From assembly GCF_030730945.1 (NCBI RefSeq), contig NZ_JAVAMS010000001.1, positions 992,001-1,056,000 of the forward strand: DNA of 64,000 nt, in the 5' to 3' direction. The position numbers and the translations under genes were made by a program. Under the pieces are notes generated by a model that was not told where the DNA came from, searched no databases, and saw only the letters and a list, made by a program, of their open reading frames with translations. This document shows positions 1-64,000 of the stretch, in pieces. Origin of the DNA: Aurantiacibacter poecillastricola (GTDB lineage: Bacteria > Pseudomonadota > Alphaproteobacteria > Sphingomonadales > Sphingomonadaceae). The first letter of the stretch is position 1; each line of letters opens with the position of its first letter.

Positions 1-1
1 C

Positions 2-1522
2 ACCGCGATCCCCTTCACCCGGCTTGGCGGCGAGTTCCTCCCGCCGCTCGATGAAGGCGATTTGCTTTATATGCCGAGCGCGCTGCCCGGCCTTTCCCCC
101 GGCGAGGCTTCGGCGCTGCTGCAGCGCACCGATCGCCTGATCAAGTCGGTCCCCGAGGTGGAAACGGTGTTCGGCAAGGCGGGGCGCGCCGATACAGCGA
201 CGGATCCGGCTCCCCTGACGATGTTCGAAACGACGATCCGCTTCAAGCCGCGCGAGGAGTGGCGCGAGGGAATGACGCCCGATCTGCTGGTCGAGGAACT
301 TGACCGGGTCGTTCAGGTGCCGGGCCTCGCCAATGTCTGGGTGCCGCCGATCCGCAACCGGATCGACATGCTCGCGACCGGGATCAAGAGCCCGATCGGG
401 GTCAAGGTTTCAGGCGACGATCTCGATCAGCTGGAACGCGTTGCACTCGATGTGGAGCGTATCGCCAAGACCGTGCCTGGCGTGAGTTCCGCCCTGGCGG
501 AGCGCCTGTCGGGCGGTCGCTATGTCGATGTCGATATCGACCGGATGGCGGCCGCGCGATACGGGCTCAACATTGCCGACATCCAGCAGATCGTCTCTGG
601 TGCAGTTGGCGGTGCCAATGTCGCACGGACCGTCGAGGGGCTGGCGCGCTATCCGATCAATGTGCGCTATCCCCGCGAAATCAGGGACAGCGTCGAGGAA
701 CTCAGGGCCTTGCCGGTTCTGACGCCGTCCGGCCAACAGATCACGCTTGGCACTGTCGCCCGTATCGCCGTCAGCGACGGTCCGCCCATGCTCAAGAGCG
801 AACAGGGCCGACTGACCAGCTACATCTACGTCGACGTCCGGGGCCGCGATCTTACTTCGGTGGTCGCCGATCTGCAGGAGGTCGTCGCCGCGGGTGTCGA
901 TCTTCCTGCCGGCGTCAGCCTGTCCTATGCGGGCCAGTTCGAATATCTGACGCGCGCCTATGAGCGACTGAAGGTCGTGGTTCCCGCGACGCTTGCGATC
1001 ATTTTCCTGCTGCTCTATCTCATTTTCCGGCGCTGGGACGAAGCCTTGCTGATCATGGGCACGCTGCCCTTCGCGCTGACGGGCGGATACTGGTTGCTCT
1101 ATCTGATGGGCTACAACCAGTCGGTGGCGACTGCGGTCGGTTTCATCGCGCTTGCCGGCGTCTCCGCCGAATTCGGCGTAGTGATGCTGATTTACCTGAA
1201 AGCCGCACTGGAGCGGCGACGCGGTGATCTGAGCGCCGAAGAAGTAGACGAGGCCATCCGGGAAGGCGCGCTCCTGCGCGTGCGGCCCAAGGCGATGACC
1301 GTCGCAGTCATCCTTGCGGGTCTCTTTCCGATCCTGATCGGCACCGGCGCGGGCTCGGAAGTCATGAGCCGCATCGCCGCGCCGATGGTTGGCGGCATGA
1401 TCACCGCCCCGCTCCTGTCCATGTTCCTGCTTCCCGCCGCCTATCTGTTGTTGCGGCGCCCCCGTCCGGAAAAACCGGCCAACCCTCAAGGAGAAGAAGA
1501 GTGCGTACCCCAACCTACATGA
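2..1522 (+). CDS. cusA: CusA/CzcA-type heavy-metal RND efflux pump, C-terminal part (5' end outside window)
   Basis: Inner-membrane RND permease that, with an adaptor and an outer-membrane channel, exports metal ions (probably Cu(I)/Ag(I)) by proton antiport. The reading frame is open from base 2 and already encodes the conserved pre-pore segment ([10 protein letters not shown]), so the start lies upstream and only about the last 500 residues are visible. They include the second large periplasmic loop and the last transmembrane bundle, with the family signature [11 protein letters not shown] near base 1170. The stop overlaps the next gene by 22 nt. The copper assignment comes from the neighbours (CusF-like protein, multicopper oxidase, Cu-ATPase); the family also contains Zn/Co/Cd pumps. 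Confidence 0.93.
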
Positions 1523-1887
1523 TCCTGCTCGCGGCACCGCTGGCGCTTGCAGCCTGCGACGCTGCAGACGACAGCTCAGAGACCATGATGTCAGACGACA
1601 TGGCGAACTCGGACAGCATGCCCATGTCAGGCGAAATGCCGATGGCGGAGGAGACCGGCGGCGAGCAGAGCGCCAGCGCGGAGGGAACGGTTACAGCCAT
1701 CGATTCCGAGGCGGGCACGGTGACCATCGAGCATGGTCCGGTCGAAAGTATCGGATGGCCCGCGATGACCATGACCTTCGAAGCCGACGCGCAAATCCTC
1801 GAACAGGTCAGTGTCGGTGAGGGAATAGCCTTTGAATTTCGTACTGGAACCGAAGGCAGCGTCGTTACCTCGGTAACGCCGCGATAG
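1501..1887 (+). CDS. CusF-like copper-binding lipoprotein
   Basis: Predicted periplasmic copper chaperone of 128 aa. The GTG start follows a strong AAGGAG Shine-Dalgarno and overlaps the end of the pump gene. The N-terminus is a lipoprotein signal with lipobox LAAC (Cys about residue 19). A Met/Asp-rich linker (repeated [17 protein letters not shown] runs) follows, then a CusF/CopB-type domain ([15 protein letters not shown]... WPAMTMTF). The WPAMTM segment carries the Trp and Met residues that bind Cu(I) in CusF. Translational coupling to the RND gene suggests it hands Cu(I) to the pump. In E. coli CusF is soluble; here it appears membrane-anchored. Confidence 0.88.
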
Positions 1888-1895
1888 GACGGTGG

Positions 1896-1929
1896 GTGGG
1901 AGGCGCTCGGTTGCGCCGGTGCCTCCCAC
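1896..1929 (+). other. Intergenic stem-loop between cusF-like and multicopper oxidase genes
   Basis: GTGGGAGGC (1896-1904) and GCCTCCCAC (1921-1929) are perfectly complementary, and a smaller GGCGC/GCGCC pair lies inside the loop. There is no T-run, so this is more likely an RNA-processing or attenuating hairpin within the operon than a strong terminator. Confidence 0.5.
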
Positions 1930-1945
1930 GCAAAAACAGGTGAAT

Positions 1946-3487
1946 ATGCCAGGTATCGACAGGCCCGACTTTAAGGATCGCCGCGACTTCATCAAGAGCG
2001 CCGGCCTCGCGGCGACGGGTTTCGCCGCGCTGCCGCTGCTGGGTTGCGGTACGCAAAGCAGGATGTCGCTCGATCAGGGAGGCGAAAGCAATCCTCTTGC
2101 CATACCTCGGCTACAGGCAGGAACGATCGAACGGGGCGAGCGTGTCTTTCGCCTGTCCCTGACACCGGGCGAGAAAGAATTCGTGCCCGGCACGGCGTCA
2201 CCGACGATCGGTATCGACGCATCCTATCTCGGCCCGACCCTCGAAATGCGCCGCGGCGAACAGGTTCGCTTTCACATCGACAACAAGCTTGCCGAAGATG
2301 CGACCGTTCACTGGCATGGTTTCGAACTTCCCGCCACCGCGGATGGCGGACCGCACCAACTCGTGCGGCCCGGCGAACGCTGGAGCCCGTCCTTCGAAAT
2401 ACGCCAGCGCGCTTCGCTATACTGGTATCATTCTCATACGCATCGCCGGGCCGGACCACAGGTCTATGCCGGACTTGCTGCCCCGATCTACGTGCGCGAC
2501 GAGGAAGAGGATCGCCTCGATCTGCCGAGCCGGTACGGTGTAGATGATATCCCGCTCGTCGTGCAGGATCGCGTGATCGACAGCTCAGGCCGCCTCGTTT
2601 ACCCGCTCAACATGCACTCGCGGATGATGGGGGTGATAGGTGAGCGCATCTATGTGAACGGAACGGCCAATGCCGTTTTCGACGCCACCGCCGGTCCGCT
2701 GCGCCTGCGGCTTCTCAATGGATCGAATGCGCGGTTCTACACCTTCTCGCTCGAAGGTGATCGTCCGATGCAACTCATCGCAAGCGATGGCGGCCTGCTT
2801 GCCGCACCCCGCGAGATTCGCAGTCTTACCCTTGCCCCAGGCGAACGCGCACAAGTGATCGTCGACCTTTCCGAAGGGCGCCCGCTGCGCCTGAATGCCA
2901 GCAGTCCTGATAACGCCATGGGCATGATGGCCGGAGAAGGCGGGGGTATGATGGACGGCGGAATGATGGGAAACCGGACCGGTCGCGAGAGGCAGGGCCG
3001 CACCTTTTCGATCCTCGATATGCGTCCCTCCGGATCATCGACTCCAGTGATGCTCCCGCCCACCCTGGCCGCGCTAGCCGCGCCAGACCCCTCGCTCGCC
3101 GTTCGCAGCCGCCGTTTCGTACTCGATATGGGCATGATGGGTCGGGGCATGGCGATCAACGGCGAGACCATGGACATGGATGTCATCAATCAGCGCGTAC
3201 CGGTGGGTCAGTGGGAAATATGGGAAATCGCCAACGCATCGATGATGGCCCATCCCTTTCATATTCATAATGTGCAGTTCCGCTTGCTAGACCGGGACGG
3301 TCGGCCTCCGCAGGCGGAAGAGGCGGGCTTCAAGGACACCGTTATCGTCAAGCCACGTGAACAGGTCAGGCTGCTGTTGCGGTTCGAAGAGAATACCGAT
3401 CCCGACAATCCCTACATGTATCACTGTCATATCCTCGAGCACGAGGACGCAGGCATGATGGGGCAGTTCGTGGTCACGGCCAATTAG
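1946..3487 (+). CDS. Tat-exported multicopper oxidase (CueO/CopA-like)
   Basis: Periplasmic copper oxidase of about 513 aa that probably oxidises Cu(I) to the less toxic Cu(II). The chosen ATG directly precedes a twin-arginine signal ([10 protein letters not shown] followed by a hydrophobic stretch and LLGCG); an upstream GTG frame lacks a ribosome site. The four copper-ligand motifs are present: HWHG near residue 122, WYHSHTH near 161, HPFHIHN near 436 and YHCHILEHE near 491. The last supplies the type-1 Cys with a Met-rich tail (DAGMM). A Met-rich insertion (MGMM...[10 protein letters not shown], about residues 325-342) resembles the CueO methionine segment. It lies downstream of the CusF-like gene and 13 nt ahead of the copper ATPase. 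Confidence 0.92.
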
Positions 3488-3500
3488 GGGAGAACGACAG

Positions 3501-5840
3501 ATGAGCGATGGGCACAATGCAATCGAGGGTACGGCGACCGACCCCGTTTGCGGAATGAGCGTGAAGATGGACGGCGCCCGCTTCATCGATCGACACGAGG
3601 GTGGCGACCATTACTTCTGCTCCTCGCGCTGCCTCGACAAGTTCCGCGCGGATCCGGAGATGTATCTTTCGAAGGCGCACCTCGATGCTGTCGAGGATGT
3701 CCCGGAAGGTACGATATACACCTGTCCGATGCATCCGGAGATCCGGCAGCCGGGGCCGGGCTCCTGCCCGATATGCGGGATGGCCCTCGAACCCGAAACG
3801 GTCACCTTGAACGAGGGCCCCGATCCCGAACTCGTCGACATGCGGCGAAGGTTCTGGTGGAGCGCGCTCTTCACCCTGCCGCTCTTCGCCTATGCGATGG
3901 GCGACATGATCCCGTCGCGACCGTTCGATCAGGTCATCGAACCCGCTTTCGCGCAGTGGCTGCAGCTTCTGCTGGCCACTCCGGTGGTGCTTTGGGGCGG
4001 CTGGCCCTTCTTCACCCGCGCGCTGCAATCAGTCCGAACCATGAACCTCAACATGTTCACCCTGATCGGCTTCGGCGTTGCCATCGCTTATCTGTTCAGC
4101 CTTGTGGCAACCCTCGCCCCGGACATCTTCCCCGAGGCTTTCCGCGATCATGCGGGCCGGGTCGGCGTCTATTACGAGGCCGCAGCGGTTATCACGACCC
4201 TCGTGCTGCTCGGGCAGGTGCTCGAGCTTAAGGCGCGCGGATCGACATCGAGCGCCTTGCGAGCGCTTCTCGAACTCGCGCCCCCGACCGCGATGAAGAT
4301 CTTCGGTCGCGGCGATGAGCGCGAAGTACCGCTCGATGAATTGACGTCGGGGGACCTGCTGCGCGTGCGTCCGGGCGACAAGGTCCCCGTCGATGGCACG
4401 CTCGAGGATGGAAGCAGCGCCATCGACGAGTCCATGATCAGCGGCGAGCCCATTCCCGTCAAGAAAAGCGCTGGCGATCCCGTGATCGGAGGCACTGTCA
4501 ACCAGACCGGCAGCTTCACCATGCGCGCGACGCAGGTCGGCGCGGACACCATGCTCTCGAAGATCGTGCAGATGGTGGCGGAGGCGCAGCGCAGCCGGGC
4601 ACCGATCCAGCGGCTCGCCGACCAAGTCACCGGATGGTTCGTCCCCATCGTCGTCCTTGTCGCTATCGTGAGTTTTGTCGTCTGGGCCATCTGGGGACCG
4701 GCACCGGCCCTTGCCTACGCGCTCGTCAACGCGGTCGCCGTTCTGATCATCGCCTGTCCCTGCGCGCTCGGACTGGCGACGCCAATGTCGATCATGACCG
4801 GCACCGGCAAGGGAGCCCAGCACGGCATCCTGATCAAGAACGCCGAAGCGCTCGAAACGCTGGAAAAGATCGATACGCTGGTCGTCGACAAGACCGGAAC
4901 GCTGACCCGGGGCAAGCCTGATCTTGTCGACGTAAAACCGCAGCCAAATTTCGACGAGCAGGAATTGCTGAGCCTTGTCGCTGCCGTTGAGAGAGGAAGC
5001 GAGCATCCGCTCGCCCACGCGATCGTGGAAGGGGCTCAAAACAGGGGCGCTGCCATTCTCGACGCTTCCGATATCGAATCCGTGACCGGCGAAGGTATCC
5101 AGGCAAATGTCGACAAGCGCCTGGTCGCGATCGGGAATGAAAAGATGATGGAGCGTATAGGGGCGCTCGAAGAAGGCTGGCGGTCAACGGCGGACGAAGG
5201 CCGAAGCCTCGGACAGACGGTGATGTTCGTGGCCGTGGACGGGGCACCGGCAGGCCTTATCGCTGTCGCCGATCCGATCAAGGAAACCAGCCGCACCGCT
5301 ATTGCCGCGCTGCATGAGCGCGGCATCAAGATCGTAATGCTTACCGGCGACAGCGAAGCCACCGCGCGTGCGGTAGCAAGCCAGGTCGGTATCGACGAAG
5401 TCGAAGCGAACGTCTCGCCCGAGGACAAACATCGCAAGATCGAGCAGTTGAAGAGCGAGGGTCGCCGGGTCGCTATGGCCGGCGACGGCATAAACGACGC
5501 ACCCGCGCTTGCCGCTTCGCATGTCGGCATCGCGATGGGAACGGGTACCGATGTCGCGATCGAAAGCGCGGGCGTGACATTGGTGCGCGGCGACCTCGTC
5601 GGCGTTGTTCAGGCGCTCGTCCTGTCTCGGGCCACTATGCGCAACATCAGGCAGAACCTGTTCTTTGCCTTTGCGTATAATGCGCTCGGCATACCGGTCG
5701 CAGCAGGTGTCCTCTATCCATGGACCGGGTTGCTTTTGAACCCGATGATCGCGGCCGCAGCGATGAGCCTGTCTTCGGTATCGGTGATCGGCAACGCCCT
5801 GCGCCTGCGCGGCCTCGCTCTTCCCAAATTCGATACCTGA
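3501..5840 (+). CDS. copA: Copper-translocating P1B-type ATPase
   Basis: Inner-membrane ATP-driven Cu(I) exporter, 779 aa. The N-terminus carries a YHS-type metal domain (DPVCGMSV, residues 14-55) and then a heavy-metal-binding domain (YTCPMHPEI...CPICGM, residues 73-96) in place of classical CxxC HMA domains. The P-type core follows: CPC motif (ACPCALG) near residue 419, phosphorylation motif DKTGTLT near 462, HP locus (SEHPLAHAI) near 501 and hinge GDGINDAP near 661. It is the fourth gene of the copper operon, and a GGGGAGAA ribosome site precedes its ATG. The CPC plus HP motifs point to Cu(I)/Ag(I) specificity. Confidence 0.95.
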
Positions 5841-5869
5841 GCGATGGGGACGGGACGGAGATCGCAGGA

Positions 5870-6361
5870 GTGACGAATCAGACGATGCAGGATCAGGACC
5901 AAATCTCTGAGGAATCGCGCGAATGGCGCGGTGCTCATCCAGCCCTCTGGATCGCGATATTCGGAATTCTTATCGCATTCGCCTGGGAGATGCTTCAGCT
6001 TCCTTTCTACCAGTCGGGAGGTCTGTCGCCTGCCGAGGCAGCACGTCGCTGCGGCCTGGCCTCGTTCGGCGATGCCGGGATCATGGTGGCCGCTTATCTC
6101 GGCGCCTCTGTCGGCAGTGGTAAAACGCCGTGGCTCGTAGACTGGCCGATCTCGCGTTTGGTCGTGTTCCTGGGAATCGGCCTGGCCATTACTGCCATGG
6201 TCGAAGTGCTGGCTGTCGGTGCCGACTGGGGGTGGTCCTATAGTGCAATCATGCCGCTTGTGCCCGGGACCAAAATCGGCCTGGTACCGATCGTGATGTG
6301 GGTCGCGGTTCCCACCGCCACCTTGTGGCTCGCGCGCCGTCTCGGCACCGGACCCCGCTGA
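5870..6361 (+). CDS. Small four-helix membrane protein of unknown function
   Basis: I do not recognise a family. About 163 aa with four hydrophobic segments: WIAIFGILIAFAWEML, AGIMVAAYLGAS, VVFLGIGLAITAMV, and VPIVMWVAVPTATLWL. A GTG start at 5870 has GGAG nine bases upstream; an ATG at 5885 is the alternative. It begins 29 nt after copA on the same strand and ends the copper operon, converging with the FTR1 gene, so a role in copper homeostasis is possible but unproven. Confidence 0.7.
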   Translation: MTNQTMQDQDQISEESREWRGAHPALWIAIFGILIAFAWEMLQLPFYQSGGLSPAEAARRCGLASFGDAGIMVAAYLGASVGSGKTPWLVDWPISRLVVFLGIGLAITAMVEVLAVGADWGWSYSAIMPLVPGTKIGLVPIVMWVAVPTATLWLARRLGTGPR

Positions 6362-6378
6362 TCGCAAACCGGGATCTC

Positions 6379-8331
6379 CTATCCCTCGACAGCTGCCGGC
6401 TGCGGTCCCGATGGTGATCGACTTACCCGAAATCCGGCAATCAGGGCCAGCAGCGTGAGCAATTGCGCGCCGATCGTCTCGACAGTCGGGAAGAAGCCGA
6501 GTTCGGCGAGGCGCGGCAAGCCGGCGATGAAAGTGGCGGAAAGAACTCCGGCCTCCTGGAAAGCGCCCACGCCCTTGCCCGCGAGAATGAGCGCAAGGAT
6601 CGCAATCAGGATAGCACTGTAGCGGAAGAACTGGGTGATCGGCAGTTTGCGGCTGTAGCGCAGCATGGCCCAAGCAATGAGCGCCAGCAGCGCTACTGCC
6701 GACAAGGCACCTGCCAGTATGATGCCGCTGCTCTGCGGGTTCCACAGGGCAGCGTAGAACAGGATAGTCTCGAAAGCTTCGCGGTAGACCACGACAAAGG
6801 CGAGCCCGAAGAGAAACCATGCCGATCCGCGCGAAAGCGCCTTGCCCATTTTTTCCTGGATATAGCGCCGCCACTCCTCGGCCTGGGATTTGCCGTGCAT
6901 CCAGATCCCGACCGATACGAGAATGACAGCCGCAAGCAGCGCGCCGATCCCTTCGGTCATCTCGCGGCTCGCCCCGCTGATGCTTACGAAGTAGGTTGCT
7001 ACGACCCAGGTGGCGACACCTGCGAAAAGAGCAGCGATCCAGCCACCATGGATATAGGGCAATACCTCGGAGCGCTGCGACTTTTTCACAAAGGCGATCA
7101 TGGCGATCACAACCAGAAGTGCTTCGATCCCCTCGCGCAGCAGGATGGTGAACGCCCCGAGAAAGGTCGAGATTTCGCTGGCGGCCTCAGGAGCCAACGC
7201 TCCCTCGGCTCTGGCCAGCAGACTATCGATGCGAGCCCTTAGTTGCTGTAGTTCGGATGGATCCGCACCGGACTCTATTCCGGCCCGAAATTGCCCGAGC
7301 GCCTGTTCTACCTCGCGCATCAAACCGCCATCGCGCGTTGCAAGGAGGGCCTCCAGGGGTTCGAACCCGTCGAGATAGGCAGACAGGGCAAGCTGCCGCG
7401 CTTCTTCACGGTCGCCAGCCCGATAGGCTGACAGGCTGCGATCGAGCGTATCGCGAACGAAGGCGAGCGAACCTGTGTCATTTGCCTTTCCCACCGCATT
7501 GGGATTGGCGCGAAGATAGGCCATGACGGCGAGCGCACGGTCCTCGCCGATCTCCTCGGCCAGACTTTCCGGTGTGAGCGCGGCGAGCGTCTCGAGATCG
7601 GGGACAAGCTGGCGTATGCCATCATCTTCCCGCCAGATACGCTCGCCTTTGGCCACATCTTCAAAAGCAATGCTGCCGGCATAGAATGCAAGCGCCCAGC
7701 GATCCTCGTCGGACAGCGATGCGAAGCTGGCCATGGACGTTCCTTCAAGCCCCTGCGTGATGACCTGGTAAAGCCCGAACGCACTGCGCTGCCGTGCCCG
7801 GTCGATATCGGTAAAGTCTATCGGCGGGGGATCGAGCGCCTGCATTGCGGCCGGTGGCGCACTTCCGGCGGCGCCGTGACACGAGGCGCAGTTCTGCGCG
7901 AAGAGAGTGCGGGCGCGGACAAGGTCGGGCGCCTGCGAAGGGGCGAGCGGAACCGGGTAGGCTGTCAGCAACGAGGCTGCCAGCGCGCGCGCGAAGCGCC
8001 CAACTCGCTCGGCAGGTTCCTTGTTGGCGATCAGAGCTCGCAGCTGGTCCGATCGGCGGATGAGTGCTTGATTGTCTTTAGTGTCCGGAAATGCAGCGAC
8101 CTGCCGCGCCACGACATCGGAAAACTCCACCATTTCGCGATATTCGAATTCGTCGGCAACACGTCCCTCGGAAACCGCGGAGGCGTAGTCGACCGCGATA
8201 TAATCGAGCAGACGCCAGGTGGTTCGCACGTCGGGTTCTTCCGCGTTCGCGGTGACGGACAGACACAGCGCAAGCGCCAGCAGAATGAGCCGCAGTGCCG
8301 GATGGACGGTGGCGGAGACGATGCGATGCAT
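6379..8331 (-). CDS. Cytochrome c / FTR1 iron permease fusion
   Basis: Probable high-affinity iron importer of 650 aa. It has a cleavable signal peptide (ends near SVTANAEE), a periplasmic region with one c-type haem site CASCH near residue 150, and a C-terminal FTR1 membrane domain with the two REXXE-type motifs REGIEAL (near 399) and REAFETIL (near 515). Fungal Ftr1 uses such Glu motifs to move Fe(III) delivered by a multicopper ferroxidase. Here the fused cytochrome domain may do the redox step, or the neighbouring multicopper oxidase could contribute. It converges on the copper operon with 17 nt between stops. A Fur-like palindrome lies just upstream of its start. Confidence 0.88.
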   Translation of the reverse strand: MHRIVSATVHPALRLILLALALCLSVTANAEEPDVRTTWRLLDYIAVDYASAVSEGRVADEFEYREMVEFSDVVARQVAAFPDTKDNQALIRRSDQLRALIANKEPAERVGRFARALAASLLTAYPVPLAPSQAPDLVRARTLFAQNCASCHGAAGSAPPAAMQALDPPPIDFTDIDRARQRSAFGLYQVITQGLEGTSMASFASLSDEDRWALAFYAGSIAFEDVAKGERIWREDDGIRQLVPDLETLAALTPESLAEEIGEDRALAVMAYLRANPNAVGKANDTGSLAFVRDTLDRSLSAYRAGDREEARQLALSAYLDGFEPLEALLATRDGGLMREVEQALGQFRAGIESGADPSELQQLRARIDSLLARAEGALAPEAASEISTFLGAFTILLREGIEALLVVIAMIAFVKKSQRSEVLPYIHGGWIAALFAGVATWVVATYFVSISGASREMTEGIGALLAAVILVSVGIWMHGKSQAEEWRRYIQEKMGKALSRGSAWFLFGLAFVVVYREAFETILFYAALWNPQSSGIILAGALSAVALLALIAWAMLRYSRKLPITQFFRYSAILIAILALILAGKGVGAFQEAGVLSATFIAGLPRLAELGFFPTVETIGAQLLTLLALIAGFRVSRSPSGPQPAAVEG

Positions 8332-8349
8332 GCGGGGTCTTTAAATCTT

Positions 8350-8366
8350 TTGCAAGTAACTCGCAA
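8350..8366. promoter_or_regulatory. Fur-like operator upstream of the FTR1 gene
   Basis: TTGCAAGTAACTCGCAA is a near-perfect 8-1-8 palindrome (TTGCAAGT / TTGCGAGT) 18 bp before the FTR1 start codon. Alphaproteobacterial Fur-family boxes often have TGCAA arms, so iron-dependent control is a reasonable inference; binding is not shown. Confidence 0.45.
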
Positions 8367-8427
8367 TAGCAGCATGTGAGCGGAACCTTATTTCCTCCAA
8401 CCCGCAATCGCGGGCAGATTTTGGAGC

Positions 8428-9045
8428 TTAGCTAGAGCGCAGTTCGCCGCGTGCCTGATTGAAGACTTCGGCACTTCCCCACACCGCCAGTCCTGCCATG
8501 ATGCTCGCCACAACCAGATCGGGCCACGCACGGCCGGTGCCGAAAACGCCAATCGCTGCCGCCAGCACGGTGATATTACCGATCGCGTCGTTGCGCGAAC
8601 AGATCCACACCGAGCGCATGTTCGCATCGCCCGAGCGATACCGGAACAGCATCGCGGCGACGGCGAGATTTACCGCCAGAGCAAGAGAACCGATGGCGCC
8701 CATCGTTCCCGGGTCGGGCGACGCCCCGACAAAGAAACCCCAGATGGCCGAGCCGAGCACCCACAGGCCGAAAGCCAGCATGGTCGCCGCCTTTACGAGA
8801 GCCGCACGCGCGCGCCAGACGAGCGCCATCCCCGCTACACCGAGACTGATAGCATAGTTTGCCGCATCACCGAGAAAGTCGAGCGCGTCGGCCTGCAAGG
8901 CGCGCGAATCCGCAGCAATGCCTGCCACGATCTCCACGCCGAACATGATTGCATTAAGGCCCAGTGCGATCCACAGAATGCGCAGCCATGTCGGATCGTT
9001 GTTGTTTGCACCGGCCTCATCGGGGCCGCAGCAGGTCTTTCCCAT
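8428..9045 (-). CDS. CDF-family cation exporter (short form, membrane domain only)
   Basis: 205-aa cation diffusion facilitator with six predicted helices and no cytoplasmic C-terminal domain. Conserved CDF metal-site elements are visible: ADALDFLGDAANYAISL in helix 2 and CSRNDAIGNITVL in helix 5. The N-terminus has CCGPDE, a possible extra thiol site. It is divergent from the MerR gene at 9121, and a MerR-type promoter faces it. The substrate is therefore probably Cd/Zn/Pb or a similar ion sensed by that regulator; the exact metal cannot be read from the sequence. Confidence 0.86.
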   Translation of the reverse strand: MGKTCCGPDEAGANNNDPTWLRILWIALGLNAIMFGVEIVAGIAADSRALQADALDFLGDAANYAISLGVAGMALVWRARAALVKAATMLAFGLWVLGSAIWGFFVGASPDPGTMGAIGSLALAVNLAVAAMLFRYRSGDANMRSVWICSRNDAIGNITVLAAAIGVFGTGRAWPDLVVASIMAGLAVWGSAEVFNQARGELRSS

Positions 9046-9071
9046 TTACTCGACTCCTTACGTCGATCCGC

Positions 9072-9102
9072 CCTATGCACCTTGTAGTAACTACAAGGTC
9101 AA
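9072..9102 (-). promoter_or_regulatory. MerR-type promoter/operator driving the CDF gene
   Basis: On the minus strand TTGACC (complement of 9097-9102) and CATAGG (complement of 9072-9077) are separated by exactly 19 bp. A 19-bp palindrome CCTTGTAGTAACTACAAGG fills the spacer (9080-9098). An over-long 19-bp spacer with a centred palindrome is the hallmark of promoters activated by MerR-family DNA distortion. Confidence 0.8.
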
Positions 9103-9120
9103 GCGGCAGGAGCCTTTGTC

Positions 9121-9519
9121 ATGAGAATTGGTCAACTTGCCCGGATAACCGGCGTCAAATCCGAAACAATCCGCTTCTACGAGCGTGAGGGTATCCTCGC
9201 TGCCCCTCCACGCACGCGGGCCAATTATCGCGATTATGGACCAGCAGAGGAAGCGCGCCTTAACTTCATACGGCGCGCGCGTGATCTCGGCTTCTCCATG
9301 GCACGCATCAGGGAATTGCTCGATCTCTCCGATGATGCCGACCGGTCCTGCGCGGGCATCGACGCTCTGGCCAGAAGCCATCTCGGCGAGGTCGAGCGCA
9401 AGATCGCGAGCCTGGAGGCGTTGCGGACGGAACTTGGGCGTATGATCGCTGCCTGCGAGCAAGACACTGTAGGCGATTGCCGCATCATCGATGCACTTGC
9501 GGGTACCGCCGAGCCTTGA
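9121..9519 (+). CDS. MerR-family metal-responsive regulator (CadR/ZntR-like)
   Basis: 132-aa transcription regulator. The N-terminal winged helix is typical (MRIGQLARITGV...TIRFYEREGIL), followed by a dimerisation helix. Cysteines at residues 77, 112 and 120 match the spacing of the thiolate ligands in Cd/Zn/Pb/Hg-sensing MerR proteins. An AGGAG site lies eight bases before ATG. It is divergent from the short CDF exporter and the shared intergenic region carries the MerR operator, so it almost certainly controls that exporter and itself. Confidence 0.9.
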   Translation: MRIGQLARITGVKSETIRFYEREGILAAPPRTRANYRDYGPAEEARLNFIRRARDLGFSMARIRELLDLSDDADRSCAGIDALARSHLGEVERKIASLEALRTELGRMIAACEQDTVGDCRIIDALAGTAEP

Positions 9520-9656
9520 TGTCCGCGCCTCGTGCGCCAGTTCGGTCAGGCTCGCCAATGCACGGCTTTTGTCGGCCGCCCATAAGAGACTTGACTTCGG
9601 GAAAGGCCGACGAGTGCGAAGCTGCCCGTGTCGCCATCCCGGGTCTGTCGAACGGG

Positions 9657-11051
9657 CTATGATGCCGCCGCAGGCCAGTTCCAGACGGCCATTTTTTCAA
9701 GGCTCATATCCGCCATAGTATAGGCGATCCCGCCGACGCCAAGCCCGGAGCGGCGCAGACCTGCAAAAGGCATCCAGTCGACGCGGAATGCCGTATGGTC
9801 GTTCACCATCACAGCCGATCCCGCGAGAGACTGTATGCAATGATTGGCGATTGACAGCCGATCGGTGAATATAGCGGCCTGAAAGGCGTAAGGCAGGGCA
9901 TTGGCCTGCTCGATAGCCAGGTCGATATCGTCATAGCCATACACGCAGATCACGGGGCCGAAGATTTCTTCCTGGGATACCTTGGCACTTTCGGGAGGAT
10001 CGACAATGACGGTCGGGGAGAAAAGAGTGTCACTCAGACGGCTTCCCCCGCAGACCAGGGTGCCGCCTGCTGCAATGGCTTCATCGACCCAGCGTTCGAC
10101 GCGGTCGACTTCCTCCGTTCGGATCAGGGGTCCGCATTGGGTTTCGGCATCGGCGGGATCGCCCACGACCAGCTTTTCGGCAGCTCGCCCTAGGTCATTG
10201 GCGAAGTCTTTCAATTCTGCAGCAGGGACGAATACGCGCTGCACGGAAACGCAGACCTGACCCGAATGATAGAACCCGCCTTTGAGCAACGAGGCGATCA
10301 CTGCTGCGCGCTCCACGCCGCTGTCCACGATTACCGGCGCCGCGCCGCCGTGCTCGAGAGCAATGCGGGTTCCGGGCGCCAGCTTCGAGCGAAGCATCCA
10401 GCCGATTTTCGCAGAACCGATGAATGAGAAGAACGCCGTGCGCGGATCGGTTACCATCCTTTCGGCGACATCGTCGCTGCACGGAGCGAACCGGCACCAG
10501 GCCTCGGGCAGGCCGACTTCATGGAGAATGTTCACGAAGCTCTGGCATGACAGAGGCGTTTCCAGCGCAGGCTTGATGAGAACGGGGCACCCGGCTGCTA
10601 CCGCCGGTCCAACCTGATGGACGATCAGGTTGAGGGGGTGATTGAATGCCGAGATCGCCACGACAGGACCGATCGGCTCGCGGAAGGTATATGCCGTCCT
10701 TCCCGCACCCGCTTCTGTCAGGTCCATGGGGATCTCGTGACCGCCGCCATCGCTGAGCGCCTGAACGCACAAGTCGACGCTGTTGATCGCGCGACCGGCT
10801 TCCACGCGCGCATCGACCAGGGGTTTGCCGCCCTCCCTGACGATCTGGAGAGCCAGATCCTCGGCTCGTTCGCGCATGATATCCGCTGCCCGCCGGAGGA
10901 TAGCAATACGCTCGTGCACGGCAAGCCAGCCACAGCGGTCGCGGTGGAGCAACTGCGCTTCACTCAGCCATTCATCGATTTGAGCCCAGTCGACAAGCGC
11001 CACTTCTGCAACCGGCTCGCGGTCGAACGGATTGTGAACGATCGTCTTCAT
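9657..11051 (-). CDS. NAD(P)-dependent aldehyde dehydrogenase
   Basis: 464-aa ALDH-superfamily enzyme oxidising an unidentified aldehyde to an acid. The catalytic Cys is in GQVCVSVQR near residue 264 and the general-base Glu in LEHGGAAPV near 236 (usual motif ELGG). The start is placed at 11051, where ATGA overlaps the stop of the upstream TPP enzyme; a second Met three codons upstream is less likely. Tight coupling to the acetolactate-synthase-like gene suggests the pair handles one substrate, for example an aldehyde made by the TPP enzyme. No metal role is evident. Confidence 0.88.
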   Translation of the reverse strand: MKTIVHNPFDREPVAEVALVDWAQIDEWLSEAQLLHRDRCGWLAVHERIAILRRAADIMRERAEDLALQIVREGGKPLVDARVEAGRAINSVDLCVQALSDGGGHEIPMDLTEAGAGRTAYTFREPIGPVVAISAFNHPLNLIVHQVGPAVAAGCPVLIKPALETPLSCQSFVNILHEVGLPEAWCRFAPCSDDVAERMVTDPRTAFFSFIGSAKIGWMLRSKLAPGTRIALEHGGAAPVIVDSGVERAAVIASLLKGGFYHSGQVCVSVQRVFVPAAELKDFANDLGRAAEKLVVGDPADAETQCGPLIRTEEVDRVERWVDEAIAAGGTLVCGGSRLSDTLFSPTVIVDPPESAKVSQEEIFGPVICVYGYDDIDLAIEQANALPYAFQAAIFTDRLSIANHCIQSLAGSAVMVNDHTAFRVDWMPFAGLRRSGLGVGGIAYTMADMSLEKMAVWNWPAAAS

Positions 11052-12688
11052 AGCTCGCACACCTTTGCGCCGAGTTCGTCGATCAGCACCTTCTTGTTTT
11101 CGGAGTAGTCGACGGGCAGATCGACAAGGTGCACGCCGCCCGCCTCGAATGCGGCGTTCAGGACCGCCACAAGATCTGCGCTCCGCTCCACCCGGTGACC
11201 GGTCGCTCCATAGCTTTTTGCGTAGGTGACGAAGTCGGGATTGGAAAAGGTCAGGCCGTAGTCCGGAAAGCCAAGCTGGTCCTGCTTCCAGCGGATCATC
11301 CCGTATGCTGCATCATTCAGAACGAGAACGACAAGGTTCAGTCCAAGCCTGACGGCCGTTTCCAGTTCCTGCGAGTTCATCATGAACCCGCCATCGCCGC
11401 ATACCGCGAGCACTCTGCGCCCCGGCGCCAGCATCGCAGCCATCATGGCGGATGGAAGGCCAGCACCCATCGTCGCCAATGCATTGTCGAGCAGGATGGT
11501 GCCAGGCTCGTGGGCGATGTAGTTTCTGGCGAACCAGATCTTGTAGATGCCGTTGTCGAGCGCAACGATATCATCGCGCGCCATTACGCTGCGTACGTCG
11601 GCAACTACGCGCTGGGGGACCATTGGAAAACGTTCGTCGTCGCTGGTCTCGGAGATGTGCGATGCAATCTCGTGATGCAGGGCGGTATAATAGCTGCGGT
11701 CGCACTGCAGCTTGCCATCCAGGCGGTTTCCCAGCCGCTCGACCGATCCGGCGATGTCGCCGATGACCTCGAGCTGCGGGAAGTAGACCTGATCGACTTC
11801 GGCTGCCTTGTAATTGATATGGATGACGGTCTGCCCGCCCGGCTCCATGAAGAAGGGCGGCTTCTCCACCACGTCGTGACCGATATTGACGATCAGATCG
11901 GCCTTTTCGATTGCGCAGTGAACATAATCGCCCGACGATAGCGCCGCGGTGCCCAGATAGAGCTCGCTATCTTCATCGACCACGCCCTTGCCCATCTGGG
12001 TGTCGAAGAATGGAAAGCCGGTATCAGACACGAATTTGCGCAACGCTTTCGAAGCGCGGCGGCGGTTCGCTCCGGCACCGATCAGGAGCAATGGCCGCTC
12101 AGCCGCGATGATGCGCTCGGCCGCTTCGTCGAGCGCAGCATCTCCGGCGACCGCATAACGCCTGTAATGCGGCGGTATGACCGGTTCGATCGTTTCCTCT
12201 TCAGCGATATCTTCCGGCAGCTCGAGCAGTACAGCGCCCGGCCTTTCTTCCTGCGCCAGACGGAAACCTTCGCGAACGAGCGAGGGAATGCGATTGCCGT
12301 TCACGATCTGGGTCGAAGCCTTGCAGAGCGGCGTAAACAGGGAAACGACGTCGACAATCTGGAACTGGGCCTGTTTCGATGTCTTGATCGGTTTCTGCCC
12401 AGTAATAATGACGAGCGGAAAGGCCCCGAGCGCGGCATAGGCCGCCGGTGTGGTCAGGTTCGTGGCACCAGGCCCGAGCGTTGCCAGGCACACACCTGCC
12501 TTGCCGGTCAGGCGGCCATAGGTCGCCGCCATGAAGCCAGCGCCCTGTTCGTGACGGGCCAGAACCAGCGTGATGGCGGAAGTTCGCAGCGATTCCAGGA
12601 GATCCAGGTTCTCTTCGCCTGGAACGGCGAAAACATATTCGACGCCCTCGGCCTCGAGCGCGGCGACCATAAGATCGGAAGCTTTCAT
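11048..12688 (-). CDS. Acetolactate synthase-like thiamine-diphosphate enzyme
   Basis: 546-aa TPP-dependent enzyme of the acetohydroxyacid synthase large-subunit type. The N-terminal pyrimidine-binding domain carries the catalytic Glu in FAVPGEENLDLL (near residue 25), a central FAD-like domain follows, and the C-terminal domain has the TPP/Mg motif GDGGFMMN...LVLND near 428-455. No regulatory small subunit is adjacent, as is usual for catabolic or stand-alone members. It is translationally coupled to the aldehyde dehydrogenase. The substrate is not predictable; a carboligase or decarboxylase of 2-oxo acids is likely. Confidence 0.88.
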   Translation of the reverse strand: MKASDLMVAALEAEGVEYVFAVPGEENLDLLESLRTSAITLVLARHEQGAGFMAATYGRLTGKAGVCLATLGPGATNLTTPAAYAALGAFPLVIITGQKPIKTSKQAQFQIVDVVSLFTPLCKASTQIVNGNRIPSLVREGFRLAQEERPGAVLLELPEDIAEEETIEPVIPPHYRRYAVAGDAALDEAAERIIAAERPLLLIGAGANRRRASKALRKFVSDTGFPFFDTQMGKGVVDEDSELYLGTAALSSGDYVHCAIEKADLIVNIGHDVVEKPPFFMEPGGQTVIHINYKAAEVDQVYFPQLEVIGDIAGSVERLGNRLDGKLQCDRSYYTALHHEIASHISETSDDERFPMVPQRVVADVRSVMARDDIVALDNGIYKIWFARNYIAHEPGTILLDNALATMGAGLPSAMMAAMLAPGRRVLAVCGDGGFMMNSQELETAVRLGLNLVVLVLNDAAYGMIRWKQDQLGFPDYGLTFSNPDFVTYAKSYGATGHRVERSADLVAVLNAAFEAGGVHLVDLPVDYSENKKVLIDELGAKVCEL

Positions 12689-12780
12689 TCGTTGGTCCTC
12701 ATTTTACGGGTTGCAGGGCGGTTCATGTCGTGCGCTGCCAAGCAGCTTACCCACAGCGACCGACCCGATCGCCGCGCTTG

Positions 12781-13284
12781 TCAATGGTCGCGGTCATGGT
12801 CGTGATGATGGTTCTTCTCGACCTGATGGTCCGGGATCATGTCGGGATCACAGTCCGCAGCGAGACAGGCTTCGAACGTTGCATGGGCGATGGCGTGCTG
12901 CGTCTCGAGCATACCGCGAGCCCGCGCCTTCACATCCTCGAAAGCCTGCAACGAAGATTCGGCAGGAACGACATGCGCCTCAAGCGCGCGATAATGCTCG
13001 CTGATGCTCCAGACTTGGACGTGATGGACGTCGGCCACGCCTTCTGCGTCACGCAGGTCGCTCACAATGCGATCGAACTCGCTTTCGTCCGGCACCGCGC
13101 CCATCAAGAGACGCACCGTGCGAGGCAACAAAGTAACGCCCTGCCAGATCACAAAGTCACCAATGACCACCGTGATGGTCAGATCGGCGATATAAAGTTC
13201 GTATCGCAGAATGAGCACGCCAGCCACGATCACACCGGCCGAAGCCAGCGCATCGGACACATTGTGCAGGAAGATCGAATAGGG
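12781..13284 (-). pseudogene. C-terminal fragment of a CDF cation exporter
   Basis: Encodes the last third of a full-length CDF transporter: metal-site helix 5 (FLHNVSDALASAGV, with the H-x3-D pair), helix 6, the cytoplasmic domain (VPDESEFDRI...DVHHVQVWSI) and a His-rich tail (EKNHHHDHDRDH). Helices 1-4 are missing. The frame is open back to 13284, where it abuts the TGA of the adjacent CDF gene in the same frame, so no normal start exists. It looks like the remnant of a second czcD-type gene joined to its neighbour by deletion. Confidence 0.8.
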
Positions 13285-13914
13285 TCAATTCCTCTTCTCG
13301 CCGTGTTTGGTTCCCGCATCGTCGTGGCTATCCATGTGAGCGTCGCGCAGAATCTCGATGCCGCCATAGAGAGCGATGCAAGCTACCGCGATGCCCACAA
13401 CGAGGTCGGGCCAGTTGGTTCCGGTCAGCATCACAATGATGCCGGCGATAATGATCCCGCCATTAGAGATAAAGTCGTTGAAGCTGAAGGTGGTCGCCGC
13501 CCGACTATTGACGTCCTTGTTCTCCATCTTCTGCAGCAGGCGCAGGCAATAGAGATTGACCATCCCCGCGATGAACGCCATCGCCATCATCAATATCCCG
13601 CCCGGATCGGACCCTTCCACAAACCGTCGGTAAGCATCGAAGATAACCCCAGCAGAGAAGATCAGCAGCATGATGCCGGAGAAACGTGCGGCCCCGCGTT
13701 TCCAGGTCCGTGAGCGGGTCAGCGCGAGCAGGCTGAGCGCATAAACGATGGCATCGGATGAATTATCGAGGCCGTTCGCCGACAGCGCATTAGAATCGGC
13801 AAAATACCCGACCGCGAAAAAGCCGATCGCGATGGCCACGTTAAGCCACAGGACAACCCACAGGGTCTTGCGCTTTTCAGGCGACCCGACATCGACCTCA
13901 TGTCCGCCACTCAT
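13285..13914 (-). CDS. CDF-family cation exporter (short form)
   Basis: 209-aa membrane exporter with six helices and only a short His-containing tail (DAHMDSHDD). CDF metal-site motifs are NGLDNSSDAIVYAL (helix 2) and FSFNDFISNGGII (helix 5). ATGA overlap with the upstream SpoIIAA-like gene indicates co-transcription. Its stop is immediately followed, in frame, by the CDF fragment 12781-13284. Probable divalent-metal efflux; substrate unknown. Confidence 0.84.
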   Translation of the reverse strand: MSGGHEVDVGSPEKRKTLWVVLWLNVAIAIGFFAVGYFADSNALSANGLDNSSDAIVYALSLLALTRSRTWKRGAARFSGIMLLIFSAGVIFDAYRRFVEGSDPGGILMMAMAFIAGMVNLYCLRLLQKMENKDVNSRAATTFSFNDFISNGGIIIAGIIVMLTGTNWPDLVVGIAVACIALYGGIEILRDAHMDSHDDAGTKHGEKRN

Positions 13915-14282
13915 GCTGCGTCCTCCTCGGTTTGTACCCAGCTTTCCGCATGACTACGCTGTGATGGCCGGAAAAACTTCATTTCGGCGCGGAAGAGTGA
14001 GGATGACAATTTCGTGCCCCACTCTTCCCATTCGCTGTCGCCGATTATGGCGATCCGGCCGAAACAATCCTTATGCCGGATGTCGAACTTGAGATCGCGC
14101 CAGAGACCTCCGAAGTTCCAACCCGAAAAGTCAGGCGCGAGCTCGATCACCATCGGGACGGTACCGGCCTCGCGCTCTGCGATATGTTCGAATTGGGGAA
14201 CAAAGCGGTCATAAGCTTCATCCCCCTGCCTGCCTCCGGCACGTATCCAGAGCAGTCCGTTCTTTTCCTTCAGTGCCAGCAC
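13911..14282 (-). CDS. SpoIIAA-like/STAS-fold protein
   Basis: 123-aa soluble protein resembling the SpoIIAA-like (DUF3478) family: an N-terminal beta-rich part (MLALKEKNGLLWIRAGG), then FVPQFEHIAEREAGTVPMVI and the GIxxDLKF-like segment GLWRDLKFDIRH, and a late IAIIGDSEWEEWGTKL. Function in this family is unknown; members often sit next to ion transporters. It starts 22 nt downstream of the czcA stop and overlaps the CDF gene by 4 nt. Confidence 0.75.
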   Translation of the reverse strand: MLALKEKNGLLWIRAGGRQGDEAYDRFVPQFEHIAEREAGTVPMVIELAPDFSGWNFGGLWRDLKFDIRHKDCFGRIAIIGDSEWEEWGTKLSSSLFRAEMKFFRPSQRSHAESWVQTEEDAA

Positions 14283-14304
14283 CGTATTCTCCTTTCCCGA
14301 TCGG

Positions 14305-17300
14305 TCATGTGATGTCCTTCAGCTCGCGCTGCTCATCGCTTGTCACATTGCGCCGCAGCCTGTCCCACCAACGCTGTCGCCAGGTCCGGTCATCTTCTCT
14401 GGTCCCGAAAACCAGCTTCAAGATTGCGGGCAAGACGAAAAGGGTCAGCGCGGTGGCGGTGATCAACCCTCCAATGACGACTGTCGCCAAGGGACGTTGC
14501 ACTTCCGCGCCGGTCCCGGTCGCAATGGCCATCGGCACGAAGCCGAGCGATGCAACGAGCGCGGTCATGAGAACCGGCCTTAGGCGCGCCAATCCACCAT
14601 CGACGATGGCGTCATCGAGCGCCATGCCCCTGTCGAGCCGCTGACGGATCGCAGTCACCATCACGAGGCCATTCAAGGTCGCCACACCCGACAGGGCGAT
14701 AAAGCCTACCGCCGCAGATACCGAGAATGGCATCCCGCGTAGAGCCAAGGAGAAAATCCCGCCTGCCAGGGCCAACGGGATCGCGCTGAATACGGCGAGC
14801 GCCGGCACCCAGCCCCCAACCGCCATGTAAAGCAGCAAGAGAATGACCGCGAAAGCGATAGGAATGACTATCTGAAGTCTTTCCTGAGCAGCCTGGAGGT
14901 TCTGGTATTGACCGCCCCACTCGATAAACGCGGCAGCGGGCAGTTCGACCTGCGCCGCAACCCTTTCCTGGGCCTCTTCTACAAAAGACCCGAGGTCGCG
15001 TTCTCGCACGTTGGACGAGACGATCACCAGTCTGCGTCCCTGTTCCCGGCGAACCTCCGCGAGACCATCCACCACACGGAACTCGGCAACCGAGCGTAGC
15101 GGTATGGTTGCCCCGTTCGGGAGCAGCACCGGCAAAGCACCGAGCTGGTCGAAATCGTCGCGGGTCGCGTCCGACAACCGCACAACCACATCGAAGCGGC
15201 GATCGCCTTCGAAAACGAGGCCCGCAGGCCGACCGCCCAGTGCGATCGCCACCGATTGCGCAACGTCTTCGACCTTCAGCCCGTAACGGGCAATCGCTGG
15301 CCGATCGAAGGCAATATCGAGGGTGGGGAACCCGGTCACTTGCTGGACCTTGACGTCCGCGGCGCCGTCGACATTGCGCAGCACGCCCGCAACCTCGTTC
15401 GCCGCCGAGGTCATGGCGCTGAGATCGTCTCCGTAGATCTTGACGGCAACATCTCCGCGAACGCCTGCGATCAATTCGTTGAACCGCAATTCGATCGGTT
15501 GGCTGAACTCGTAAAGGTTGCCGACGAGACTGCTGAGGGCGCTCTCCATTTGCGCGACCAACTCGTCCTTGGCGAGGTCGGGATCGGGCCATTCCTCACG
15601 GGGTTTGAGGATCACGTACGCATCGGAAGCGTTCGGCGGCATCGGGTCACTGGCCACTTCCGCCGTGCCCGTCCGCGAAAAGACAAGCTCGACTTGCGGA
15701 AATTGCTCGAGCCGGTCCTCTACCCGCCTTTGCATCGCGAGCGAACGTTCGAGCGATGTCGAAGGAATACGCAGCGATTGCACGGCGATGTCGCGCTCGT
15801 CCAATTGCGGTGTGAACTCGCTCCCGAGGAAGCTGAACACGAAGGCCGCAAAGGCGAAGATGCCGACGCCGACGCCGATGACCGGCCAGGGGCGGGTGAT
15901 CGCCCTGCGGACCAGCGGTCCGTATCGCTCCTTGGCGATCCGGATCGGCTTGACCTCCTTTTCGGTCAGCTTTTTGTTGAGCAGGATGGCGATCATTGCC
16001 GGGACGAAGGTCAGCGACAACACGAACGCCGAGGCGAGCGCGAGCATGACCGTGATCGCCATGGGTGAAAAGGTTTTGCCTTCGACGCCGGTAAAGGTGA
16101 GAAGCGGTGCGAAGACGAGAAGAATGATCGCCTGGCCGTACACGGTTGGCTTGATCATTTCCTGCGCGGCAAGCCGCGTTTCCGTCAACCTCTCACCAAG
16201 TGTAAGAAGTCGGCCCTCGTGTTCCTGTCGAGCCGCGAGCCTCGCGACGCTGTTCTCGACGATGATGACGGCACCATCGACGATCAGGCCGAAGTCCAGC
16301 GCACCCAGGCTCATGAGATTGCCCGAAACGCCGAGCCGGTTCATTCCGATCGATGCCATCAGCATGGAAAAGGGGATGACCAGCGCCGCGATGATCGCTG
16401 CCCGGATGTTGCCCAGCAGCAAGAACAGGATCGCAATGACCAGAAGCGCGCCCTCGACAAGGTTCTTCTCGACGGTCGCGATCGTCGCATCGACCAGGGA
16501 AGACCGGTTGTAGACGATCTCCGCGACAATTCCTTCCGGCAGGGAGCTGCGAACTTCCTCGAGCCGTTCGGCCGCCTCGGCCGACACGGTGCGGCTGTTC
16601 TCGCCCGCGCGCATGAGCACGGTGCCCACTACCGCTTCATCGCCGTTCAGCGACGCCGCGCCCGTTCGCAGGTCGCCACCGATGCTGACTGTGGCGACGT
16701 CACCTACGCGAATGGGGACCCCCTCGCGGGTGGAAACGACCGCCTGCTCGATATCCTCAACACTGCCGAGGCGCGCATCGACCCGGGCGAGAAGGGCTTC
16801 ACCGGCCCGCTCGACGAAATTGGCGCCTTCGGCGAGGTTGGCCGCTTCCAGCGCGTCGATCACCTCGTCGAACGATAAACCGTAACCGGTCAATCGCGCG
16901 GGATCGGGTTGGACAAGGTATTGCTTTTCGAAGCCACCGATCGAGTCGACACCTGCCACACCGTCGACCGACCGCATGAGGGGTGCAACCACCCAGTCCT
17001 GGATGGTTCGCAAATACGCAGCCTTGGCGACATCGCTGTCGAGCCTGTCACCACGTTCGGTCACGAAGCTCCCGTCGGACTGCCAACCGACCGCTCCGCC
17101 CCGCGGTGCTTCCTTGCCGTCAGGAAACTCGTACTCGATGGTATACATGAGCACTTCGCCCAAGCCGGTCGAGATGGGTCCCATCACCGGTTCGGCACCC
17201 TCGGGTAGGGAGGCGCTTATAGGCGTCAGCCGTTCGTTGACCTGCTGACGTGCGAAATAGATGTCGGTCCCTTCCTCGAAAATTGCGGTCACCTGGCTGA

Positions 17301-17616
17301 ACCCGTTGCGCGATATCGAGCGAGTCATTTCCAGACCCTCGATACCGGCAAGCCCGGTCTCGACAGGATAGGTGACCTGCGTCTCGACTTGCGAGGGCGA
17401 CAAGGCTGGTGCCTCGGTGTTGATCTGCACCTGTACGTTGGTGATATCGGGCACGGCATCGATGGGCAGGCGCAGCAAATTCACCACGCCATAGATTGCC
17501 ACACCGAGCGTCAGCACGACCATTGCCCAGCGAAAGCGCACGGCGACGTCGAGGATCATGCCGATCAGGCCATGGCGGTGGGAGCGATCGGCATCCTGCA
17601 TGTGATCAGTGTCCAT
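14305..17616 (-). CDS. czcA: CzcA-type heavy-metal RND efflux pump
   Basis: Full-length 1103-aa inner-membrane proton/metal antiporter of the HME-RND class, exporting divalent ions such as Co, Zn, Cd or Ni. Visible features: first helix and docking segment (LPIDAVPDITNVQVQI), the transmembrane-4 signature DFGLIVDGAVIIVEN, two large periplasmic loops and a C-terminal helix bundle (VALSGVATLNGLVMV-type). In the signature, D-F-G-x-x-V-D-G is typical of divalent-metal CzcA rather than Cu(I) CusA. It overlaps the adaptor gene by 11 nt and is third in the czcC-czcB-czcA operon order. Confidence 0.94.
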   Translation of the reverse strand: MDTDHMQDADRSHRHGLIGMILDVAVRFRWAMVVLTLGVAIYGVVNLLRLPIDAVPDITNVQVQINTEAPALSPSQVETQVTYPVETGLAGIEGLEMTRSISRNGFSQVTAIFEEGTDIYFARQQVNERLTPISASLPEGAEPVMGPISTGLGEVLMYTIEYEFPDGKEAPRGGAVGWQSDGSFVTERGDRLDSDVAKAAYLRTIQDWVVAPLMRSVDGVAGVDSIGGFEKQYLVQPDPARLTGYGLSFDEVIDALEAANLAEGANFVERAGEALLARVDARLGSVEDIEQAVVSTREGVPIRVGDVATVSIGGDLRTGAASLNGDEAVVGTVLMRAGENSRTVSAEAAERLEEVRSSLPEGIVAEIVYNRSSLVDATIATVEKNLVEGALLVIAILFLLLGNIRAAIIAALVIPFSMLMASIGMNRLGVSGNLMSLGALDFGLIVDGAVIIVENSVARLAARQEHEGRLLTLGERLTETRLAAQEMIKPTVYGQAIILLVFAPLLTFTGVEGKTFSPMAITVMLALASAFVLSLTFVPAMIAILLNKKLTEKEVKPIRIAKERYGPLVRRAITRPWPVIGVGVGIFAFAAFVFSFLGSEFTPQLDERDIAVQSLRIPSTSLERSLAMQRRVEDRLEQFPQVELVFSRTGTAEVASDPMPPNASDAYVILKPREEWPDPDLAKDELVAQMESALSSLVGNLYEFSQPIELRFNELIAGVRGDVAVKIYGDDLSAMTSAANEVAGVLRNVDGAADVKVQQVTGFPTLDIAFDRPAIARYGLKVEDVAQSVAIALGGRPAGLVFEGDRRFDVVVRLSDATRDDFDQLGALPVLLPNGATIPLRSVAEFRVVDGLAEVRREQGRRLVIVSSNVRERDLGSFVEEAQERVAAQVELPAAAFIEWGGQYQNLQAAQERLQIVIPIAFAVILLLLYMAVGGWVPALAVFSAIPLALAGGIFSLALRGMPFSVSAAVGFIALSGVATLNGLVMVTAIRQRLDRGMALDDAIVDGGLARLRPVLMTALVASLGFVPMAIATGTGAEVQRPLATVVIGGLITATALTLFVLPAILKLVFGTREDDRTWRQRWWDRLRRNVTSDEQRELKDIT

Positions 17617-18769
17617 GCTCGGCCTCCTCCTTCTCGAGTTCAGCCTTCAGCAAAAAGGCATTGGCGGTGGCGATCTGCCACTGCGCTTCGAGGCCAGACT
17701 GGATGACCACCCGTCCTCCCGAACGCGCACCGGTGACCACCGGACGGGCTTGAAACCCGCGGCGCGTGCGAACGAAGACCACCTCTGCGCCATCGATTGT
17801 CTGGACGGCACTTTCCGGCACCGACATGCGGCCGGTATCGACCTCACCCGAGGGGCGGATACGTGCCTGCAAGAACGCACCGGGTTGCAGGCCGGGGATC
17901 GGCCTTGCCAGCGACAGGACCGCCGTAGCGCTGCGGCTTTCAGGATCGAGCGAGGGAGTGACGGATCGCACGCGCGCACCCACTTCCCGGCTGTCCGCGA
18001 TTTCCAGCGTCGCCTCGTCGCCAGGCTGGATGCGGCTTGCTTCAGCCGACGGGAGAGCAACCTCGACCTGCATGCCGCTCGGATTCACGACCTGATAGAG
18101 TTCTTCCCCGGCCTCGACGAAGGATCCGAGAACGATAGACGCCGAGGTCACTCGGCCTGCGAGCGGGCTCGTAACCGCGAGGGAGCGACCGTCGCCGCTG
18201 ACACCCGCCGCCGAGACTGCCGCTTGGGCACGCGCAAGTTCCGATTGAGCAACCTGCAGATTGGCTCGTGCGGCCTCGAGATCCTGCCGCGCGGTTACAT
18301 TGGCTTCGAAAAGGCGGCGCTCCCGATCGTAGGCAGCAGACAGTTCGTTGACCCGCGCGCGCGCTGCGCTGAGTTGCGCCGCAAGAGCTGCCGCGTCGGC
18401 GCTCTCGATGCGGGCAATCGTCTCGCCCTGCCTCACGTAATCACCCAGCGTTTTGCCGACACTGCGGACTACGCCCGCCGCGCGGGCATCGATGCGGGCA
18501 CTTGCCGTCGGGCTTGCCGCGACGGTGGCCGGAAAGACCAGCTCGACCGCCGATCCCTGACCGACGGTTTCGACCTCTATCTGGGACGCTTCGATTTGTT
18601 CGGCGCCAAGCAGGACAAGCCCTTCGGGAAGCTCGGCCTCCTCGCTCGTTTCCTCAATGTGCTGGTCGGCACTGCCACTTGGCCACAGCATAAACACTGC
18701 AGCGGCGATTGAAACGATCACGCCGATAAAAACGGCCAGACGTCTACGGTTCATTTGGAAATACCTCAT
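17606..18769 (-). CDS. czcB: CzcB-type RND periplasmic adaptor
   Basis: 387-aa membrane-fusion protein with an N-terminal membrane anchor (RLAVFIGVIVSIAAAVFML), barrel-sandwich halves (ASARIDARAAGVVRSVGKTLGDYV and PLAGRVTSASIVLGSFVEAGEELY) flanking a long Ala/Arg-rich coiled coil (AAQLSAARARVNELSAAYDRE), and a beta-barrel domain. It ends with a His motif (EEAEHGH). ATGA overlap with czcC argues for the start used; a Met five codons inside is possible. It links the CzcA pump to the CzcC channel. Confidence 0.92.
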   Translation of the reverse strand: MRYFQMNRRRLAVFIGVIVSIAAAVFMLWPSGSADQHIEETSEEAELPEGLVLLGAEQIEASQIEVETVGQGSAVELVFPATVAASPTASARIDARAAGVVRSVGKTLGDYVRQGETIARIESADAAALAAQLSAARARVNELSAAYDRERRLFEANVTARQDLEAARANLQVAQSELARAQAAVSAAGVSGDGRSLAVTSPLAGRVTSASIVLGSFVEAGEELYQVVNPSGMQVEVALPSAEASRIQPGDEATLEIADSREVGARVRSVTPSLDPESRSATAVLSLARPIPGLQPGAFLQARIRPSGEVDTGRMSVPESAVQTIDGAEVVFVRTRRGFQARPVVTGARSGGRVVIQSGLEAQWQIATANAFLLKAELEKEEAEHGH

Positions 18770-20019
18770 TGTGCGCCGAGCCAGATCAGCGTCGCCGCCA
18801 GGCGGCCACGATCTTCCTGGGCTTGAATCAAAGCTTCACGGATGGTGTCGCGTGCTTCCGCCGCAGCCAGAACTTCGATCAGCGGAAACCTGCCGTTGCG
18901 GTAGCCAATCCGAACGAGGCGCAAGGCTTCTTCGGCTTGGGGCAAGGACGTCTCCGCGAGGGTCTCAACCCGCGCTTCGGCTGCCAGAAATTGTCCGCGG
19001 GCCTGCGTGACCTCGAGTTCGAAATCGGTGCGGGCAATTGCTTCCCGCGCCGTCGCGGCGCGAAGCCGCGCTTCGGCAGCGGAGATGTTTCCCTGGTTGC
19101 GATTACGCAATGGAAGCGGGATCGAAACCCCCACGAGAAACGCCTGGTCTCGACTTTCCTCGAACCGTCGGACTCCGGCGGATATTGCCGGATCCGGAAT
19201 GCCGAGAGAGCGTTCCCGGGCGATCGCGGCATCCGCGGCCTCGCGTTCGGCACGGGCGACCTGAAGTCGTAAGGCCGAAGGTGACGCGAGCAGCGTTGCC
19301 GGAGGTTCGATCTCGGGGAACACCGAAGGCACGTCCGTAGCAGGTGTTGCCTCGCCCCAAAGCGCGGCGAGCGCGTTCCTCGCCGTACTGTCGGCAGCCA
19401 GGGCCGCTTCAAGCTCCGCGAGCGCCTCCGCAAGTGCCGCTTCGGCACGAAGCGATCGCAGAGGAGGCTCCCGCCCAACATCGACCAGTACGCCTGCGAT
19501 CCTGGCAAGCTCGCGATTGCGCTCGACTATGTCGCGCGCGAGTTCCAATCGGGCTGCCGCAGCGACGGCTTCGACATAGCGTTCGCGCACCGATCGCCCG
19601 AGCTGAGCAACCGAGAGCGCTCCTGAAAGGGTCGCGACGCGCGCTTCCGCCTGGGCGGCGCGGACACGCGCTCCTCGTTTGCCGCCCAATTCGAGCCGCT
19701 GGCTCAGGGACAAGGTGTACTCGGTGGCCTGCAATCCCGAAAATGCGCCGCTTCCGGCAATGTTTTCGGCTTCGAAAACAATTTCGGGGTTGGGCCGCAG
19801 CCGCGCCTGGTCGACCAGGGCCCGCGCCGCGTCGGCTTCGGCCCGCGGTCCGATCAGGCGCGGATTATCTGGGGGCTCATCTGCGCTGTCGACGATGCCC
19901 GCACGAGCGAGCGCAGCATCGAGCGTCAGAAGCTCACGCTCCTGCGCCGCCACGGTCGTGGCTTGAGCGGCGAGGAACAGCCCTCCAAAGAGGACCCCTC
20001 GCCAATGAATGGCTGACAT
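18766..20019 (-). CDS. czcC: CzcC-type outer-membrane efflux channel (TolC family)
   Basis: Outer-membrane factor of about 417 aa with a signal peptide (MSAIHWRGVLFGGLFLAAQ...AAQE) and two TolC-like repeats rich in Ala/Arg/Glu heptads (AARALVDQARLRPNPEI..., GGKRGARVRAAQAEARV...). The start at 20019 is preferred because it puts the signal sequence at the N-terminus; an upstream Met at 20064 adds 15 polar residues and has no ribosome site. Coupled to czcB by ATGA. Confidence 0.9.
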   Translation of the reverse strand: MSAIHWRGVLFGGLFLAAQATTVAAQERELLTLDAALARAGIVDSADEPPDNPRLIGPRAEADAARALVDQARLRPNPEIVFEAENIAGSGAFSGLQATEYTLSLSQRLELGGKRGARVRAAQAEARVATLSGALSVAQLGRSVRERYVEAVAAAARLELARDIVERNRELARIAGVLVDVGREPPLRSLRAEAALAEALAELEAALAADSTARNALAALWGEATPATDVPSVFPEIEPPATLLASPSALRLQVARAEREAADAAIARERSLGIPDPAISAGVRRFEESRDQAFLVGVSIPLPLRNRNQGNISAAEARLRAATAREAIARTDFELEVTQARGQFLAAEARVETLAETSLPQAEEALRLVRIGYRNGRFPLIEVLAAAEARDTIREALIQAQEDRGRLAATLIWLGAQ

Positions 20020-20082
20020 TTTTCGAAAATTCCTCTGCTGACAATCCGAATTGCGCTGCGGCATGCAGCGCGGTGACGGTCG

Positions 20083-20457
20083 TCAGGCGCGAGGGGGGCG
20101 CTTCAGTCGGTCGGCAATGTCGGAAGCGAGCGCTTCGGCGGGAGGCGCATCGGGAACCACGACCAAGTGAGGGACCGAATCCTTCTGCACGGTGCCGGCA
20201 AAGCTCGCCCCGTGATGGCAATGGCCGTGTCCACACACGCCGTGTTGCTCGGCCGGCGCATCCGGATCGCCCGGCACTTCGTCGGCGGCTGCGGATGACG
20301 CAGATGCGCTATCGAGCGAAGCCAGAACGGGCGTGCTTCCGGGCGCCACTTCGGCACCGCAAGCAGCAGCATCCGCCGCCGTCACGAACACCATCGCGAC
20401 CAGCATGAGCAGGACGACGAAAGGGTGCAGGACAATGCGACGATAGCTTGTAGTCAT
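20083..20457 (-). CDS. Small secreted His/Cys-rich protein ahead of czcCBA
   Basis: About 124 aa, no family recognised. It has a hydrophobic signal (RRIVLHPFVVLLMLVAMVFV...AAC), an Ala/Ser-rich linker and a compact cluster CGHGHCHHG that could bind Zn, Co or Cu. It is the first gene of the czc transcription unit (63 nt before czcC), which suggests a periplasmic metal sensor, chaperone or buffer. TTG at 20466, three codons upstream and closer to AGGAG, is an alternative start. Confidence 0.68.
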   Translation of the reverse strand: MTTSYRRIVLHPFVVLLMLVAMVFVTAADAAACGAEVAPGSTPVLASLDSASASSAAADEVPGDPDAPAEQHGVCGHGHCHHGASFAGTVQKDSVPHLVVVPDAPPAEALASDIADRLKRPPRA

Positions 20458-20502
20458 GGATGCCAACGGCTCCTAGCAAACCGCATCAAGATTGCAAGTT
20501 CC

Positions 20503-20558
20503 GTAACACAATGCAGTATAAATCTTTTGTTACAGTATAACAGTCCTCGAATACTGTT
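20503..20558 (-). promoter_or_regulatory. Probable promoter/operator region of the czc operon
   Basis: This AT-rich island lies in the 120-bp gap between the czc leader gene and the end of dmeF. It holds two direct copies of CAGTATAA (20514-20521, 20533-20540), giving two TATACT -10-like boxes on the minus strand. Two inverted repeats are also present: GTAACA...TGTTAC (20503-20508/20528-20533) and AACAGT...ACTGTT (20539-20544/20553-20558). This arrangement suggests a regulated promoter; the regulator is not in the window. Confidence 0.45.
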
Positions 20559-20580
20559 TCGGTCTTTAAAAACAGCGCGA

Positions 20581-21534
20581 TCAGGCCGCGCGGAGCTCGG
20601 GATGGGGATGCTCGCAGCGATGAACTTCGATCGTGACGTGCACATATTCTGCATGCACTGAAAGTCGCCTGGCATAATGATCGGGCGCGAGCGGATCACC
20701 GGCGATGAGCGAGGCGATGACTGCATACTTGCCGGGACCGATCCGCCAGATGTGCAGATCGCCGATTGCGGCGTCCCGGTCCTCGAGCGCCTCGCGCACC
20801 TCTGTGTACCGTTGAGGGGCCGCTTCGGCGTCGACAAGCACGGCAGCGGTATCGCGCAGCAGTGACCATGACCAGCGCCCGATCACGAAAGCACCCACCA
20901 GCCCCATTGCCGCGTCCATCCATGCCCAGCCGAGGTACATGCCGGCGAGAAGGGCCACGATAGCCAGGACGGAGGTCAGGGCATCGGCAAGCACGTGGAA
21001 ATAGGCGGAGCGCAGATTGTTATCGGCATGCGCATGGTCGTGGTGATGATGATGGTCGTGATCATGCCCATGGTGATGATCGGCACCAAGCAGCCAGGCA
21101 CTCGCGAGGTTCACCACGAGGCCGAGCACGGCGATCCAGATAGCCTCGGTATAGGCAATCGTGAGCGGACTGACGAACCTTTGAGCCGATTCAACCGCGA
21201 TCCCGATTGCGAAGATGGCGAGGACAAGCGCGCTCGCGAAGCCGGCGAGGTCGCCCACCTTGCCGGTACCGAATGTGAAACGCGGGTTGTTCGCATGGCG
21301 CTTGGCAAACCAGTAGGCGAAGGCCGCGACGCCCAAGGCACCTGCATGGGTCGCCATGTGGATACCATCGGCGAGAAGCGCCATCGATCCAGTCCACAGC
21401 CCCGCAACAATTTCGATCACCATCATCGCGGCGGTCAACGCGACAACATAGCGCGTGCGCTGCTCATGCGCGTCGTGCGAAGCGCTCAGAAAGTTGTGAT
21501 CATGGGCGAGCGGTTTAGAGTCGGCGTGGTGCAT
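20581..21534 (-). CDS. dmeF: DmeF-like CDF cobalt/nickel exporter
   Basis: 317-aa CDF transporter. The helix-2 motif reads LLADGIHMATHAGAL, with His replacing an Asp, as in the DmeF branch. The helix-5 motif is HVLADALTSVLAIV. A His-rich cytoplasmic loop (HHHGHDHDHHHHHDHAH, near residues 152-168) and the C-terminal DLHIWRIGPGKYAVI domain are also DmeF-like. DmeF exports Co(II), sometimes Ni(II). It runs in the same direction as czc but is separated by a regulatory-looking gap. No DmeR repressor is adjacent. Confidence 0.86.
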   Translation of the reverse strand: MHHADSKPLAHDHNFLSASHDAHEQRTRYVVALTAAMMVIEIVAGLWTGSMALLADGIHMATHAGALGVAAFAYWFAKRHANNPRFTFGTGKVGDLAGFASALVLAIFAIGIAVESAQRFVSPLTIAYTEAIWIAVLGLVVNLASAWLLGADHHHGHDHDHHHHHDHAHADNNLRSAYFHVLADALTSVLAIVALLAGMYLGWAWMDAAMGLVGAFVIGRWSWSLLRDTAAVLVDAEAAPQRYTEVREALEDRDAAIGDLHIWRIGPGKYAVIASLIAGDPLAPDHYARRLSVHAEYVHVTIEVHRCEHPHPELRAA

Positions 21535-21806
21535 GCGAGGCTGATAATCGGTATTACGGAAGGGCGAAACCTGAATGGAGCTTTCGACTCCGAGACCGAG
21601 GTGAATTTCGGACCTAGTAATTCCTTCCCGTCAGTCAGACCGAGAATCTGGTATTGCGAAAAGTAGGACCTCACTTCTCGCGATATCCGCTGCATTTACT
21701 CTCAATCCTACCTGTGCGATGAGCGTCAGCGTTTGAAAATCAACAAGATACGACAGGTATCCTATCGGTCCGATTCTGTTCATCCCGGGAAGGTCACAAG
21801 CTGGCC
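21535..21806. other. Intergenic region upstream of dmeF and of the kinase fragment
   Basis: No convincing gene. The right half (from 21721) belongs to the 557-bp direct repeat. The left part is the dmeF promoter region, but I could not define promoter boxes with confidence. Confidence 0.5.
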
Positions 21807-22277
21807 ATGAATGCAAAAGTCATCACGAATTTCCAGCTTGGCAGCCGCGAATCCTCCTCGGCGCCGGATGTCTTGCCCTTGGCTACAGAGCATGCGCTGC
21901 AATCCGCCGGAGCTGCTTTCCATGCGCTCGCCGACACCATGCCGCAGATGGTTTGGTCGACTCTTCCCGACGGCTCCCACGATTATTACAATGCGCGCTG
22001 GTATGAATTCTCGGGTGTCCCTGTCGGATCAACCGACGGCGAAGGATGGGCCGGGATGTTTCATGAGGATGACCAGGCCGATGCATGGAATAAATGGAAC
22101 CACAGCCTCGCTACCGGCGAACCGTACGAAGTTGAATATCGCCTGAGGCATCACAGCGGTGATTATCGCTGGATGATCGGTCGTGCGCTGCCGATCCTCA
22201 ACGAGCAGGGTGAGATACAGCGCTGGATCGGCACTTGTACGGATATCGACGAGCAGAAGCGCACCGCCCTCCAAAAC
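21721..22277 (+). repeat. 557-bp direct repeat, left copy
   Basis: Colinear and gap-free with 45679-46235 (constant offset 23958) at roughly 97 percent identity by eye. It includes about 86 bp upstream of the kinase start and the first 471 bp of the coding region. It ends abruptly after CCCTCCAAAAC, where the TonB-receptor fragment begins. Confidence 0.9.
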
Positions 22278-22322
22278 TGTTTGAAAGCGTCCAGGTCCTC
22301 AACGGCGCCAGCGCCTTCCTGA
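21807..22322 (+). pseudogene. Truncated PAS-domain histidine kinase (5' fragment)
   Basis: The first 157 codons are nearly identical to the intact kinase at 45765: an N-terminal extension and one PAS/PAC domain (HALADTMPQMVWSTLPDG... RWIGTCTDIDEQKR). After codon 157 the frame enters foreign sequence and stops after 14 unrelated residues. The HWE kinase domain is absent. The product, if made, would be a PAS domain without output. Confidence 0.9.
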
Positions 22323-23995
22323 ACGGTGCAGCACCGGGCGGATCGGGACTTGGCGGAAGCGTCAATCTGCAGCTCAAGAGGGCCGGAGACACCGACCTCA
22401 ATCGCGTAACCGTTTCAGCCAGCGAGAATGCCCACTTCGGCGGCAGCTTCGATGTCGCTCGCCGCTTTGGCCAGAACGGCGAATGGGGCGTTCGCCTGAA
22501 TGCAGCCTATCGTGACGGCGAAACGTCGATCGACCGTGAAGATCGCCGCACTCAGGTCGTGGGCGGTGCGATCGATTATGACAGTGGCCCGCTACGGGCA
22601 GCTCTCGACCTGGCGTTCCAGAATGTCCGGATCGACGCCTTGCGGCCGAAGGTCACCGTCGGAAGCGCAACGATCCCCGCCGTTCCCGATGGCGATGCGA
22701 ACTATGCGCAGGATTTCACCTACACCGAACTGCGCGATGTTTTCGGCGCGCTGGCCGTGGAATACGATCTTGCCGACAATGCATTGGCATACTTCAGGGC
22801 CGGTGCGCGCGACGGGCGCGAGGAAGGCATTTACGGCGGCATTACCGTTCTCGATGCCGGTAGCGGTGCTGCCAGCGGCACGGCGCTGTTCGTCCCGCGG
22901 ACCGACAATAACGAAGCGGTCGAAGCTGGCATCCGCGTGAAGTTGGGCGAAGCGATCACCCACGAGTTCAATTTCGGCGGCAATGCCAGCTGGCAGGTGA
23001 ACCGCAACGCCTATGATTTCCGTTACGGGCCTGGTTTTGCCGGCTACGCCACCAATATCTACGACGCCCCGCAGGTCGAACTGCCGTCTTCGGCCCTCGT
23101 CGGCGGCGACCTTGAGGATCCCTTCCCGATTTCGCGGACGCGGCTCTGGAGTGCTTTCGCATCGGACACGATCGGGATGATCGAAGACCGTTTGCAGGTC
23201 ACGGCGGGCCTGCGCCTGCAATCCATCAATGTGAAGAGCTACAGCTATTTCGGCGGCGACCTGGCGACCGAATACGATGAAAGCGCAGTCACGCCCGTAA
23301 TCGGCGTGGTCCTCAAGCCCTTCGATGGCCTGTCGCTATATGGCAACCGGATCGAGGCGCTCCAGCAAGGTCCGACAGCGCCCCTCGATCCGGCGCTCGT
23401 CAGCAATCCGGGAGAGGTGCTCGCGCCCCGCAAGTCGCTGCAGTACGAGGTTGGAGGCAAGCTGGCACTGGGCGATGTCTTCGTCGGTCTCGGCGCCTAC
23501 CGCCTTGAGCGACCGGGAGAGGGTGTGCTTGCCGACGGCAGCTTCGGATACCTCGGGGATCAGACGCACCAAGGCATCGAGTTCACGGTCAACGGCGATC
23601 TGACACCCAGCCTGAGGCTGATCGGCGGCGCAGCTCTGACCGATGCGAAGCTCGTCAGCGGCAACGAGGTACCTGGCGTTTCCGAATACACCGCCAATGC
23701 AGACTTGGAGTGGGACTTGGGCTTTGTGCCTGGCGCGACGATCACAGCGCGTGCAGTGCACACGGGTCCGCAGTGGGTCGATGCCGCCAACACGCTCGAA
23801 CTCGATAGCTGGACGCGTATCGATCTCGGTGCGCGCTACGTCTTCGCGGCGGACGACACGCCGGTCACGCTCCGCCTTTCGGCCGATAATATCACGAACG
23901 AAAAGTACTGGGCCAGCGCGTTCGACGTCTTTTCTGCCGCACTGCTGCAAGGAACCCCGCGCACAATCAAAGCCAGCATCTCTGCCGACTTCTAA
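22278..23995 (+). pseudogene. TonB-dependent siderophore receptor, 5'-truncated
   Basis: About 572 codons of a TonB-dependent outer-membrane receptor (FpvA/FhuA-like). They start inside the plug domain at LFESVQVLNGASAFLNG followed by the conserved GGSVNL-type segment, then the beta-barrel, and end with a typical C-terminal aromatic residue (IKASISADF). The signal peptide, TonB box and first half of the plug are missing, replaced by the kinase fragment in another frame. A chance frame extends upstream to 22235 but encodes no signal. Probably non-functional. Confidence 0.87.
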
Positions 23996-24020
23996 GTTGG
24001 GCTGCGATGGGGCCGCTAGT

Positions 24021-24094
24021 GGTCAGTCCGGTCCTGGTCGACAAGGCGCAGATAGCGGACATTCGGCTTGCGACCCGTGAGCGGACATTGGTCG
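24021..24094 (+). repeat. Dispersed intergenic repeat, copy R1 (degenerate)
   Basis: Shares the right-half pattern of the family: AGCGGACATTCGGCTTGCG then ACCC...GCGGACATT. The left half is recognisable only by CAGTCCGGTC. It lies between convergent TonB-fragment and MerA-like genes. Confidence 0.55.
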
Positions 24095-24161
24095 CATTAC
24101 ACCGCTGTGTGAAAGCAGTCGTTGGGTTGGAATGGAGAGAACTCCGGCGATCGGGTGCTGC

Positions 24162-25493
24162 TCAACCCAACATAGATCCGGCGTCGGAGGCAGCTGTAGG
24201 GTAAGCAAACATAGTCGATTTAATATCGTCCGCATTAAGCCCATGTCGGATGGCTAAGCCGAAGATATTGATCAGTTCGTCAGCGTCAGGGCCGACCAGG
24301 TGAGCCCCAAGGATGCGTCCTGTTCCAGTTTCGACCAGCACCTTGTGGCCGTAGATCTCTTCGTTCAGCCGCCTTGCCGAAAACCAACCTGGGTGCGATC
24401 CAGCATTCACCGTGAAATCCAAACCTGCCTCGTGCGCCTCGCTTTCCAGCATTCCGACCCGCGCCGCCGGCGGCTCCGTGAAAAGTGCACTAGGAACCCC
24501 ACAATAGTTCGGAGCTCGGCCGCTATCTTCGAGTATGTTATCTACCACGACCTTGGCATCGTGACTGGAGACTGGAGTCAGTGGCGGGCCATTTGCAGCA
24601 GCGTCACCCGCCGCGAAGACCTTGGGGTTGCTCTGGCTTCGTAGCTGAGCGGTTAGCGCCAGGCGACCATCGTCAATGGCGACGCCTCCAGCCTCGAGAT
24701 CGAGCGAGCCGATCGCGGGGACCCTTCCGGCAGCGTGCACCACCAGCTCCCCTTCGATCATGCGGTCGCCAGCATGCACGGTCAGACCGCCGGCTGTCTT
24801 CGTTACGCCGTTCACCTCGGCATCCACGATTTCAATGCCGAGATCGTCGAAACTCGGCATGAGCCAATCGACCGTATCCGGGTCGAAGGCTTTCAGAATG
24901 CGGCCTCGTTGGACGATGGTGACCTTTGCTCCGGCGCGTGCGGCGAGGTGGGCAAATTCCGCGGCAATGTATCCGCCGCCGACGAATACGATCCTATCTG
25001 GAAGGGTTTCAAGTTCCAGGAATGCATCGCTGTGGGTCAGCAATGGCTCGCCTTCGATGCCAAGTGGCCGAGGCTCCGCTCCCGTTGCGATAAGAGCGTG
25101 CGAGAAACTCAGTTCCCTGTCGCCTACCGCGATCCTGTCGGGGCCAGCAAAGCGCGCCGCTCCGTAGAAGGTCGCCACGCCCTTTCGCTCGTAGCGAGCT
25201 TCCTGTTTTTCGGGGACGGGGTCGGTAAAGCTCCGCTTGAATGCCTGGAGGTCGCCCCAGTCAATCGAAACCGAACCTTCGATGCCCTTCCCCTTCATTC
25301 GCCTGTATGCAGCGAGCGCTTCCTCTGCACTCACCATCATCTTTTTCGGGTCGCATCCCCGCAGCGCACATGTGCCACCGTAAGGCCGATAATCGATGAC
25401 CGCGCAACGCTTCCCTGCGTCAGCCATTCGGTGGACCGCGACCTGCGCAGCAGTTCCCGATCCGACGGCGACGAAATCGAAATTCTCAGCCAT
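24162..25493 (-). CDS. MerA-like FAD/NAD(P) disulfide oxidoreductase without HMA domain or C-terminal Cys pair
   Basis: 443-aa class-I pyridine nucleotide-disulfide oxidoreductase. It has an FAD motif (VAVGSGTAAQVAVHRM), redox-active CxxxxC variant GGTCALRGCDPKKMM (normally GTCVNVGCVPSK in MerA), an NADPH motif (VFVGGGYIAAEFAHLA), an FAD motif (VFAAGDAAANG) and a dimerisation domain ending FAYPTAASDAGSMLG. It lacks the N-terminal metal-binding domain and the CC pair that MerA uses at its C-terminus. ATG at 25493 has AGGAAGGGG upstream. As the last gene of the merT operon it may reduce Hg(II), or act on another thiol/disulfide substrate. Confidence 0.85.
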   Translation of the reverse strand: MAENFDFVAVGSGTAAQVAVHRMADAGKRCAVIDYRPYGGTCALRGCDPKKMMVSAEEALAAYRRMKGKGIEGSVSIDWGDLQAFKRSFTDPVPEKQEARYERKGVATFYGAARFAGPDRIAVGDRELSFSHALIATGAEPRPLGIEGEPLLTHSDAFLELETLPDRIVFVGGGYIAAEFAHLAARAGAKVTIVQRGRILKAFDPDTVDWLMPSFDDLGIEIVDAEVNGVTKTAGGLTVHAGDRMIEGELVVHAAGRVPAIGSLDLEAGGVAIDDGRLALTAQLRSQSNPKVFAAGDAAANGPPLTPVSSHDAKVVVDNILEDSGRAPNYCGVPSALFTEPPAARVGMLESEAHEAGLDFTVNAGSHPGWFSARRLNEEIYGHKVLVETGTGRILGAHLVGPDADELINIFGLAIRHGLNADDIKSTMFAYPTAASDAGSMLG

Positions 25494-25698
25494 TGCAGCA
25501 GTCCCCTTCCTGAATCGGAGGGCAGGGAACGGTGCCGTATGAGCAGAACACGCAGCAATCGCCTTGGAGCGGCTGAAGGCGAACGCCGCAACCCGCGCAG
25601 TTATGGAAGAACAGGCAAGCGTTGGTCGGCATTTCCATGTCTTCTTCATGACCGCATTCGGGGCAGCGCAAGCGCGAGATCAGGATCGGATCAGCCAT
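25486..25698 (-). CDS. Small Cys-rich GDCC-type protein of the mer operon
   Basis: 70-aa cytosolic protein with four Cys pairs or singles: RCPECGHEE, HNCAGCG, GDCCVFCSYG and VPCPP, ending EGDCCNG. Proteins with the GDCCxxCSYG motif are common beside merT/merA in proteobacteria and probably carry Hg(II) or zinc; no function is established here. ATG at 25698 overlaps the merT stop (ATGGCTGA). Its own 3' end overlaps the reductase start, so the three genes are translationally coupled. Confidence 0.82.
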   Translation of the reverse strand: MADPILISRLRCPECGHEEDMEMPTNACLFFHNCAGCGVRLQPLQGDCCVFCSYGTVPCPPIQEGDCCNG

Positions 25699-26038
25699 AA
25701 AGGAAGGCACCTGTCAGCAGGGCCGCACCGATGGCAATTCCTATGGCGGTCAGCCCCCGATAGGTCGATGATCCGCATGCACTGTCCGCGGGGCATGTTC
25801 GTGCCCGCCGAAACTGCCAGAGCAAACGGAGGGTCGCAGCGAGAAGAAGAGCCGACGCGAGGGTCAACAGCGGGACGCGATAGGGGGCTACAACCGGCGA
25901 GATGCTGCCAAGCCACGCCGAGCCCACACCCACCGACGCGAGCATCAAGGGAAGTGCACAGCATGCAGCTGCCCCGAAGGCTGCAAAGACACCCCCGCCC
26001 GTCGCCAATCCGTTCCACCATGTGCTGATGCCGCGCAT
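25691..26038 (-). CDS. merT: Mercuric ion transporter MerT
   Basis: 115-aa inner-membrane protein that passes Hg(II) into the cytosol for reduction. Helix 1 has the paired cysteines (GAAACCALPLML) and the loop after helix 2 the second Cys pair (RTCPADSACGSS); a third helix ends at AFLYG. ATG at 26038 has AAAGGA six bases upstream; a longer frame to 26071 would overlap the promoter. It is the first gene after the MerR-type promoter. No merP is present. Confidence 0.88.
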   Translation of the reverse strand: MRGISTWWNGLATGGGVFAAFGAAACCALPLMLASVGVGSAWLGSISPVVAPYRVPLLTLASALLLAATLRLLWQFRRARTCPADSACGSSTYRGLTAIGIAIGAALLTGAFLYG

Positions 26039-26072
26039 CGATCGTCCTTTTGCAAATCTTGATTCGCACACC

Positions 26073-26103
26073 TATTTACAGTCTGTAGCAACTACAGACT
26101 CAA
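26073..26103 (-). promoter_or_regulatory. MerR-type promoter/operator of the mer-like operon
   Basis: On the minus strand TTGAGT (complement of 26098-26103) and TAAATA (complement of 26073-26078) are separated by 19 bp. The palindrome AGTCTGTAG...CTACAGACT (26080-26088/26092-26100) sits in the spacer. This is the same architecture as at 9072-9102 with different arm sequence, so the two MerR systems are probably insulated from each other. Confidence 0.82.
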
Positions 26104-26113
26104 GAGGTTGGCT

Positions 26114-26503
26114 TTGAAAATTGGCGAAGTGGCTAAGCGGACCGGATGTAACATCGAGACAATCCGGTATTACGAACGGATAGGCGTTATCGATCCTCCG
26201 CCGAGAAGAGGCGCCTACCGCGACTATGGTCCTTGCGACACCGAGCGCCTCCGCTTCATTCGGCGCGCGCGCGAACTCGGATTTTCCCTCGAGGAGGTGC
26301 GGGCACTGCTTGACTTAACGCCAGGCCACGAAGTGCGTTGCGATGAGGTGCAATCGATCGCCGAACAGCACCTCGCGAGCGTCCGTGCGAAGCGGGCCGA
26401 CCTTGAGCGTATGGAGAACGCTCTCGCTAAACTGATCGAGCAATGTGGCACCACGAGTGTTGATCGGTGCCCGGTATTGGAAAGCCTAGCCGGCGAAGGC
26501 TAG
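26114..26503 (+). CDS. merR: MerR-family mercury-type regulator
   Basis: 129-aa regulator with the MerR winged helix (MKIGEVAKRTGCNIETIRYYERIG) and thiol ligands at Cys76, Cys111 and Cys119, the last in DRCPVLESL as in Hg sensors. TTG at 26114 is favoured because AGAGG lies six bases upstream and the protein then begins like its family; TTG at 26108 is the alternative. It is divergent from merT across the shared operator. Metal identity (Hg rather than Cd/Zn) is inferred from merT. Confidence 0.88.
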   Translation: MKIGEVAKRTGCNIETIRYYERIGVIDPPPRRGAYRDYGPCDTERLRFIRRARELGFSLEEVRALLDLTPGHEVRCDEVQSIAEQHLASVRAKRADLERMENALAKLIEQCGTTSVDRCPVLESLAGEG

Positions 26504-26720
26504 CCCAACGGATCAAAGCGACAGGCCAACGGGTTTCCACCCATCTAAAGCGCCTTTCGCCGAGGAAGCAGAGCACCAGAGGGGGCGCAGCCGCCGAGGG
26601 GGCGTCAACCGACAGTCGGATTAGGGATTCAGAGCGGTGCATCCGCACATTCTCCCTTCTGGCGTCAATGAACAGTTGCGCGGAACGCCTCCGCAATTCA
26701 TCGAAAAATATCGATAAGAA

Positions 26721-26758
26721 TTGACGGCCTTGCAATCCATCGATAATTGCCGATGGAT
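26721..26758 (+). promoter_or_regulatory. arsR promoter with overlapping palindromic operator
   Basis: TTGACG (26721-26726), a 17-bp spacer and TAATTG (26744-26749) form a sigma70-like promoter. The inverted repeat ATCCATCG (26735-26742) / CGATGGAT (26751-26758) covers the -10 box and expected start site, as in ArsR-repressed promoters. Transcription would begin at or next to the arsR ATG at 26757. Confidence 0.55.
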
Positions 26759-27089
26759 GAAGTCGACCACAGGACTAGAGGCACTCTCTGCGCTCGCGCA
26801 CCCGACGCGGCTTGATGCGTTCCGTCGTCTGGTGCGCAGCGAGCCCCACGGGCTCTCTACCGGCCAGCTCGTGGAAGCCTCGGGCCTCACGCAGAGCACT
26901 TTTTCGAGTCACCTCGCGATCCTCGTCGGCGCTGATCTCGTCATACCTGAGAAGCGGGGGCGACAGATGATCCAACGGGCAAACATCAAAGTCCTGCGCG
27001 ACCTGATGCTGTTTCTCGCCAAGGATTGCTGTGAAGGTCGCGCAGAGCTTTGCGAGCCGCTTGTCGCCGAACTTTCCCATTGTTGCTGA
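26757..27089 (+). CDS. arsR: ArsR-family arsenic-responsive repressor
   Basis: 110-aa winged-helix repressor. Family features: LEALSALAHPTRLDAFRRLV, recognition helix TQSTFSSHLAILVGADLV, and QMIQRANIKVLRDLMLFLAKDCC. Candidate As(III) ligands are the C-terminal cysteines (KDCCEGRAELCE and SHCC); the family's older Cys pair near the recognition helix is absent, so a C-terminal thiol site is inferred. The start at ATG 26757 matches the family's N-terminus; a TTG at 26721 is possible. It begins the ars operon, 11 nt ahead of arsC. Confidence 0.87.
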   Translation: MKSTTGLEALSALAHPTRLDAFRRLVRSEPHGLSTGQLVEASGLTQSTFSSHLAILVGADLVIPEKRGRQMIQRANIKVLRDLMLFLAKDCCEGRAELCEPLVAELSHCC

Positions 27090-27100
27090 AGGAGCAGGCA

Positions 27101-27619
27101 ATGGCTGACCAACCCTACAATGTCCTGTTCCTGTGCACGGGCAACTCGGCTCGCTCGATTTTGGGCGAAGCGCTGATGAACAAGATGGGCGGAGGTCGCT
27201 TCCGTGCCTACAGCGCAGGCAGCCAGCCCAAGGGCGACGTGCATCCGATGTCGCTCGAGGTGCTCGATAGCTTCGGCTATCCGACCGATGGCTTGCGCTC
27301 GAAGAACTGGAGCGAGTTCACCAAGCCGGGCGCACAGGAGTTCGATTTCATCTTTACTGTCTGCGACAACGCTGCGGGCGAGAGCTGTCCGGTATGGCCA
27401 GGCAAGCCGCTCACCGCGCATTGGGGCGTAGAGGATCCCGCCGCAGTCGAAGGGGATGGCCAGCGGCAGGCTTTCGTCGATTCGCTCAGCTATCTTAAAC
27501 GCCGGATCGAGCTGTTCCTGATGCTCCCGCTCCAGAGCATCGACGAAATGTCTGTGCGCAGCAAGCTGGCCGCCATCGGCCGCGAAGAAGGCGCCAGCGC
27601 CAAGGCCAAGGAATCCTGA
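27101..27619 (+). CDS. arsC: Arsenate reductase, low-molecular-weight phosphatase type
   Basis: 172-aa cytosolic enzyme that reduces As(V) to As(III). The phosphatase-type loop VLFLCTGNSARS (Cys about residue 12, Arg +6) is at the N-terminus, and FTVCDNAAGESCPVWPG carries further redox cysteines as in thioredoxin-linked ArsC. A GAAGGAG site precedes ATG 27101. Its stop is followed directly by the next ATG, so it is co-translated with a second, unrelated arsenate reductase. Confidence 0.92.
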   Translation: MADQPYNVLFLCTGNSARSILGEALMNKMGGGRFRAYSAGSQPKGDVHPMSLEVLDSFGYPTDGLRSKNWSEFTKPGAQEFDFIFTVCDNAAGESCPVWPGKPLTAHWGVEDPAAVEGDGQRQAFVDSLSYLKRRIELFLMLPLQSIDEMSVRSKLAAIGREEGASAKAKES

Positions 27620-28048
27620 ATGACCACCGACATCGTGATCTACCACAACCCCGAATGCGGCACCTCGCGCAACACGCTGGCGATGATCCGCAACGCCGGG
27701 TTCGAGCCGCATGTTATTGAGTATCTGAAGACGCCGCCTTCGCGCGCCATGCTCGAAAGCCTGATCGAGCGCGCTGGGCCCACCCCCCGTGCGCTGTTGC
27801 GTGAAAAGGGCACGCCATATGCCGAACTGGGCCTCGGCGATGAGAGCCTGAGCGATACAGCGCTGGTGGACGCGATGATGGAGCACCCGGTCCTGATCAA
27901 CCGTCCAGTTGTCGTCTCCCCGCTCGGCGTCCGCCTGTGCCGTCCGTCAGAGGCGGTGCTCGACATTCTGCCAAGCCCCCAGCTGGGCGCCTTCACCAAG
28001 GAAGACGGCGAGCAGGTCGTGGACGCGCCGGGCGAACGTATCGCCTGA
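27620..28048 (+). CDS. arsC: Arsenate reductase, glutaredoxin-linked ArsC/Spx-fold type
   Basis: 142-aa thioredoxin-fold reductase with the catalytic [12 protein letters not shown] motif (Cys about residue 13) and the Arg-containing LRPVV-like stretch ([11 protein letters not shown]). This E. coli plasmid-type ArsC uses glutathione/glutaredoxin, whereas the preceding gene uses a different scaffold and usually thioredoxin. Stop and arsB start overlap as TGATG. Confidence 0.92.
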
Positions 28049-29334
28049 TGCTGCTTGCGGTTGCAATTTTCGTGGTCACCATCACGATGGTGATCTGGCA
28101 GCCGCGCGGGCTCGGCATCGGGTGGAGCGCGATCGGCGGAGCGCTGCTCGCCCTTGCCACCGGCGTCATCTCGCTCGCCGACATCCCGGTGGTGTGGAAC
28201 ATCATCTGGAACGCCACCGGCGCCTTCGTCGCGGTGATCCTGATCAGCTTGATCCTCGATCGTGCCGGGTTCTTCGAATGGGCTGCGCTCCATGTGGCGC
28301 GGTGGGGGCGCGGCGACGGTCGCTGGCTATTCGTGCTCGTGGTATTGCTGGGTGCAGGTGTTGCCGCGATCTTCGCCAATGATGGCGCGGCGCTGATCCT
28401 GACCCCGATCGTGATCGCGATGCTCCGGGCGCTGGGATACAACGCCAAAGCGACGCTGGCTTTCGTCATGGCGGCAGGGTTCATTGCCGATACGTCGAGC
28501 CTGCCGCTGGTCGTGTCGAACCTCGTCAATATCGTCTCGGCGGACTTCTTCGATATCGGGTTCGGCGAGTATGCGCTGGTCATGGTGCCAGTCGACCTGG
28601 CGGCTATCGTGGCTACGCTGGCAGCGCTGCTGCTGTTCTTCCGCAAGGACATTCCGACCAGCTACGACGTCGCACAGCTCCGCGCTCCGGCAGAAGCGAT
28701 CCATGACCGAGCGACCTTCCGCGCCGGCTGGGTGGTGCTGGCCCTGCTGCTGATCGGTTTTTTCGTTCTCGATCCTCTTGGCGTGCCGATCAGCGCGGTC
28801 GCTGCCGTCGGCGCGCTGGCGCTCATCGCGATAGCTGCGCGCGGCCACGTCATCCCTACGGGCCAGGTGATCCGCGAAGCGCCCTGGCAGGTCGTGATCT
28901 TCTCGCTCGGCATGTATCTGGTCGTCTACGGCATGAGCAATGCGGGGCTTGCCACTGCGATCGCCGGGGTGCTGGAGCGCTCGGCCGAGGGCGGCATATG
29001 GGGTGCGGCCTTCGGAACGGGCATTCTGTCCGCGGTGCTATCCTCGGGCATGAACAACATGCCGACCGTCCTCGTCGGCGCGCTGTCGATCGATGCCACG
29101 AGTGCCACCGGCCCGGTTCGTGACGCCATGATCTACGCCAACGTCATCGGCTGCGACCTCGGGCCAAAGATCACGCCGATCGGTTCGCTCGCGACCCTGC
29201 TGTGGCTGCATGTGCTGGGACAGAAGGACGTGAAGATCGGCTGGGGCTATTACTTCCGCGTCGGCATCACACTGACCACGCCGATCCTGCTGGTAACCCT
29301 GGCCGCCCTCGCACTGCGATTGAGCCTCGCATGA
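28048..29334 (+). CDS. arsB: Arsenite efflux permease ArsB
   Basis: 428-aa polytopic membrane protein of the ArsB family that expels As(III)/Sb(III). About a dozen helices are evident, with conserved segments [39 protein letters not shown] and the C-terminal [12 protein letters not shown] 28048 overlaps the arsC stop; an upstream in-frame extension is a shadow of arsC. Its own stop overlaps the next ATG (ATGA). Confidence 0.94.
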
Positions 29335-29654
29335 AGCTGTTCCTCGTCTATCCGCTCGCGGCGCTGTTCGAAATCGCCGGTTGCTTCGCATTCTGGGCAT
29401 GGTGGCGGCTGGAGAAGAGCCCCTTGTGGCTGCTGCCCGGAATGGTGTCGCTGGCCCTGTTCGCCTGGCTGCTGACTCTCGTGCCGACCGACGCTGCCGG
29501 TCGCGCCTTCGCAGCCTATGGCGGGGTCTATGTTGCCGCGTCGCTCCTGTGGCTGTGGACTGTCGAAGGCACCACCCCCGACCGGTGGGACTTCGTCGGC
29601 GGCGCGGTCGTGCTCGCCGGCGCTGCCATCATCCTGTTCGGCCCCCGCGGCTGA
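29331..29654 (+). CDS. YnfA/UPF0060 family small membrane protein
   Basis: 107-aa four-helix protein of the YnfA family ([53 protein letters not shown]). Related to small-multidrug-resistance transporters and often found in ars operons; function there is unproven. It is coupled to arsB by ATGA. Confidence 0.88.
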
Positions 29655-29677
29655 CGACCCAAATTTGGAGAATTTCC

Positions 29678-30418
29678 TTGTCCCGTCTGCGACCCTTGCC
29701 CGATCCCGACAGCTTTCCGGCGCTCGACCCCGCCTTCATCCATGCCCGCCCTGCCGAAGGTCTCGGTGCCGACCAGCCACCGCCGCGCATCCTGTTGCTC
29801 TACGGTTCTCTGCGGGAGCGCTCGTATTCGCGCCTCGCGGTCGAGGAAGCTGCTCGCTTGCTCCAGCTGTTCGGCGCGGAGACGCGCATCTTCGATCCCT
29901 CCGACCTGCCGCTACCCGATCAGGTGGGTGGCGATGACCATCCCGCCGTCCACGAACTGCGCGAGCATGCCTTCTGGTCCGAGGGCATGGTGTGGTGCAG
30001 CCCCGAAAGGCACGGCCAGATCACGGGCATAATGAAGACACAGATCGATCATCTGCCGCTTAGTATCGGAGGCATGCGACCGACCCAGGGGCGGACCCTT
30101 GCGGTCATGCAGGTATCTGCCGGCTCGCAGTCGTTCAACACCGTCAATACACTGCGGCTGCTTGGGCGCTGGATGCGGATGTTTACCATCCCGAACCAGT
30201 CCAGCGTGCCAAAGGCATACGAGGAGTTCGACGAGGCTGGCCGCATGAAACCCTCCTCGCTCTACGATCGGATCGTGGACGTCATGGAGGAACTGGTCCG
30301 CTTCACAGTCCTGCTGCGCCCGCATGCCAAGCAGCTCGTGGACCGATATTCGGAGCGCAAGGAGTCCGGGCGCGTCATCGATTCTAAGACGGATATATCC
30401 TCGATCGCCTTATCTTGA
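29678..30418 (+). CDS. arsH: ArsH, NADPH-dependent FMN reductase / organoarsenical oxidase
   Basis: 246-aa flavodoxin-like enzyme that in other bacteria oxidises trivalent organoarsenicals and reduces quinones or metals. Family motifs: [40 protein letters not shown], and [28 protein letters not shown]. The start is TTG 29678 with GGAG seven bases upstream; no ATG fits. It is the last gene of the arsR-arsC-arsC-arsB-ynfA-arsH unit. Confidence 0.92.
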
Positions 30419-30490
30419 TCGTAATGACCGCCTATGGGCGTGCGACGCGATGGCCCCAGAGACTGAAACGGGGCGCATTGCCGAACTGCT

Positions 30491-30563
30491 GAAATTGGGC
30501 CGGTAACGGACGGTCCGCTATCCGAACCACGACGCGAAAAGCTGTCAATCGGCTAACGACCCC
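30491..30563 (+). repeat. Dispersed intergenic repeat, copy R2, left part (interrupted by the IS110 element)
   Basis: GAAATTGGGCCGG, GGACGGTCCGCT, and CGGCTAACGACCCC match the family order. The expected end of the repeat, CAATTGCGGACGAA, appears at 31917-31930 on the other side of the IS, so the element sits inside the repeat. Confidence 0.75.
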
Positions 30564-30589
30564 TGTGTGGACGGCTCTCCGTTGGCAAG

Positions 30590-30790
30590 GGTTAGTTTGA
30601 ACTTAGCGTAGCGTGTTGAGGCGCCCATGTGTCCGGCCTTTGTGTGCGGTTCACATGGACCGCTGGCCTTGATGCCTTTCGCGCGGTTCAGGTCCCTGTC
30701 CAATTGCACGCACTTCAAAGTGCTCGGGTCGTTCGGGTTGTCCTGCTCCGGCGGTTTCAACCGGCTTGTTGCGTCAGTTCATTCATGCCC
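30590..30790 (-). ncRNA. Predicted bridge RNA of the IS110-type element
   Basis: Downstream of the transposase, on the same strand, the sequence reads AACGACCC (complement of 30726-30733), a hairpin GCACTTTGAAGTGC (complement of 30710-30723), then GCAATTG (complement of 30701-30707). AACGACCC equals the left flank and GCAATTG is complementary to CAATTGC of the right flank. This fits the two-guide target loop of IS110 bridge RNAs. A second stem (CCATGTG 30625-30631 / CACATGG 30652-30658) could be the donor loop. Ends of the RNA are not defined. Confidence 0.5.
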
Positions 30791-30825
30791 TTTCCAACTC
30801 TGGTAGCGCCACCGGGCGCGTGTCT

Positions 30826-31848
30826 TCAGGCGGCCTGCATCTCGCGATAGCTCTCGCCTCTTGTCATCATTGCCCAGATGATCCGGGCGTTCTTGTTCGC
30901 CAGTGCCACCGCGGCCACCTTGGGCTTCTTGCGTTCGAGCAGCTGTCCCAGCCAGGGCCGCTTGGCGCTGCTGCGCTGCGCATGGCGCACGACCGCCATC
31001 GCGCCCACCACCAGCAGCTCGCGCAGGTAGGTGTTGCCCGCCTTGGTGATCGAGCCAAGCCGCTCCTTGCCGCCGCTCGAGTTCTGACGCGGGGTGAGCC
31101 CGATCCACGCCGACAGGCTCCTGCCATTGGAGAACATCGCCGGGTCAGCGACCGAGGCAAGGATCGCGCTGGCGAGCAGAGGTCCGATCCCCGGGATCTT
31201 CATCAAGCGGCGACCTGCCTCGCTCTTGCGGGCATCGGCCATGATCCGCCGGTCGTTGTCGAGGATCTGCTCCTTGACCATCTCCAGCTGGCTGGCGAGC
31301 ACGGCAAGGCTCTCGCGTGCCTGTGCGGGCAGACGGTCATCGTTGGGGCCGGCCACTACAGCGAGAAGGCGATCGAGGCCGATCCGACCGACCGGTGCCG
31401 TAATCCCGAACTCGGCGAGGTGCGCGCGCAGGGCATTGGTCAACTGCGTGCGCTGGCGGGTCAGGATCTTCCTCACCCGGTGCAGCATCATCACCGCCTG
31501 CTGCTCGGGCGTCTTCACGCCGACAAAGCGCATGGTGGGCCGGGTTACCGCCTCGCAGATCGCCTCGGCATCGGCGGCATCGTTCTTGCCGCGCTTGAGA
31601 TAGGGCTTCACATACTGGGCCGGCATCAGCTTCACCTCGTGGCCCAGCGCCATCAGCTGTCTGGCCCAGTGATGCGAGGAGGAACACGCCTCCATCCCCA
31701 CCAGACACGGCGGCAGCTTTGCAAACAGCTTCACGAACTGACCCCGCGAGACGCGCCTGCACAGTACCACCGCGCCGCTCTCGTCTACCCCGTGCATCTG
31801 GAAAACCGACTTCGCCAGGTCCACGCCTACTACCGCAACTGTCTCCAT
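30826..31848 (-). CDS. IS110-family DEDD transposase/recombinase
   Basis: 340-aa recombinase. The N-terminal RuvC-like DEDD domain has VGVDLAKSVFQMHGVD (first Asp), CLVGMEACSSSHHWA (Glu) and RGKNDAADAEAICEA (last Asp pair). The C-terminal domain has the MKIPGIGPLLASAIL helix-hairpin region and SLSAWIGLTPRQNSSGGKERLGSITKAG around the catalytic Ser. ATG 31848 has AGGAG upstream; eight more upstream codons are open but unlikely. Intact and possibly active. Confidence 0.93.
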   Translation of the reverse strand: METVAVVGVDLAKSVFQMHGVDESGAVVLCRRVSRGQFVKLFAKLPPCLVGMEACSSSHHWARQLMALGHEVKLMPAQYVKPYLKRGKNDAADAEAICEAVTRPTMRFVGVKTPEQQAVMMLHRVRKILTRQRTQLTNALRAHLAEFGITAPVGRIGLDRLLAVVAGPNDDRLPAQARESLAVLASQLEMVKEQILDNDRRIMADARKSEAGRRLMKIPGIGPLLASAILASVADPAMFSNGRSLSAWIGLTPRQNSSGGKERLGSITKAGNTYLRELLVVGAMAVVRHAQRSSAKRPWLGQLLERKKPKVAAVALANKNARIIWAMMTRGESYREMQAA

Positions 31849-31912
31849 CTTCGCTCTCCTTTTCCGACTCACTCGAGGGAATTATCCCCCAAGGGATGGA
31901 GAGCCGTCCACG

Positions 31913-32017
31913 GCAACAATTGCGGACGAAATTCGATCTCGATAATCTGCCAAAAGCCGGACATAGATAAACGCTTGGTAAGTGGGCGGAGGCCTCGCAA
32001 GGAAAGTCATCAACTCA
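31913..32017. other. Right flank of the IS110 element
   Basis: Holds the right end of repeat R2 (CAATTGCGGACGAA from 31917) followed by a short spacer to the next gene; AAGGAAAG at about 31999 may be its ribosome site. Confidence 0.45.
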
Positions 32018-32566
32018 ATGAATTGGCGACAGGGCTTTTCGGCTTTAGCAATCCGCGCAACAACTCTTTTCGGCGTCGGGCTGCTGCTTTATGCTGCCGG
32101 CCGGCTCGCTCTCGATTACGTTCCTCGGTTCGGGATGGCGCCTTGCGAGACGTCCGACAGCCTATATCACATCTCGAACGGTGTTGAGGCCATCCTTCTT
32201 GTTGCCGGTCTGCTTTCGCAGATTCGGGTGTGGCGATGCTCAAGTCTGCAAATGCTTATTGCGGCGATTTCAGCTCCTGTCTTAGCCCTACTGGTTCAGT
32301 ACGCCGCTGTTGATCATGAGACATCGCGTCAGCAGAAATGCCAAGAACGTTCGCTATCGGAGGCGATGGCATCATGCAAAGCGAGTGCTGCATATTACCG
32401 CCGCGAAACGGATCAATACGGATACGATGTGCTTACTCTAGTCGCACCCGGCACAACGGATGCAGCTTGGTCTTGTTTGACGCGATGGTCAGATCACAAC
32501 GGCTCGGTTTCTATGAAAATCGACGAAAGCGTCTATCATCAAGCTAGGTCCGCTGCGGAACGCTGA
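32018..32566 (+). CDS. Hypothetical two-helix membrane protein
   Basis: 182 aa, no family recognised. Two hydrophobic segments (IRATTLFGVGLLLYAAGRLAL and LQMLIAAISAPVLALLVQY) flank a short loop with Cys, followed by a soluble tail with three spaced Cys. ATG 32018 is used; a GTG at 31982 is open but lacks a site. It lies alone between the IS110 and IS5 elements, bounded by repeats R2 and R3. Confidence 0.6.
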   Translation: MNWRQGFSALAIRATTLFGVGLLLYAAGRLALDYVPRFGMAPCETSDSLYHISNGVEAILLVAGLLSQIRVWRCSSLQMLIAAISAPVLALLVQYAAVDHETSRQQKCQERSLSEAMASCKASAAYYRRETDQYGYDVLTLVAPGTTDAAWSCLTRWSDHNGSVSMKIDESVYHQARSAAER

Positions 32567-32608
32567 GGGCAGCCGCGAACAAGTGACCGCTTAATCGCAT
32601 ACCGAGTC

Positions 32609-32711
32609 AATAAGCAGACTGTCGCGAAACCACCCATCTTGAGCCGCTCACGCGTGTCTTGACGCAGCCTAAGAGCGGACCAGCCGCAAACGACCCCAAA
32701 GCTGCCATGTG
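32609..32711 (+). repeat. Dispersed intergenic repeat, copy R3 (degenerate)
   Basis: TAAGCAGACTGTCGC at the left and CCGCAAACGACCCCAAAGC at the right match the family; the middle is diverged and longer. The 32567-32914 gap contains only this copy, R4-left and the IS5 end. Confidence 0.55.
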
Positions 32712-32767
32712 AAACAGCCTCCTGCTTCCCGATACCTGCCGTCGACTCAGCCAAAGTGCATCAGCCA

Positions 32768-32833
32768 TTTTGGGTCCGTAAGCGGCCTGTCCGGTCTTGG
32801 GTCTGAAAACGCGGAAAGCCGCCGTTCGGCTAG
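32768..32833 (+). repeat. Dispersed intergenic repeat, copy R4, left part (interrupted by the IS5-type element)
   Basis: TTTTGGGTCCGTAAGCGG, CCTGTCCGGTCTTGGG and GCGGAAAGCCGCCGTTCGG end at CTAG (32830-32833), the target duplicated by the IS5-type insertion. Confidence 0.75.
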
Positions 32834-34272
32834 GGTTCGTGGACAAACCTTGCATACCAGCAATCTGTCGGTAAGTGCGGAGAGTGATCAATTAACTTTC
32901 GTGGAGATAATCGAGTGCGTGCAACCTATTTCCTCATAGCTTCCTCTATATTGTTGGCAGCCTGTGGGCAATCAACGGATTCAACGGCATCGCGAAATGG
33001 CACGGAGCAAGTTCCGAGCCAATCGGTGCCCACTGCGAGCGAGAACGATGGGAATTGGTCCTTACTTAGCGAGTATGTCGGTCAGCATCCCGTGGATAGC
33101 AGGCTCTATGACGAAAGCCCGATAGCGCCCGAGCTCAGGAACCTTCTCGACGACAAGCTGAACGTGCTGATGCAGAACAGCGAGACAGCCGCTCCCTTGC
33201 AACGCGATGGCGAAGTTTTCTTCACGTCGGGCAACAAGGATAATGAGGGGGGTAGCGACGCATTCTATCTGCTTGTCGATCCGTCAGCCAAGGCAGTCGA
33301 GGTCGGCCTTTGGGAAAACGGAGAGTTGACCGTTTATAAGACCCCAGGTTCCGACATTCTGAAACCAACGGATATCCAGACGACAATATCGAACGCGGAG
33401 ATGTAAACGTCGCTGTGGCCCGGCAGGGACGGCCAGCAATCCTTGACGCGTTACCGATCCACTGATTCAAGGCTGGCTTTTGGAGGCGGCCTTGGGCGAA
33501 CGGATTGGCGTTACGGACGAAGAATGGGAAGTGATCGGGCCGCTGCTGCCGTCTGAGCGTGGTCGCGGATGCCGCCCGGCGCAGGATAATCGTCCCTATT
33601 TCGAAGGCATGATGTGGACCGCGCGGACCGGCGCGCAGTGGCGACACTTGCCGGACGAATATGGCAAGTGGAACAGCGTGTTCCGACGTTATCGACGATG
33701 GGTCACGACCGGTGTGTTCGATGCCATGCTCGAGACACTGGCCGAACTGGCGGGGCGGCATACAGCCGCCGACATGATCGACAGCACGGTGGTCCGGGCA
33801 CATCATTGTGCTGTCGGTATAAAAAGGGGACTCAGCAAACCGAGGCGCTTGGCCGATCGCGAGGCGGCTTCACGACAAAGCTCCATGCCAGATGCGATGC
33901 CCGAGGTCTCCCGCTAGGGTTCGTTCTGACACCTGGACAGGCGCACGATGTGCAGGGCTTCGCTCCACTGTTCCGCATGATAACCGACCGGATCGAGGCC
34001 TTCCTGGCTGATCGGGGCTACGATGCCGATGCGATCCGCAAGGAGATCGAGGCAGCCGGTGCGGAAGCGGTGATCCCGGCTAAGGTCAACCGGCGCAATC
34101 CCGCCCCGCACGACCGCACCAAATACAAATGGCGCAACCTCATCGAGCGTTTGTTCAACAAACTCAAGAACTGGCGCAGAGTGGCAACCCGCTACGACAA
34201 AACCAAGGAGTCCTACCTCGGCTTCGTCGCGCTCGCTTCAGTCAAACTGTGGATACCCTTTGTCCACGAAGC
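32834..34272 (+). mobile_element. IS5-family element carrying a passenger lipoprotein gene
   Basis: 1439 bp. The left end GGTTCGTGGACAAACC (32834-32849) and the complement of the right end, GCTTCGTGGACAAAGG (34257-34272), form an inverted repeat with 12 uninterrupted matches in TTCGTGGACAAA. Both sides carry CTAG (32830-32833, 34273-34276), a 4-bp duplication fitting the YTAR target of IS5. Inside are a lipoprotein gene and a two-frame transposase. Ordinary IS5-type elements are usually about 0.8-1.3 kb without passengers. Confidence 0.75.
32915..33406 (+). CDS. Hypothetical lipoprotein inside the IS5-type element
   Basis: 163 aa with GTG start and lipoprotein signal ([14 protein letters not shown], Cys 17). 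A Ser/Thr/Asn-rich linker is followed by a compact soluble domain ([24 protein letters not shown]...[18 protein letters not shown]). No family is recognised. It lies between the element's left inverted repeat and its transposase, so it appears to be a passenger. Confidence 0.7.
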
Positions 34273-34276
34273 CTAG
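33480..34276 (+). CDS. IS5-family transposase in two frames (probable -1 frameshift)
   Basis: Frame A (33480-33917) carries the N-terminal DUF4096-type domain (LPSERGRGCRPAQDNRPYFEGMMW...GAQWRHLP) and first catalytic Asp (MIDSTVVRAHH). Frame B continues from about 33821 with RSRGGFTTKLHARCD, second Asp (LADRGYDAD) and Glu (IERLFNKLKNWRRVATRYDK). The switch coincides with the slippery run AAAAAGGGG at 33821-33829, so a programmed -1 frameshift as in the IS427 group is likely, not decay. The final stop TAG (34274-34276) is part of the duplicated target CTAG, outside the element itself. Confidence 0.82.
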
Positions 34277-34297
34277 CGACCCCAATTGCGGGCGTTC
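34273..34297 (+). repeat. Dispersed intergenic repeat, copy R4, right part
   Basis: CTAGCGACCCCAATTGCGG continues the repeat that was cut at 32833. Joined across the element it would read ...TTCGGCTAGCGACCCCAATTGC, close to the sequence targeted by the IS110 element at R2. Confidence 0.72.
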
Positions 34298-34588
34298 AAT
34301 AGGCCGAGCAATTTCTCTCACAAGCAGACATTTCGGTCGTGGCACAAATTGCGGCTATCGATCTTGCTTTGCCGTGCTCTATTGGATCGCACAGAGCCAC
34401 ACCTCAATTGGCTGCGCTCGCATCGCCAATTTCTTCGCATCGTCAAAATGCAACACCCAGACCGGACTTATCAGGCGGGCAACTCGATGATTGTACTATG
34501 ACATCTGTCGTTGATTGTTTATCGCTTATCGTCAGCAACAGCGCTCTCGCTAATCGAGCTACAATACTGGAAAACACGAGAACCAATC
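34298..34588. other. Gene-free stretch upstream of the M16 peptidase
   Basis: About 290 bp of lower GC with no plausible gene. CTACAATACT near 34558-34567 resembles a -10 region, without a clear -35. Confidence 0.4.
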
Positions 34589-37441
34589 ATGCGCAATCAA
34601 TCCATCTTCGTGTCTTTGATCGCCTTGGCGGTCGGCATTGCAGTTTCACCCGGCTTGGCCAAGTCCCAAGAGACAGTCGCCGAACAGCCGTCATCGCCGG
34701 GCGGTATCCCGGAATGGAATGTGGCTTCCCCCGATTTTGAGGCAGACCCGGCCGTGGTGTTCGGCACGTTGCCGAACGGTATGCGTTATGCGATCCGCCG
34801 CAACACGACACCGCCCGGCGAGGCGGTCATCCGCTTCAACGTCCGGGTCGGCGGCCGGGACGAAACCGATGCCGAGCGCGGAGCCGCGCATTTCGTCGAA
34901 CATATGGCGTTCAACGGATCGACGAACATTCCCGAAGGCGAACTTCTGGCCATGCTCGAACGGTTGGGCTTGGCATTCGGTGCGGATACAAATGCTGAGA
35001 CGTCGCTCGACTACACCACCTATAAACTCGGTCTGCCCAATACCGATGAGGAAACGGTCGATACCGCGTTCATGGTCATGCGCGAGATGGCGGGCAACCT
35101 GACGTTCGATCCGGCGGCGGTCGAGCGGGAGCGCGGCGTCATGCTTCGCGAGGCACAGGACCGCAACGATGTCAACCGGCGCCGGGCGGCGGATTATCTG
35201 CGAACAGCGCTTCCCGGAACGCCGCTTGGCGAGCGAGTCACCGCCGATGCCGAACGAATCCGCGGGATTTCGGCGCAGGACCTAAGGGCGTTCTATCAAG
35301 CCTATTACCGCCCAGATCGCGCGACGTTCGTTGTGGTGGGCGATGTTGATCCGGTAGCGATCGAGGCGAAGATCGAAGAGCTCTTCGCCGATTGGCAGGG
35401 TGAAGGCGAGCCACGAGCGCTCTACGCCGCTCCTGACATCAATCCGAGCGCGCCGGCATTCTCCAATTTCGTCGATCCGGCTACACCGGAAATCATCGAG
35501 ATCCAGACGATCGAGGAATGGAGTCCAAGCGATAACACGGTTGCTAGCGCGCGGGATGAAGTGCTCCGCGCCATCGCCGGGGCGGTAATCGCCAACCGAA
35601 TCAACGAACTCTCCCGCAGTGCGGACTCACCGACCCTTGGCGGGCAAGTGACCGAGCAGCCCCTGTTTCGCACCGCCACCGCATATGGCCTCCTGATCGT
35701 GGCGAAGGACGGGCAGTGGCAACCGACGCTGGAGCTGGCGGAACGTGAATTACGCCGTGCCGCTCAATACGGCTTCACCCAAAGCGAGGTCGACGAGATC
35801 AAGACCAACATTGAGACCGCGCTGCGCAACGCCGTCGCGCAAGCCGATGGACGCGACAGCGTCAGCCTCGCAGACGCCTTGATCACCGCCAGCCTTACCA
35901 ACGCGGTCGTCACAACGCCCGAGGTCGATCTCGCCTTCTATCAGCAGATTGCACCCTCCATCACGGCGGAAACGACAAGCGCGGCTTTTGCCAGGGCTTT
36001 CGAGGATGGGCCGGACATCGTCCATCTTTCGACCAAGACACCGGTCGAAGGGGGAGTGCAGGCCATCGCGACCGTTCTTGCGACGAGCGCGCAAGTCGCG
36101 GTCGCGCCGCCCGCCGAGGCGGAGACGGTCGCGTTCGCTTATACCGATTGGGGCGAGCCGGGCACGATCGTCGCAGACGAGAGGATCGAGGATCTCGGCA
36201 TACGCACGATCCGGTTCGCGAACGGGCTGCAATTGAACCTCAAACGGACCGGGTTCGAACCGGGCAAGATCAACTTCGCCATGCGTGTCGGGTCCGGATC
36301 CTCCACCTTCCCATCGGACGTGCCGGGCCTTGTGCTGATGCTGCCCATTTTCGCGAGCATCGATGGCTTCGAGGCGCATGGACCGGACGAGTTGCGCCGT
36401 GCGCTCGCGGGCCGGCAAATCGAGCTCACATTGTCCGCGAATAATGCGGGGCTCGTATCGGAAGGCGCGACGACGCCGGACGACCTGCTACTGCAAATGC
36501 AGCTTCTGGCGGCGCGTTTGACAGCGACGGGCTATCGCGAGGAGACGCGAGGGCAGCTGACCGGGGTGGTGCCGCTTCTGATCGAGAACCTGCGCGGTGC
36601 GCCGATCCAGGTCTGGAGCAATGCGTTCAACGCCGTGCTGAGCGGCGGAGACGCGCGCCTCGGCGTTGCCGATCCGGTCTCGCTCGGCAACCTGTCGCTC
36701 GACGATCTGCGGCAAGCGATCGAACCGCAACTGGCACAAGGAAGTGTGGCGCTCGGGCTCGTCGGCGATTTCGACGAGGACGCGGCCATCGGGGCGGTAG
36801 CGGCGACCCTTGGGACCCTGCCGGCGCGGCCCTCACGGGTCGAGGTCGGCGAACCGCCCCGTGCTGTGGCTTTCACAGGCGAGGCCGGTCCGATCGTCCT
36901 CACACATGCCGGGCAGGAGGACCAAGGGGTTCTTTCGCTCAGCTGGCCTAGCGATGACGGGCAGGATCTGCCTGACGATCTGGCGCGCGACGTTCTTGCC
37001 AGTGTCTTCAATCTGCGCATGACCGAGATTCTGCGCGAGGAACTGGGCGCTGCCTACTCGCCTCAGGCGTTCAGCTTCTCGACCACGACCTATGACGGGT
37101 TCGGCCATATCACGGCGTTGGTCACCACGCCGGCTCAGGACATGGACAGGACGGCCGAGATCATCGAGGAGATCGCCGGAGGCCTTACGAGCGAGCCGGT
37201 GTCGGCCGACCTTCTGGAACGGGCGCGCAGCCCGATCCGCGAAGGGTTCGAACGGGCGGAGAACATTAACAGTGCCTGGACCGGTTTGGTTGCCATGGCG
37301 CAAAGTGACCCAGAAGAGCTTGATCGGCGGAGGCAGCGCTTGGACGCGCTGAACGCTCTTACTCCCCAGACACTCCAGCGCGTAGCCGCGCAATATCTCA
37401 GGGCTGGGCAGGCACGGCAGATACGGGTCGTTCCCGAATAG
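34589..37441 (+). CDS. Secreted M16-family zinc metallopeptidase (PqqL-like)
   Basis: 950-aa periplasmic or outer-membrane-associated peptidase. The chosen ATG starts a signal peptide (SIFVSLIALAVGIAVSPGLA). The inverted zinc motif HxxEH is in GAAHFVEHMAFNGS near residue 104, with the downstream Glu region (AETSLDYTTYKL...). A second inactive M16 half follows from about residue 520 (IRTIRFANGLQLNLKRTGFEPGKINFAMRVG). The size and two-lobe layout are typical of bacterial M16B dual-domain proteins. It stands alone on the plus strand, facing an exporter gene, in a module bounded by repeats R4 and R5. Confidence 0.9.
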   Translation: MRNQSIFVSLIALAVGIAVSPGLAKSQETVAEQPSSPGGIPEWNVASPDFEADPAVVFGTLPNGMRYAIRRNTTPPGEAVIRFNVRVGGRDETDAERGAAHFVEHMAFNGSTNIPEGELLAMLERLGLAFGADTNAETSLDYTTYKLGLPNTDEETVDTAFMVMREMAGNLTFDPAAVERERGVMLREAQDRNDVNRRRAADYLRTALPGTPLGERVTADAERIRGISAQDLRAFYQAYYRPDRATFVVVGDVDPVAIEAKIEELFADWQGEGEPRALYAAPDINPSAPAFSNFVDPATPEIIEIQTIEEWSPSDNTVASARDEVLRAIAGAVIANRINELSRSADSPTLGGQVTEQPLFRTATAYGLLIVAKDGQWQPTLELAERELRRAAQYGFTQSEVDEIKTNIETALRNAVAQADGRDSVSLADALITASLTNAVVTTPEVDLAFYQQIAPSITAETTSAAFARAFEDGPDIVHLSTKTPVEGGVQAIATVLATSAQVAVAPPAEAETVAFAYTDWGEPGTIVADERIEDLGIRTIRFANGLQLNLKRTGFEPGKINFAMRVGSGSSTFPSDVPGLVLMLPIFASIDGFEAHGPDELRRALAGRQIELTLSANNAGLVSEGATTPDDLLLQMQLLAARLTATGYREETRGQLTGVVPLLIENLRGAPIQVWSNAFNAVLSGGDARLGVADPVSLGNLSLDDLRQAIEPQLAQGSVALGLVGDFDEDAAIGAVAATLGTLPARPSRVEVGEPPRAVAFTGEAGPIVLTHAGQEDQGVLSLSWPSDDGQDLPDDLARDVLASVFNLRMTEILREELGAAYSPQAFSFSTTTYDGFGHITALVTTPAQDMDRTAEIIEEIAGGLTSEPVSADLLERARSPIREGFERAENINSAWTGLVAMAQSDPEELDRRRQRLDALNALTPQTLQRVAAQYLRAGQARQIRVVPE

Positions 37442-37600
37442 ACGGGCATGGCGCATGGAAATCAAATCAGAGCGCAGCCGCCGTCCGATCGACTACACAT
37501 CTTAAACTTCATCGCGAGAAAGTAATGGACTCGAGGCCATTGGTGTGGTGACAAGCTGCGCGCGTTTCCATGCGACGTCCATACCGACTGCCGCGAGCAG

Positions 37601-37632
37601 CCGACCGACGCGATCGCACTGCGGTCGGTCGG
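37601..37632. terminator. GC-rich hairpin between convergent M16 and ABC genes
   Basis: CCGACCGAC (37601-37609) and GTCGGTCGG (37624-37632) form a 9-bp stem with a 14-nt loop. It lies in the 274-bp gap between convergent genes and could terminate either; no U-tract is present. I see no gene in the rest of the gap. Confidence 0.45.
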
Positions 37633-37715
37633 GCGGTTGACAGCGCTGGAGCGGCAGAATGCGGGCTTGTGAGCGATGGCCTAAGGCTGTGCCAAGACCC
37701 GTAGCGGCCATGGTT

Positions 37716-39407
37716 CTAGGTTTCTGACGGCTCCAACTGGACCTCGTGTAACTGTCCACTCGCCATCACCAGTATGCGCTCCGCCGCTTCGATGGTTTCC
37801 TTGCGGTGGGCGATGATGATGCGGGTAATTCCCATCGCCGATATGCCTTCATTAACCGCGCGCTCGTGCTTGGTATCGAGATGCGCCGTGCCTTCATCCA
37901 TCACAAGTATTTTTGGCTGGCGATAGAGCGCTCGGGCAAGTAGCACACGCTGCTTTTGTCCGCCTGACAGGGTCGATCCCATATCACCGACGAGCGTTTC
38001 ATACTGCATCGACATTTGCTCGATATCGCTGTGGATCGACGCGGCAATCGCGGCCCCGATCACACGCTCCATATCGACGCTTTCATCGAACAGGGCGATA
38101 TTGTCGGCAAGTGTCCCTGCGAGCAGGCTGTCTTCTTGTAGTACCGCTGCGATCTGGCTGTGGAAGCTCTTATAGCCGAACCGATTGAGTGGGAGGCCAT
38201 CGACCAATACCTCGCCGCTCTCAGGCTCGACAAGACCGAGGAGCAACTTCACGAGCGTGGATTTGCCACCTCCCGATGGACCCGTGATGGCGACGAATTC
38301 GCCTTGCTCGACAGTCAGATTCACGCCTTCCAGCACGAAGGGGTCGCTTGGGGCGTAGCGATAGAACACATTGCGCAGTTCGATACGGCCCTTGAGTTCG
38401 GTTTCCCGATCCAGACTGTCGCCATAACTTCGGTCTTCATCAGAAAGAGCGATATCTGACAGCCGTTCGAGATGCAGGCCGAGCATCTTGAACGCTATTG
38501 CGGTGTCGACAAGGGCTGCCGATTTCCCGATGAATTGGCCTTTGTAGGCCATATAGGCGAATACCATACCCACGCTGAACCCGCTTCCTTCGATTACGAA
38601 GCTGATTGCGAGGTAGATCGCGAGAATATTCTCCAAGCCGAAAATCAGGCCGTTCGCGGTTCCCTGCCAAATCCCGATACGCGCAAGGCGGACATCAGAA
38701 TTGACAGCATCAGTGAGTTTGGTTTGCCATAATGCATGGCGCAGCGTTTCGCGACCGAACAGCCGCAACGTCGTCATGCCGCGCAGCGTCTCGATGAGCG
38801 TGGATTGCTCTTTGCCTCCCATGATGATCGAGGCTTCCTGCGCTTCGCGCTCGAAAGAGAACGATAAGGCGCGGACGATGCCGTAGAGAGCGAAGGCCAC
38901 AATGGCGATGGCCGCGAGCAGCGGGCTATACCAAAACATCAGAACCAGCGTCAGGACGGCCATCAGTCCATCGACGATTGCGCCCACCGCACCTTGGGTC
39001 AGCATTTCCTGTATGGGACCGATGGATTGAAAACGCGAAAGAATGTCGCCGGTATGGCGTTTCTCAAACCAATCGACAGGGAGACGGAAAAGGCGGCGCG
39101 CGACGTTGGAAGCAAGGGTAAAGCCGAGCGTGGTCCCGGCCACCAGTAGTACGAATGAGCGCAGCAACGCCGCTCCCGCATTGATTAGTGTGAACAACCC
39201 GAAACCGATTGCCAGGACGGCCAGCAGATCTAGATCCAAGGCTGGCAGGGCGTTATCGATGGCGACTTGCATGTAATAGGGCGAGGCCAGTACATAAGCT
39301 TGCAGCACGAGAGTAAGCACGAGGATCTGCGCGATCGCACGCTTAAGGCCGGTCATGCGCCGCCAGAGCTGCGAAAGTTTCAACCGGCAATTGGCGTGTA
39401 TTTTCAA
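37716..39407 (-). CDS. RaxB/CvaB-like ABC exporter lacking the C39 peptidase domain
   Basis: 563-aa fused membrane/ATPase exporter. The membrane domain starts as in peptide exporters (LSQLWRRMTGLKRAIAQILVLTLVLQAYVLASPYYMQVAID). The ATPase has Walker A GPSGGGKSTL, signature LSGGQKQRVLLARAL, Walker B ILVMDEGTAHLD and the H-loop (IIIAHR). Close relatives carry about 130 N-terminal residues of C39 peptidase that cut double-glycine leaders; here the frame begins with TTG just before LKLSQLW and an in-frame stop lies upstream. It is either a true peptidase-less exporter or a 5' truncation. No HlyD adaptor is nearby. Confidence 0.85.
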   Translation of the reverse strand: MKIHANCRLKLSQLWRRMTGLKRAIAQILVLTLVLQAYVLASPYYMQVAIDNALPALDLDLLAVLAIGFGLFTLINAGAALLRSFVLLVAGTTLGFTLASNVARRLFRLPVDWFEKRHTGDILSRFQSIGPIQEMLTQGAVGAIVDGLMAVLTLVLMFWYSPLLAAIAIVAFALYGIVRALSFSFEREAQEASIIMGGKEQSTLIETLRGMTTLRLFGRETLRHALWQTKLTDAVNSDVRLARIGIWQGTANGLIFGLENILAIYLAISFVIEGSGFSVGMVFAYMAYKGQFIGKSAALVDTAIAFKMLGLHLERLSDIALSDEDRSYGDSLDRETELKGRIELRNVFYRYAPSDPFVLEGVNLTVEQGEFVAITGPSGGGKSTLVKLLLGLVEPESGEVLVDGLPLNRFGYKSFHSQIAAVLQEDSLLAGTLADNIALFDESVDMERVIGAAIAASIHSDIEQMSMQYETLVGDMGSTLSGGQKQRVLLARALYRQPKILVMDEGTAHLDTKHERAVNEGISAMGITRIIIAHRKETIEAAERILVMASGQLHEVQLEPSET

Positions 39408-39485
39408 GCGATTTTAGCATCGCGAAGCGATGTTGCTGGAACAAACCATCAACAAGGGATTTTCCGGTTTGAAGGAGTATCCGAA

Positions 39486-40586
39486 ATGCTCAAGACAATC
39501 ACTGCCGCTTCACTCGTTTTAATGTCAACGCCGCTCATGGCCCAGGATGGGGAAAATCCTGTCGCGCAAGCCTACGCGGAAACATACAATGTTAGCGTTC
39601 AAGAAGCAGCGAGGAGACTGGCGGCGATCGAAAACATCGCGAAGGTAGAGAAAGACCTGGAAGCGAAGTTTCCGAATCAGTTCGGGGGCTTGTTCATCGA
39701 AGATGCCCCTTAATTCCAAGTCGTCGTGCTGATGACCGGCGGGGGCCAAGGTTTGCTACGGCAAATTACCGACGACCCGCTTTACGTCGTTCGCAAGGCC
39801 GATCGGCCGATCAATCAGTTGCGGCAACTCGCCAAGAGAATGGAGCCTCGCGTGGCCTCGCTCGAAGGCTCTTACGCGATTGAGGTCAATGTGTTTGACG
39901 GCGTGGTGGAGATCAAGACCGAGAACGAAGCAGGCGCGCGCGAATTGCTGAGCACGGAGCTTGGTCAGTACGATTACTTGCGGATCGTTCAATTGGAAGA
40001 GCCGATCACAGCGCGGGCCACAGTGCGCGGCGGCAGCCTTCAAGGGGACTGCACCGCTGGCTACACCGCGAAGAAGGGTACAATCGAAGGCATCATCACC
40101 GCTGGCCATTGCGACAACACATCGACCAACCAATCCGGTGTTGCATTTCGCAATTCAGTGGAAGCCTACGCTTCGAACGATGCCTTCGCTAAGGAATGGC
40201 AATTTATGGTTCCTTCGAGCGGGACGCACACTTTCGAGAATGTCATTTATCGTGGCTCGTCGACGACCATGAGCATCACACAGATTTATGATGCTGATAA
40301 CCTGCCGATCGGAACGACGGTATGCACTTACGGGTCTGAAACGAAGGTACAGCTTTGCGGCAAGACGACGACAAAGCGTGTGAAAGTTCGGGACAATTTC
40401 GGCGTCGAATACCCTGCCTTTGGCTATGCGGTATCCACGTTGAGCGGCGATAGCGGCGCCCCCGTATACGGAAATCTCACAGCCTATGGAATGCATACGG
40501 CTTCGACCGGGAGCACCGGCTATTTCGTGGACATCGGGGATCTTCCGCTGGCAATGCCGGGGGTCTCGATCAAGACAGCTCCATAA
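39486..40586 (+). pseudogene. Secreted chymotrypsin-like serine protease with an in-frame TAA
   Basis: One 366-codon frame interrupted by a single TAA at 39711-39713. Part 1: AAGGAG, ATG 39486, signal peptide (ITAASLVLMSTPLMAQ) and start of a pro-region ending FGGLFIEDAP. Part 2 resumes in the same frame as FQVVVLMTGGGQ, completes the pro-region (YAIEVNVFDGVVEIKT), then a streptogrisin-like S1 domain: His in GIITAGHCDN, Ser in LSGDSGAPVYG, plus Cys pairs. One C-to-T change (CAA to TAA) would explain the stop. Without readthrough the product is not made. Confidence 0.82.
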
Positions 40587-40598
40587 GGTATCGGCGCG

Positions 40599-41027
40599 AT
40601 GGCTCAGACAATCATTGGCAGCTTTGCAGCAATCGGTTTTGGTGCGCTTTTAATGTCATGCGCGACAGTGCCAGATGACGAACCCCCTTTCCTCGCGATC
40701 TATTCTGTGCCCGAGCCGCGTGAGGGCGTGGTACAGGTTGACCGACAAGCTCGGATCGAAGGAACGGTGGAGGTCTATGATAGCTGCTTCGTGATAAAGA
40801 ACTCCGCCGGACGTAGAGACCTTCTCGCAGTTCCGGATGGCTCTCAAGTCTCATGGGAAAATGGTCGCTGGACCATCGTAGGTGGTCAAGGACAACAGAT
40901 GTTCGATGGCCAGAAAGTTGTTTTTGGAGGGGGATTTTCCTCCTTGGACGCGGCTCCGATTATTGGTGCAATTCCTTCGCAATGCAGGACGAGCCAAGTG
41001 GCCGGTTTGGATGTCTGGCCGGACTGA
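40599..41027 (+). CDS. Hypothetical lipoprotein, 3' end defined by an IS3 element
   Basis: 142 aa with a lipoprotein signal (FAAIGFGALLMSCATVP, Cys about 21) and a beta-rich domain (RIEGTVEVYDSCFVIKNSAGRRDLLAVPDGSQV). No family is recognised. The stop TGA (41025-41027) coincides with the first bases of the IS3-type element, so the original C-terminus may have been replaced. It follows the protease by 12 nt and was probably co-transcribed with it. Confidence 0.65.
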   Translation: MAQTIIGSFAAIGFGALLMSCATVPDDEPPFLAIYSVPEPREGVVQVDRQARIEGTVEVYDSCFVIKNSAGRRDLLAVPDGSQVSWENGRWTIVGGQGQQMFDGQKVVFGGGFSSLDAAPIIGAIPSQCRTSQVAGLDVWPD

Positions 41028-42081
41028 TTATGACTTGGCCCGCCCCTGCCGGGACCGCGCTCTGTCTCCGCTTCGCTGTGATCGAGCCGCCGTGCGCGGT
41101 CTCGCCCCTGCCGGGTGACGATCGCTCGCGCGTCGCTGCGCTCCAGATGAGCGGGAAGAGTTGAAGGACGCGCTCTGTCCCGAGCCTTACGGCGCTCCTG
41201 AGGGTTCTGGCGTTCTTGAGCTGGGCGAGGCTGGTGAAGATGGTCTCGTTCAAGAACTCGTCCCTGAGCCGCGCGTTGAAGCTCTCGATGAACCCGTTCT
41301 GGTAGGGCTTGCCTGGTGCGATGTAGTGCCACTCGACATTGCGCTCCTTCGACCACCGCAGGATCGCCATGCTGGTCAGTTCGGTGCCGTTGTCGCTGAC
41401 GATAGTATGGGGCCGCGCCATCCGCTCGAAGACTGCAGCATCAAGCTCACGCCCGACCCGCGCGCCCGAGATCGACGTGTCGGCGATCAGGCGCACGCAT
41501 TCCCGGCTGTAATCATCGACCACGGCGAAGATCCGGAACCGCCGGCCACAGGCGAAGGCATCGGATAGGAAGTCGAGGCTCCAGCGCTGGTTGGGCCCCT
41601 GTGGGACCGTCATCGGTGCCCTCGTGCCCAAAGCCCGCTTGCGACCACCACGACGGCGCACCTGCAGCCGCTCCTCTCGATAGAGCCGTCGGAACTTCTT
41701 GTGGTTCATTGCGCAGCCTTCCCGGCATAGCAGCCAGTGCAGCCGCCGGTAGCCGAACCGGCGACGCTGGCTGGCCAGCTTCCTGATGCGCTCGCGCGCC
41801 TTGGCATCGTCAGGCCGACGACTGACGTAACGCACCATGGTCCGGTCCGCGCCCAGCACCGCGCAGGCACGACGCTGGCCCACCTCGAAGACCTCCTGGA
41901 GATGAGCCACCGCCTGCCGCATGGCACGGGGCGCTAGAATTTTCTTGCGCTGATCTCCTTGAGCATGGCGTTGTCGAGCATCGAGTCCGCCAGAAGCTTC
42001 TTCAGCCGCTCGTTCTCCTGCTCCAGCTGGCGCAGCCGCCGGGCCTCGGACACCTCCAGCCCGCCATATCTGGACTTCCAC
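40960..42081 (-). CDS. IS3-family OrfB (DDE integrase) with aberrant C-terminus
   Basis: rve-type integrase. It has HTH-like KILAPRAMRQAVAHLQEVF, then RRFGYRRLHWLL, first Asp in WSLDFLSDAFACG, second in TIVSDNGTELTS, and Glu in YQNGFIESFNARLRDEFLNE. After IFTSLAQLKNAR the sequence no longer matches the family's usual YN-x-RPHSALG tail; instead the frame runs out of the element to 40960. A deletion or frameshift near 41215 is likely. The in vivo product would be an OrfAB fusion by -1 frameshifting near 41938-41946 (AAGAAAA). Confidence 0.78.
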   Translation of the reverse strand: MEVQIWRAGGVRGPAAAPAGAGERAAEEASGGLDARQRHAQGDQRKKILAPRAMRQAVAHLQEVFEVGQRRACAVLGADRTMVRYVSRRPDDAKARERIRKLASQRRRFGYRRLHWLLCREGCAMNHKKFRRLYREERLQVRRRGGRKRALGTRAPMTVPQGPNQRWSLDFLSDAFACGRRFRIFAVVDDYSRECVRLIADTSISGARVGRELDAAVFERMARPHTIVSDNGTELTSMAILRWSKERNVEWHYIAPGKPYQNGFIESFNARLRDEFLNETIFTSLAQLKNARTLRSAVRLGTERVLQLFPLIWSAATRERSSPGRGETAHGGSITAKRRQSAVPAGAGQVIISPARHPNRPLGSSCIAKELHQ

Positions 42082-42235
42082 TTATAGAAGGTTGCCGAAC
42101 TGATCCCATGGCGGCGGCACACATCCGCCGTCGCAATCCCCGCTTCGTGCTCCTTCAAAACAGCGATGATCTGCTCCTCGCTGAACCTGCTCCGCTTCAT
42201 TCGTCCGTCTCCTCGTCAGGGCCGGACTCTACTCA
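41025..42235 (-). mobile_element. IS3-family insertion sequence, rearranged
   Basis: Inward-reading ends both begin TGA and share TGA-TA...GGCCC (left 41025 onward; right from 42235 on the minus strand). It contains orfA and orfB on the minus strand. No matching target duplication was found, and the orfB tail is aberrant, so one end is probably altered. Confidence 0.65.
41934..42200 (-). CDS. IS3-family OrfA (HTH protein)
   Basis: 88-aa helix-turn-helix protein with leucine zipper: KRSRFSEEQIIAVLKEHEAG, VCRRHGISSATFYKWKSRYGG, and LRQLEQENERLKKLLADSMLD. Overlaps orfB in the -1 frame as usual for this family. Confidence 0.9.
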   Translation of the reverse strand: MKRSRFSEEQIIAVLKEHEAGIATADVCRRHGISSATFYKWKSRYGGLEVSEARRLRQLEQENERLKKLLADSMLDNAMLKEISARKF

Positions 42236-42328
42236 TCGCTGAAGGAAATCTAAGGGCTCAGACCAAATGCTGGACGCCATCGCGGAGCGATGCTGAAACC
42301 CTAAACTGGCATATGTAAACGGAAGCGA

Positions 42329-42416
42329 CTGAAACTGGGCCGTTTGCGGAACGTCCGCTTCTGGTGATCGACCGGGGCGAAGCGGACCTTCGGCTCCCGA
42401 CCCCATTGTGGACATA
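42329..42416 (+). repeat. Dispersed intergenic repeat, copy R5
   Basis: CTGAAACTGGGCCGTTTGCGG, AACGTCCGCTTCTGG, AAGCGGACCTTCGGC and CCGACCCCATTGTGGACAT follow the family order. It marks the boundary between the IS3/protease module and the TfoX-MAPEG-HxlR module. Confidence 0.75.
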
Positions 42417-42490
42417 GCTGGCGACATTTGAAAACCCCGAAACTTGACATTCATTCGAGACCGATCGCGACTTACGTTTATCCCGCAACG

Positions 42491-42847
42491 TCAGCCGGCG
42501 CGACTTTCCATTGCAGCGTCTATCCAAAAATTCACTTGGGCTGCATTGAGCGGTCCTTCGGCAACCAGCCAGCTTGGCCCCATCAGACGCCCTTTTCCCA
42601 TTTCGGCTTGCCGGGTATGGGGCTGACAAAGCAAATCCTTGCTCTTCGTAGGGTCGATGCGAACAAGCAGATCGCCATTCTTTTGCGCCGCAACAATCAT
42701 TTTCTCATCAAACAGGAACGACAAACCGCCGAACATATGAACTTCGCGAACCGCACCTCGGTCCCTCAGAGCGGCGCGGATATGACCGCACAGGAGCGAT
42801 TGGGAAAGTGGGAGCGCATTTCCATTCGTGGGAGATTGCCGTGCCAC
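42491..42847 (-). CDS. TfoX N-terminal domain protein
   Basis: 118-aa protein matching the TfoX/Sxy N-terminal domain: LCGHIRAALRDRGAVREVHMFGGLSFLFDEKMIVAAQKNGDLLVRIDP, then a GRLMGPSWLVAEGPL segment. Stand-alone TfoX-N proteins are widespread and of uncertain function; the C-terminal TfoX domain tied to competence is absent. It starts 4 nt downstream of the MAPEG stop and is probably in the same unit. Confidence 0.82.
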   Translation of the reverse strand: MARQSPTNGNALPLSQSLLCGHIRAALRDRGAVREVHMFGGLSFLFDEKMIVAAQKNGDLLVRIDPTKSKDLLCQPHTRQAEMGKGRLMGPSWLVAEGPLNAAQVNFWIDAAMESRAG

Positions 42848-42850
42848 GTC

Positions 42851-43237
42851 TCACCATTCCGAATAGGACAGGAAAATCGTATACAATGCCAAGCCGAGCA
42901 GCGTCAGCATAGTTGTCGCTGTCCCGACCATTCTCCCGCGGACATCACCCGTCATTCCGATGCCATGTGCGATCCGGCCAATCAGGTAAGCTCCGATGAT
43001 AAGTGCCAGCGCCAATGAGGAGCCTTTGGCAATCTCAACGAGTGCCGTCAAAATAAGCACGAAGGGCGTATATTCGATGAAGTTGGCCTGCGCGCGCATG
43101 GCCGCGATCATCTCCGGCTTGCCGCCATCGCCGATCATTACATCATGTTTACCGCGTAGCCGCGCGATGCGCATCGCGAGCCAAAAGTTGATAAGCGCTG
43201 CTGCGCCCGCGGCAGCCAGCGAAATCGGTAAAACCAT
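42851..43237 (-). CDS. MAPEG-family membrane protein
   Basis: 128 aa, four helices, with MAPEG features: LINFWLAMRIARLRGKHDVMIGDGG, MRAQANFIEYTPFVLILTAL, and AYLIGRIAHGIGMTG. Bacterial MAPEG proteins are often glutathione transferase-like. ATG 43237 has GGAGGG upstream; a longer frame would run through the operator. Divergent from the HxlR regulator, which probably represses it. Confidence 0.88.
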   Translation of the reverse strand: MVLPISLAAAGAAALINFWLAMRIARLRGKHDVMIGDGGKPEMIAAMRAQANFIEYTPFVLILTALVEIAKGSSLALALIIGAYLIGRIAHGIGMTGDVRGRMVGTATTMLTLLGLALYTIFLSYSEW

Positions 43238-43294
43238 CGCAATCGCCCTCCGCCATTCTCCGGCGCAGCGATCTCCGGGATCCGAGCGCGCCTT

Positions 43295-43348
43295 GACTTG
43301 CAACACACAAGTGACCCATATCGTGGTGACTTGCAAATCAAAAGTGAC
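43295..43348. promoter_or_regulatory. Two HxlR operator-like boxes
   Basis: GACTTGCAA...AAGTGAC occurs at 43295-43315 and again at 43328-43348, 33 bp apart. Each is 21 bp with ACTTG/CAAGT-like arms. They lie in the divergent gap between the MAPEG and HxlR genes, where a dimeric HxlR would bind. TATAAG at 43350-43355 may be the hxlR -10. Confidence 0.6.
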
Positions 43349-43360
43349 TATAAGCGCGAT

Positions 43361-43729
43361 ATGAATATGCGCTCGGACTGCCCCATTGCATGCACGCTCG
43401 ATATGATTGGAGACCGTTGGAGCCTGCTGGTCTTGCGTGCGCTATTCATCGGCGAACGAAGGTATGGAGAATTTCTCGATATGCCGGAAAGGATTTCGAC
43501 CAACATTCTCGCCAATCGTCTTTCGCTGTTGGCGGACAACGGCTTGATAGAACGGTGCGCCTATAATGAGCACCCGCCGAGATACGAATATCGACTTACC
43601 GAAAAAGGAGCCGACTTGCTCGGTGTGCTGCAACAGATGTCGCGCTGGGCGGAAAAGCACCTACCAAACACGGCCACGCCCCCACAATCGTTTGCGGCGG
43701 CCTCCGCGGCCGAATTCTATCCGAACTGA
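43361..43729 (+). CDS. HxlR-family transcriptional regulator
   Basis: 122-aa winged-helix regulator with the typical start CPIACTLDMIGDRWSLLVLRAL (conserved Cys), FGERRYGEFLDMPERISTNILANRLSLLADNGLIER-type recognition region and wing (PPRYEYRLTEKGADL). Such proteins sense oxidants or electrophiles. Adjacent tandem operators suggest control of itself and the divergent MAPEG gene. Confidence 0.9.
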   Translation: MNMRSDCPIACTLDMIGDRWSLLVLRALFIGERRYGEFLDMPERISTNILANRLSLLADNGLIERCAYNEHPPRYEYRLTEKGADLLGVLQQMSRWAEKHLPNTATPPQSFAAASAAEFYPN

Positions 43730-43737
43730 TGCAATCC

Positions 43738-43775
43738 AGACAGTCGGCTTACCACCCTAATTTCAGACGTTCGTC
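43738..43775 (+). repeat. Short class-2 repeat, copy e
   Basis: GTCGGCTTACCACCCTAATT at 43743-43762 matches GTCCGCTTACCACCCTAATT at 52526-52545 at 19 of 20 positions, and more loosely 45173-45192. All three lie directly downstream of small gene modules. Confidence 0.6.
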
Positions 43776-43800
43776 ACCTTCAACTCGACGCCTGCAAGCC

Positions 43801-43870
43801 GACCGCCTGCTTTCAGCCAAACTGACAAAAAAGCCGCCTGTCAGCAAACGACCCCGAAGCGGTCATTTGC
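43801..43870 (+). repeat. Dispersed intergenic repeat, copy R6
   Basis: GACCGCCTGCTTTCAGCC and AGCAAACGACCCCGAAGCGG then TCATT match the family. It separates the HxlR and MerR/SMR modules. Confidence 0.65.
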
Positions 43871-43905
43871 AGCCACTGTAACCGCCCCTCAAATCAGTCG
43901 TTGAA

Positions 43906-43922
43906 GTTGACCTTGTGTCAAC
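43906..43922. promoter_or_regulatory. Palindromic operator of the TipAS-type MerR gene
   Basis: GTTGACCTTGTGTCAAC is a perfect 6-5-6 palindrome 15 bp before the ATG, consistent with MerR-family autoregulation. Confidence 0.55.
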
Positions 43923-43937
43923 TGCTACAAATAGAAC

Positions 43938-44765
43938 ATGAGCGATTCGCTTCCCATAGACGAAGTTGTCCGCCGCACCGGCCTCACTTCGCGCGCGTTG
44001 CGCTTTTATGAGGGCCGTGGGCTCATCACGCCGCTACGCACTGGTTCGGGGCGGCGCTGGTTCGGACCTGAAGAGCTCGAACGAATTCAGAGGATCGTCG
44101 CACTTAAAAAAGCCGGGCTCAGCCTCGCCGACATAAAGCGATTGTTTGATCACATACCGATCAACCTTCTCGCCTTGCTTAGCGCGCAGCGTAGGCGCCT
44201 GGCCGAACAGGCCGAGGAGATCGCTGACGCTATAGGCCTCATCGATACCGCATTGTCCCGCATCGACCGAGGCGAGCCGCTCGATGCCGCGACGTTTTGC
44301 TCGCTCATTCGTGACGGAGAAAAACTCATGACCGACCAGACCCAAGCCTGGCAGGATGTGGTGGACCAGTATTACACCCCCGAGGAACAGGCTGAATGGC
44401 AAGAACACATGGCCGATGCGCCCGAGTTTAGCCAAGAGGCCTATCAGGCGCAGTGGCACGCGCTCAGCGCCCGGATCGAAGCGGCGCTGCCGCTCGAACC
44501 GGACAGCGATGCAGCTCTCGCCTTCGTGCGAGAATGGTTCGCGTTGCTCGAACCTTTCAGCCGCAACGCCACGCCCGCGATGTGGAAGGGGACGACCCGG
44601 ATGTATGACGACATGGCGCGCTGGGAAGGCAAGGTCGATCCCGGTTTCAGCAAGCCGGTGTGGGACTTCAATATGACGGCGACACCCGCGGCGCTGAATC
44701 GGGGCGAGGATATCGGCCCAATGCCGGCATGGTTCGCGCGGCCCGCTGGACAGGAGAAGCGGTGA
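43938..44765 (+). CDS. MerR-family regulator with TipAS-like effector domain
   Basis: 275 aa. The N-terminal MerR domain (IDEVVRRTGLTSRALRFYEGRGLI...IKRLF) and coiled coil are followed from about residue 130 by an all-helical TipAS-like domain (WQDVVDQYYTPEEQAEWQEHMADAPEFSQEAYQAQWHAL...). TipAS domains bind bulky antibiotics or other drugs. It overlaps the SMR transporter by one base (TGATG), so regulator and efflux protein are one operon. Confidence 0.87.
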   Translation: MSDSLPIDEVVRRTGLTSRALRFYEGRGLITPLRTGSGRRWFGPEELERIQRIVALKKAGLSLADIKRLFDHIPINLLALLSAQRRRLAEQAEEIADAIGLIDTALSRIDRGEPLDAATFCSLIRDGEKLMTDQTQAWQDVVDQYYTPEEQAEWQEHMADAPEFSQEAYQAQWHALSARIEAALPLEPDSDAALAFVREWFALLEPFSRNATPAMWKGTTRMYDDMARWEGKVDPGFSKPVWDFNMTATPAALNRGEDIGPMPAWFARPAGQEKR

Positions 44766-45103
44766 TGACGATCAATGCGTGGGTGCTGTTGCTTGGCGCG
44801 ATCGCGCTTGAGGTGGCCTCGACCAGCCTGCTCAACGCCTCTCAGGGGATGACCCGATGGGGCTATGGTATCGCAGCCATGGCAGGCTACGGCGTATGCT
44901 TCTGGCTGCTCGCTTTCGCGATGACGCGCATTCCGATGGGGGTCGCCTATGCCGTCTGGTCGGGGGTGGGGATTGTTGCCATAGCGGCGATTGGCTGGAT
45001 CGTGTTCCGTCAGAACCTATCCTGGGCGCAGGCGGGCTTTATGGCGCTAATCCTTATCGGCGCCATTGGGCTTAATCTGACGACCATTCGCACGGCGCCC
45101 TGA
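44765..45103 (+). CDS. Small multidrug resistance (SMR/EmrE) transporter
   Basis: 112-aa four-helix protein: WVLLLGAIALEVASTSLLNASQG (with the essential membrane Glu), then YGVCFWLLAFAMTRIPMGVAYAVWSGVGIVAIAAIGW, ending GAIGLNLTTI. It exports cationic drugs or guanidinium-like compounds by proton exchange. Coupled to the TipAS-type MerR gene, which probably senses the drug. Confidence 0.92.
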   Translation: MTINAWVLLLGAIALEVASTSLLNASQGMTRWGYGIAAMAGYGVCFWLLAFAMTRIPMGVAYAVWSGVGIVAIAAIGWIVFRQNLSWAQAGFMALILIGAIGLNLTTIRTAP

Positions 45104-45678
45104 CGAATGGTGTTGAAATGAGGAACGAGCGTTATTCTGTTCAACAACGGGGGCAGGCCGAAAAACCTGCCAGTCCGCTTCCCACCCCAAAGTCAGTCGA
45201 TCAGCGCACCTCAGCACTTTCCCTGAAGCAGCCGGCCGAGATGACCGGCCGGCCGCGTGAAAGTCAGATCTCGGTCCGCTCTGCCAGCAACAAGGCATCT
45301 TCGACGTCGACGCCGAGGTACCGGACCGTGTTCTCGATCTTGGAATGACCGAGCAGGATCTGAATAGCTCGAATGTTGCCTGTGGCCCGGTAGATCATCG
45401 CAGCCTTCGTCCGCCGCAGCGAGAAGCCGAAAAGGCAGTCGAGCGTCCTATTGGCCCGGAGGTCCGCGACGAGGTTACGTTGGGCGAATAGAGGCTCTGA
45501 ACGGATTTATCCCGCAATTCGCGAAATCGGAAATTTGCGGGATAAAAACGCGATCGGATGGCTGTGCAGAGATGGCTCGTTGAGTGACCCTATTGGTAGC
45601 AACCGGTTTCGATGCCGCGGGGGATTTGAGGCTCTCGATTCGTCTCGGCCGCGTGTCTCACCGCCTTGCGTGAGCGAG
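45104..45678. other. Gene-poor junction region left of the right direct repeat
   Basis: Contains class-2 repeat f (45166-45205, CAGTCCGCTTCCCACCCC), a GC hairpin around 45234-45256, the integrase remnant at 45264-45430, and about 250 bp (45431-45678) in which I see no gene. The boundary of the putative integrated block is at its right edge. Confidence 0.55.
45264..45430 (-). pseudogene. C-terminal remnant of a small tyrosine recombinase
   Basis: Encodes SLRRTKAAMIYRATGNIRAIQILLGHSKIENTVRYLGVDVEDALLLAERTEI in pieces that match the last 55 residues of the integrase at 52614-53246, including the HxLRRT-type box (His lost) and catalytic Tyr (NTVRYLGV). Nucleotide identity is roughly 80-85 percent, so it is a diverged relative. 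Upstream residues (LRANRTLDCLFGF) do not match. Confidence 0.75.
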
Positions 45679-46235
45679 CAGCGTCGACGTTTGAAAATGA
45701 ACAAGATACGACAGGTATCCAATCGGTCCGATTCTGTTCATCCCGGGAAGGTCACAAGCTGGCTATGAATGCAAAAGTCATCACGAATTTCCAGCTTGGC
45801 AGCCGCGAATCCTCTTCGGCGCCGGATGTCTTGCCCCTGGCTAAAGAGCATGCGCTGCAATCCGCCGGAGCCGCTTTCCATGCGCTCGCCGACACCATGC
45901 CGCAGATGGTATGGTCGACTCTTCCCGACGGCTCCCACGATTATTACAATGCGCGCTGGTATGAATTCACGGGTGTTCCTGTCGGATCAACCGACGGCGA
46001 AGGATGGGCCGGGATGTTCCATGAGGATGACCAGGCCGACTCATGGAAGAAATGGAATCACAGCCTCGCTACCGGCGAACCGTACGAGGTTGAATATCGC
46101 CTGAGGCATCACAGCGGTGATTATCGCTGGATGATCGGTCGTGCGCTGCCGATCCTCAACGAGCAGGGTGATATCCAGCGCTGGATCGGCACTTGCACGG
46201 ATATCGACGAGCAGAAGCGCACCGCCCTCCAAAAC
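45679..46235 (+). repeat. 557-bp direct repeat, right copy
   Basis: Counterpart of 21721-22277 in the same orientation without gaps. Here the sequence continues into the intact kinase gene. Confidence 0.9.
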
Positions 46236-46844
46236 GAAATCCTGAGCCAGGAGCTCAGCCATCGCATCAAGAACATCTTCGCGATTGTTTCCGGTTTGAT
46301 CAGCCTGACTGCGCGCGCAAATGAAGCGTTCGGCGAAGCGTCGCGCGACTTGCTAGGCCGGATTTCCGCGCTGGGGCGCGCGCACGAATTCGTCCGGCCG
46401 CACAGTGAAAAGTCCCAGCCCGAGGGCAAAGAAGTGACCCTCGCCACGCTGCTTGCGACGATCTTCGAGACCTATCCTGCCTTTTCCGAAGGAAGGATTG
46501 CGATTTCCGGCTCCGATATGGCGGTCGAAAGCCGCGCTGCCACGCCGGTCGCATTGGTGTTCCACGAGCTGGCCACCAACGCTATGAAGTACGGAGCTCT
46601 GTCCAATCCCAACGGGAGGATTTCGCTGGATCTGTCAACCGAGGACGAGATGGTCCGCTTCCGCTGGAGGGAACACGGAGCGCACATCGACAAGGCGCGT
46701 GAGCCTCAAACTGGTTTCGGAAGTCGCCTCATCGAGTTGGCCGCGAAGCAGCAGCTAGGAGGCGATTACAAAAGAATCTGGCATGACGATGGCGTTGAGC
46801 TCGTCATGGATGTCCGAAAGAGCAGGTTACAGGAGCCTAGTTGA
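45765..46844 (+). CDS. PAS-domain HWE-family sensor histidine kinase
   Basis: 359-aa soluble kinase. One PAS/PAC domain (about residues 35-155) is followed by an HWE kinase: phospho-acceptor region SQELSHRIKNIFAIVSGL (His near 165), N-box HELATNAMKYGALS and the WxE motif in FRWREHG. HWE kinases are typical of alphaproteobacteria, often in light, redox or general-stress signalling. ATG 45765 matches the start conserved in the left repeat copy. Its end overlaps the convergent receiver gene by 8 nt, suggesting a signalling pair. Confidence 0.9.
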   Translation: MNAKVITNFQLGSRESSSAPDVLPLAKEHALQSAGAAFHALADTMPQMVWSTLPDGSHDYYNARWYEFTGVPVGSTDGEGWAGMFHEDDQADSWKKWNHSLATGEPYEVEYRLRHHSGDYRWMIGRALPILNEQGDIQRWIGTCTDIDEQKRTALQNEILSQELSHRIKNIFAIVSGLISLTARANEAFGEASRDLLGRISALGRAHEFVRPHSEKSQPEGKEVTLATLLATIFETYPAFSEGRIAISGSDMAVESRAATPVALVFHELATNAMKYGALSNPNGRISLDLSTEDEMVRFRWREHGAHIDKAREPQTGFGSRLIELAAKQQLGGDYKRIWHDDGVELVMDVRKSRLQEPS

Positions 46845-47241
46845 AAAACAGCTTCAAGCGGGCAGGCGGATCGATATTTTCGCCCTTCCGGATCGCAATG
46901 ACATAGTCGAGAACCTGCTTGAGAATGCCGAGATCGACCGGTTTTTCAAGCGCACCCAGCGTTCCGCTTACCCCTTCGCCGAGCTGCGCGGGATTGGCCG
47001 TCACGAAGATGACCTCGATCCCGAAATCCGAGGCAAGTCTTTCGCCCACTCTGGGGCCCGTGGCTCCGTCAGCCAAGTTGACGTCGACGAGAGCCACATC
47101 GATGGCGTCCGAAGCCTTCGCCAATGCTGATTGCATGTCATCGGCAATCCCTGCGGATTCATGACCGAGATCGTGAATCACCGCCTCCATTTCGACAGCT
47201 ATAAGGACTTCATCTTCAACAATCAGAATGGTGGTCGGCAT
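46837..47241 (-). CDS. Single-domain response regulator
   Basis: 134-aa receiver-only protein: acidic pocket VEDE (residues 9-12), phospho-acceptor Asp in VALVDVNLADG (near 53), Thr in IFVTANPAQ and Lys in LEKPVD. No output domain, so it probably acts as phosphate sink or relays to a PhyR-type partner. Converges on the HWE kinase, its likely cognate. Confidence 0.88.
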   Translation of the reverse strand: MPTTILIVEDEVLIAVEMEAVIHDLGHESAGIADDMQSALAKASDAIDVALVDVNLADGATGPRVGERLASDFGIEVIFVTANPAQLGEGVSGTLGALEKPVDLGILKQVLDYVIAIRKGENIDPPARLKLFFN

Positions 47242-47250
47242 GGATCGCAA

Positions 47251-47901
47251 TTAGGGTTCGAAGGTCTGTTGATGCGCTGAGCTCAAGAGACGGGCTAGCT
47301 ACATTTTTGTTCCCTCGTTCAACGCGTGGGCATTACGCTCAGGACGCTGCAGCGTGTTGAACGTCGCACGGATATGGATCGTGGTAATAGTCGATTATAA
47401 CACCGGCTCGAAAGGCTGAAATTAGGGCGCTCAGCGGACGTAGGTTTGGCTGGTCTCCCGGAGGCAGAGAAGCAATCTTGAGTCCCTAAAAAGCTATCGT
47501 TATGTTTGCCCAACCAATTGACACATAACAAAAATTCTGAAGCGCTTGGTGCCGAGGCTCGCATCCCGGCCCGCATTAGCTCCCAATAGACCTTTTTCGA
47601 GGGCTGGGACTGGGCCGGAAACGGATTGTCCGGATCTGGTGGCTGCAGCGTCGAAAGCCGACATTCCACGCGCGACCAAAGGCGGTCCCTATGGTGCTGC
47701 TGGCCCCCTTTCGCAAGCAGTCCTTCCATCAGACTATCTATGGCTCGTGTCGATCTCTGAACATGGGGCCTTTCTTTGGTACAAATTTCCCGAAGGCAAG
47801 ATGCGCGGACTTTGGACGCGGCAATTCGATTGACCTTGGGCAAGTTGTGGAACAATCTCAGCGCGATACCGCTCTAGTGTTATCTTTTTAGGAGATTAAC
47901 C
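47251..47901. other. 650-bp gene-free region with repeat R7
   Basis: Contains a dispersed-repeat copy at 47606-47689 (ACTGGGCCGGAAACGG, TTGTCCGGATCTGG, CGAAAGCCGACATTC, CGCGACC). Short frames on both strands show no recognisable protein or ribosome sites. The right end holds the promoter region of the stress operon. Confidence 0.5.
47606..47689 (+). repeat. Dispersed intergenic repeat, copy R7
   Basis: Follows the family order, with GGGCCG...TGTCCGG on the left and GAAAGCCGACATTC...CGACC on the right. Lies between the kinase/receiver pair and the envelope-stress operon. Confidence 0.62.
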
Positions 47902-48534
47902 ATGGTGGACACCCCACGAAACCGAACAAGTAGCTCTCAGCACGGCGACGTAGCCGATGATCTCAAGGGCGACGCCCGCGACCTCAAGGAAACGGCGACC
48001 AGAGAGGGCGAAGCGAAGGCCGCCGAAGAAAAGGATCGGGTCGGACGCGCGGCACATTCCGCTTCTTCGGCCATGCAAACCGCCGCCGACGAACTGCAGG
48101 GCGACGACCGGGCACCCGATTGGCTTGCTTCTGCATTCAGCAGCGTGGCACGCGAAGTGGACGGGCTAGCATCGCGATTGGAGAACAAGTCTCCGCGTGA
48201 ACTGGCTAACGAAACGCGCCGGTTCGCCCGCGACAATCCGTCGGCCTTCCTCGCCGCATCGGCTGCCGCCGGGTTCGCTGCCGCCCGCTTCCTTCGTGCT
48301 GGCGCCGAATATCACGATGACTACGATGTCGGCCAGATCGATAGCGACCGCGGCAACGCTTACCATACACGCGGAACCTATGGTGCTTCGACCGGCATGG
48401 CCGAAACGATCCCGGCCACTACCGCCGCCTCGACCACTCCTACCGCGAGGACGGGTTTGGGTGATCGCGAAAAGACTGTGGCACAGGCGCGCACCAGCGT
48501 TGCGTCTTCCCGTTCAACGGGAGAAACCCGATGA
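47902..48534 (+). CDS. Stress-associated helical protein (nutrient-deprivation-induced type)
   Basis: 210 aa. Charged, Ala/Glu-rich N-terminus (DDLKGDARDLKETATREGEAKAAEEKDRVG), then an amphipathic coil (FSSVAREVDGLASRLENKSPRELANETRRFARDNPSAFLAASAAAGFAAARFLRA) with one short hydrophobic stretch, and a low-complexity Thr/Ala tail. Resembles DUF883-like membrane-associated stress proteins. First gene of a three-gene operon with ATGA overlaps. Confidence 0.78.
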   Translation: MVDTPRNRTSSSQHGDVADDLKGDARDLKETATREGEAKAAEEKDRVGRAAHSASSAMQTAADELQGDDRAPDWLASAFSSVAREVDGLASRLENKSPRELANETRRFARDNPSAFLAASAAAGFAAARFLRAGAEYHDDYDVGQIDSDRGNAYHTRGTYGASTGMAETIPATTAASTTPTARTGLGDREKTVAQARTSVASSRSTGETR

Positions 48535-48977
48535 GCCAGATCGACAACAGAACCGACCGCGCGACGAAGACCAGCAGAACCGACGATAACGTCGTCGACC
48601 TGCTCGGCCGTCTTACCAGTCAGAGTGCACATCTGGCGCAGCAGCAGGTCAATCTCGTCCAGGCGGAAATGCGCGAATCCGTGGCAGACATACAGAAATC
48701 GGTTGCGAGCCTTCTGGGCGCAGCGGTGTTCGGCATAGCCGGTCTCAGTGTCACACTGATGGGCATTGCCTATCTGATCGGCGACGCCATCGACGACCGC
48801 GATCTGGCAACCCTGCTGGTCGGCCTTGCAACCCTCATTCTGGCCGCCATCCTCTACCGCGTCGCCCGAAGCAAGATGAAGGCAAACAATCTCAAGCCGG
48901 AGCGCACGATCGATACGGTCGAACGCACGCCTGATGCGGCCACCGGCGACCTTACCCATTCCGGAGCAAAACGATGA
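48531..48977 (+). CDS. Phage-holin-like (DUF1469) membrane protein
   Basis: 148 aa: N-terminal amphipathic helix (LLGRLTSQSAHLAQQQVNLVQAEMRESVADIQK) and two helices (VASLLGAAVFGIAGLSVTLMGIAYLI; ATLLVGLATLILAAILY), the pattern of holin-superfamily III proteins. In this setting these are envelope-stress proteins rather than phage genes. Overlaps both neighbours by ATGA. Confidence 0.85.
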   Translation: MSQIDNRTDRATKTSRTDDNVVDLLGRLTSQSAHLAQQQVNLVQAEMRESVADIQKSVASLLGAAVFGIAGLSVTLMGIAYLIGDAIDDRDLATLLVGLATLILAAILYRVARSKMKANNLKPERTIDTVERTPDAATGDLTHSGAKR

Positions 48978-49798
48978 CCCAGAACCAAACTCGCGACCCC
49001 GACGCCATCGAAGCCGACATCCGCCGCACACAGGAAAACATGAGCGAAACTGTCGATCGGATCGGCGACCAGATGTCGCCGCGCAAACTGTTTGACGCTT
49101 TGCTAGACAAGGCGGACGAGAACGGCATCGACGCGCGCTACATTCTCGACGGTGCCCGCCGCAATCCGCTCGCCATGGCGCTGATCTCTGCCGGTGGCAT
49201 TTGGTTGGTCAGCGATTACGATGCCAAGCCATCGGCGTTCACATTCAATTCCGGAAGCGACGGCGTTTCGAGCAACGCGTACGATTACGATCCCGATCAT
49301 CGCGGCTATGTCGAACATATGTCGCGTATCGAGCGGCAGCCCGACGAAGACGACACGATCTATCGCCGCCGTCGCGACGAACATCGCGGAACCTATCTGA
49401 TGATCGAACGCGATCACGACGAGGACGACAAGTCCTATCGCAAGCGGCTCGACGACGCGACCAACCGCATGCGCCAAAAACGCGACAGCTTTGCCGATAG
49501 CGCGCGCCAAACGCAAAGTGACCTGGCTAAACGTGGTCGGCGCACGATGGACAAGGGACGCGATGCCTATAACAGCAATCCGCTCGTCGGCGGGCTGGCA
49601 GCGGCCATCGTCGGCGCCATTGCCGGATCGGTGATACCGTCGTCGCAAACGGAGCGCGAAAAGCTGGGCCCCCAAGGTGCCAAGACACTGGACCAAGCCA
49701 AGGCGAAAGCCCGCGAGGTTGGCCGCGAAGCACGCGCGAAGAAGGACGAAGCGGTTGCCAAGGCCGACCGCAAGATGGAAGAAAAAGGGCCGGCTTAA
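48974..49798 (+). CDS. DUF3618-containing protein
   Basis: 274 aa. The DUF3618 segment at residues 8-75 (PDAIEADIRRTQENMSETVDRIGDQMSPRKLFDAL) ends in a hydrophobic stretch (NPLAMALISAGGIWLVS). A highly charged middle with Asp-rich repeats (DEDDTIYRRRRDEHRG; DHDEDDKSYRKRLDDA), a second helix (GGLAAAIVGAIAGSVIP) and a Lys/Ala tail follow. Third gene of the operon; function unknown, likely envelope-linked stress tolerance. Confidence 0.84.
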   Translation: MTQNQTRDPDAIEADIRRTQENMSETVDRIGDQMSPRKLFDALLDKADENGIDARYILDGARRNPLAMALISAGGIWLVSDYDAKPSAFTFNSGSDGVSSNAYDYDPDHRGYVEHMSRIERQPDEDDTIYRRRRDEHRGTYLMIERDHDEDDKSYRKRLDDATNRMRQKRDSFADSARQTQSDLAKRGRRTMDKGRDAYNSNPLVGGLAAAIVGAIAGSVIPSSQTEREKLGPQGAKTLDQAKAKAREVGREARAKKDEAVAKADRKMEEKGPA

Positions 49799-49818
49799 CG
49801 CATTGCCTGCTCGCCAGT

Positions 49819-49862
49819 TGCGCCAGTCCGATCGAGGTTTCATCTCTGTCGGGACTGGCGCA
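49819..49862 (+). terminator. Stem-loop after the DUF3618 gene
   Basis: TGCGCCAGTCC (49819-49829) pairs perfectly with GGACTGGCGCA (49852-49862) over 11 bp. It follows the operon's last stop by about 20 nt. No T-run, so termination is inferred from position. Confidence 0.5.
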
Positions 49863-49976
49863 CGGGTATTGAACCCGGATGCATCGGGCAATTGTCTGAA
49901 ATCATGCCGGCGGCATCAAACGGTGTTCGCCGGTCTGACGCGTTAGATCACCTTAGGATAATTCGACTGGCAATCT

Positions 49977-50936
49977 ATGACTTCGACTGACGAACCACGT
50001 GGGCGCACGGCAAAGAAACCTTCGCACATTCCTGCGAAAGGCTGGAAGGACATCCTTCTGAGAACGAAGGACGAGCTCGATGCCGACCATGTTTCGGTCG
50101 TGTCCGCAGGCGTCGCCTTCTTCGGCCTGCTCGCGCTCTTTCCCGCGATCGCCGCGATCATCCTGATCGCGGGATTAGTCGTTGATCCGATGGTGGTCGA
50201 ACAGCAGATCGAAAGTTTCGCCGCCGGGCTACCGCAAAACGCAGCCGAAATACTGGAGAACCAAGCCCGCAAGGTTGCCGCCGGCGCGAACACCACGTTG
50301 GGCTGGGCTGCGCTCGGCAGCATTCTCTTCGCGATCTACGGCGCGTCGAAAGGCGTCAAAACGCTGATGGTCGGCATGAACGTCGCCTATGACGAAGACG
50401 AAACGCGTGGCTTTCTTCGGATCAATGCGACAGCCCTTGTGCTGACGGTTCTCATGGTGCTCGTCCTCGTTATCGCGATTGGCCTGATGATCGTCCTGCC
50501 CCTGCTTGCCGACGGACTTGGACTGCCGTCCTTCATTCAAACCGTTGTATTCTATGGCCGGTGGGTGTTGTTGGCTCTTATCGCTTTTGGCGGGTTGTCC
50601 GTGCTCTACCGATATGGTCCCTCGCGCGATGCGCCCGAATGGCGCTGGGTCACGCCGGGTTCGGTCGCGGCGGTGACGGTTTGGTTACTCGCATCGATCG
50701 CCTTTGCCTTCTACGTGCGGAATTTCGGTAGCTATAACGAAACCTACGGGGCGCTCGGCGGCGTTATCGTATTGCTGATGTGGTTATGGGTGTCGTCATA
50801 CATCGTGCTGCTTGGTGCAGAACTCGATTCCGAAATCGAGCACCAGACCCGCCTCGATACGACGGTCGGACCGAACGAGCGGATGGGCAATCGCGATGCC
50901 ATCAAAGCCGATACGCTCGGGGAAGAAAAAACCTGA
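49977..50936 (+). CDS. YihY/BrkB-family inner-membrane protein
   Basis: 319 aa with six helices. Family motifs: DELDADHVSVVSAGVAFFGLLALFPAIAA, TTLGWAALGSILFAIYGASKGVKTLMVGMNVAYDE, and FGSYNETYGALGGVIVLLMWLWVSSYIVLLGAELDSE. The family was once called RNase BN but has no proven nuclease activity. Single gene after the stress operon. Confidence 0.92.
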   Translation: MTSTDEPRGRTAKKPSHIPAKGWKDILLRTKDELDADHVSVVSAGVAFFGLLALFPAIAAIILIAGLVVDPMVVEQQIESFAAGLPQNAAEILENQARKVAAGANTTLGWAALGSILFAIYGASKGVKTLMVGMNVAYDEDETRGFLRINATALVLTVLMVLVLVIAIGLMIVLPLLADGLGLPSFIQTVVFYGRWVLLALIAFGGLSVLYRYGPSRDAPEWRWVTPGSVAAVTVWLLASIAFAFYVRNFGSYNETYGALGGVIVLLMWLWVSSYIVLLGAELDSEIEHQTRLDTTVGPNERMGNRDAIKADTLGEEKT

Positions 50937-51129
50937 ACTGCCGAACGCCTAATGTTGTGTTTGGCAACACCGCATACCATTGCACCGGACAGGATTTCGG
51001 GGTCTGGCCCGGATTTCGAGAACCATGCGAGAACGGTAGCGTAACGCCGTCATTCTGCTTGTGTCGCCGATTGCACTCTGCTTAGCCATTCATTCGAGGA
51101 CCAACCGCCGAACCCTTGCGAGCGTATAA

Positions 51130-51678
51130 ATGACTTCACCGAGCAGCGATATTGATACCTGGTTCAACAGCTTCGATCGGCTTACCAGCGTAGCTATCGG
51201 CGCGGTCGTGTTCTATATCCTGATCGTTGCGATGACCCGCGTTACGGGCAAGCGCACGACCAGTCAGATGAACAATTTCGACTGGATGGTGACCGTCGCG
51301 GTGGGGAGTCTCGCGGCCTCGGGTATCTTGCTTAAAGATGTCAGTATAGCCGACGCTGCCTTGGGTATTGCAATCATGTTCGCGCTTCAGTGGGCGACGT
51401 CCTGGCTGGTGCTGCGCAGCGATGTTTTCTCCAAGCTTATCAAGGCAGAACCGCGCATGCTGTTGCACAAAGGCGAACTACAGAAGGACGCGATGCGCGC
51501 CGAACGCATCTCCGAAGCCGAAATCTACAACGCTTTGAGGCAGAAGGGGCACCTGAGCCTCGACGATGCCAACTGGGTAATCCTTGAAAATGACGGAAAG
51601 TTTTCGATCATCCCTCGAGACGATACATCTTTGGACAATGCGCAGTTGATGAAGGACGTTGGACCGGGCAGCTCGTAA
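51130..51678 (+). CDS. YetF-type DUF421 membrane protein
   Basis: 182 aa: N-terminal helices (VVFYILIVAMTRVTGKRTTSQMNNFDWMVTVAVGSLAASGIL) and the C-terminal DUF421 domain (SKLIKAEPRMLLHKGELQKDAMRAERISEAEIYNALRQKGHLSLDDANWVILENDGKFSII). Related proteins influence sporulation and stress in Bacillus; role here unknown. Confidence 0.9.
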   Translation: MTSPSSDIDTWFNSFDRLTSVAIGAVVFYILIVAMTRVTGKRTTSQMNNFDWMVTVAVGSLAASGILLKDVSIADAALGIAIMFALQWATSWLVLRSDVFSKLIKAEPRMLLHKGELQKDAMRAERISEAEIYNALRQKGHLSLDDANWVILENDGKFSIIPRDDTSLDNAQLMKDVGPGSS

Positions 51679-52096
51679 CGTTGTTTGCATGCATTTCGCA
51701 AACGGTCGTTACATCGAGCCAGATGAAAACCATGTTCCTTGCGAACCATTTCAGTTCATAAGTGACCGCAGCTTCGGAATATCGTGCGGGAACCCCAACA
51801 GCAGCTACCACAACTCAATCTAATTGCTTGCGTGGCCGGAACTAAAGCGCGCTTTGTTGTCTTCAACATCATGAACGAATGACCGCTTTTGGACAGTCCG
51901 AGCAACCGCTGGAAAGACCAAGTTGAGGGCGCATTGCCGACCGGCGGAAATTGGGCCGTAAGCCGCCTGTCCGGTTTTGGGATTGAAACCGCGGGAAGCG
52001 GCCGTTCAGCAAACGACCCCATTGCGGACGATGATCATATATTGCCTTGATCGTCAAAACCGACAGGAGCACCATCTCTCACCAAGGAGAGGTGAT
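51679..52096. other. Gene-free region with repeat R8
   Basis: About 420 bp. Holds the best-preserved repeat copy (51946-52030), preceded by an inverted half-copy (GAATGACCGCTTTTGGACAG near 51877-51896). No credible gene. The last 60 bp form the leader of the VOC gene. Confidence 0.55.
51946..52030 (+). repeat. Dispersed intergenic repeat, copy R8 (best preserved)
   Basis: 85 bp reading in order GGAAATTGGGCCGTAAGC, CGCCTGTCCGGTTTTGGG, AAACCGCGGGAAGCGGCC, GTTCAGCAAACGACCCC, ATTGCGGACG. Used as the reference for the family. Confidence 0.78.
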
Positions 52097-52489
52097 ATGC
52101 ATGTTCCGAAAGGCTTCGCGGTCGTAACGCCGTATATCTTCGTCGATGGCGCCGAAAAGTATATCGAGTTTCTGGAAGCTGCGTTCAACGCGATCGAGAT
52201 CGGCAGAAGCAAGGCTCCCAACGGGCGCATCGCCAACTGCCAATTGAGGTTCGACACCGCGACGATCATGGTAAGCGAGGCGTCGGAACAGTTTCCCGCA
52301 AGTTCGGGTGCTTTCTATTTCTACGTTGAAGACGCCGACACGGCGATGGAAAGAGCACTCGACGCGGGCGCCGAAAAAATAATGGATGTTGAAAATATGC
52401 CCTATGGCGACAGGCAGGGGGGCGTCCGCGATACGTCCGGAAATATCTGGTGGGTTTCTGAGCGCTTGAGCGCAGCGCCGTATTTTTAA
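52097..52489 (+). CDS. VOC/glyoxalase-superfamily protein (PhnB-like)
   Basis: 130 aa with a single betaalphabetabetabeta-type VOC fold: VTPYIFVDGAEKYIEFLEAAF, then GRIANCQLRFDTATIMVSEAS, FYFYVEDADTAMERALDAGAEKI, and PYGDRQGGVRDTSGNIWWVSE with a possible metal Glu. PhnB/YdcE-like proteins are of unknown function or act in resistance. ATG 52097 has AAGGAG seven bases upstream. Confidence 0.88.
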   Translation: MHVPKGFAVVTPYIFVDGAEKYIEFLEAAFNAIEIGRSKAPNGRIANCQLRFDTATIMVSEASEQFPASSGAFYFYVEDADTAMERALDAGAEKIMDVENMPYGDRQGGVRDTSGNIWWVSERLSAAPYF

Positions 52490-52518
52490 CGTCAGCCCTG
52501 CCCGTCCAATAATTCAAA

Positions 52519-52602
52519 CCTGTCTGTCCGCTTACCACCCTAATTCGGTCGATCACGCCATTCTAACGCCGCCTCAAAGCGGCCGACCGAATAGGTCGGT
52601 CG
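52519..52602. other. Class-2 repeat h and hairpin downstream of the integrase
   Basis: GTCCGCTTACCACCCTAATT (52526-52545) is followed by CGACCGA (52584-52590) / TCGGTCG (52596-52602), a 7-bp hairpin just beyond the integrase stop on the minus strand. The integrase remnant at 45264 has a similar GC hairpin in the same position. Confidence 0.55.
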
Positions 52603-52613
52603 ACCGCCTCTGA

Positions 52614-53246
52614 TCAAATCTCAGTCCGCTCTGCCAGCAGCAGGGCGTCTTCTACATCGACGCCCAGATATCGAACCGTGTTCTCGATCTTGGTGTGGCC
52701 GAGCAAGATCTGAATTGCCCGGATGTTGCCAGTGGCCCGGTAGATCATCGCAGCCTTAGTCCGCCGCAGCGAGTGCGTGCCGTACTCAGCCTTGCGCAAG
52801 CCGATGGCTGTCACCCACTCGTCGACCAGGCGGGCGTACTGGCGCGTGCTCATATGACCTTGGTGATCAACGCGGCTAGGGAAAAGATAATCATGAGCCG
52901 AACCGCCACGTCGCTCCAGCCAGGCAATCAGAGTTCCACGAACATCCGCTGTCAGTTCGAACTGGACGGGACGGTTGGTCTTTTGTTGTATGACAATGGC
53001 GCGACTGCGAATGTCCGCCCCAGCGACGACATCGCCGATCTTGATTTTGACGAGATCACAGCCACGCAGCTTGCTGTCGATCGCGAGGTCGAAGAGAGCT
53101 TTGTCTCGCAAACGCCCTTCGCGATCTAGGTGAAAGCGGATCGCCCAAATTTGCTTCTGTGTCAGAGGTCGCTTGGTGCCGACGTTCTTGCCAGCGTTCC
53201 AGGCGGCGCGAGCTTGTATGGCGGGGTCAAATCGAGAGTATCCCAT
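52614..53246 (-). CDS. Small tyrosine recombinase/integrase
   Basis: 210-aa site-specific recombinase consisting almost only of the catalytic domain. Arg box ALFDLAIDSKLRGCDLVKIKIGD (Arg near 88), Lys in QQKTNRPVQF, HSLRRTKAAMIYRATGN (His, Arg) and Tyr in NTVRYLGVDVED near 196. The N-terminal SAM-like arm is reduced. Not an integron IntI (no extra domain, shorter). Stand-alone members occur on sphingomonad plasmids and islands; target site unknown. Intact. Confidence 0.9.
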   Translation of the reverse strand: MGYSRFDPAIQARAAWNAGKNVGTKRPLTQKQIWAIRFHLDREGRLRDKALFDLAIDSKLRGCDLVKIKIGDVVAGADIRSRAIVIQQKTNRPVQFELTADVRGTLIAWLERRGGSAHDYLFPSRVDHQGHMSTRQYARLVDEWVTAIGLRKAEYGTHSLRRTKAAMIYRATGNIRAIQILLGHTKIENTVRYLGVDVEDALLLAERTEI

Positions 53247-53317
53247 TGTTCATCTCCTCGGCCGTCATTGGCCAAGCAGGGAACGCTGAAAGAGGAGGCT
53301 TCTGGGCCGCTTGCGGA

Positions 53318-53664
53318 CTATCCGCTGTGGGGTCTGCGGCGCATGAAGCTGCCGTTGCCTTCGTGGTGCGCCACCAGTGCAGCAGCAATTGCACCTGCCC
53401 AGACCAACGGTTCGGCACCAGGGACGGCCAGGGCTGCTACCCCCAGTAAAGCACCTATGCCGCCGCCTAGTGCACCTTTGCCAAAAATATCTTTCGCAGA
53501 TTCGGTACCGGCGCCATCGGTGGTAGTGGTCTGGCTGTCTTTACGCGCGACCACTGAAATATTGTCATAGCCTGCCCAGCTGTTCTCAAATCGCGAATAG
53601 CGCGATCTGCCGCGTCGAGTGTATCGAAAACCGCAGAACTGAGATTGCAGTTATGCTTGGTCAT
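53318..53664 (-). pseudogene. General-stress-protein-17M-like gene with a frameshift
   Basis: N-terminal half in one frame (SSAVFDTLDAADRAIRDL) and C-terminal half in another (SWAGYDNISVVARKDSQ...GALGGGIGALLGVAALAVPGAEPLVWAGAIAAALVAHHEG). Together they make one typical protein with a Gly/Ala hairpin. The shift lies near 53588 (GATTTGAGAAC), explained by a one-base deletion. The 3' end runs into a partial dispersed-repeat sequence (53301-53340, GGGCCGCTTGCGGAC). Confidence 0.72.
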
Positions 53665-54000
53665 GCCTTAAGGGACTCTAGTCGAATGAATGGCAAATCA
53701 TCGCCGTTGCGCTTCTTCCTTTCCGTCCAGTACATCTCGCCCACTGGAGTGGTGCGAAGATAAGGCGACCCTGATGCTGATCGGTACACAGCGCGGGTTG
53801 CGAGAGGATCTTTCGCTCTTAAAGGCCTGTGAACGCCGGCCGACACAACTAGTGCTGATTATCGATGAATTTTCACTAATAGTTTTTTACCGCTCCACTC
53901 GCGGGGCTCCGGCAAAATCTCCATTGACCGGTTTAGCATCGGACTTCGAACTTGAATTCGACAGTTGTCTTTTATCCTGCCGGACTGCTAGCGACGCGGC
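53665..54000. other. 336-bp region without a convincing gene
   Basis: A 61-codon minus-strand frame (53661-53846) is open but has no recognisable domain. The right half is low in GC with T-runs near 53884 (TTTTTTACC). Nothing else seen. Confidence 0.4.
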
Positions 54001-54474
54001 ATGGTCCCCGGCACTTTTGAACCGTTCCATATCACGTGGATTGAAGCACTACTGCGGATGGGAACCGCGTTCGTCCTTCCTCTTGCGATCGGAATCGAGC
54101 GTTTTTATCATAAGAAACCAATCGATTTCAGGCCATTCGTCATTGTCTCACTAGCTGCGTGTTCACTATCGTTGGCCGCGCTTGAAATCGCGCATAGGAC
54201 TTTCGAAGACCAAATTTCCATCGACCCAACTCGCGTATTTGCGGGCGTCATCACCGGCATTGGCTTTCTTGGTGCTGGAGCAATGTTCCGGGATGGCGGA
54301 TTCGTCAAAGGCGGTGGGTCCGCAGCTTCAATCCTTGCAGCGGGAGCTATCGGCATCGTGTCCGGTGTCGGACTTATCTGGCTAGCAGTCATGACCTGCG
54401 TCCCGATAATATTGATGCTAATTCTTACGAGAAATATGACTGATAGATATGACGCCGGGGACAGGCAAGAGTAG
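54001..54474 (+). CDS. MgtC/SapB-family membrane protein
   Basis: 157 aa, four helices, covering the MgtC membrane domain: LLRMGTAFVLPLAIGIERF, FRPFVIVSLAACSLSLAAL, IDPTRVFAGVITGIGFLGAGAMFRDGG and ASILAAGAIGIVSGVGL. In pathogens MgtC inhibits the ATP synthase and supports low-Mg growth; membrane-domain-only homologs are of unknown role. Lower GC than neighbours. Confidence 0.85.
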   Translation: MVPGTFEPFHITWIEALLRMGTAFVLPLAIGIERFYHKKPIDFRPFVIVSLAACSLSLAALEIAHRTFEDQISIDPTRVFAGVITGIGFLGAGAMFRDGGFVKGGGSAASILAAGAIGIVSGVGLIWLAVMTCVPIILMLILTRNMTDRYDAGDRQE

Positions 54475-54722
54475 CTAAATCTACCCTGCAAACCCAAACA
54501 TAGCTTACCCACATGGCTAGATCGCTAGTGCGTGGACCTACTACAAACGCTTTGTCCGTGAGAGTGGTATTCTTAAATTCCGCATGGAAGCGGTTAACGC
54601 TAGAAATACTGAAACCGCCGGCATCTAACCGCACCGACCAGCAGCGCGAAGCTCGATTTTACCACTTGGCGACTGAGGTCCGTCCACACAGGAAACGGAG
54701 GGGCAAAAAAGAGGATAAACTC

Positions 54723-55970
54723 ATGCGGCAACTTACGATTACAATCCCGCCTAAGGAGCTGCCCAAGGTCGAGCGTGCCGCCAATGACAATGACGGCACC
54801 ATAATCGCGCAGATCGATGTCCGGCGTGACGGACAAGACCGGGCGATGCTCTTGTGCGTTATACCCAACGCGCGCATCGAAGGGTTTTTCGCAGACGTCG
54901 AGAATGTCGACGAACTCTATGCGACTTTCGCGCCGCAAGGCGTATTATCTCTGGAGCCGCCGGCGGATGAACCTGAAAATCAGGTTACCGATGTTCAGCC
55001 TCGCAGTCCGCTCGAAATCTATCTCTCTGGCCTGCAGAGCATCGGCGCGTGGAAGGGCTTCCTAGCATATTCGGCCCTAGGCGGTGTCGTCGTCTGGATC
55101 GCGCTGTTTACGGAAAGCGTCTTTCTCCTCGTCGCTGCCATGCTGATCGCGCCGTTTGCCGGCCCAGCTATGACCACGGCCATGGCTACCGCCCGGGGCG
55201 ATGCCTATCTGCTTCGCCGTTCGCTCCTCCGTTATGTTGCTGCGGTAGCCACCACAATCGCGACCGCTTTCGTATTGAGCCTGATATTTCAGCAGGAAAT
55301 AGCCACGACCATGATGGGCGAAGTCAGTATGCGCTCGGCAGTTTCAGTCCTATTGCCGCTGGCAGCGGGGGCGGCGGGCGCAGTGAACCTTGCGCAGTCG
55401 AACCGCAGCAGTCTTGTGAGCAGTGCAGCCACCGGCATGCTCGTCGCTGCTGCCCTCGCACCGCCGGCCGGGCTCGTAGGCATGGGATTAGCAATAGGTC
55501 AAATGGACATCGTTGTTTCGAGCCTGTGGGCGCTGGCGATACAGATCGTGGGAATAAACATAGCGGGCTTTGTGGTGTTCAGGCTTTACGGAGTAACTAC
55601 CAAGGGAGTGCGCTACCCCCGCGGCAAATCCGTTATCACCTATGTTGCCCTATCGCTGTCGCTCTTGGCCGGAACGGCGTTGCTGTACCTGCAATTTTCC
55701 ACGCCTCAGCAATTCCAACAGTCCTCACTTGCCCAGCGGATTACGGCTGCAGCACAGGAGCGCATAGAAGAGCGCGAGGACCTAGATCTCATATTCGCCA
55801 AAGCCGAGTTCAGCAGGGCCATGAGCGCGGGCGACAATCCGGTTCTCGTTACTTTGCACGTCGAAGGGAGCCTGAGTGATGCGGAGAATAAGTTGCTTGC
55901 AGATCGAATTGGCGATCGCCTCGAAGAAGAATTTGGCGTCGTCGCTTTGGTGCAATTGGTAATCGTCTAG
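54723..55970 (+). CDS. DUF389 membrane protein
   Basis: 415 aa. N-terminal cytosolic part (MRQLTITIPPKELPKVERAANDN...), then DUF389 membrane core: GVVVWIALFTESVFLLVAAMLIAPFAGPAMTTAMATARGD, SSAATGMLVAAALAPPAGLVGMGLAIGQ and GINIAGFVVFRLYG; C-terminal soluble tail. ATG 54723 follows a GAGGA site; the frame is open to 54513 but without support. Function unknown. Confidence 0.87.
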   Translation: MRQLTITIPPKELPKVERAANDNDGTIIAQIDVRRDGQDRAMLLCVIPNARIEGFFADVENVDELYATFAPQGVLSLEPPADEPENQVTDVQPRSPLEIYLSGLQSIGAWKGFLAYSALGGVVVWIALFTESVFLLVAAMLIAPFAGPAMTTAMATARGDAYLLRRSLLRYVAAVATTIATAFVLSLIFQQEIATTMMGEVSMRSAVSVLLPLAAGAAGAVNLAQSNRSSLVSSAATGMLVAAALAPPAGLVGMGLAIGQMDIVVSSLWALAIQIVGINIAGFVVFRLYGVTTKGVRYPRGKSVITYVALSLSLLAGTALLYLQFSTPQQFQQSSLAQRITAAAQERIEEREDLDLIFAKAEFSRAMSAGDNPVLVTLHVEGSLSDAENKLLADRIGDRLEEEFGVVALVQLVIV

Positions 55971-56308
55971 AACTCGATAGGAGAAAGAACTCAAGGCATT
56001 CTGAACTCAGCTTTGTCCGGCTATCCGCTCTTTGAAGTTGGTATTTTTTGAGTATTCGAAAATAGGACCGATAGGCCTCGCTTGATGCATTAAATACAAC
56101 AGCAACTACGGAGATAGTGATGCTATGCGGGAAACGTTCTTCAATGAAGTTTTTCCACAATCGCCATGCCATCCCAGCATATCGGCATTTTCAATCATAC
56201 GGTTGATTTCCTTGGGATCAAATTTCTCGAAACCAAACAGTCCGCTTAGCGATTATCTAACCACAAGCTACCGTGAGCTGTCATTGGCCAGCAAAAAGGA
56301 GACGTACT
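55971..56308. other. 338-bp low-GC region without a convincing gene
   Basis: Short frames on both strands lack recognisable features. AAGGAG at 56296-56301 belongs to the next gene. Confidence 0.4.
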
Positions 56309-56806
56309 GTGTCTGCCCCGAAAAACCTCGAAGATTGCTACAAGGAAGAATTAGCCGACAACTGGTCTGCAAATGATCAAATGTCGAAAATGGTCAGCCA
56401 ACTGGCTGACAAGGCTAGTGATGCCAAGCTCAAGGAACGCCTCAGCAAGGCCGCCGAAGGTATTAAGGACCATACCGCAACCTTGAAGGATTTGCTGAAG
56501 GATTGCGGCGAGAGCGAGAAAGAGCATTGCAAGGGCATGGAAGGCCTCGTCAAGGAGGCGAAGAAGCATGTCATCGAAGCGGATATCGACGATGATGACG
56601 TGCGCGACGTCGTCATCGTGGCGCAGTATCAGCGCATGTGCCATTACGGTATTTGCGGCTTCGGAACTGCCAAGGCGTTTGCCAAAGCACTCGGCAAGGA
56701 TGACCACGTTGCCAAGCTCGACGCGATTACGGCCGATATCTACGGCGCGGACGAGAACATGACCGATCTGGCGGAACGATCGGTCAATCTCCAAGCCAAG
56801 GGCTGA
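56309..56806 (+). CDS. DUF892 (YciE/YciF-type) ferritin-like protein
   Basis: 165-aa four-helix protein of the YciF/DUF892 family: NLEDCYKEELADNWSANDQM, LKERLSKAAEGIKDHTATLKDLLKDC, CKGMEGLVKEAKKHVIEAD, and VIVAQYQRMCHYGICGFGTAKAFAKALG. Glu/His positions on the helices would form a diiron site. Family members are induced by osmotic and oxidative stress. GTG 56309 has AAGGAG eight bases upstream. It directly precedes the glycosyltransferase cassette. Confidence 0.86.
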   Translation: MSAPKNLEDCYKEELADNWSANDQMSKMVSQLADKASDAKLKERLSKAAEGIKDHTATLKDLLKDCGESEKEHCKGMEGLVKEAKKHVIEADIDDDDVRDVVIVAQYQRMCHYGICGFGTAKAFAKALGKDDHVAKLDAITADIYGADENMTDLAERSVNLQAKG

Positions 56807-56807
56807 C

Positions 56808-57938
56808 ATGACGATGGGTGCCGGCCCCTTGACCAAGCGGGTCGGCAGCCAACGCATTCGCACCTCGTCGATCATCGATGAAGCGGTTGCCGGGTTGCCG
56901 TTCAAGAACCAGATTTCTGTCGGGACGGTTGCCTCGTCACTCCCCGCAGAAGCGGATTTCGCTATCTGCGTTCCCGCCCGGAACGAGGAGCATATCCTGC
57001 CCGCCTCTCTGGCCTCACTCATCGATACGGTTGAGCGCAGCGGCACGGCTGGGACAATTGTCCTGCTGATCAACAACAGCGCAGACCGTTCTTGGCAGGT
57101 CGCCTCCAGCATGCTCGAGGCTTCGGGATGCAACTATCTGCTCGTCAAGGTTTCGCTGCGGCCAGCCGTCGCCGATGCACCGCACGCACGCCGTATCGCG
57201 CTTGATATCGGGGCGCTACTCGTTCCGGATGGCGCGCTACTCACAACCGATGCCGACACCCTTGTTGCTCCGAATTGGGCGGCGGCGAACCTTCGGCATA
57301 TTCGCGATGGTACCGATCTGGTGTGCGGCACCGTTTCGATCGACCCGCAAGAATATACTGGCCTGCCCCACTCCGTTCGGCGTTGCGGGGAGGTTGAAGC
57401 AGCTTACTCGGCAGAGCTTGAACAGCTGTGGCAGCGTTGGACCGGCGGGGATGCGCCGAGTTTCCAGATCGCCGCGATGGGTGCCAGCTTAGCGCTGCCG
57501 ACTGCGCGCTATCGTGGTATCGGCGGTATGCCGATACCACCTGTTGCCGAGGACAAGGCGCTGGCCAGTCTGGCCCGGCGCCGTGACTGGTCCATCAAGG
57601 TAGCGAGCGACGTGACGGCCAATACATCGGGACGACTTTTTGCGCGCGCTGCTGGCGGGATGGGCGATGCATTGCGCGACCGGGCCACGCACAACGATCC
57701 TTACTGCGATGAGCAGCTGGTGCCGCTCGCCCTGCTGCAACGCCTTGCGGATGTCTGGAATGGTTTGCAGTTCGGCACGGGGAGATACGCGCAGTTCCAG
57801 GACGCAATAGCGCGCGATCCTGCGTTGCAGCATCGCCGGATGCGCATGTCTCAGGTCATGGTCAACCTGTCCAATGCTGGAAAGGAGACACTGGATGACA
57901 CAACGAGTGCGCTTCGCGCAGGGGGTGTCAGAGCGTGA
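56808..57938 (+). CDS. Family-2 glycosyltransferase
   Basis: 376-aa GT-A-type enzyme. FAICVPARNEEHILPASLASLI near residue 50 is the nucleotide-sugar site, the DXD-like motif is TTDADTLVAPNW near 146, and the acceptor/base region is GIGGMPIPPVAEDKAL near 237. No membrane helices. It starts 2 nt after the DUF892 stop and leads a cassette with acyl-CoA dehydrogenase-like, PIG-L and methyltransferase genes. Confidence 0.86.
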   Translation: MTMGAGPLTKRVGSQRIRTSSIIDEAVAGLPFKNQISVGTVASSLPAEADFAICVPARNEEHILPASLASLIDTVERSGTAGTIVLLINNSADRSWQVASSMLEASGCNYLLVKVSLRPAVADAPHARRIALDIGALLVPDGALLTTDADTLVAPNWAAANLRHIRDGTDLVCGTVSIDPQEYTGLPHSVRRCGEVEAAYSAELEQLWQRWTGGDAPSFQIAAMGASLALPTARYRGIGGMPIPPVAEDKALASLARRRDWSIKVASDVTANTSGRLFARAAGGMGDALRDRATHNDPYCDEQLVPLALLQRLADVWNGLQFGTGRYAQFQDAIARDPALQHRRMRMSQVMVNLSNAGKETLDDTTSALRAGGVRA

Positions 57939-58074
57939 CTGACCGTTTGGCAAGACCCGGTATCAATCGAGCAATATTCTCTTCGCGGACTGGGCAACTC
58001 CAGTCCGCTGCCGAAGAGCAGGCACCCCGACGCCAAAGCACGTCTGCATGGATGCGTCCATACCGGGCCACTGC

Positions 58075-59175
58075 ATGATAGCGCCCCGGCCTGATCCTCG
58101 TAAGGAAATGCTCGCTGCCATTGCCGCCCGCGCGGCGGCCAGTGACCGGATGGGTGGTGACCTCTCCCACGATGTCGCGGCGCTCCACGATGCTGGGTGG
58201 CTTGCCTCCTGCCTCCCGCTTGAGCACGGCGGACAGGGCTGGGGTTGCGCGCCGGAAGGGGTGGCGGGGGCATTCGAAGCCTTGCGTGATCTTGGACGGG
58301 CCAATCTCTCGGTCGCGCGGTTGTTCGAAGGCCATATGAACGCGGTAAAGCTGGTGGCGCTTTATGGCCGGGAGGACACGCAGCAGCGTCTCGCGCACAG
58401 TGTTCATGCAGGCGAGCTGCTCGGCGTATGGGGTGCGGACGATCCAGCAAGCCCGCTGACACTCTCGAACCAACCCGCAGGCATTGTACTGGGGGGCGCC
58501 AAACGCTTCGCATCGGGCCTCGGCCTCGTTCGCCACGCGGTGGTGGCGATCAATGGAGAGCAGGGCGTCTTGCTCGCACTCGCCCCGGCCAACGATCCTT
58601 CGCGCTGCGATCCTTCCGGCTGGAACGTCTCGGGGATGCGCGCCACGCGATCTGGGTGTTACGATTTTACCGGGGGCGAACTTGCAGACGATGCCGTGCT
58701 CGGCGAACTGGGGGATTATGCCCGCGAGCCGCATTTCGAGGGCGGGATCTGGCGCTATTGCGCTGCACATTGTGGCGGTGCCGAGGCGCTGTTCGCGCAT
58801 TTCCGCGAAGCCTTGCAGGAGCGCGGCAGGATCGAGGATCCTCACCAGTTCGACCGTATCGCGACTGGCGCTATCGCGCTCGAAACCATGCGGCTGTGGC
58901 TGTGGCGAGCAGCAAGAGCGGTAGAGACGCGCGATGCGAAGCCCGACACCGCCACCCTCTCGCTACTGGCGCGGCAGGTGACCGAGGACAATTGCCGCAC
59001 TGTGCTGGCGCTGGTCGAGCGCGGGCTGGGGATGGCAGCGCACGAGGAAGGCACCGCGATCGAACGGATCCGCCGCGATCTGGGGCTGTTCCTGTGCCAG
59101 GCGCAGCCTGATGCCAAGCGTCAGCGCGCCGCGCGGGCTCTGGCCGGGCGCGGGTTGCGGGCAGAAGATCTGTGA
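58075..59175 (+). CDS. Acyl-CoA dehydrogenase-like flavoprotein
   Basis: 366 aa with the acyl-CoA dehydrogenase fold: N-terminal helical domain (HDVAALHDAGWLASCLPLEHGGQGWG), middle beta domain (LGVWGADDPASPLTL...GAKRFASGLGLVRHAVVAI) and C-terminal helices. Several conserved FAD/CoA residues look changed, and substrate helices are short, so a true acyl-CoA substrate is doubtful. ATG 58075 is used. It starts 136 nt after the glycosyltransferase; the PIG-L start overlaps its stop (GTGA). Confidence 0.82.
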   Translation: MIAPRPDPRKEMLAAIAARAAASDRMGGDLSHDVAALHDAGWLASCLPLEHGGQGWGCAPEGVAGAFEALRDLGRANLSVARLFEGHMNAVKLVALYGREDTQQRLAHSVHAGELLGVWGADDPASPLTLSNQPAGIVLGGAKRFASGLGLVRHAVVAINGEQGVLLALAPANDPSRCDPSGWNVSGMRATRSGCYDFTGGELADDAVLGELGDYAREPHFEGGIWRYCAAHCGGAEALFAHFREALQERGRIEDPHQFDRIATGAIALETMRLWLWRAARAVETRDAKPDTATLSLLARQVTEDNCRTVLALVERGLGMAAHEEGTAIERIRRDLGLFLCQAQPDAKRQRAARALAGRGLRAEDL

Positions 59176-59894
59176 GCGTTCCTGTCATCGCGCAAGGCAG
59201 CGTGCTTCGCGCTGCGGAAGGCGCGGCCGCGATCCAACTGGACGAGCTGTCGCCGCCCGGCGGGCTGCTGCTGGTGATGCCGCATCCCGACGACGAGACG
59301 CTTGGTTGCGGTCAGGCTCTGGCCGCAGCGGCCGATGCGGGGCGAACGATCGGGGTGGTGCTGGTGACCAATGGCGAGGGTTCGCACCCCGGCTGCGATC
59401 GCGCCAAGCTGGTTGCAATGCGCCGCGCCGAGCTGGAGGAAGCGCTATCGAGCCTCGCCCTGCGGCGTCCGGCCGCAGTTCATGCGCTTGGACTGCTCGA
59501 CAGGCAAAGTCGCCAAGGCGATCTCACCGACGCGGGCCAAGAGGCGCTGTTCGCCTTTGCAAACATCATCGATCCGCAGGCGATCTGGACCACCTCCTAT
59601 CTCGATCCGCATTGTGATCACATCACCGCGCATGCGATCGCGCGCGATCTGGCACAGCATTACCGGGCACCGCTGTGGAGCGCGCCGATCTGGGGGCGCT
59701 TTGGCGAACGACGGCTGCCCGAGACCGAGCTTCGCCTGTTTGAAGCGCCTTCGCTGGCAGAGCGCAAGCGGCTTGCGCTTTCGGCCTACCGGTCGCAATT
59801 CACCGACCTCATCGACGACCCGGAGGCCTTTATGATGCCCGCACCGCTGCTGGCGCATTTCGCCGCGCATCCGGAGATATTCCACCGTGACTGA
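59172..59894 (+). CDS. PIG-L family (LmbE-like) deacetylase
   Basis: 240-aa zinc-dependent N-deacetylase of the PIG-L/MshB fold. Motifs: LLVMPHPDDETLGCGQALA (zinc His, Asp), VTNGEGSHPG, and SYLDPHCDHITAHAIA. It would remove acetyl groups from GlcNAc-type sugars, consistent with the glycosyltransferase two genes upstream. GTG start overlaps the preceding stop; its end overlaps the methyltransferase start by 8 nt. Confidence 0.9.
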   Translation: MSVPVIAQGSVLRAAEGAAAIQLDELSPPGGLLLVMPHPDDETLGCGQALAAAADAGRTIGVVLVTNGEGSHPGCDRAKLVAMRRAELEEALSSLALRRPAAVHALGLLDRQSRQGDLTDAGQEALFAFANIIDPQAIWTTSYLDPHCDHITAHAIARDLAQHYRAPLWSAPIWGRFGERRLPETELRLFEAPSLAERKRLALSAYRSQFTDLIDDPEAFMMPAPLLAHFAAHPEIFHRD

Positions 59895-60471
59895 GGCACC
59901 CAGCGAGCGGCAGGCACGCTTCGACCAGTTGTTCGCCGAAAACCCCGACCCCTGGGACATCGACACCAGCGACTATGAACGCGGCAAGCGGGAGGCTGTG
60001 CTCGCCGCACTGGCCAAGCGGCGCTTTGCACGCATGTTGGAAGTGGGATGCGCGGGAGGGGCGCTGACCGAACGCCTGGCGGAACTTGCCAGTTCGATAG
60101 TGGCACTGGATGTCTCGACAAAGGCGATCGATTTGGCGGCCAGGAGGCTACCTCGGTGCGACAGTGTCGAGTTCGTTGTCGCCGAAGTGCCCGATTATTG
60201 GCCAGCGGGGCAGTTCGACGCGGTGATCCTGTCAGAAGTTCTCTATTTTCTCAGCGTCGGGGAAATTCGCCAGGTCTCGCAGCTTGCCCATGAAAGCTTG
60301 ACCGGGAACGGGCTGTGTCTGCTGGTCAACTGGATCGGCCAAAACGATTTACCGGTCGATGGTGACACAGCGGTCAAACTGTTTCTCGACACCGCGCCCT
60401 GGCAGGTGGCCAAAGCGCGGCGCGAGGAGTTCTACCGGCTCGATCTGCTCGAGCGGACGCCCGGCGACTAG
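59887..60471 (+). CDS. NodS-like SAM-dependent methyltransferase
   Basis: 194-aa class-I methyltransferase: FDQLFAENPDPWDIDTSDYERGKREAVLAAL at the start (as in NodS/SAM families), SAM-binding MLEVGCAGGALTERLAE, then IVALDVSTKAIDLAARR and FDAVILSEVLYFL. NodS N-methylates a deacetylated chitooligosaccharide amine, which would be the logical step after the PIG-L deacetylase. GTG start within the PIG-L end; converges with the alcohol dehydrogenase (4-nt overlap). Confidence 0.88.
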   Translation: MTEAPSERQARFDQLFAENPDPWDIDTSDYERGKREAVLAALAKRRFARMLEVGCAGGALTERLAELASSIVALDVSTKAIDLAARRLPRCDSVEFVVAEVPDYWPAGQFDAVILSEVLYFLSVGEIRQVSQLAHESLTGNGLCLLVNWIGQNDLPVDGDTAVKLFLDTAPWQVAKARREEFYRLDLLERTPGD

Positions 60472-61661
60472 TTCGCCGCAGGCATGTCCATACCCGGCTT
60501 GAGCACCACCTTGGTCCAGCTGTCTTGCTCGGTGCGGAAACATTCGTAGCCGCGGGCTGCATCCTCGAGCGGGAGGCGATGCGAGATCAGGAAGGTGGTG
60601 TCGAGCGTGCCGTCTTCGATCTTCTCGAGCAGATCATTGGTGTAGCGCTGAACATGGGTCTGGCCGCTGCGGATCTGGAGACCTTTCTCCATCAGCGCAC
60701 CCAGCGGGAATTTATCGGTCATCCCGCCATAGACGCCGGGTATGGAAACGCGCCCACCGGGCCGGACCGCAAGGATCGCCTGCTTCAGCGCACTGGCGCG
60801 ATCGGCACCCATGCCGACCTTCTGCTTCACAACATCAACCAAGTTGTCGACCGCGAAGCCGTGGGTTTCCATCCCGACAGCATCGATCACCGCGTCGACA
60901 CCAATCCCGCCCGACATTTCGATCAGCGCTTCGCGGACGTTCGTCTTGCGGAAATCGATCACCTCAGCACCAAGCTGTTTGGCCAGCGCGAGGCGGTTGG
61001 GATAATGGTCGATGGCGATCACCTTGCTTGCGCCCATCACGATCGCGGACTGGATCGCGAACAGGCCGACGGGCCCACAGCCCCAGACCGCGACGGTATC
61101 GTCGGGCTGGATTTCGGCGTTTTCCGCCGCCATCCACCCGGTGGGTAGGATGTCGGAAAGGAACAGCACCTTGTCATCGTCAAGATGGTCGGGGACCACG
61201 ATCGGGCCGACATCGGAATAGGGCACGCGGACATATTCCGCCTGACCGCCCCAGTAGCCGCCGGTCATGTGCGAATATCCGAACAGCGCCGCCATGGAGT
61301 GACCGTAGAGCTTGGCCGACATATCCTGCTTTTCTGCCGGATTGGAATTTTCGCAGGCCGAGAACTGCTGGATCTGGCAATGGAAGCAGCCGCCGCAGCT
61401 GATGGTGAAGGGCACCACGACGCGCTGGCCTTTCTTGAGCGTGCTGTCGCTGCCGGTTTCGACCACGCGGCCCATGAATTCATGGCCCAGCACGTCGCCG
61501 GGAAGTACGGAGGGAATAACCCCGTCGTAAAGGTGGAGGTCGCTGCCGCAGATCGCGGTGGAGGTAACCTCGATGATCGCATCACGCGAATTGATGATTT
61601 CGGGATCGTCGACGGTGTCGACCCGGACGTCGTGCGTCCCGTGCCAAGTGAGGGCTCTCAT
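60468..61661 (-). CDS. Zinc-dependent alcohol dehydrogenase (formaldehyde/threonine dehydrogenase-like)
   Basis: 397-aa MDR enzyme. Catalytic zinc site: AICGSDLHLYDG (Cys near 38), PGDVLGHEFMGRVVE (His/Glu near 60). Structural zinc: four-Cys cluster ISCGGCFHCQIQQFSAC near 89-103. NAD-binding GCGPVGLFAIQSAIVMGA near 195. Relatives act on formaldehyde-glutathione or other alcohols; substrate unknown. Coupled by ATGA to the SRPBCC gene in an operon with catalase. Confidence 0.9.
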   Translation of the reverse strand: MRALTWHGTHDVRVDTVDDPEIINSRDAIIEVTSTAICGSDLHLYDGVIPSVLPGDVLGHEFMGRVVETGSDSTLKKGQRVVVPFTISCGGCFHCQIQQFSACENSNPAEKQDMSAKLYGHSMAALFGYSHMTGGYWGGQAEYVRVPYSDVGPIVVPDHLDDDKVLFLSDILPTGWMAAENAEIQPDDTVAVWGCGPVGLFAIQSAIVMGASKVIAIDHYPNRLALAKQLGAEVIDFRKTNVREALIEMSGGIGVDAVIDAVGMETHGFAVDNLVDVVKQKVGMGADRASALKQAILAVRPGGRVSIPGVYGGMTDKFPLGALMEKGLQIRSGQTHVQRYTNDLLEKIEDGTLDTTFLISHRLPLEDAARGYECFRTEQDSWTKVVLKPGMDMPAAN

Positions 61662-62308
61662 GTTTCCTTCTCCCGCTGCCTGGCAGCGCGGGTGTTTTCC
61701 TTGCGGTGGGCGGAGGTGGCGATCTCGCCGGTCTCCATCAGCCCCTTAAAGCGCTTGAGATCGTGGCGCGCCTGCACCTCCGGCTCGCGCTGGAACAGCT
61801 TTGCAATGGTACGGCCGAGGTTTCCGGCGGGCGGATTGTAGGACATCACCAGCGAAACGCGGGTTCCGCGATCGCCCGGTGCGTCAGCGAATTCAACGCT
61901 GCCGCGCGTCTCGATGTCCGAGCCTTCGACCGAGCGCCAGGCGATGCGTTTGCCTTCGACATCCTCGCAGACCTCAGTCTTGATCTCGACCGTCTGTCCG
62001 GCGGGAGCCTTGATCACCCAAATGCGGTGGTCGCCCTCTTTCCGGATCGTCTCGACATTCTCCATGAACCTTGGAAGATTGCCGAAATCGCGCCAGAAGG
62101 CATAGAGTTCGGCGCGCGGCTTGCGGATCGTAACCGTGCGCCCTAGCACCGCATTGTCGCTATCGGGGCTTTTGCGGGTGTAGAAGGGGGCATCGTCATC
62201 GCCCCCCTTGCGCCGCTGCGACAGGAAGGCGCCGAAGGCCAGCCCCCCGATCGCAAGGCCGAGGCCGGCAACGGTGCCAGCCAGGCCGAGTTGCTTGTCA
62301 TTGGTCAT
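61658..62308 (-). CDS. Membrane-anchored SRPBCC (polyketide-cyclase-like) protein
   Basis: 216 aa: N-terminal helix (LGLAGTVAGLGLAIGGLAFGAFL), then an SRPBCC/cyclase-type domain (TVTIRKPRAELYAFWRDFGNLPRFMENVETI...WVIKAPAGQTVEI...ETRGSVEFADAPGDRGTRVSLVMSY) and an Arg/Lys tail. Small-molecule-binding fold, ligand unknown. Lies 9 nt after the catalase stop. Confidence 0.86.
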   Translation of the reverse strand: MTNDKQLGLAGTVAGLGLAIGGLAFGAFLSQRRKGGDDDAPFYTRKSPDSDNAVLGRTVTIRKPRAELYAFWRDFGNLPRFMENVETIRKEGDHRIWVIKAPAGQTVEIKTEVCEDVEGKRIAWRSVEGSDIETRGSVEFADAPGDRGTRVSLVMSYNPPAGNLGRTIAKLFQREPEVQARHDLKRFKGLMETGEIATSAHRKENTRAARQREKET

Positions 62309-62317
62309 GGTCTGTCC

Positions 62318-64000
62318 TCAATCCTTCTTTACCTCTTCGCGATCCCAGAAGCGCAGCTTTGCGCAGCGACTGATGAAATCCTTGGCGGCATCGGGCTTGG
62401 CCAGTTCGACGAAGCCGTCGTCCATCCGCTTTGCCACACCGGCGCCTTCGAGCAGCGCCATCGTCTCGGGGACGTAAGCAATGAACTTGGCGTGGGCGAA
62501 GGCGTCGTTGACGAAGTCGATGCTGGGCTTGTCCTTGCCGAAATTCTCGGCGGCCTTCTCACCCATCACTAGCGCCACGGCGTCGTAAACCACCGAGGGG
62601 CCGCCATCAATCTTCTGGTCGGCTTCCATCATCTCGCCGTCGGAGAGTTTCGCACCTGCCACATGCGGGGCGATGATCTCGACCATTGCACCCGCGCCCT
62701 TGGCCGCGTCCTTCAACGCTTTCACCACTGCGGCATCACCGCCTTCGGCGATATAAATGCCCAGCTTGCGGCCCTTGAAACTGTCCGGTCCGTTCTTGAG
62801 GATGGACAGCGCCGGGCTTTCGGGCAGATCGTCGATCGGCTTGCGCGCGGCGGTGATCTTTTCAGGCATTTCGGTCAGACCGATGCCGTCGGCAACCACC
62901 TTGGCAAGGCCATCGTCGATGTGGCGCAGATGGCTTACCATCCGCTTGCGAATGTCCATCCGCTCGACCTTGGAAAGCTCGAACACCAGCGCATTGCCCA
63001 TATGGGTCTGCTCGATCGCGGTCTGCGAGATGTAGAACTGGCGCGCCTGGCTGTAGTGATCGGCAAAGGTCTCGCTGCGCACCCGAACCTTGGGCCCGGT
63101 AACCGGCGCTTCGTAGCTGGTGAAGCCATGCTCGGCACTGGCGCGGGGGCCACGCGGTTCGCGGTTGTCGTCCATATCGCCCGACCAGCTGTTAGGTTCG
63201 TAATTCGCCCGCCCCTTGGGGTTGGTCATAGCCATGTGGCCATCCTGCTGGAAATTGTGGACCGGACACTTGGGCGCGTTGATGGGGATATGCGTGAAGT
63301 TCGGGCCACCCAGCCGCTTCAGCTGCGTGTCGAGATAGGAGAAATTGCGGCCCTGGAGCAGCGGATCCTCACTGAAGTCCATCCCGGGCACGATGTTCTG
63401 TGTGCAGAAGGCGACCTGCTCGGTTTCCGCAAAGAAATTGTCGACATTGGCATCGAGCGTGAGCGTGCCGATGATTTCAACCGGAACCTGTTCCTCGGGA
63501 ATGATCTTGGTCGCGTCGAGCACGTCGAATTCGAAACTCTCGGCGAATTCCTCATCGAACACCTGAATGCCCAGATCCCACTGCGGGAAGTCGCCCGCCT
63601 CGATCGAATCCCACATATCGCGGCGATGGAAATCTGGGTCCATACCGTTGATCTTCAGCGCCTCGTTCCAGATTACTGATTGCAGACCCTGCTTAGGCTT
63701 CCAGTGGAACTTGACGAATTTCGCCTCGCCCTTCGCATTGATCAGGCGGAAGGTATGTACCCCAAAACCTTCCATGAAACGGAAGCTGCGCGGAATGGTG
63801 CGATCGGACATGATCCACATTACCATGTGCATGCTTTCCGGGCTCAGGCTGATGAAATCCCAGAAGTTGTCATGTGCGGTCTGTGCCTGGGGGAAACCGC
63901 GATCCGGCGCGGGCTTGGCGGCGTGGATCAGGTCCGGGAACTTGATCGCATCCTGGATGAAGAACACCGGGATGTTGTTGCCGACCAGATCCCAATTGCC
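62318..64000 (-). CDS. katE: Large-subunit (HPII/KatE-type) catalase, C-terminal part
   Basis: About 561 codons are visible; the N-terminus is beyond the window. The catalase core includes [16 protein letters not shown], haem-ligand Tyr in [13 protein letters not shown] and [15 protein letters not shown]. It is followed by the DJ-1/PfpI-like C-terminal domain of clade-2 catalases ([34 protein letters not shown]). Decomposes hydrogen peroxide in the cytosol. First gene of the catalase-SRPBCC-alcohol dehydrogenase unit. Confidence 0.95.

Follow-up and report, generated by a model that had tools for sequence, protein, structure and literature searches.

The 64,000-nucleotide stretch of Aurantiacibacter poecillastricola DNA analyzed here, referred to below as the window, contains a transposase gene within a repeat that is found uninterrupted elsewhere in the same window. 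The question raised by this locus is whether the element itself carries the address of the place in which it sits. The initial annotation had proposed an IS110/IS1111-type element at 30564-31930 with a putative bridge RNA spelling out its own insertion site. Our analysis of the sequence indicates, with little room for doubt, that this is a single-copy insertion sequence of the IS1111 group, with a downstream non-coding end that holds guides to its own insertion site.

The transposase/recombinase gene lies on the minus strand (30826-31872, GTG start as listed) and encodes a protein of 348 residues in which the Pfam domains PF01548 (DEDD_Tnp_IS110) and PF02371 (Transposase_20) both scored above cut-off. 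The same protein matched NCBIfam NF033542, "IS110 family RNA-guided transposase", with 356.3 bits against a cut-off of 140, and contains the motif G--P----SG as GLTPRQNSSG. A sequence search of solved structures returned two chains, the transposases of ISCro4 and IS621. The gene is followed by 262 nt of non-coding DNA and preceded by 46 nt, as in the IS1111 layout; the layout of the IS110 group (IS621-like), with the RNA upstream and the bottom-strand match 5' of the top-strand match, was not found. Subterminal inverted repeats (sTIRs) of 14 bp, 100% identical to each other, lie at the transposase-upstream end (GTGGACGGCTCTCC, 31898-31911, minus strand) and at the non-coding downstream end (GGAGAGCCGTCCAC, 30567-30580, minus strand), and this length is within the 7-17 bp given for the IS1111 group in the accessible text of PMC11208160. 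A promoter-like site on the minus strand (TGGACG, 18 nt, GATAAT; 31881-31910), recognized by its match to consensus, overlaps the upstream sTIR. Beside the element, at 27620-30418, are arsenic resistance genes, named as arsC, an arsenic transporter, YnfA, and ArsH from the annotation of similar plasmid regions.

The exact ends of the element determine what the empty site would have looked like. IS1111-group elements extend 3 nt beyond the downstream sTIR, and at the window element these bases are ACA (30564-30566, minus strand). The same ACA ended all 23 aligned sequences, a count made without L102, whose right end is altered or was misassigned. L102 (G320:C1:5087941-5088963) is one of five copies in the genome G320, and either its right sTIR is altered or missing or its end was misplaced in our scan. 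IS1111 elements also have a 7-nt extension beyond the upstream sTIR (PMC11187229), which here reads TGTTGCC with the T-G core first (31912-31918, minus strand). Among the relatives this extension was mostly TGNTGNC, and began with T in 31 of 32 rows, L103 having C. From the ends of the relatives and the 7/3 pattern of the IS1111 group, the window element is therefore assigned to 30564-31918 on the minus strand, a length of 1355 bp. The end at 31930, with a right flank starting from 31917, had thus been misplaced in the initial annotation; the IS1111 end pattern puts the end at 31918, rather than at 31916 or 31930, and makes bases 31917-31918 part of the element rather than of the flank.

Since 31917-31918 belong to the element, the joined site becomes AACGACCCCATTGC and not AACGACCCCAATTGC, the empty site proposed earlier, which has one A too many. 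The latter would imply an element of 1354 bp with a 6/3 end, and was rejected in view of the nearly constant first T of the upstream extension. When joined, the flanks give AACGACCCC/ATTGCGGACGAA, with target halves of GTCCGCAAT and GGGGTCG. Two near-identical elements share the upstream T but disagree in the first base of their right flank, G in the window and T at the locus L017, so that this flank base is most likely part of the site. The empty site is accordingly best read as AACGACCCC/ATTGCGGACG, though a third form, CGACCCAATTGC, in which the core TG is contributed by the target, is conceivable.

Comparison with uninterrupted DNA was made at several places. An uninterrupted repeat copy within the window (52012-52031) matches the joined flanks, as corrected, at all of 20 nt. 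Another copy, R4 (CGACCCCAATTGC, 34277-34289), had been put forward as evidence for the empty site and was set aside, as it has an extra A at the junction and adjoins the end of an IS5-type transposase gene. That gene, at 33462-34276, is listed as two overlapping frames (33480-33917 and 33614-34276) and ends where R4 begins. An orthologous empty site for the window's insertion was not found in the 39 other genomes of the genus, and in the genome G014 (L076) the site of L017 was matched on the right side only, giving no clean empty site.

A clean empty site was obtained for L093, an element on a Sphingobium yanoikuyae plasmid with 72% protein identity to the window transposase. The plasmids pSWIT01 of Rhizorhabdus wittichii RW1 and pSAMIE_2 of Sphingobium amiense carry the L093 site without the element and with 100% identical flanks, and three more plasmids carry it with flanks that are less similar. 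The L093 insert is 1354 bp, and its sole ambiguity is a dinucleotide TG located exactly at the guide junction; the sequence GAAAT-TG-GAGCG was therefore split without duplication. Insertion without target duplication is thus observed for L093, and the window insertion has only the 20-nt identical repeat copy for comparison.

The guides themselves are found in the downstream end, which on the transposase strand reads AACGACCC, then a hairpin, then GCAATTGG. Read in transposase orientation, the top strand of the right flank, GGGGTCGTT, is complementary to guide 1 (AACGACCC, 30726-30733, minus strand), the pairing starting at the second base of the flank. The hairpin between the guides is GCACTTTGAAGTGC (30710-30723, minus strand), in which an A-U pair is replaced by G-C in 6 of 23 aligned sequences. 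Guide 2 (GCAAT, 30703-30707, minus strand) is continued by UGG to 30700, so that GCAATTGG occupies 30700-30707; it is the same as the last bases of the left flank, GCAAT, and hence would pair with the bottom strand. The strings quoted in the initial annotation all lie at the places claimed, for example AACGACCCC at 30555-30563 and CAATTGC at 31917-31923 of the plus strand. That annotation had likened the pairing to that of IS110 target loops. The pairing itself held, but the order did not: on the transposase strand the guides follow the IS1111 order, the reverse of IS110, and the wrong order had been named because the earlier reading used the plus strand of the window. In the IS1111 elements tested previously, the top-strand match is 5' of the bottom-strand match, and the order is reversed in the IS110 element ISEc21 (PMC11187229).

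We then asked how often a match of this kind arises by chance, requiring an exact 5-nt guide 2 and 8/8 positions of guide 1 in the right order and spacing. The match at the window was reached by 16 of 20,000 dinucleotide-shuffled non-coding ends (223 if guide 1 matched at least 7/8) and, when random window sites took the place of the flanks, by 4 of 20,000 (98 with guide 1 at least 7/8). These figures are somewhat favorable, because the junction, guide lengths, and order were fixed from data already seen.

The related elements provided further evidence. Of 35 related loci examined, 32 yielded guides and flanks, with L038, L095, and L098 giving no row since an end was missing in the scan, and 25 were counted. 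The seven rows dropped were L019, L099, and L107, which represent the same insertions as L018, L092, and L096; L102, whose right end is not intact or was misassigned; L004, whose left flank is cut; and L010 and L013, with right flanks of 7 nt only. For the count, seven element copies were taken from plasmids, among the 60 records listed of 977 plasmid records with a match; 26 distant loci, as well as L121 and L122, were left out. A scan of viral contigs produced one weak match.

Across 16 distinct guide pairs, 278 of 325 positions matched the element's own flanks, compared to a mean of 201.1 when guides were reassigned at random, and none of 20,000 permutations reached 278. Two registers were permitted for guide 1, and equally so in the permuted sets. 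With one representative of each of 12 guide types, none of 200,000 permutations reached the observed value. Guide 2 and the left flank changed together as GCAAC/GCAAC (L021), GCAAG/GCAAG (L092), GAAAT/GAAAT (L093), GAGAA/GAGAA (L097), and GGGAT/GGGAT (L110 and L111); guide 1 and the right flank did so as CGCCCC with GGGGCG (L101), TGGGGCCG with CGGCCCCA (L094), and TGACCCA with TGGGTCA (L110). This covariation supports the earlier proposal that the non-coding region of the element, with its putative RNA, carries guides to its own insertion site. Copies having the same loop behaved as that proposal had anticipated, with L017 and L018 sharing the target apart from a single wobble base, the first base of the core, and outer bases. 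Copies at other targets had different loops as well, and no case of the same loop with unrelated flanks was seen.

The matches were not spread evenly over the guides. Guide 2 matched at positions 1 and 2 in all 25 copies, at position 4 in 24, at position 3 in 21, and at position 5 in 17, where 7 more had a wobble; guide 1 matched at positions 2-5 in 24 or 25 copies, at position 7 in 17, and at position 8 in 10. Imperfect pairs included guide 1 of L022 (4/8) and of L092 and L106 (5/8 each), and guide 2 of L094 (3/5, one wobble) and of L108 (3/5, two wobbles). Eight of the 13 differences between guide 2 and flank were U over C. Where the difference lay at a guide 2 U, the flank had C in 8 of 10 cases and A in 2, with a binomial P of 0.003 against an expectation of one third, the copies with the same guide not being fully independent. 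As the departures in guide 2 are mostly of this G-U wobble type, the guides probably tolerate wobble.

Shared ancestry offers another source of covariation, in that copies could have guides and flanks in common simply as the same insertions by descent. Such cases do exist, in the pairs L018/L019, L092/L099, and L096/L107, and one of each was dropped before the count. Outside the target, however, the counted copies differ in their left flanks, and their hosts belong to several genera; the five copies in G320, four of them counted, are at five different places. L021, from an alphaproteobacterial metagenome-assembled genome, and L092, on a Blastomonas plasmid, have identical right flanks and different left flanks, as could result if copies had recombined or if DNA next to the element had been deleted. 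With L021 left out, 1 of 200,000 permutations reached the observed value for guide 2, none for guide 1, and none for both, and we regard inheritance as a scarcely credible source of the covariation.

An element whose guides correspond to its site might nonetheless be a decayed relic, no longer mobile, in which the guides happen to be kept. A single copy was found in this genome, as a relic might leave, but the frame of 348 residues is open and the sTIRs are perfect. Moreover, the L017 element of Qipengyuania pacifica, at another place and at the same kind of target, is 98.8% identical in DNA over 1390 aligned bp, with the same guides and an RNA region of 214 nt with the same sequence as that of the window element. 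A copy so nearly identical suggests recent movement, and decay appears improbable. On its right side L017 has, at a distance of about 100 bp, a segment of some 77 bp that is conserved in many genomes of the genus and is probably a tRNA gene.

The region containing the guides is predicted to form a structured RNA. RNAalifold was applied to an alignment of 23 distinct non-coding ends, and the conserved region at 30605-30773 (minus strand), a predicted bridge RNA or seekRNA, gave a multiloop consensus with an outer stem, a target arm, and further hairpins. In the predicted target arm (30680-30753, minus strand), a stem formed by 30742-30753 with 30680-30692 leads to an internal loop that holds both guides around an apical hairpin. 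The consensus pairs 97.7% of alignment cells, compared with 26-36% for slid structures, and two-sided changes were seen in 28 cells versus 8.4 in shuffles, with none of 500 shuffles reaching 28. Two-sided change occurred in 5 of 43 pairs; 23 of 500 shuffles did at least as well, and for the count of further pair types 488 of 500 did. Support for the fold is thus taken from the cell counts and the covariation score, because the pair and pair-type counts were reached in shuffles. The single window sequence was no more stable than its own shuffles (z -0.25), and a scan of the window against Rfam at the gathering score returned no family matches.

Two further segments of this region fit the joined ends of the element, and are candidates for a donor loop. 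The first, GGCAUCA (30670-30676, minus strand; GGCAU[CU]A in the alignment), is complementary at 6 of 7 positions to the upstream end TGTTGCC; the second, ACACAUG (30626-30632, minus strand), equals the joined ends ACACA/TG and is invariant in the 23 aligned sequences. For many IS1111 members, the accessible text of PMC11208160 describes donor-binding nucleotides in the multiloop. By eye, the variable bases of the upstream end did not covary with the candidate segments. Because the segments and the ends they would read hardly vary, we infer this donor loop only as a candidate.

Examination of the target supported the statement of the initial annotation that the element sits inside a dispersed repeat, both from the copies in the window and from pattern counts across the genus. 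The interrupted copy comprises a left part at 30471-30563 and a right part, ATTGCGGACGA, at 31919-31929; an uninterrupted copy is located at 51927-52031 and a weaker one at 42329-42413. By eye, the ends of this repeat of about 100 bp (30471-30563, 42329-42413, and 51927-52031) look like inverted copies of one unit. In 40 genomes of the genus, own included, the pattern CNGCAANNGGGTCG had 289 matches versus 171 for the reversed control. Among 150 matches listed, 45 began with CCGCAAT, where about 9 would be expected from 4 of 64 variants. Fourteen uninterrupted sites were read, and about ten of them share, by eye, TCCGCAA-NN-GGGTCG followed by AGCGGA or similar.

A repeated target of this kind might be chosen through direct recognition of DNA by the protein, or through the hairpin shape that the repeat takes, with the matching bases coincidental or a captured piece of the target. 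In keeping with this, flank bases beyond the reach of guide 2 are conserved in the relatives, C at -7 in 25 of 25 left flanks and G at -9 in 21 of 25, and these bases recur, equally spaced, within the downstream end of the element itself. A perfect GTCCGC/GCGGAC stem surrounds the target at 2 of the 14 uninterrupted sites (L129 and L143), so that in terms of a REP-type sequence the dispersed repeat is present and the perfect palindrome is confined to these two. Against this, 12 guide types covary with their flanks, on opposite strands for the two guides and with 0/200,000 permutations equaling the result. A captured target piece would hardly be expected to be split around a conserved hairpin in nearly constant register across relatives, and targets with no evident stem by eye, such as those of the G320 copies, are used as well. 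Targeting by protein or shape in place of guides is thus very unlikely.

Guide-directed targeting leaves the conservation at -9 and -7 to be accounted for, whether by common descent of the sites from a single class of repeat or by a recombinase that itself reads the two bases. The five copies in G320 carry guides for GGGAT/TGGGTC. Searched for in 10 genomes, the re-targeted pattern CCGGGAYNGGGTC had 11 matches versus 31 for the reversed control, and CCGCWAYNGGCCCA had 15 versus 24, so neither was enriched. In G320 alone, CCGGGAYNGGGTC was found 3 times versus 0 for the control, and 2 of the 3 sites, which are uninterrupted, share the longer context of the sites occupied by the element; this excess is suggestive and no more. 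Distant relatives were inspected by eye for flanks resembling the sTIR of the element that they adjoin, and 25 of 26 loci gave a candidate pair of ends, the ends being uncertain. Such a resemblance was seen at L007 and partly at the G005 copies, but not at L024, L025, L028-L030, and L033.

These observations led us to a tentative proposal, which we would sooner doubt than accept, that this clade lives on a dispersed sphingomonad repeat, keeping a GTCCG-like context while its guides are retuned to each host variant. The recombinase may in addition read G at -9 and C at -7, so that targets would need to contain part of the sTIR. The absence of enrichment for the re-targeted patterns slightly lowers the odds that the guides follow the repeat. 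If the proposal were true, a fixed, protein-read part of the target code would stand beside the RNA-read part.

The mechanism that we favor follows published systems. By analogy with the work on ISEc11, ISPa11, ISKpn4, and IS621, the downstream non-coding region would be transcribed and the RNA would bind the DEDD recombinase. In the left half of the target, guide 2 (GCAAU, then UG) would pair with the bottom strand; in the right half, guide 1 would pair with the top strand. The circular form of the element would be inserted at GCAAT/NG-GGTCG with no duplication.

The IS1111 elements with a described seekRNA are ISEc11, ISPa11, ISKpn4, and ISPst6 (Siddiquee et al. 2024, PMC11187229). The window element resembles them in its downstream non-coding region, sTIR, 7-nt upstream extension, and guides for both strands, and further in guide order and natural re-direction between relatives, and its relative L093 resembles them in the lack of target duplication; like ISPa11, it has its target in a repeat (PMC11187229). 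Unlike them, it is a new element with a new target, and its RNA is predicted from sequence; the natural series is also longer here, with 12 guide types, and includes departures of the wobble type. With IS110/IS621 and its bridge RNA, as described in the accessible text of Durrant et al. 2024 (PMC11208160), it has in common the recombinase superfamily and the RNA target guides, and its candidate donor-binding part beside the multiloop is like that of many IS1111 members in the same text. It differs from IS110/IS621 in having its RNA region downstream and its guides in the reverse order, by the orders given in PMC11187229. That IS1111 elements find their targets by RNA guides, that the guides stand in this order, that relatives are naturally re-directed, and that such elements insert into repeats has been published; it is the element and its target that are new. 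Literature searches on IS1111 in Sphingomonas (target site) and IS110 in Erythrobacter returned nothing about this element by title. IS elements that insert in REP sequences were reportedly described by Tobes and Pareja in 2006 (PMC1525189). The window element likewise lies inside a dispersed repeat, a term used here more broadly than REP.

Raw sequence can thus suffice both to read the address of an IS1111 element and to check it, with no experiment needed, and its relatives amount to a natural reprogramming experiment that provides an unusually complete natural test. The relatives distinguish tight pairing, at positions 1, 2, and 4 of guide 2 and 2-5 of guide 1, from looser pairing at position 5 of guide 2 and positions 7-8 of guide 1. 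This distinction would be of use for reprogramming these recombinases and for studying the settlement of mobile elements in repeats.
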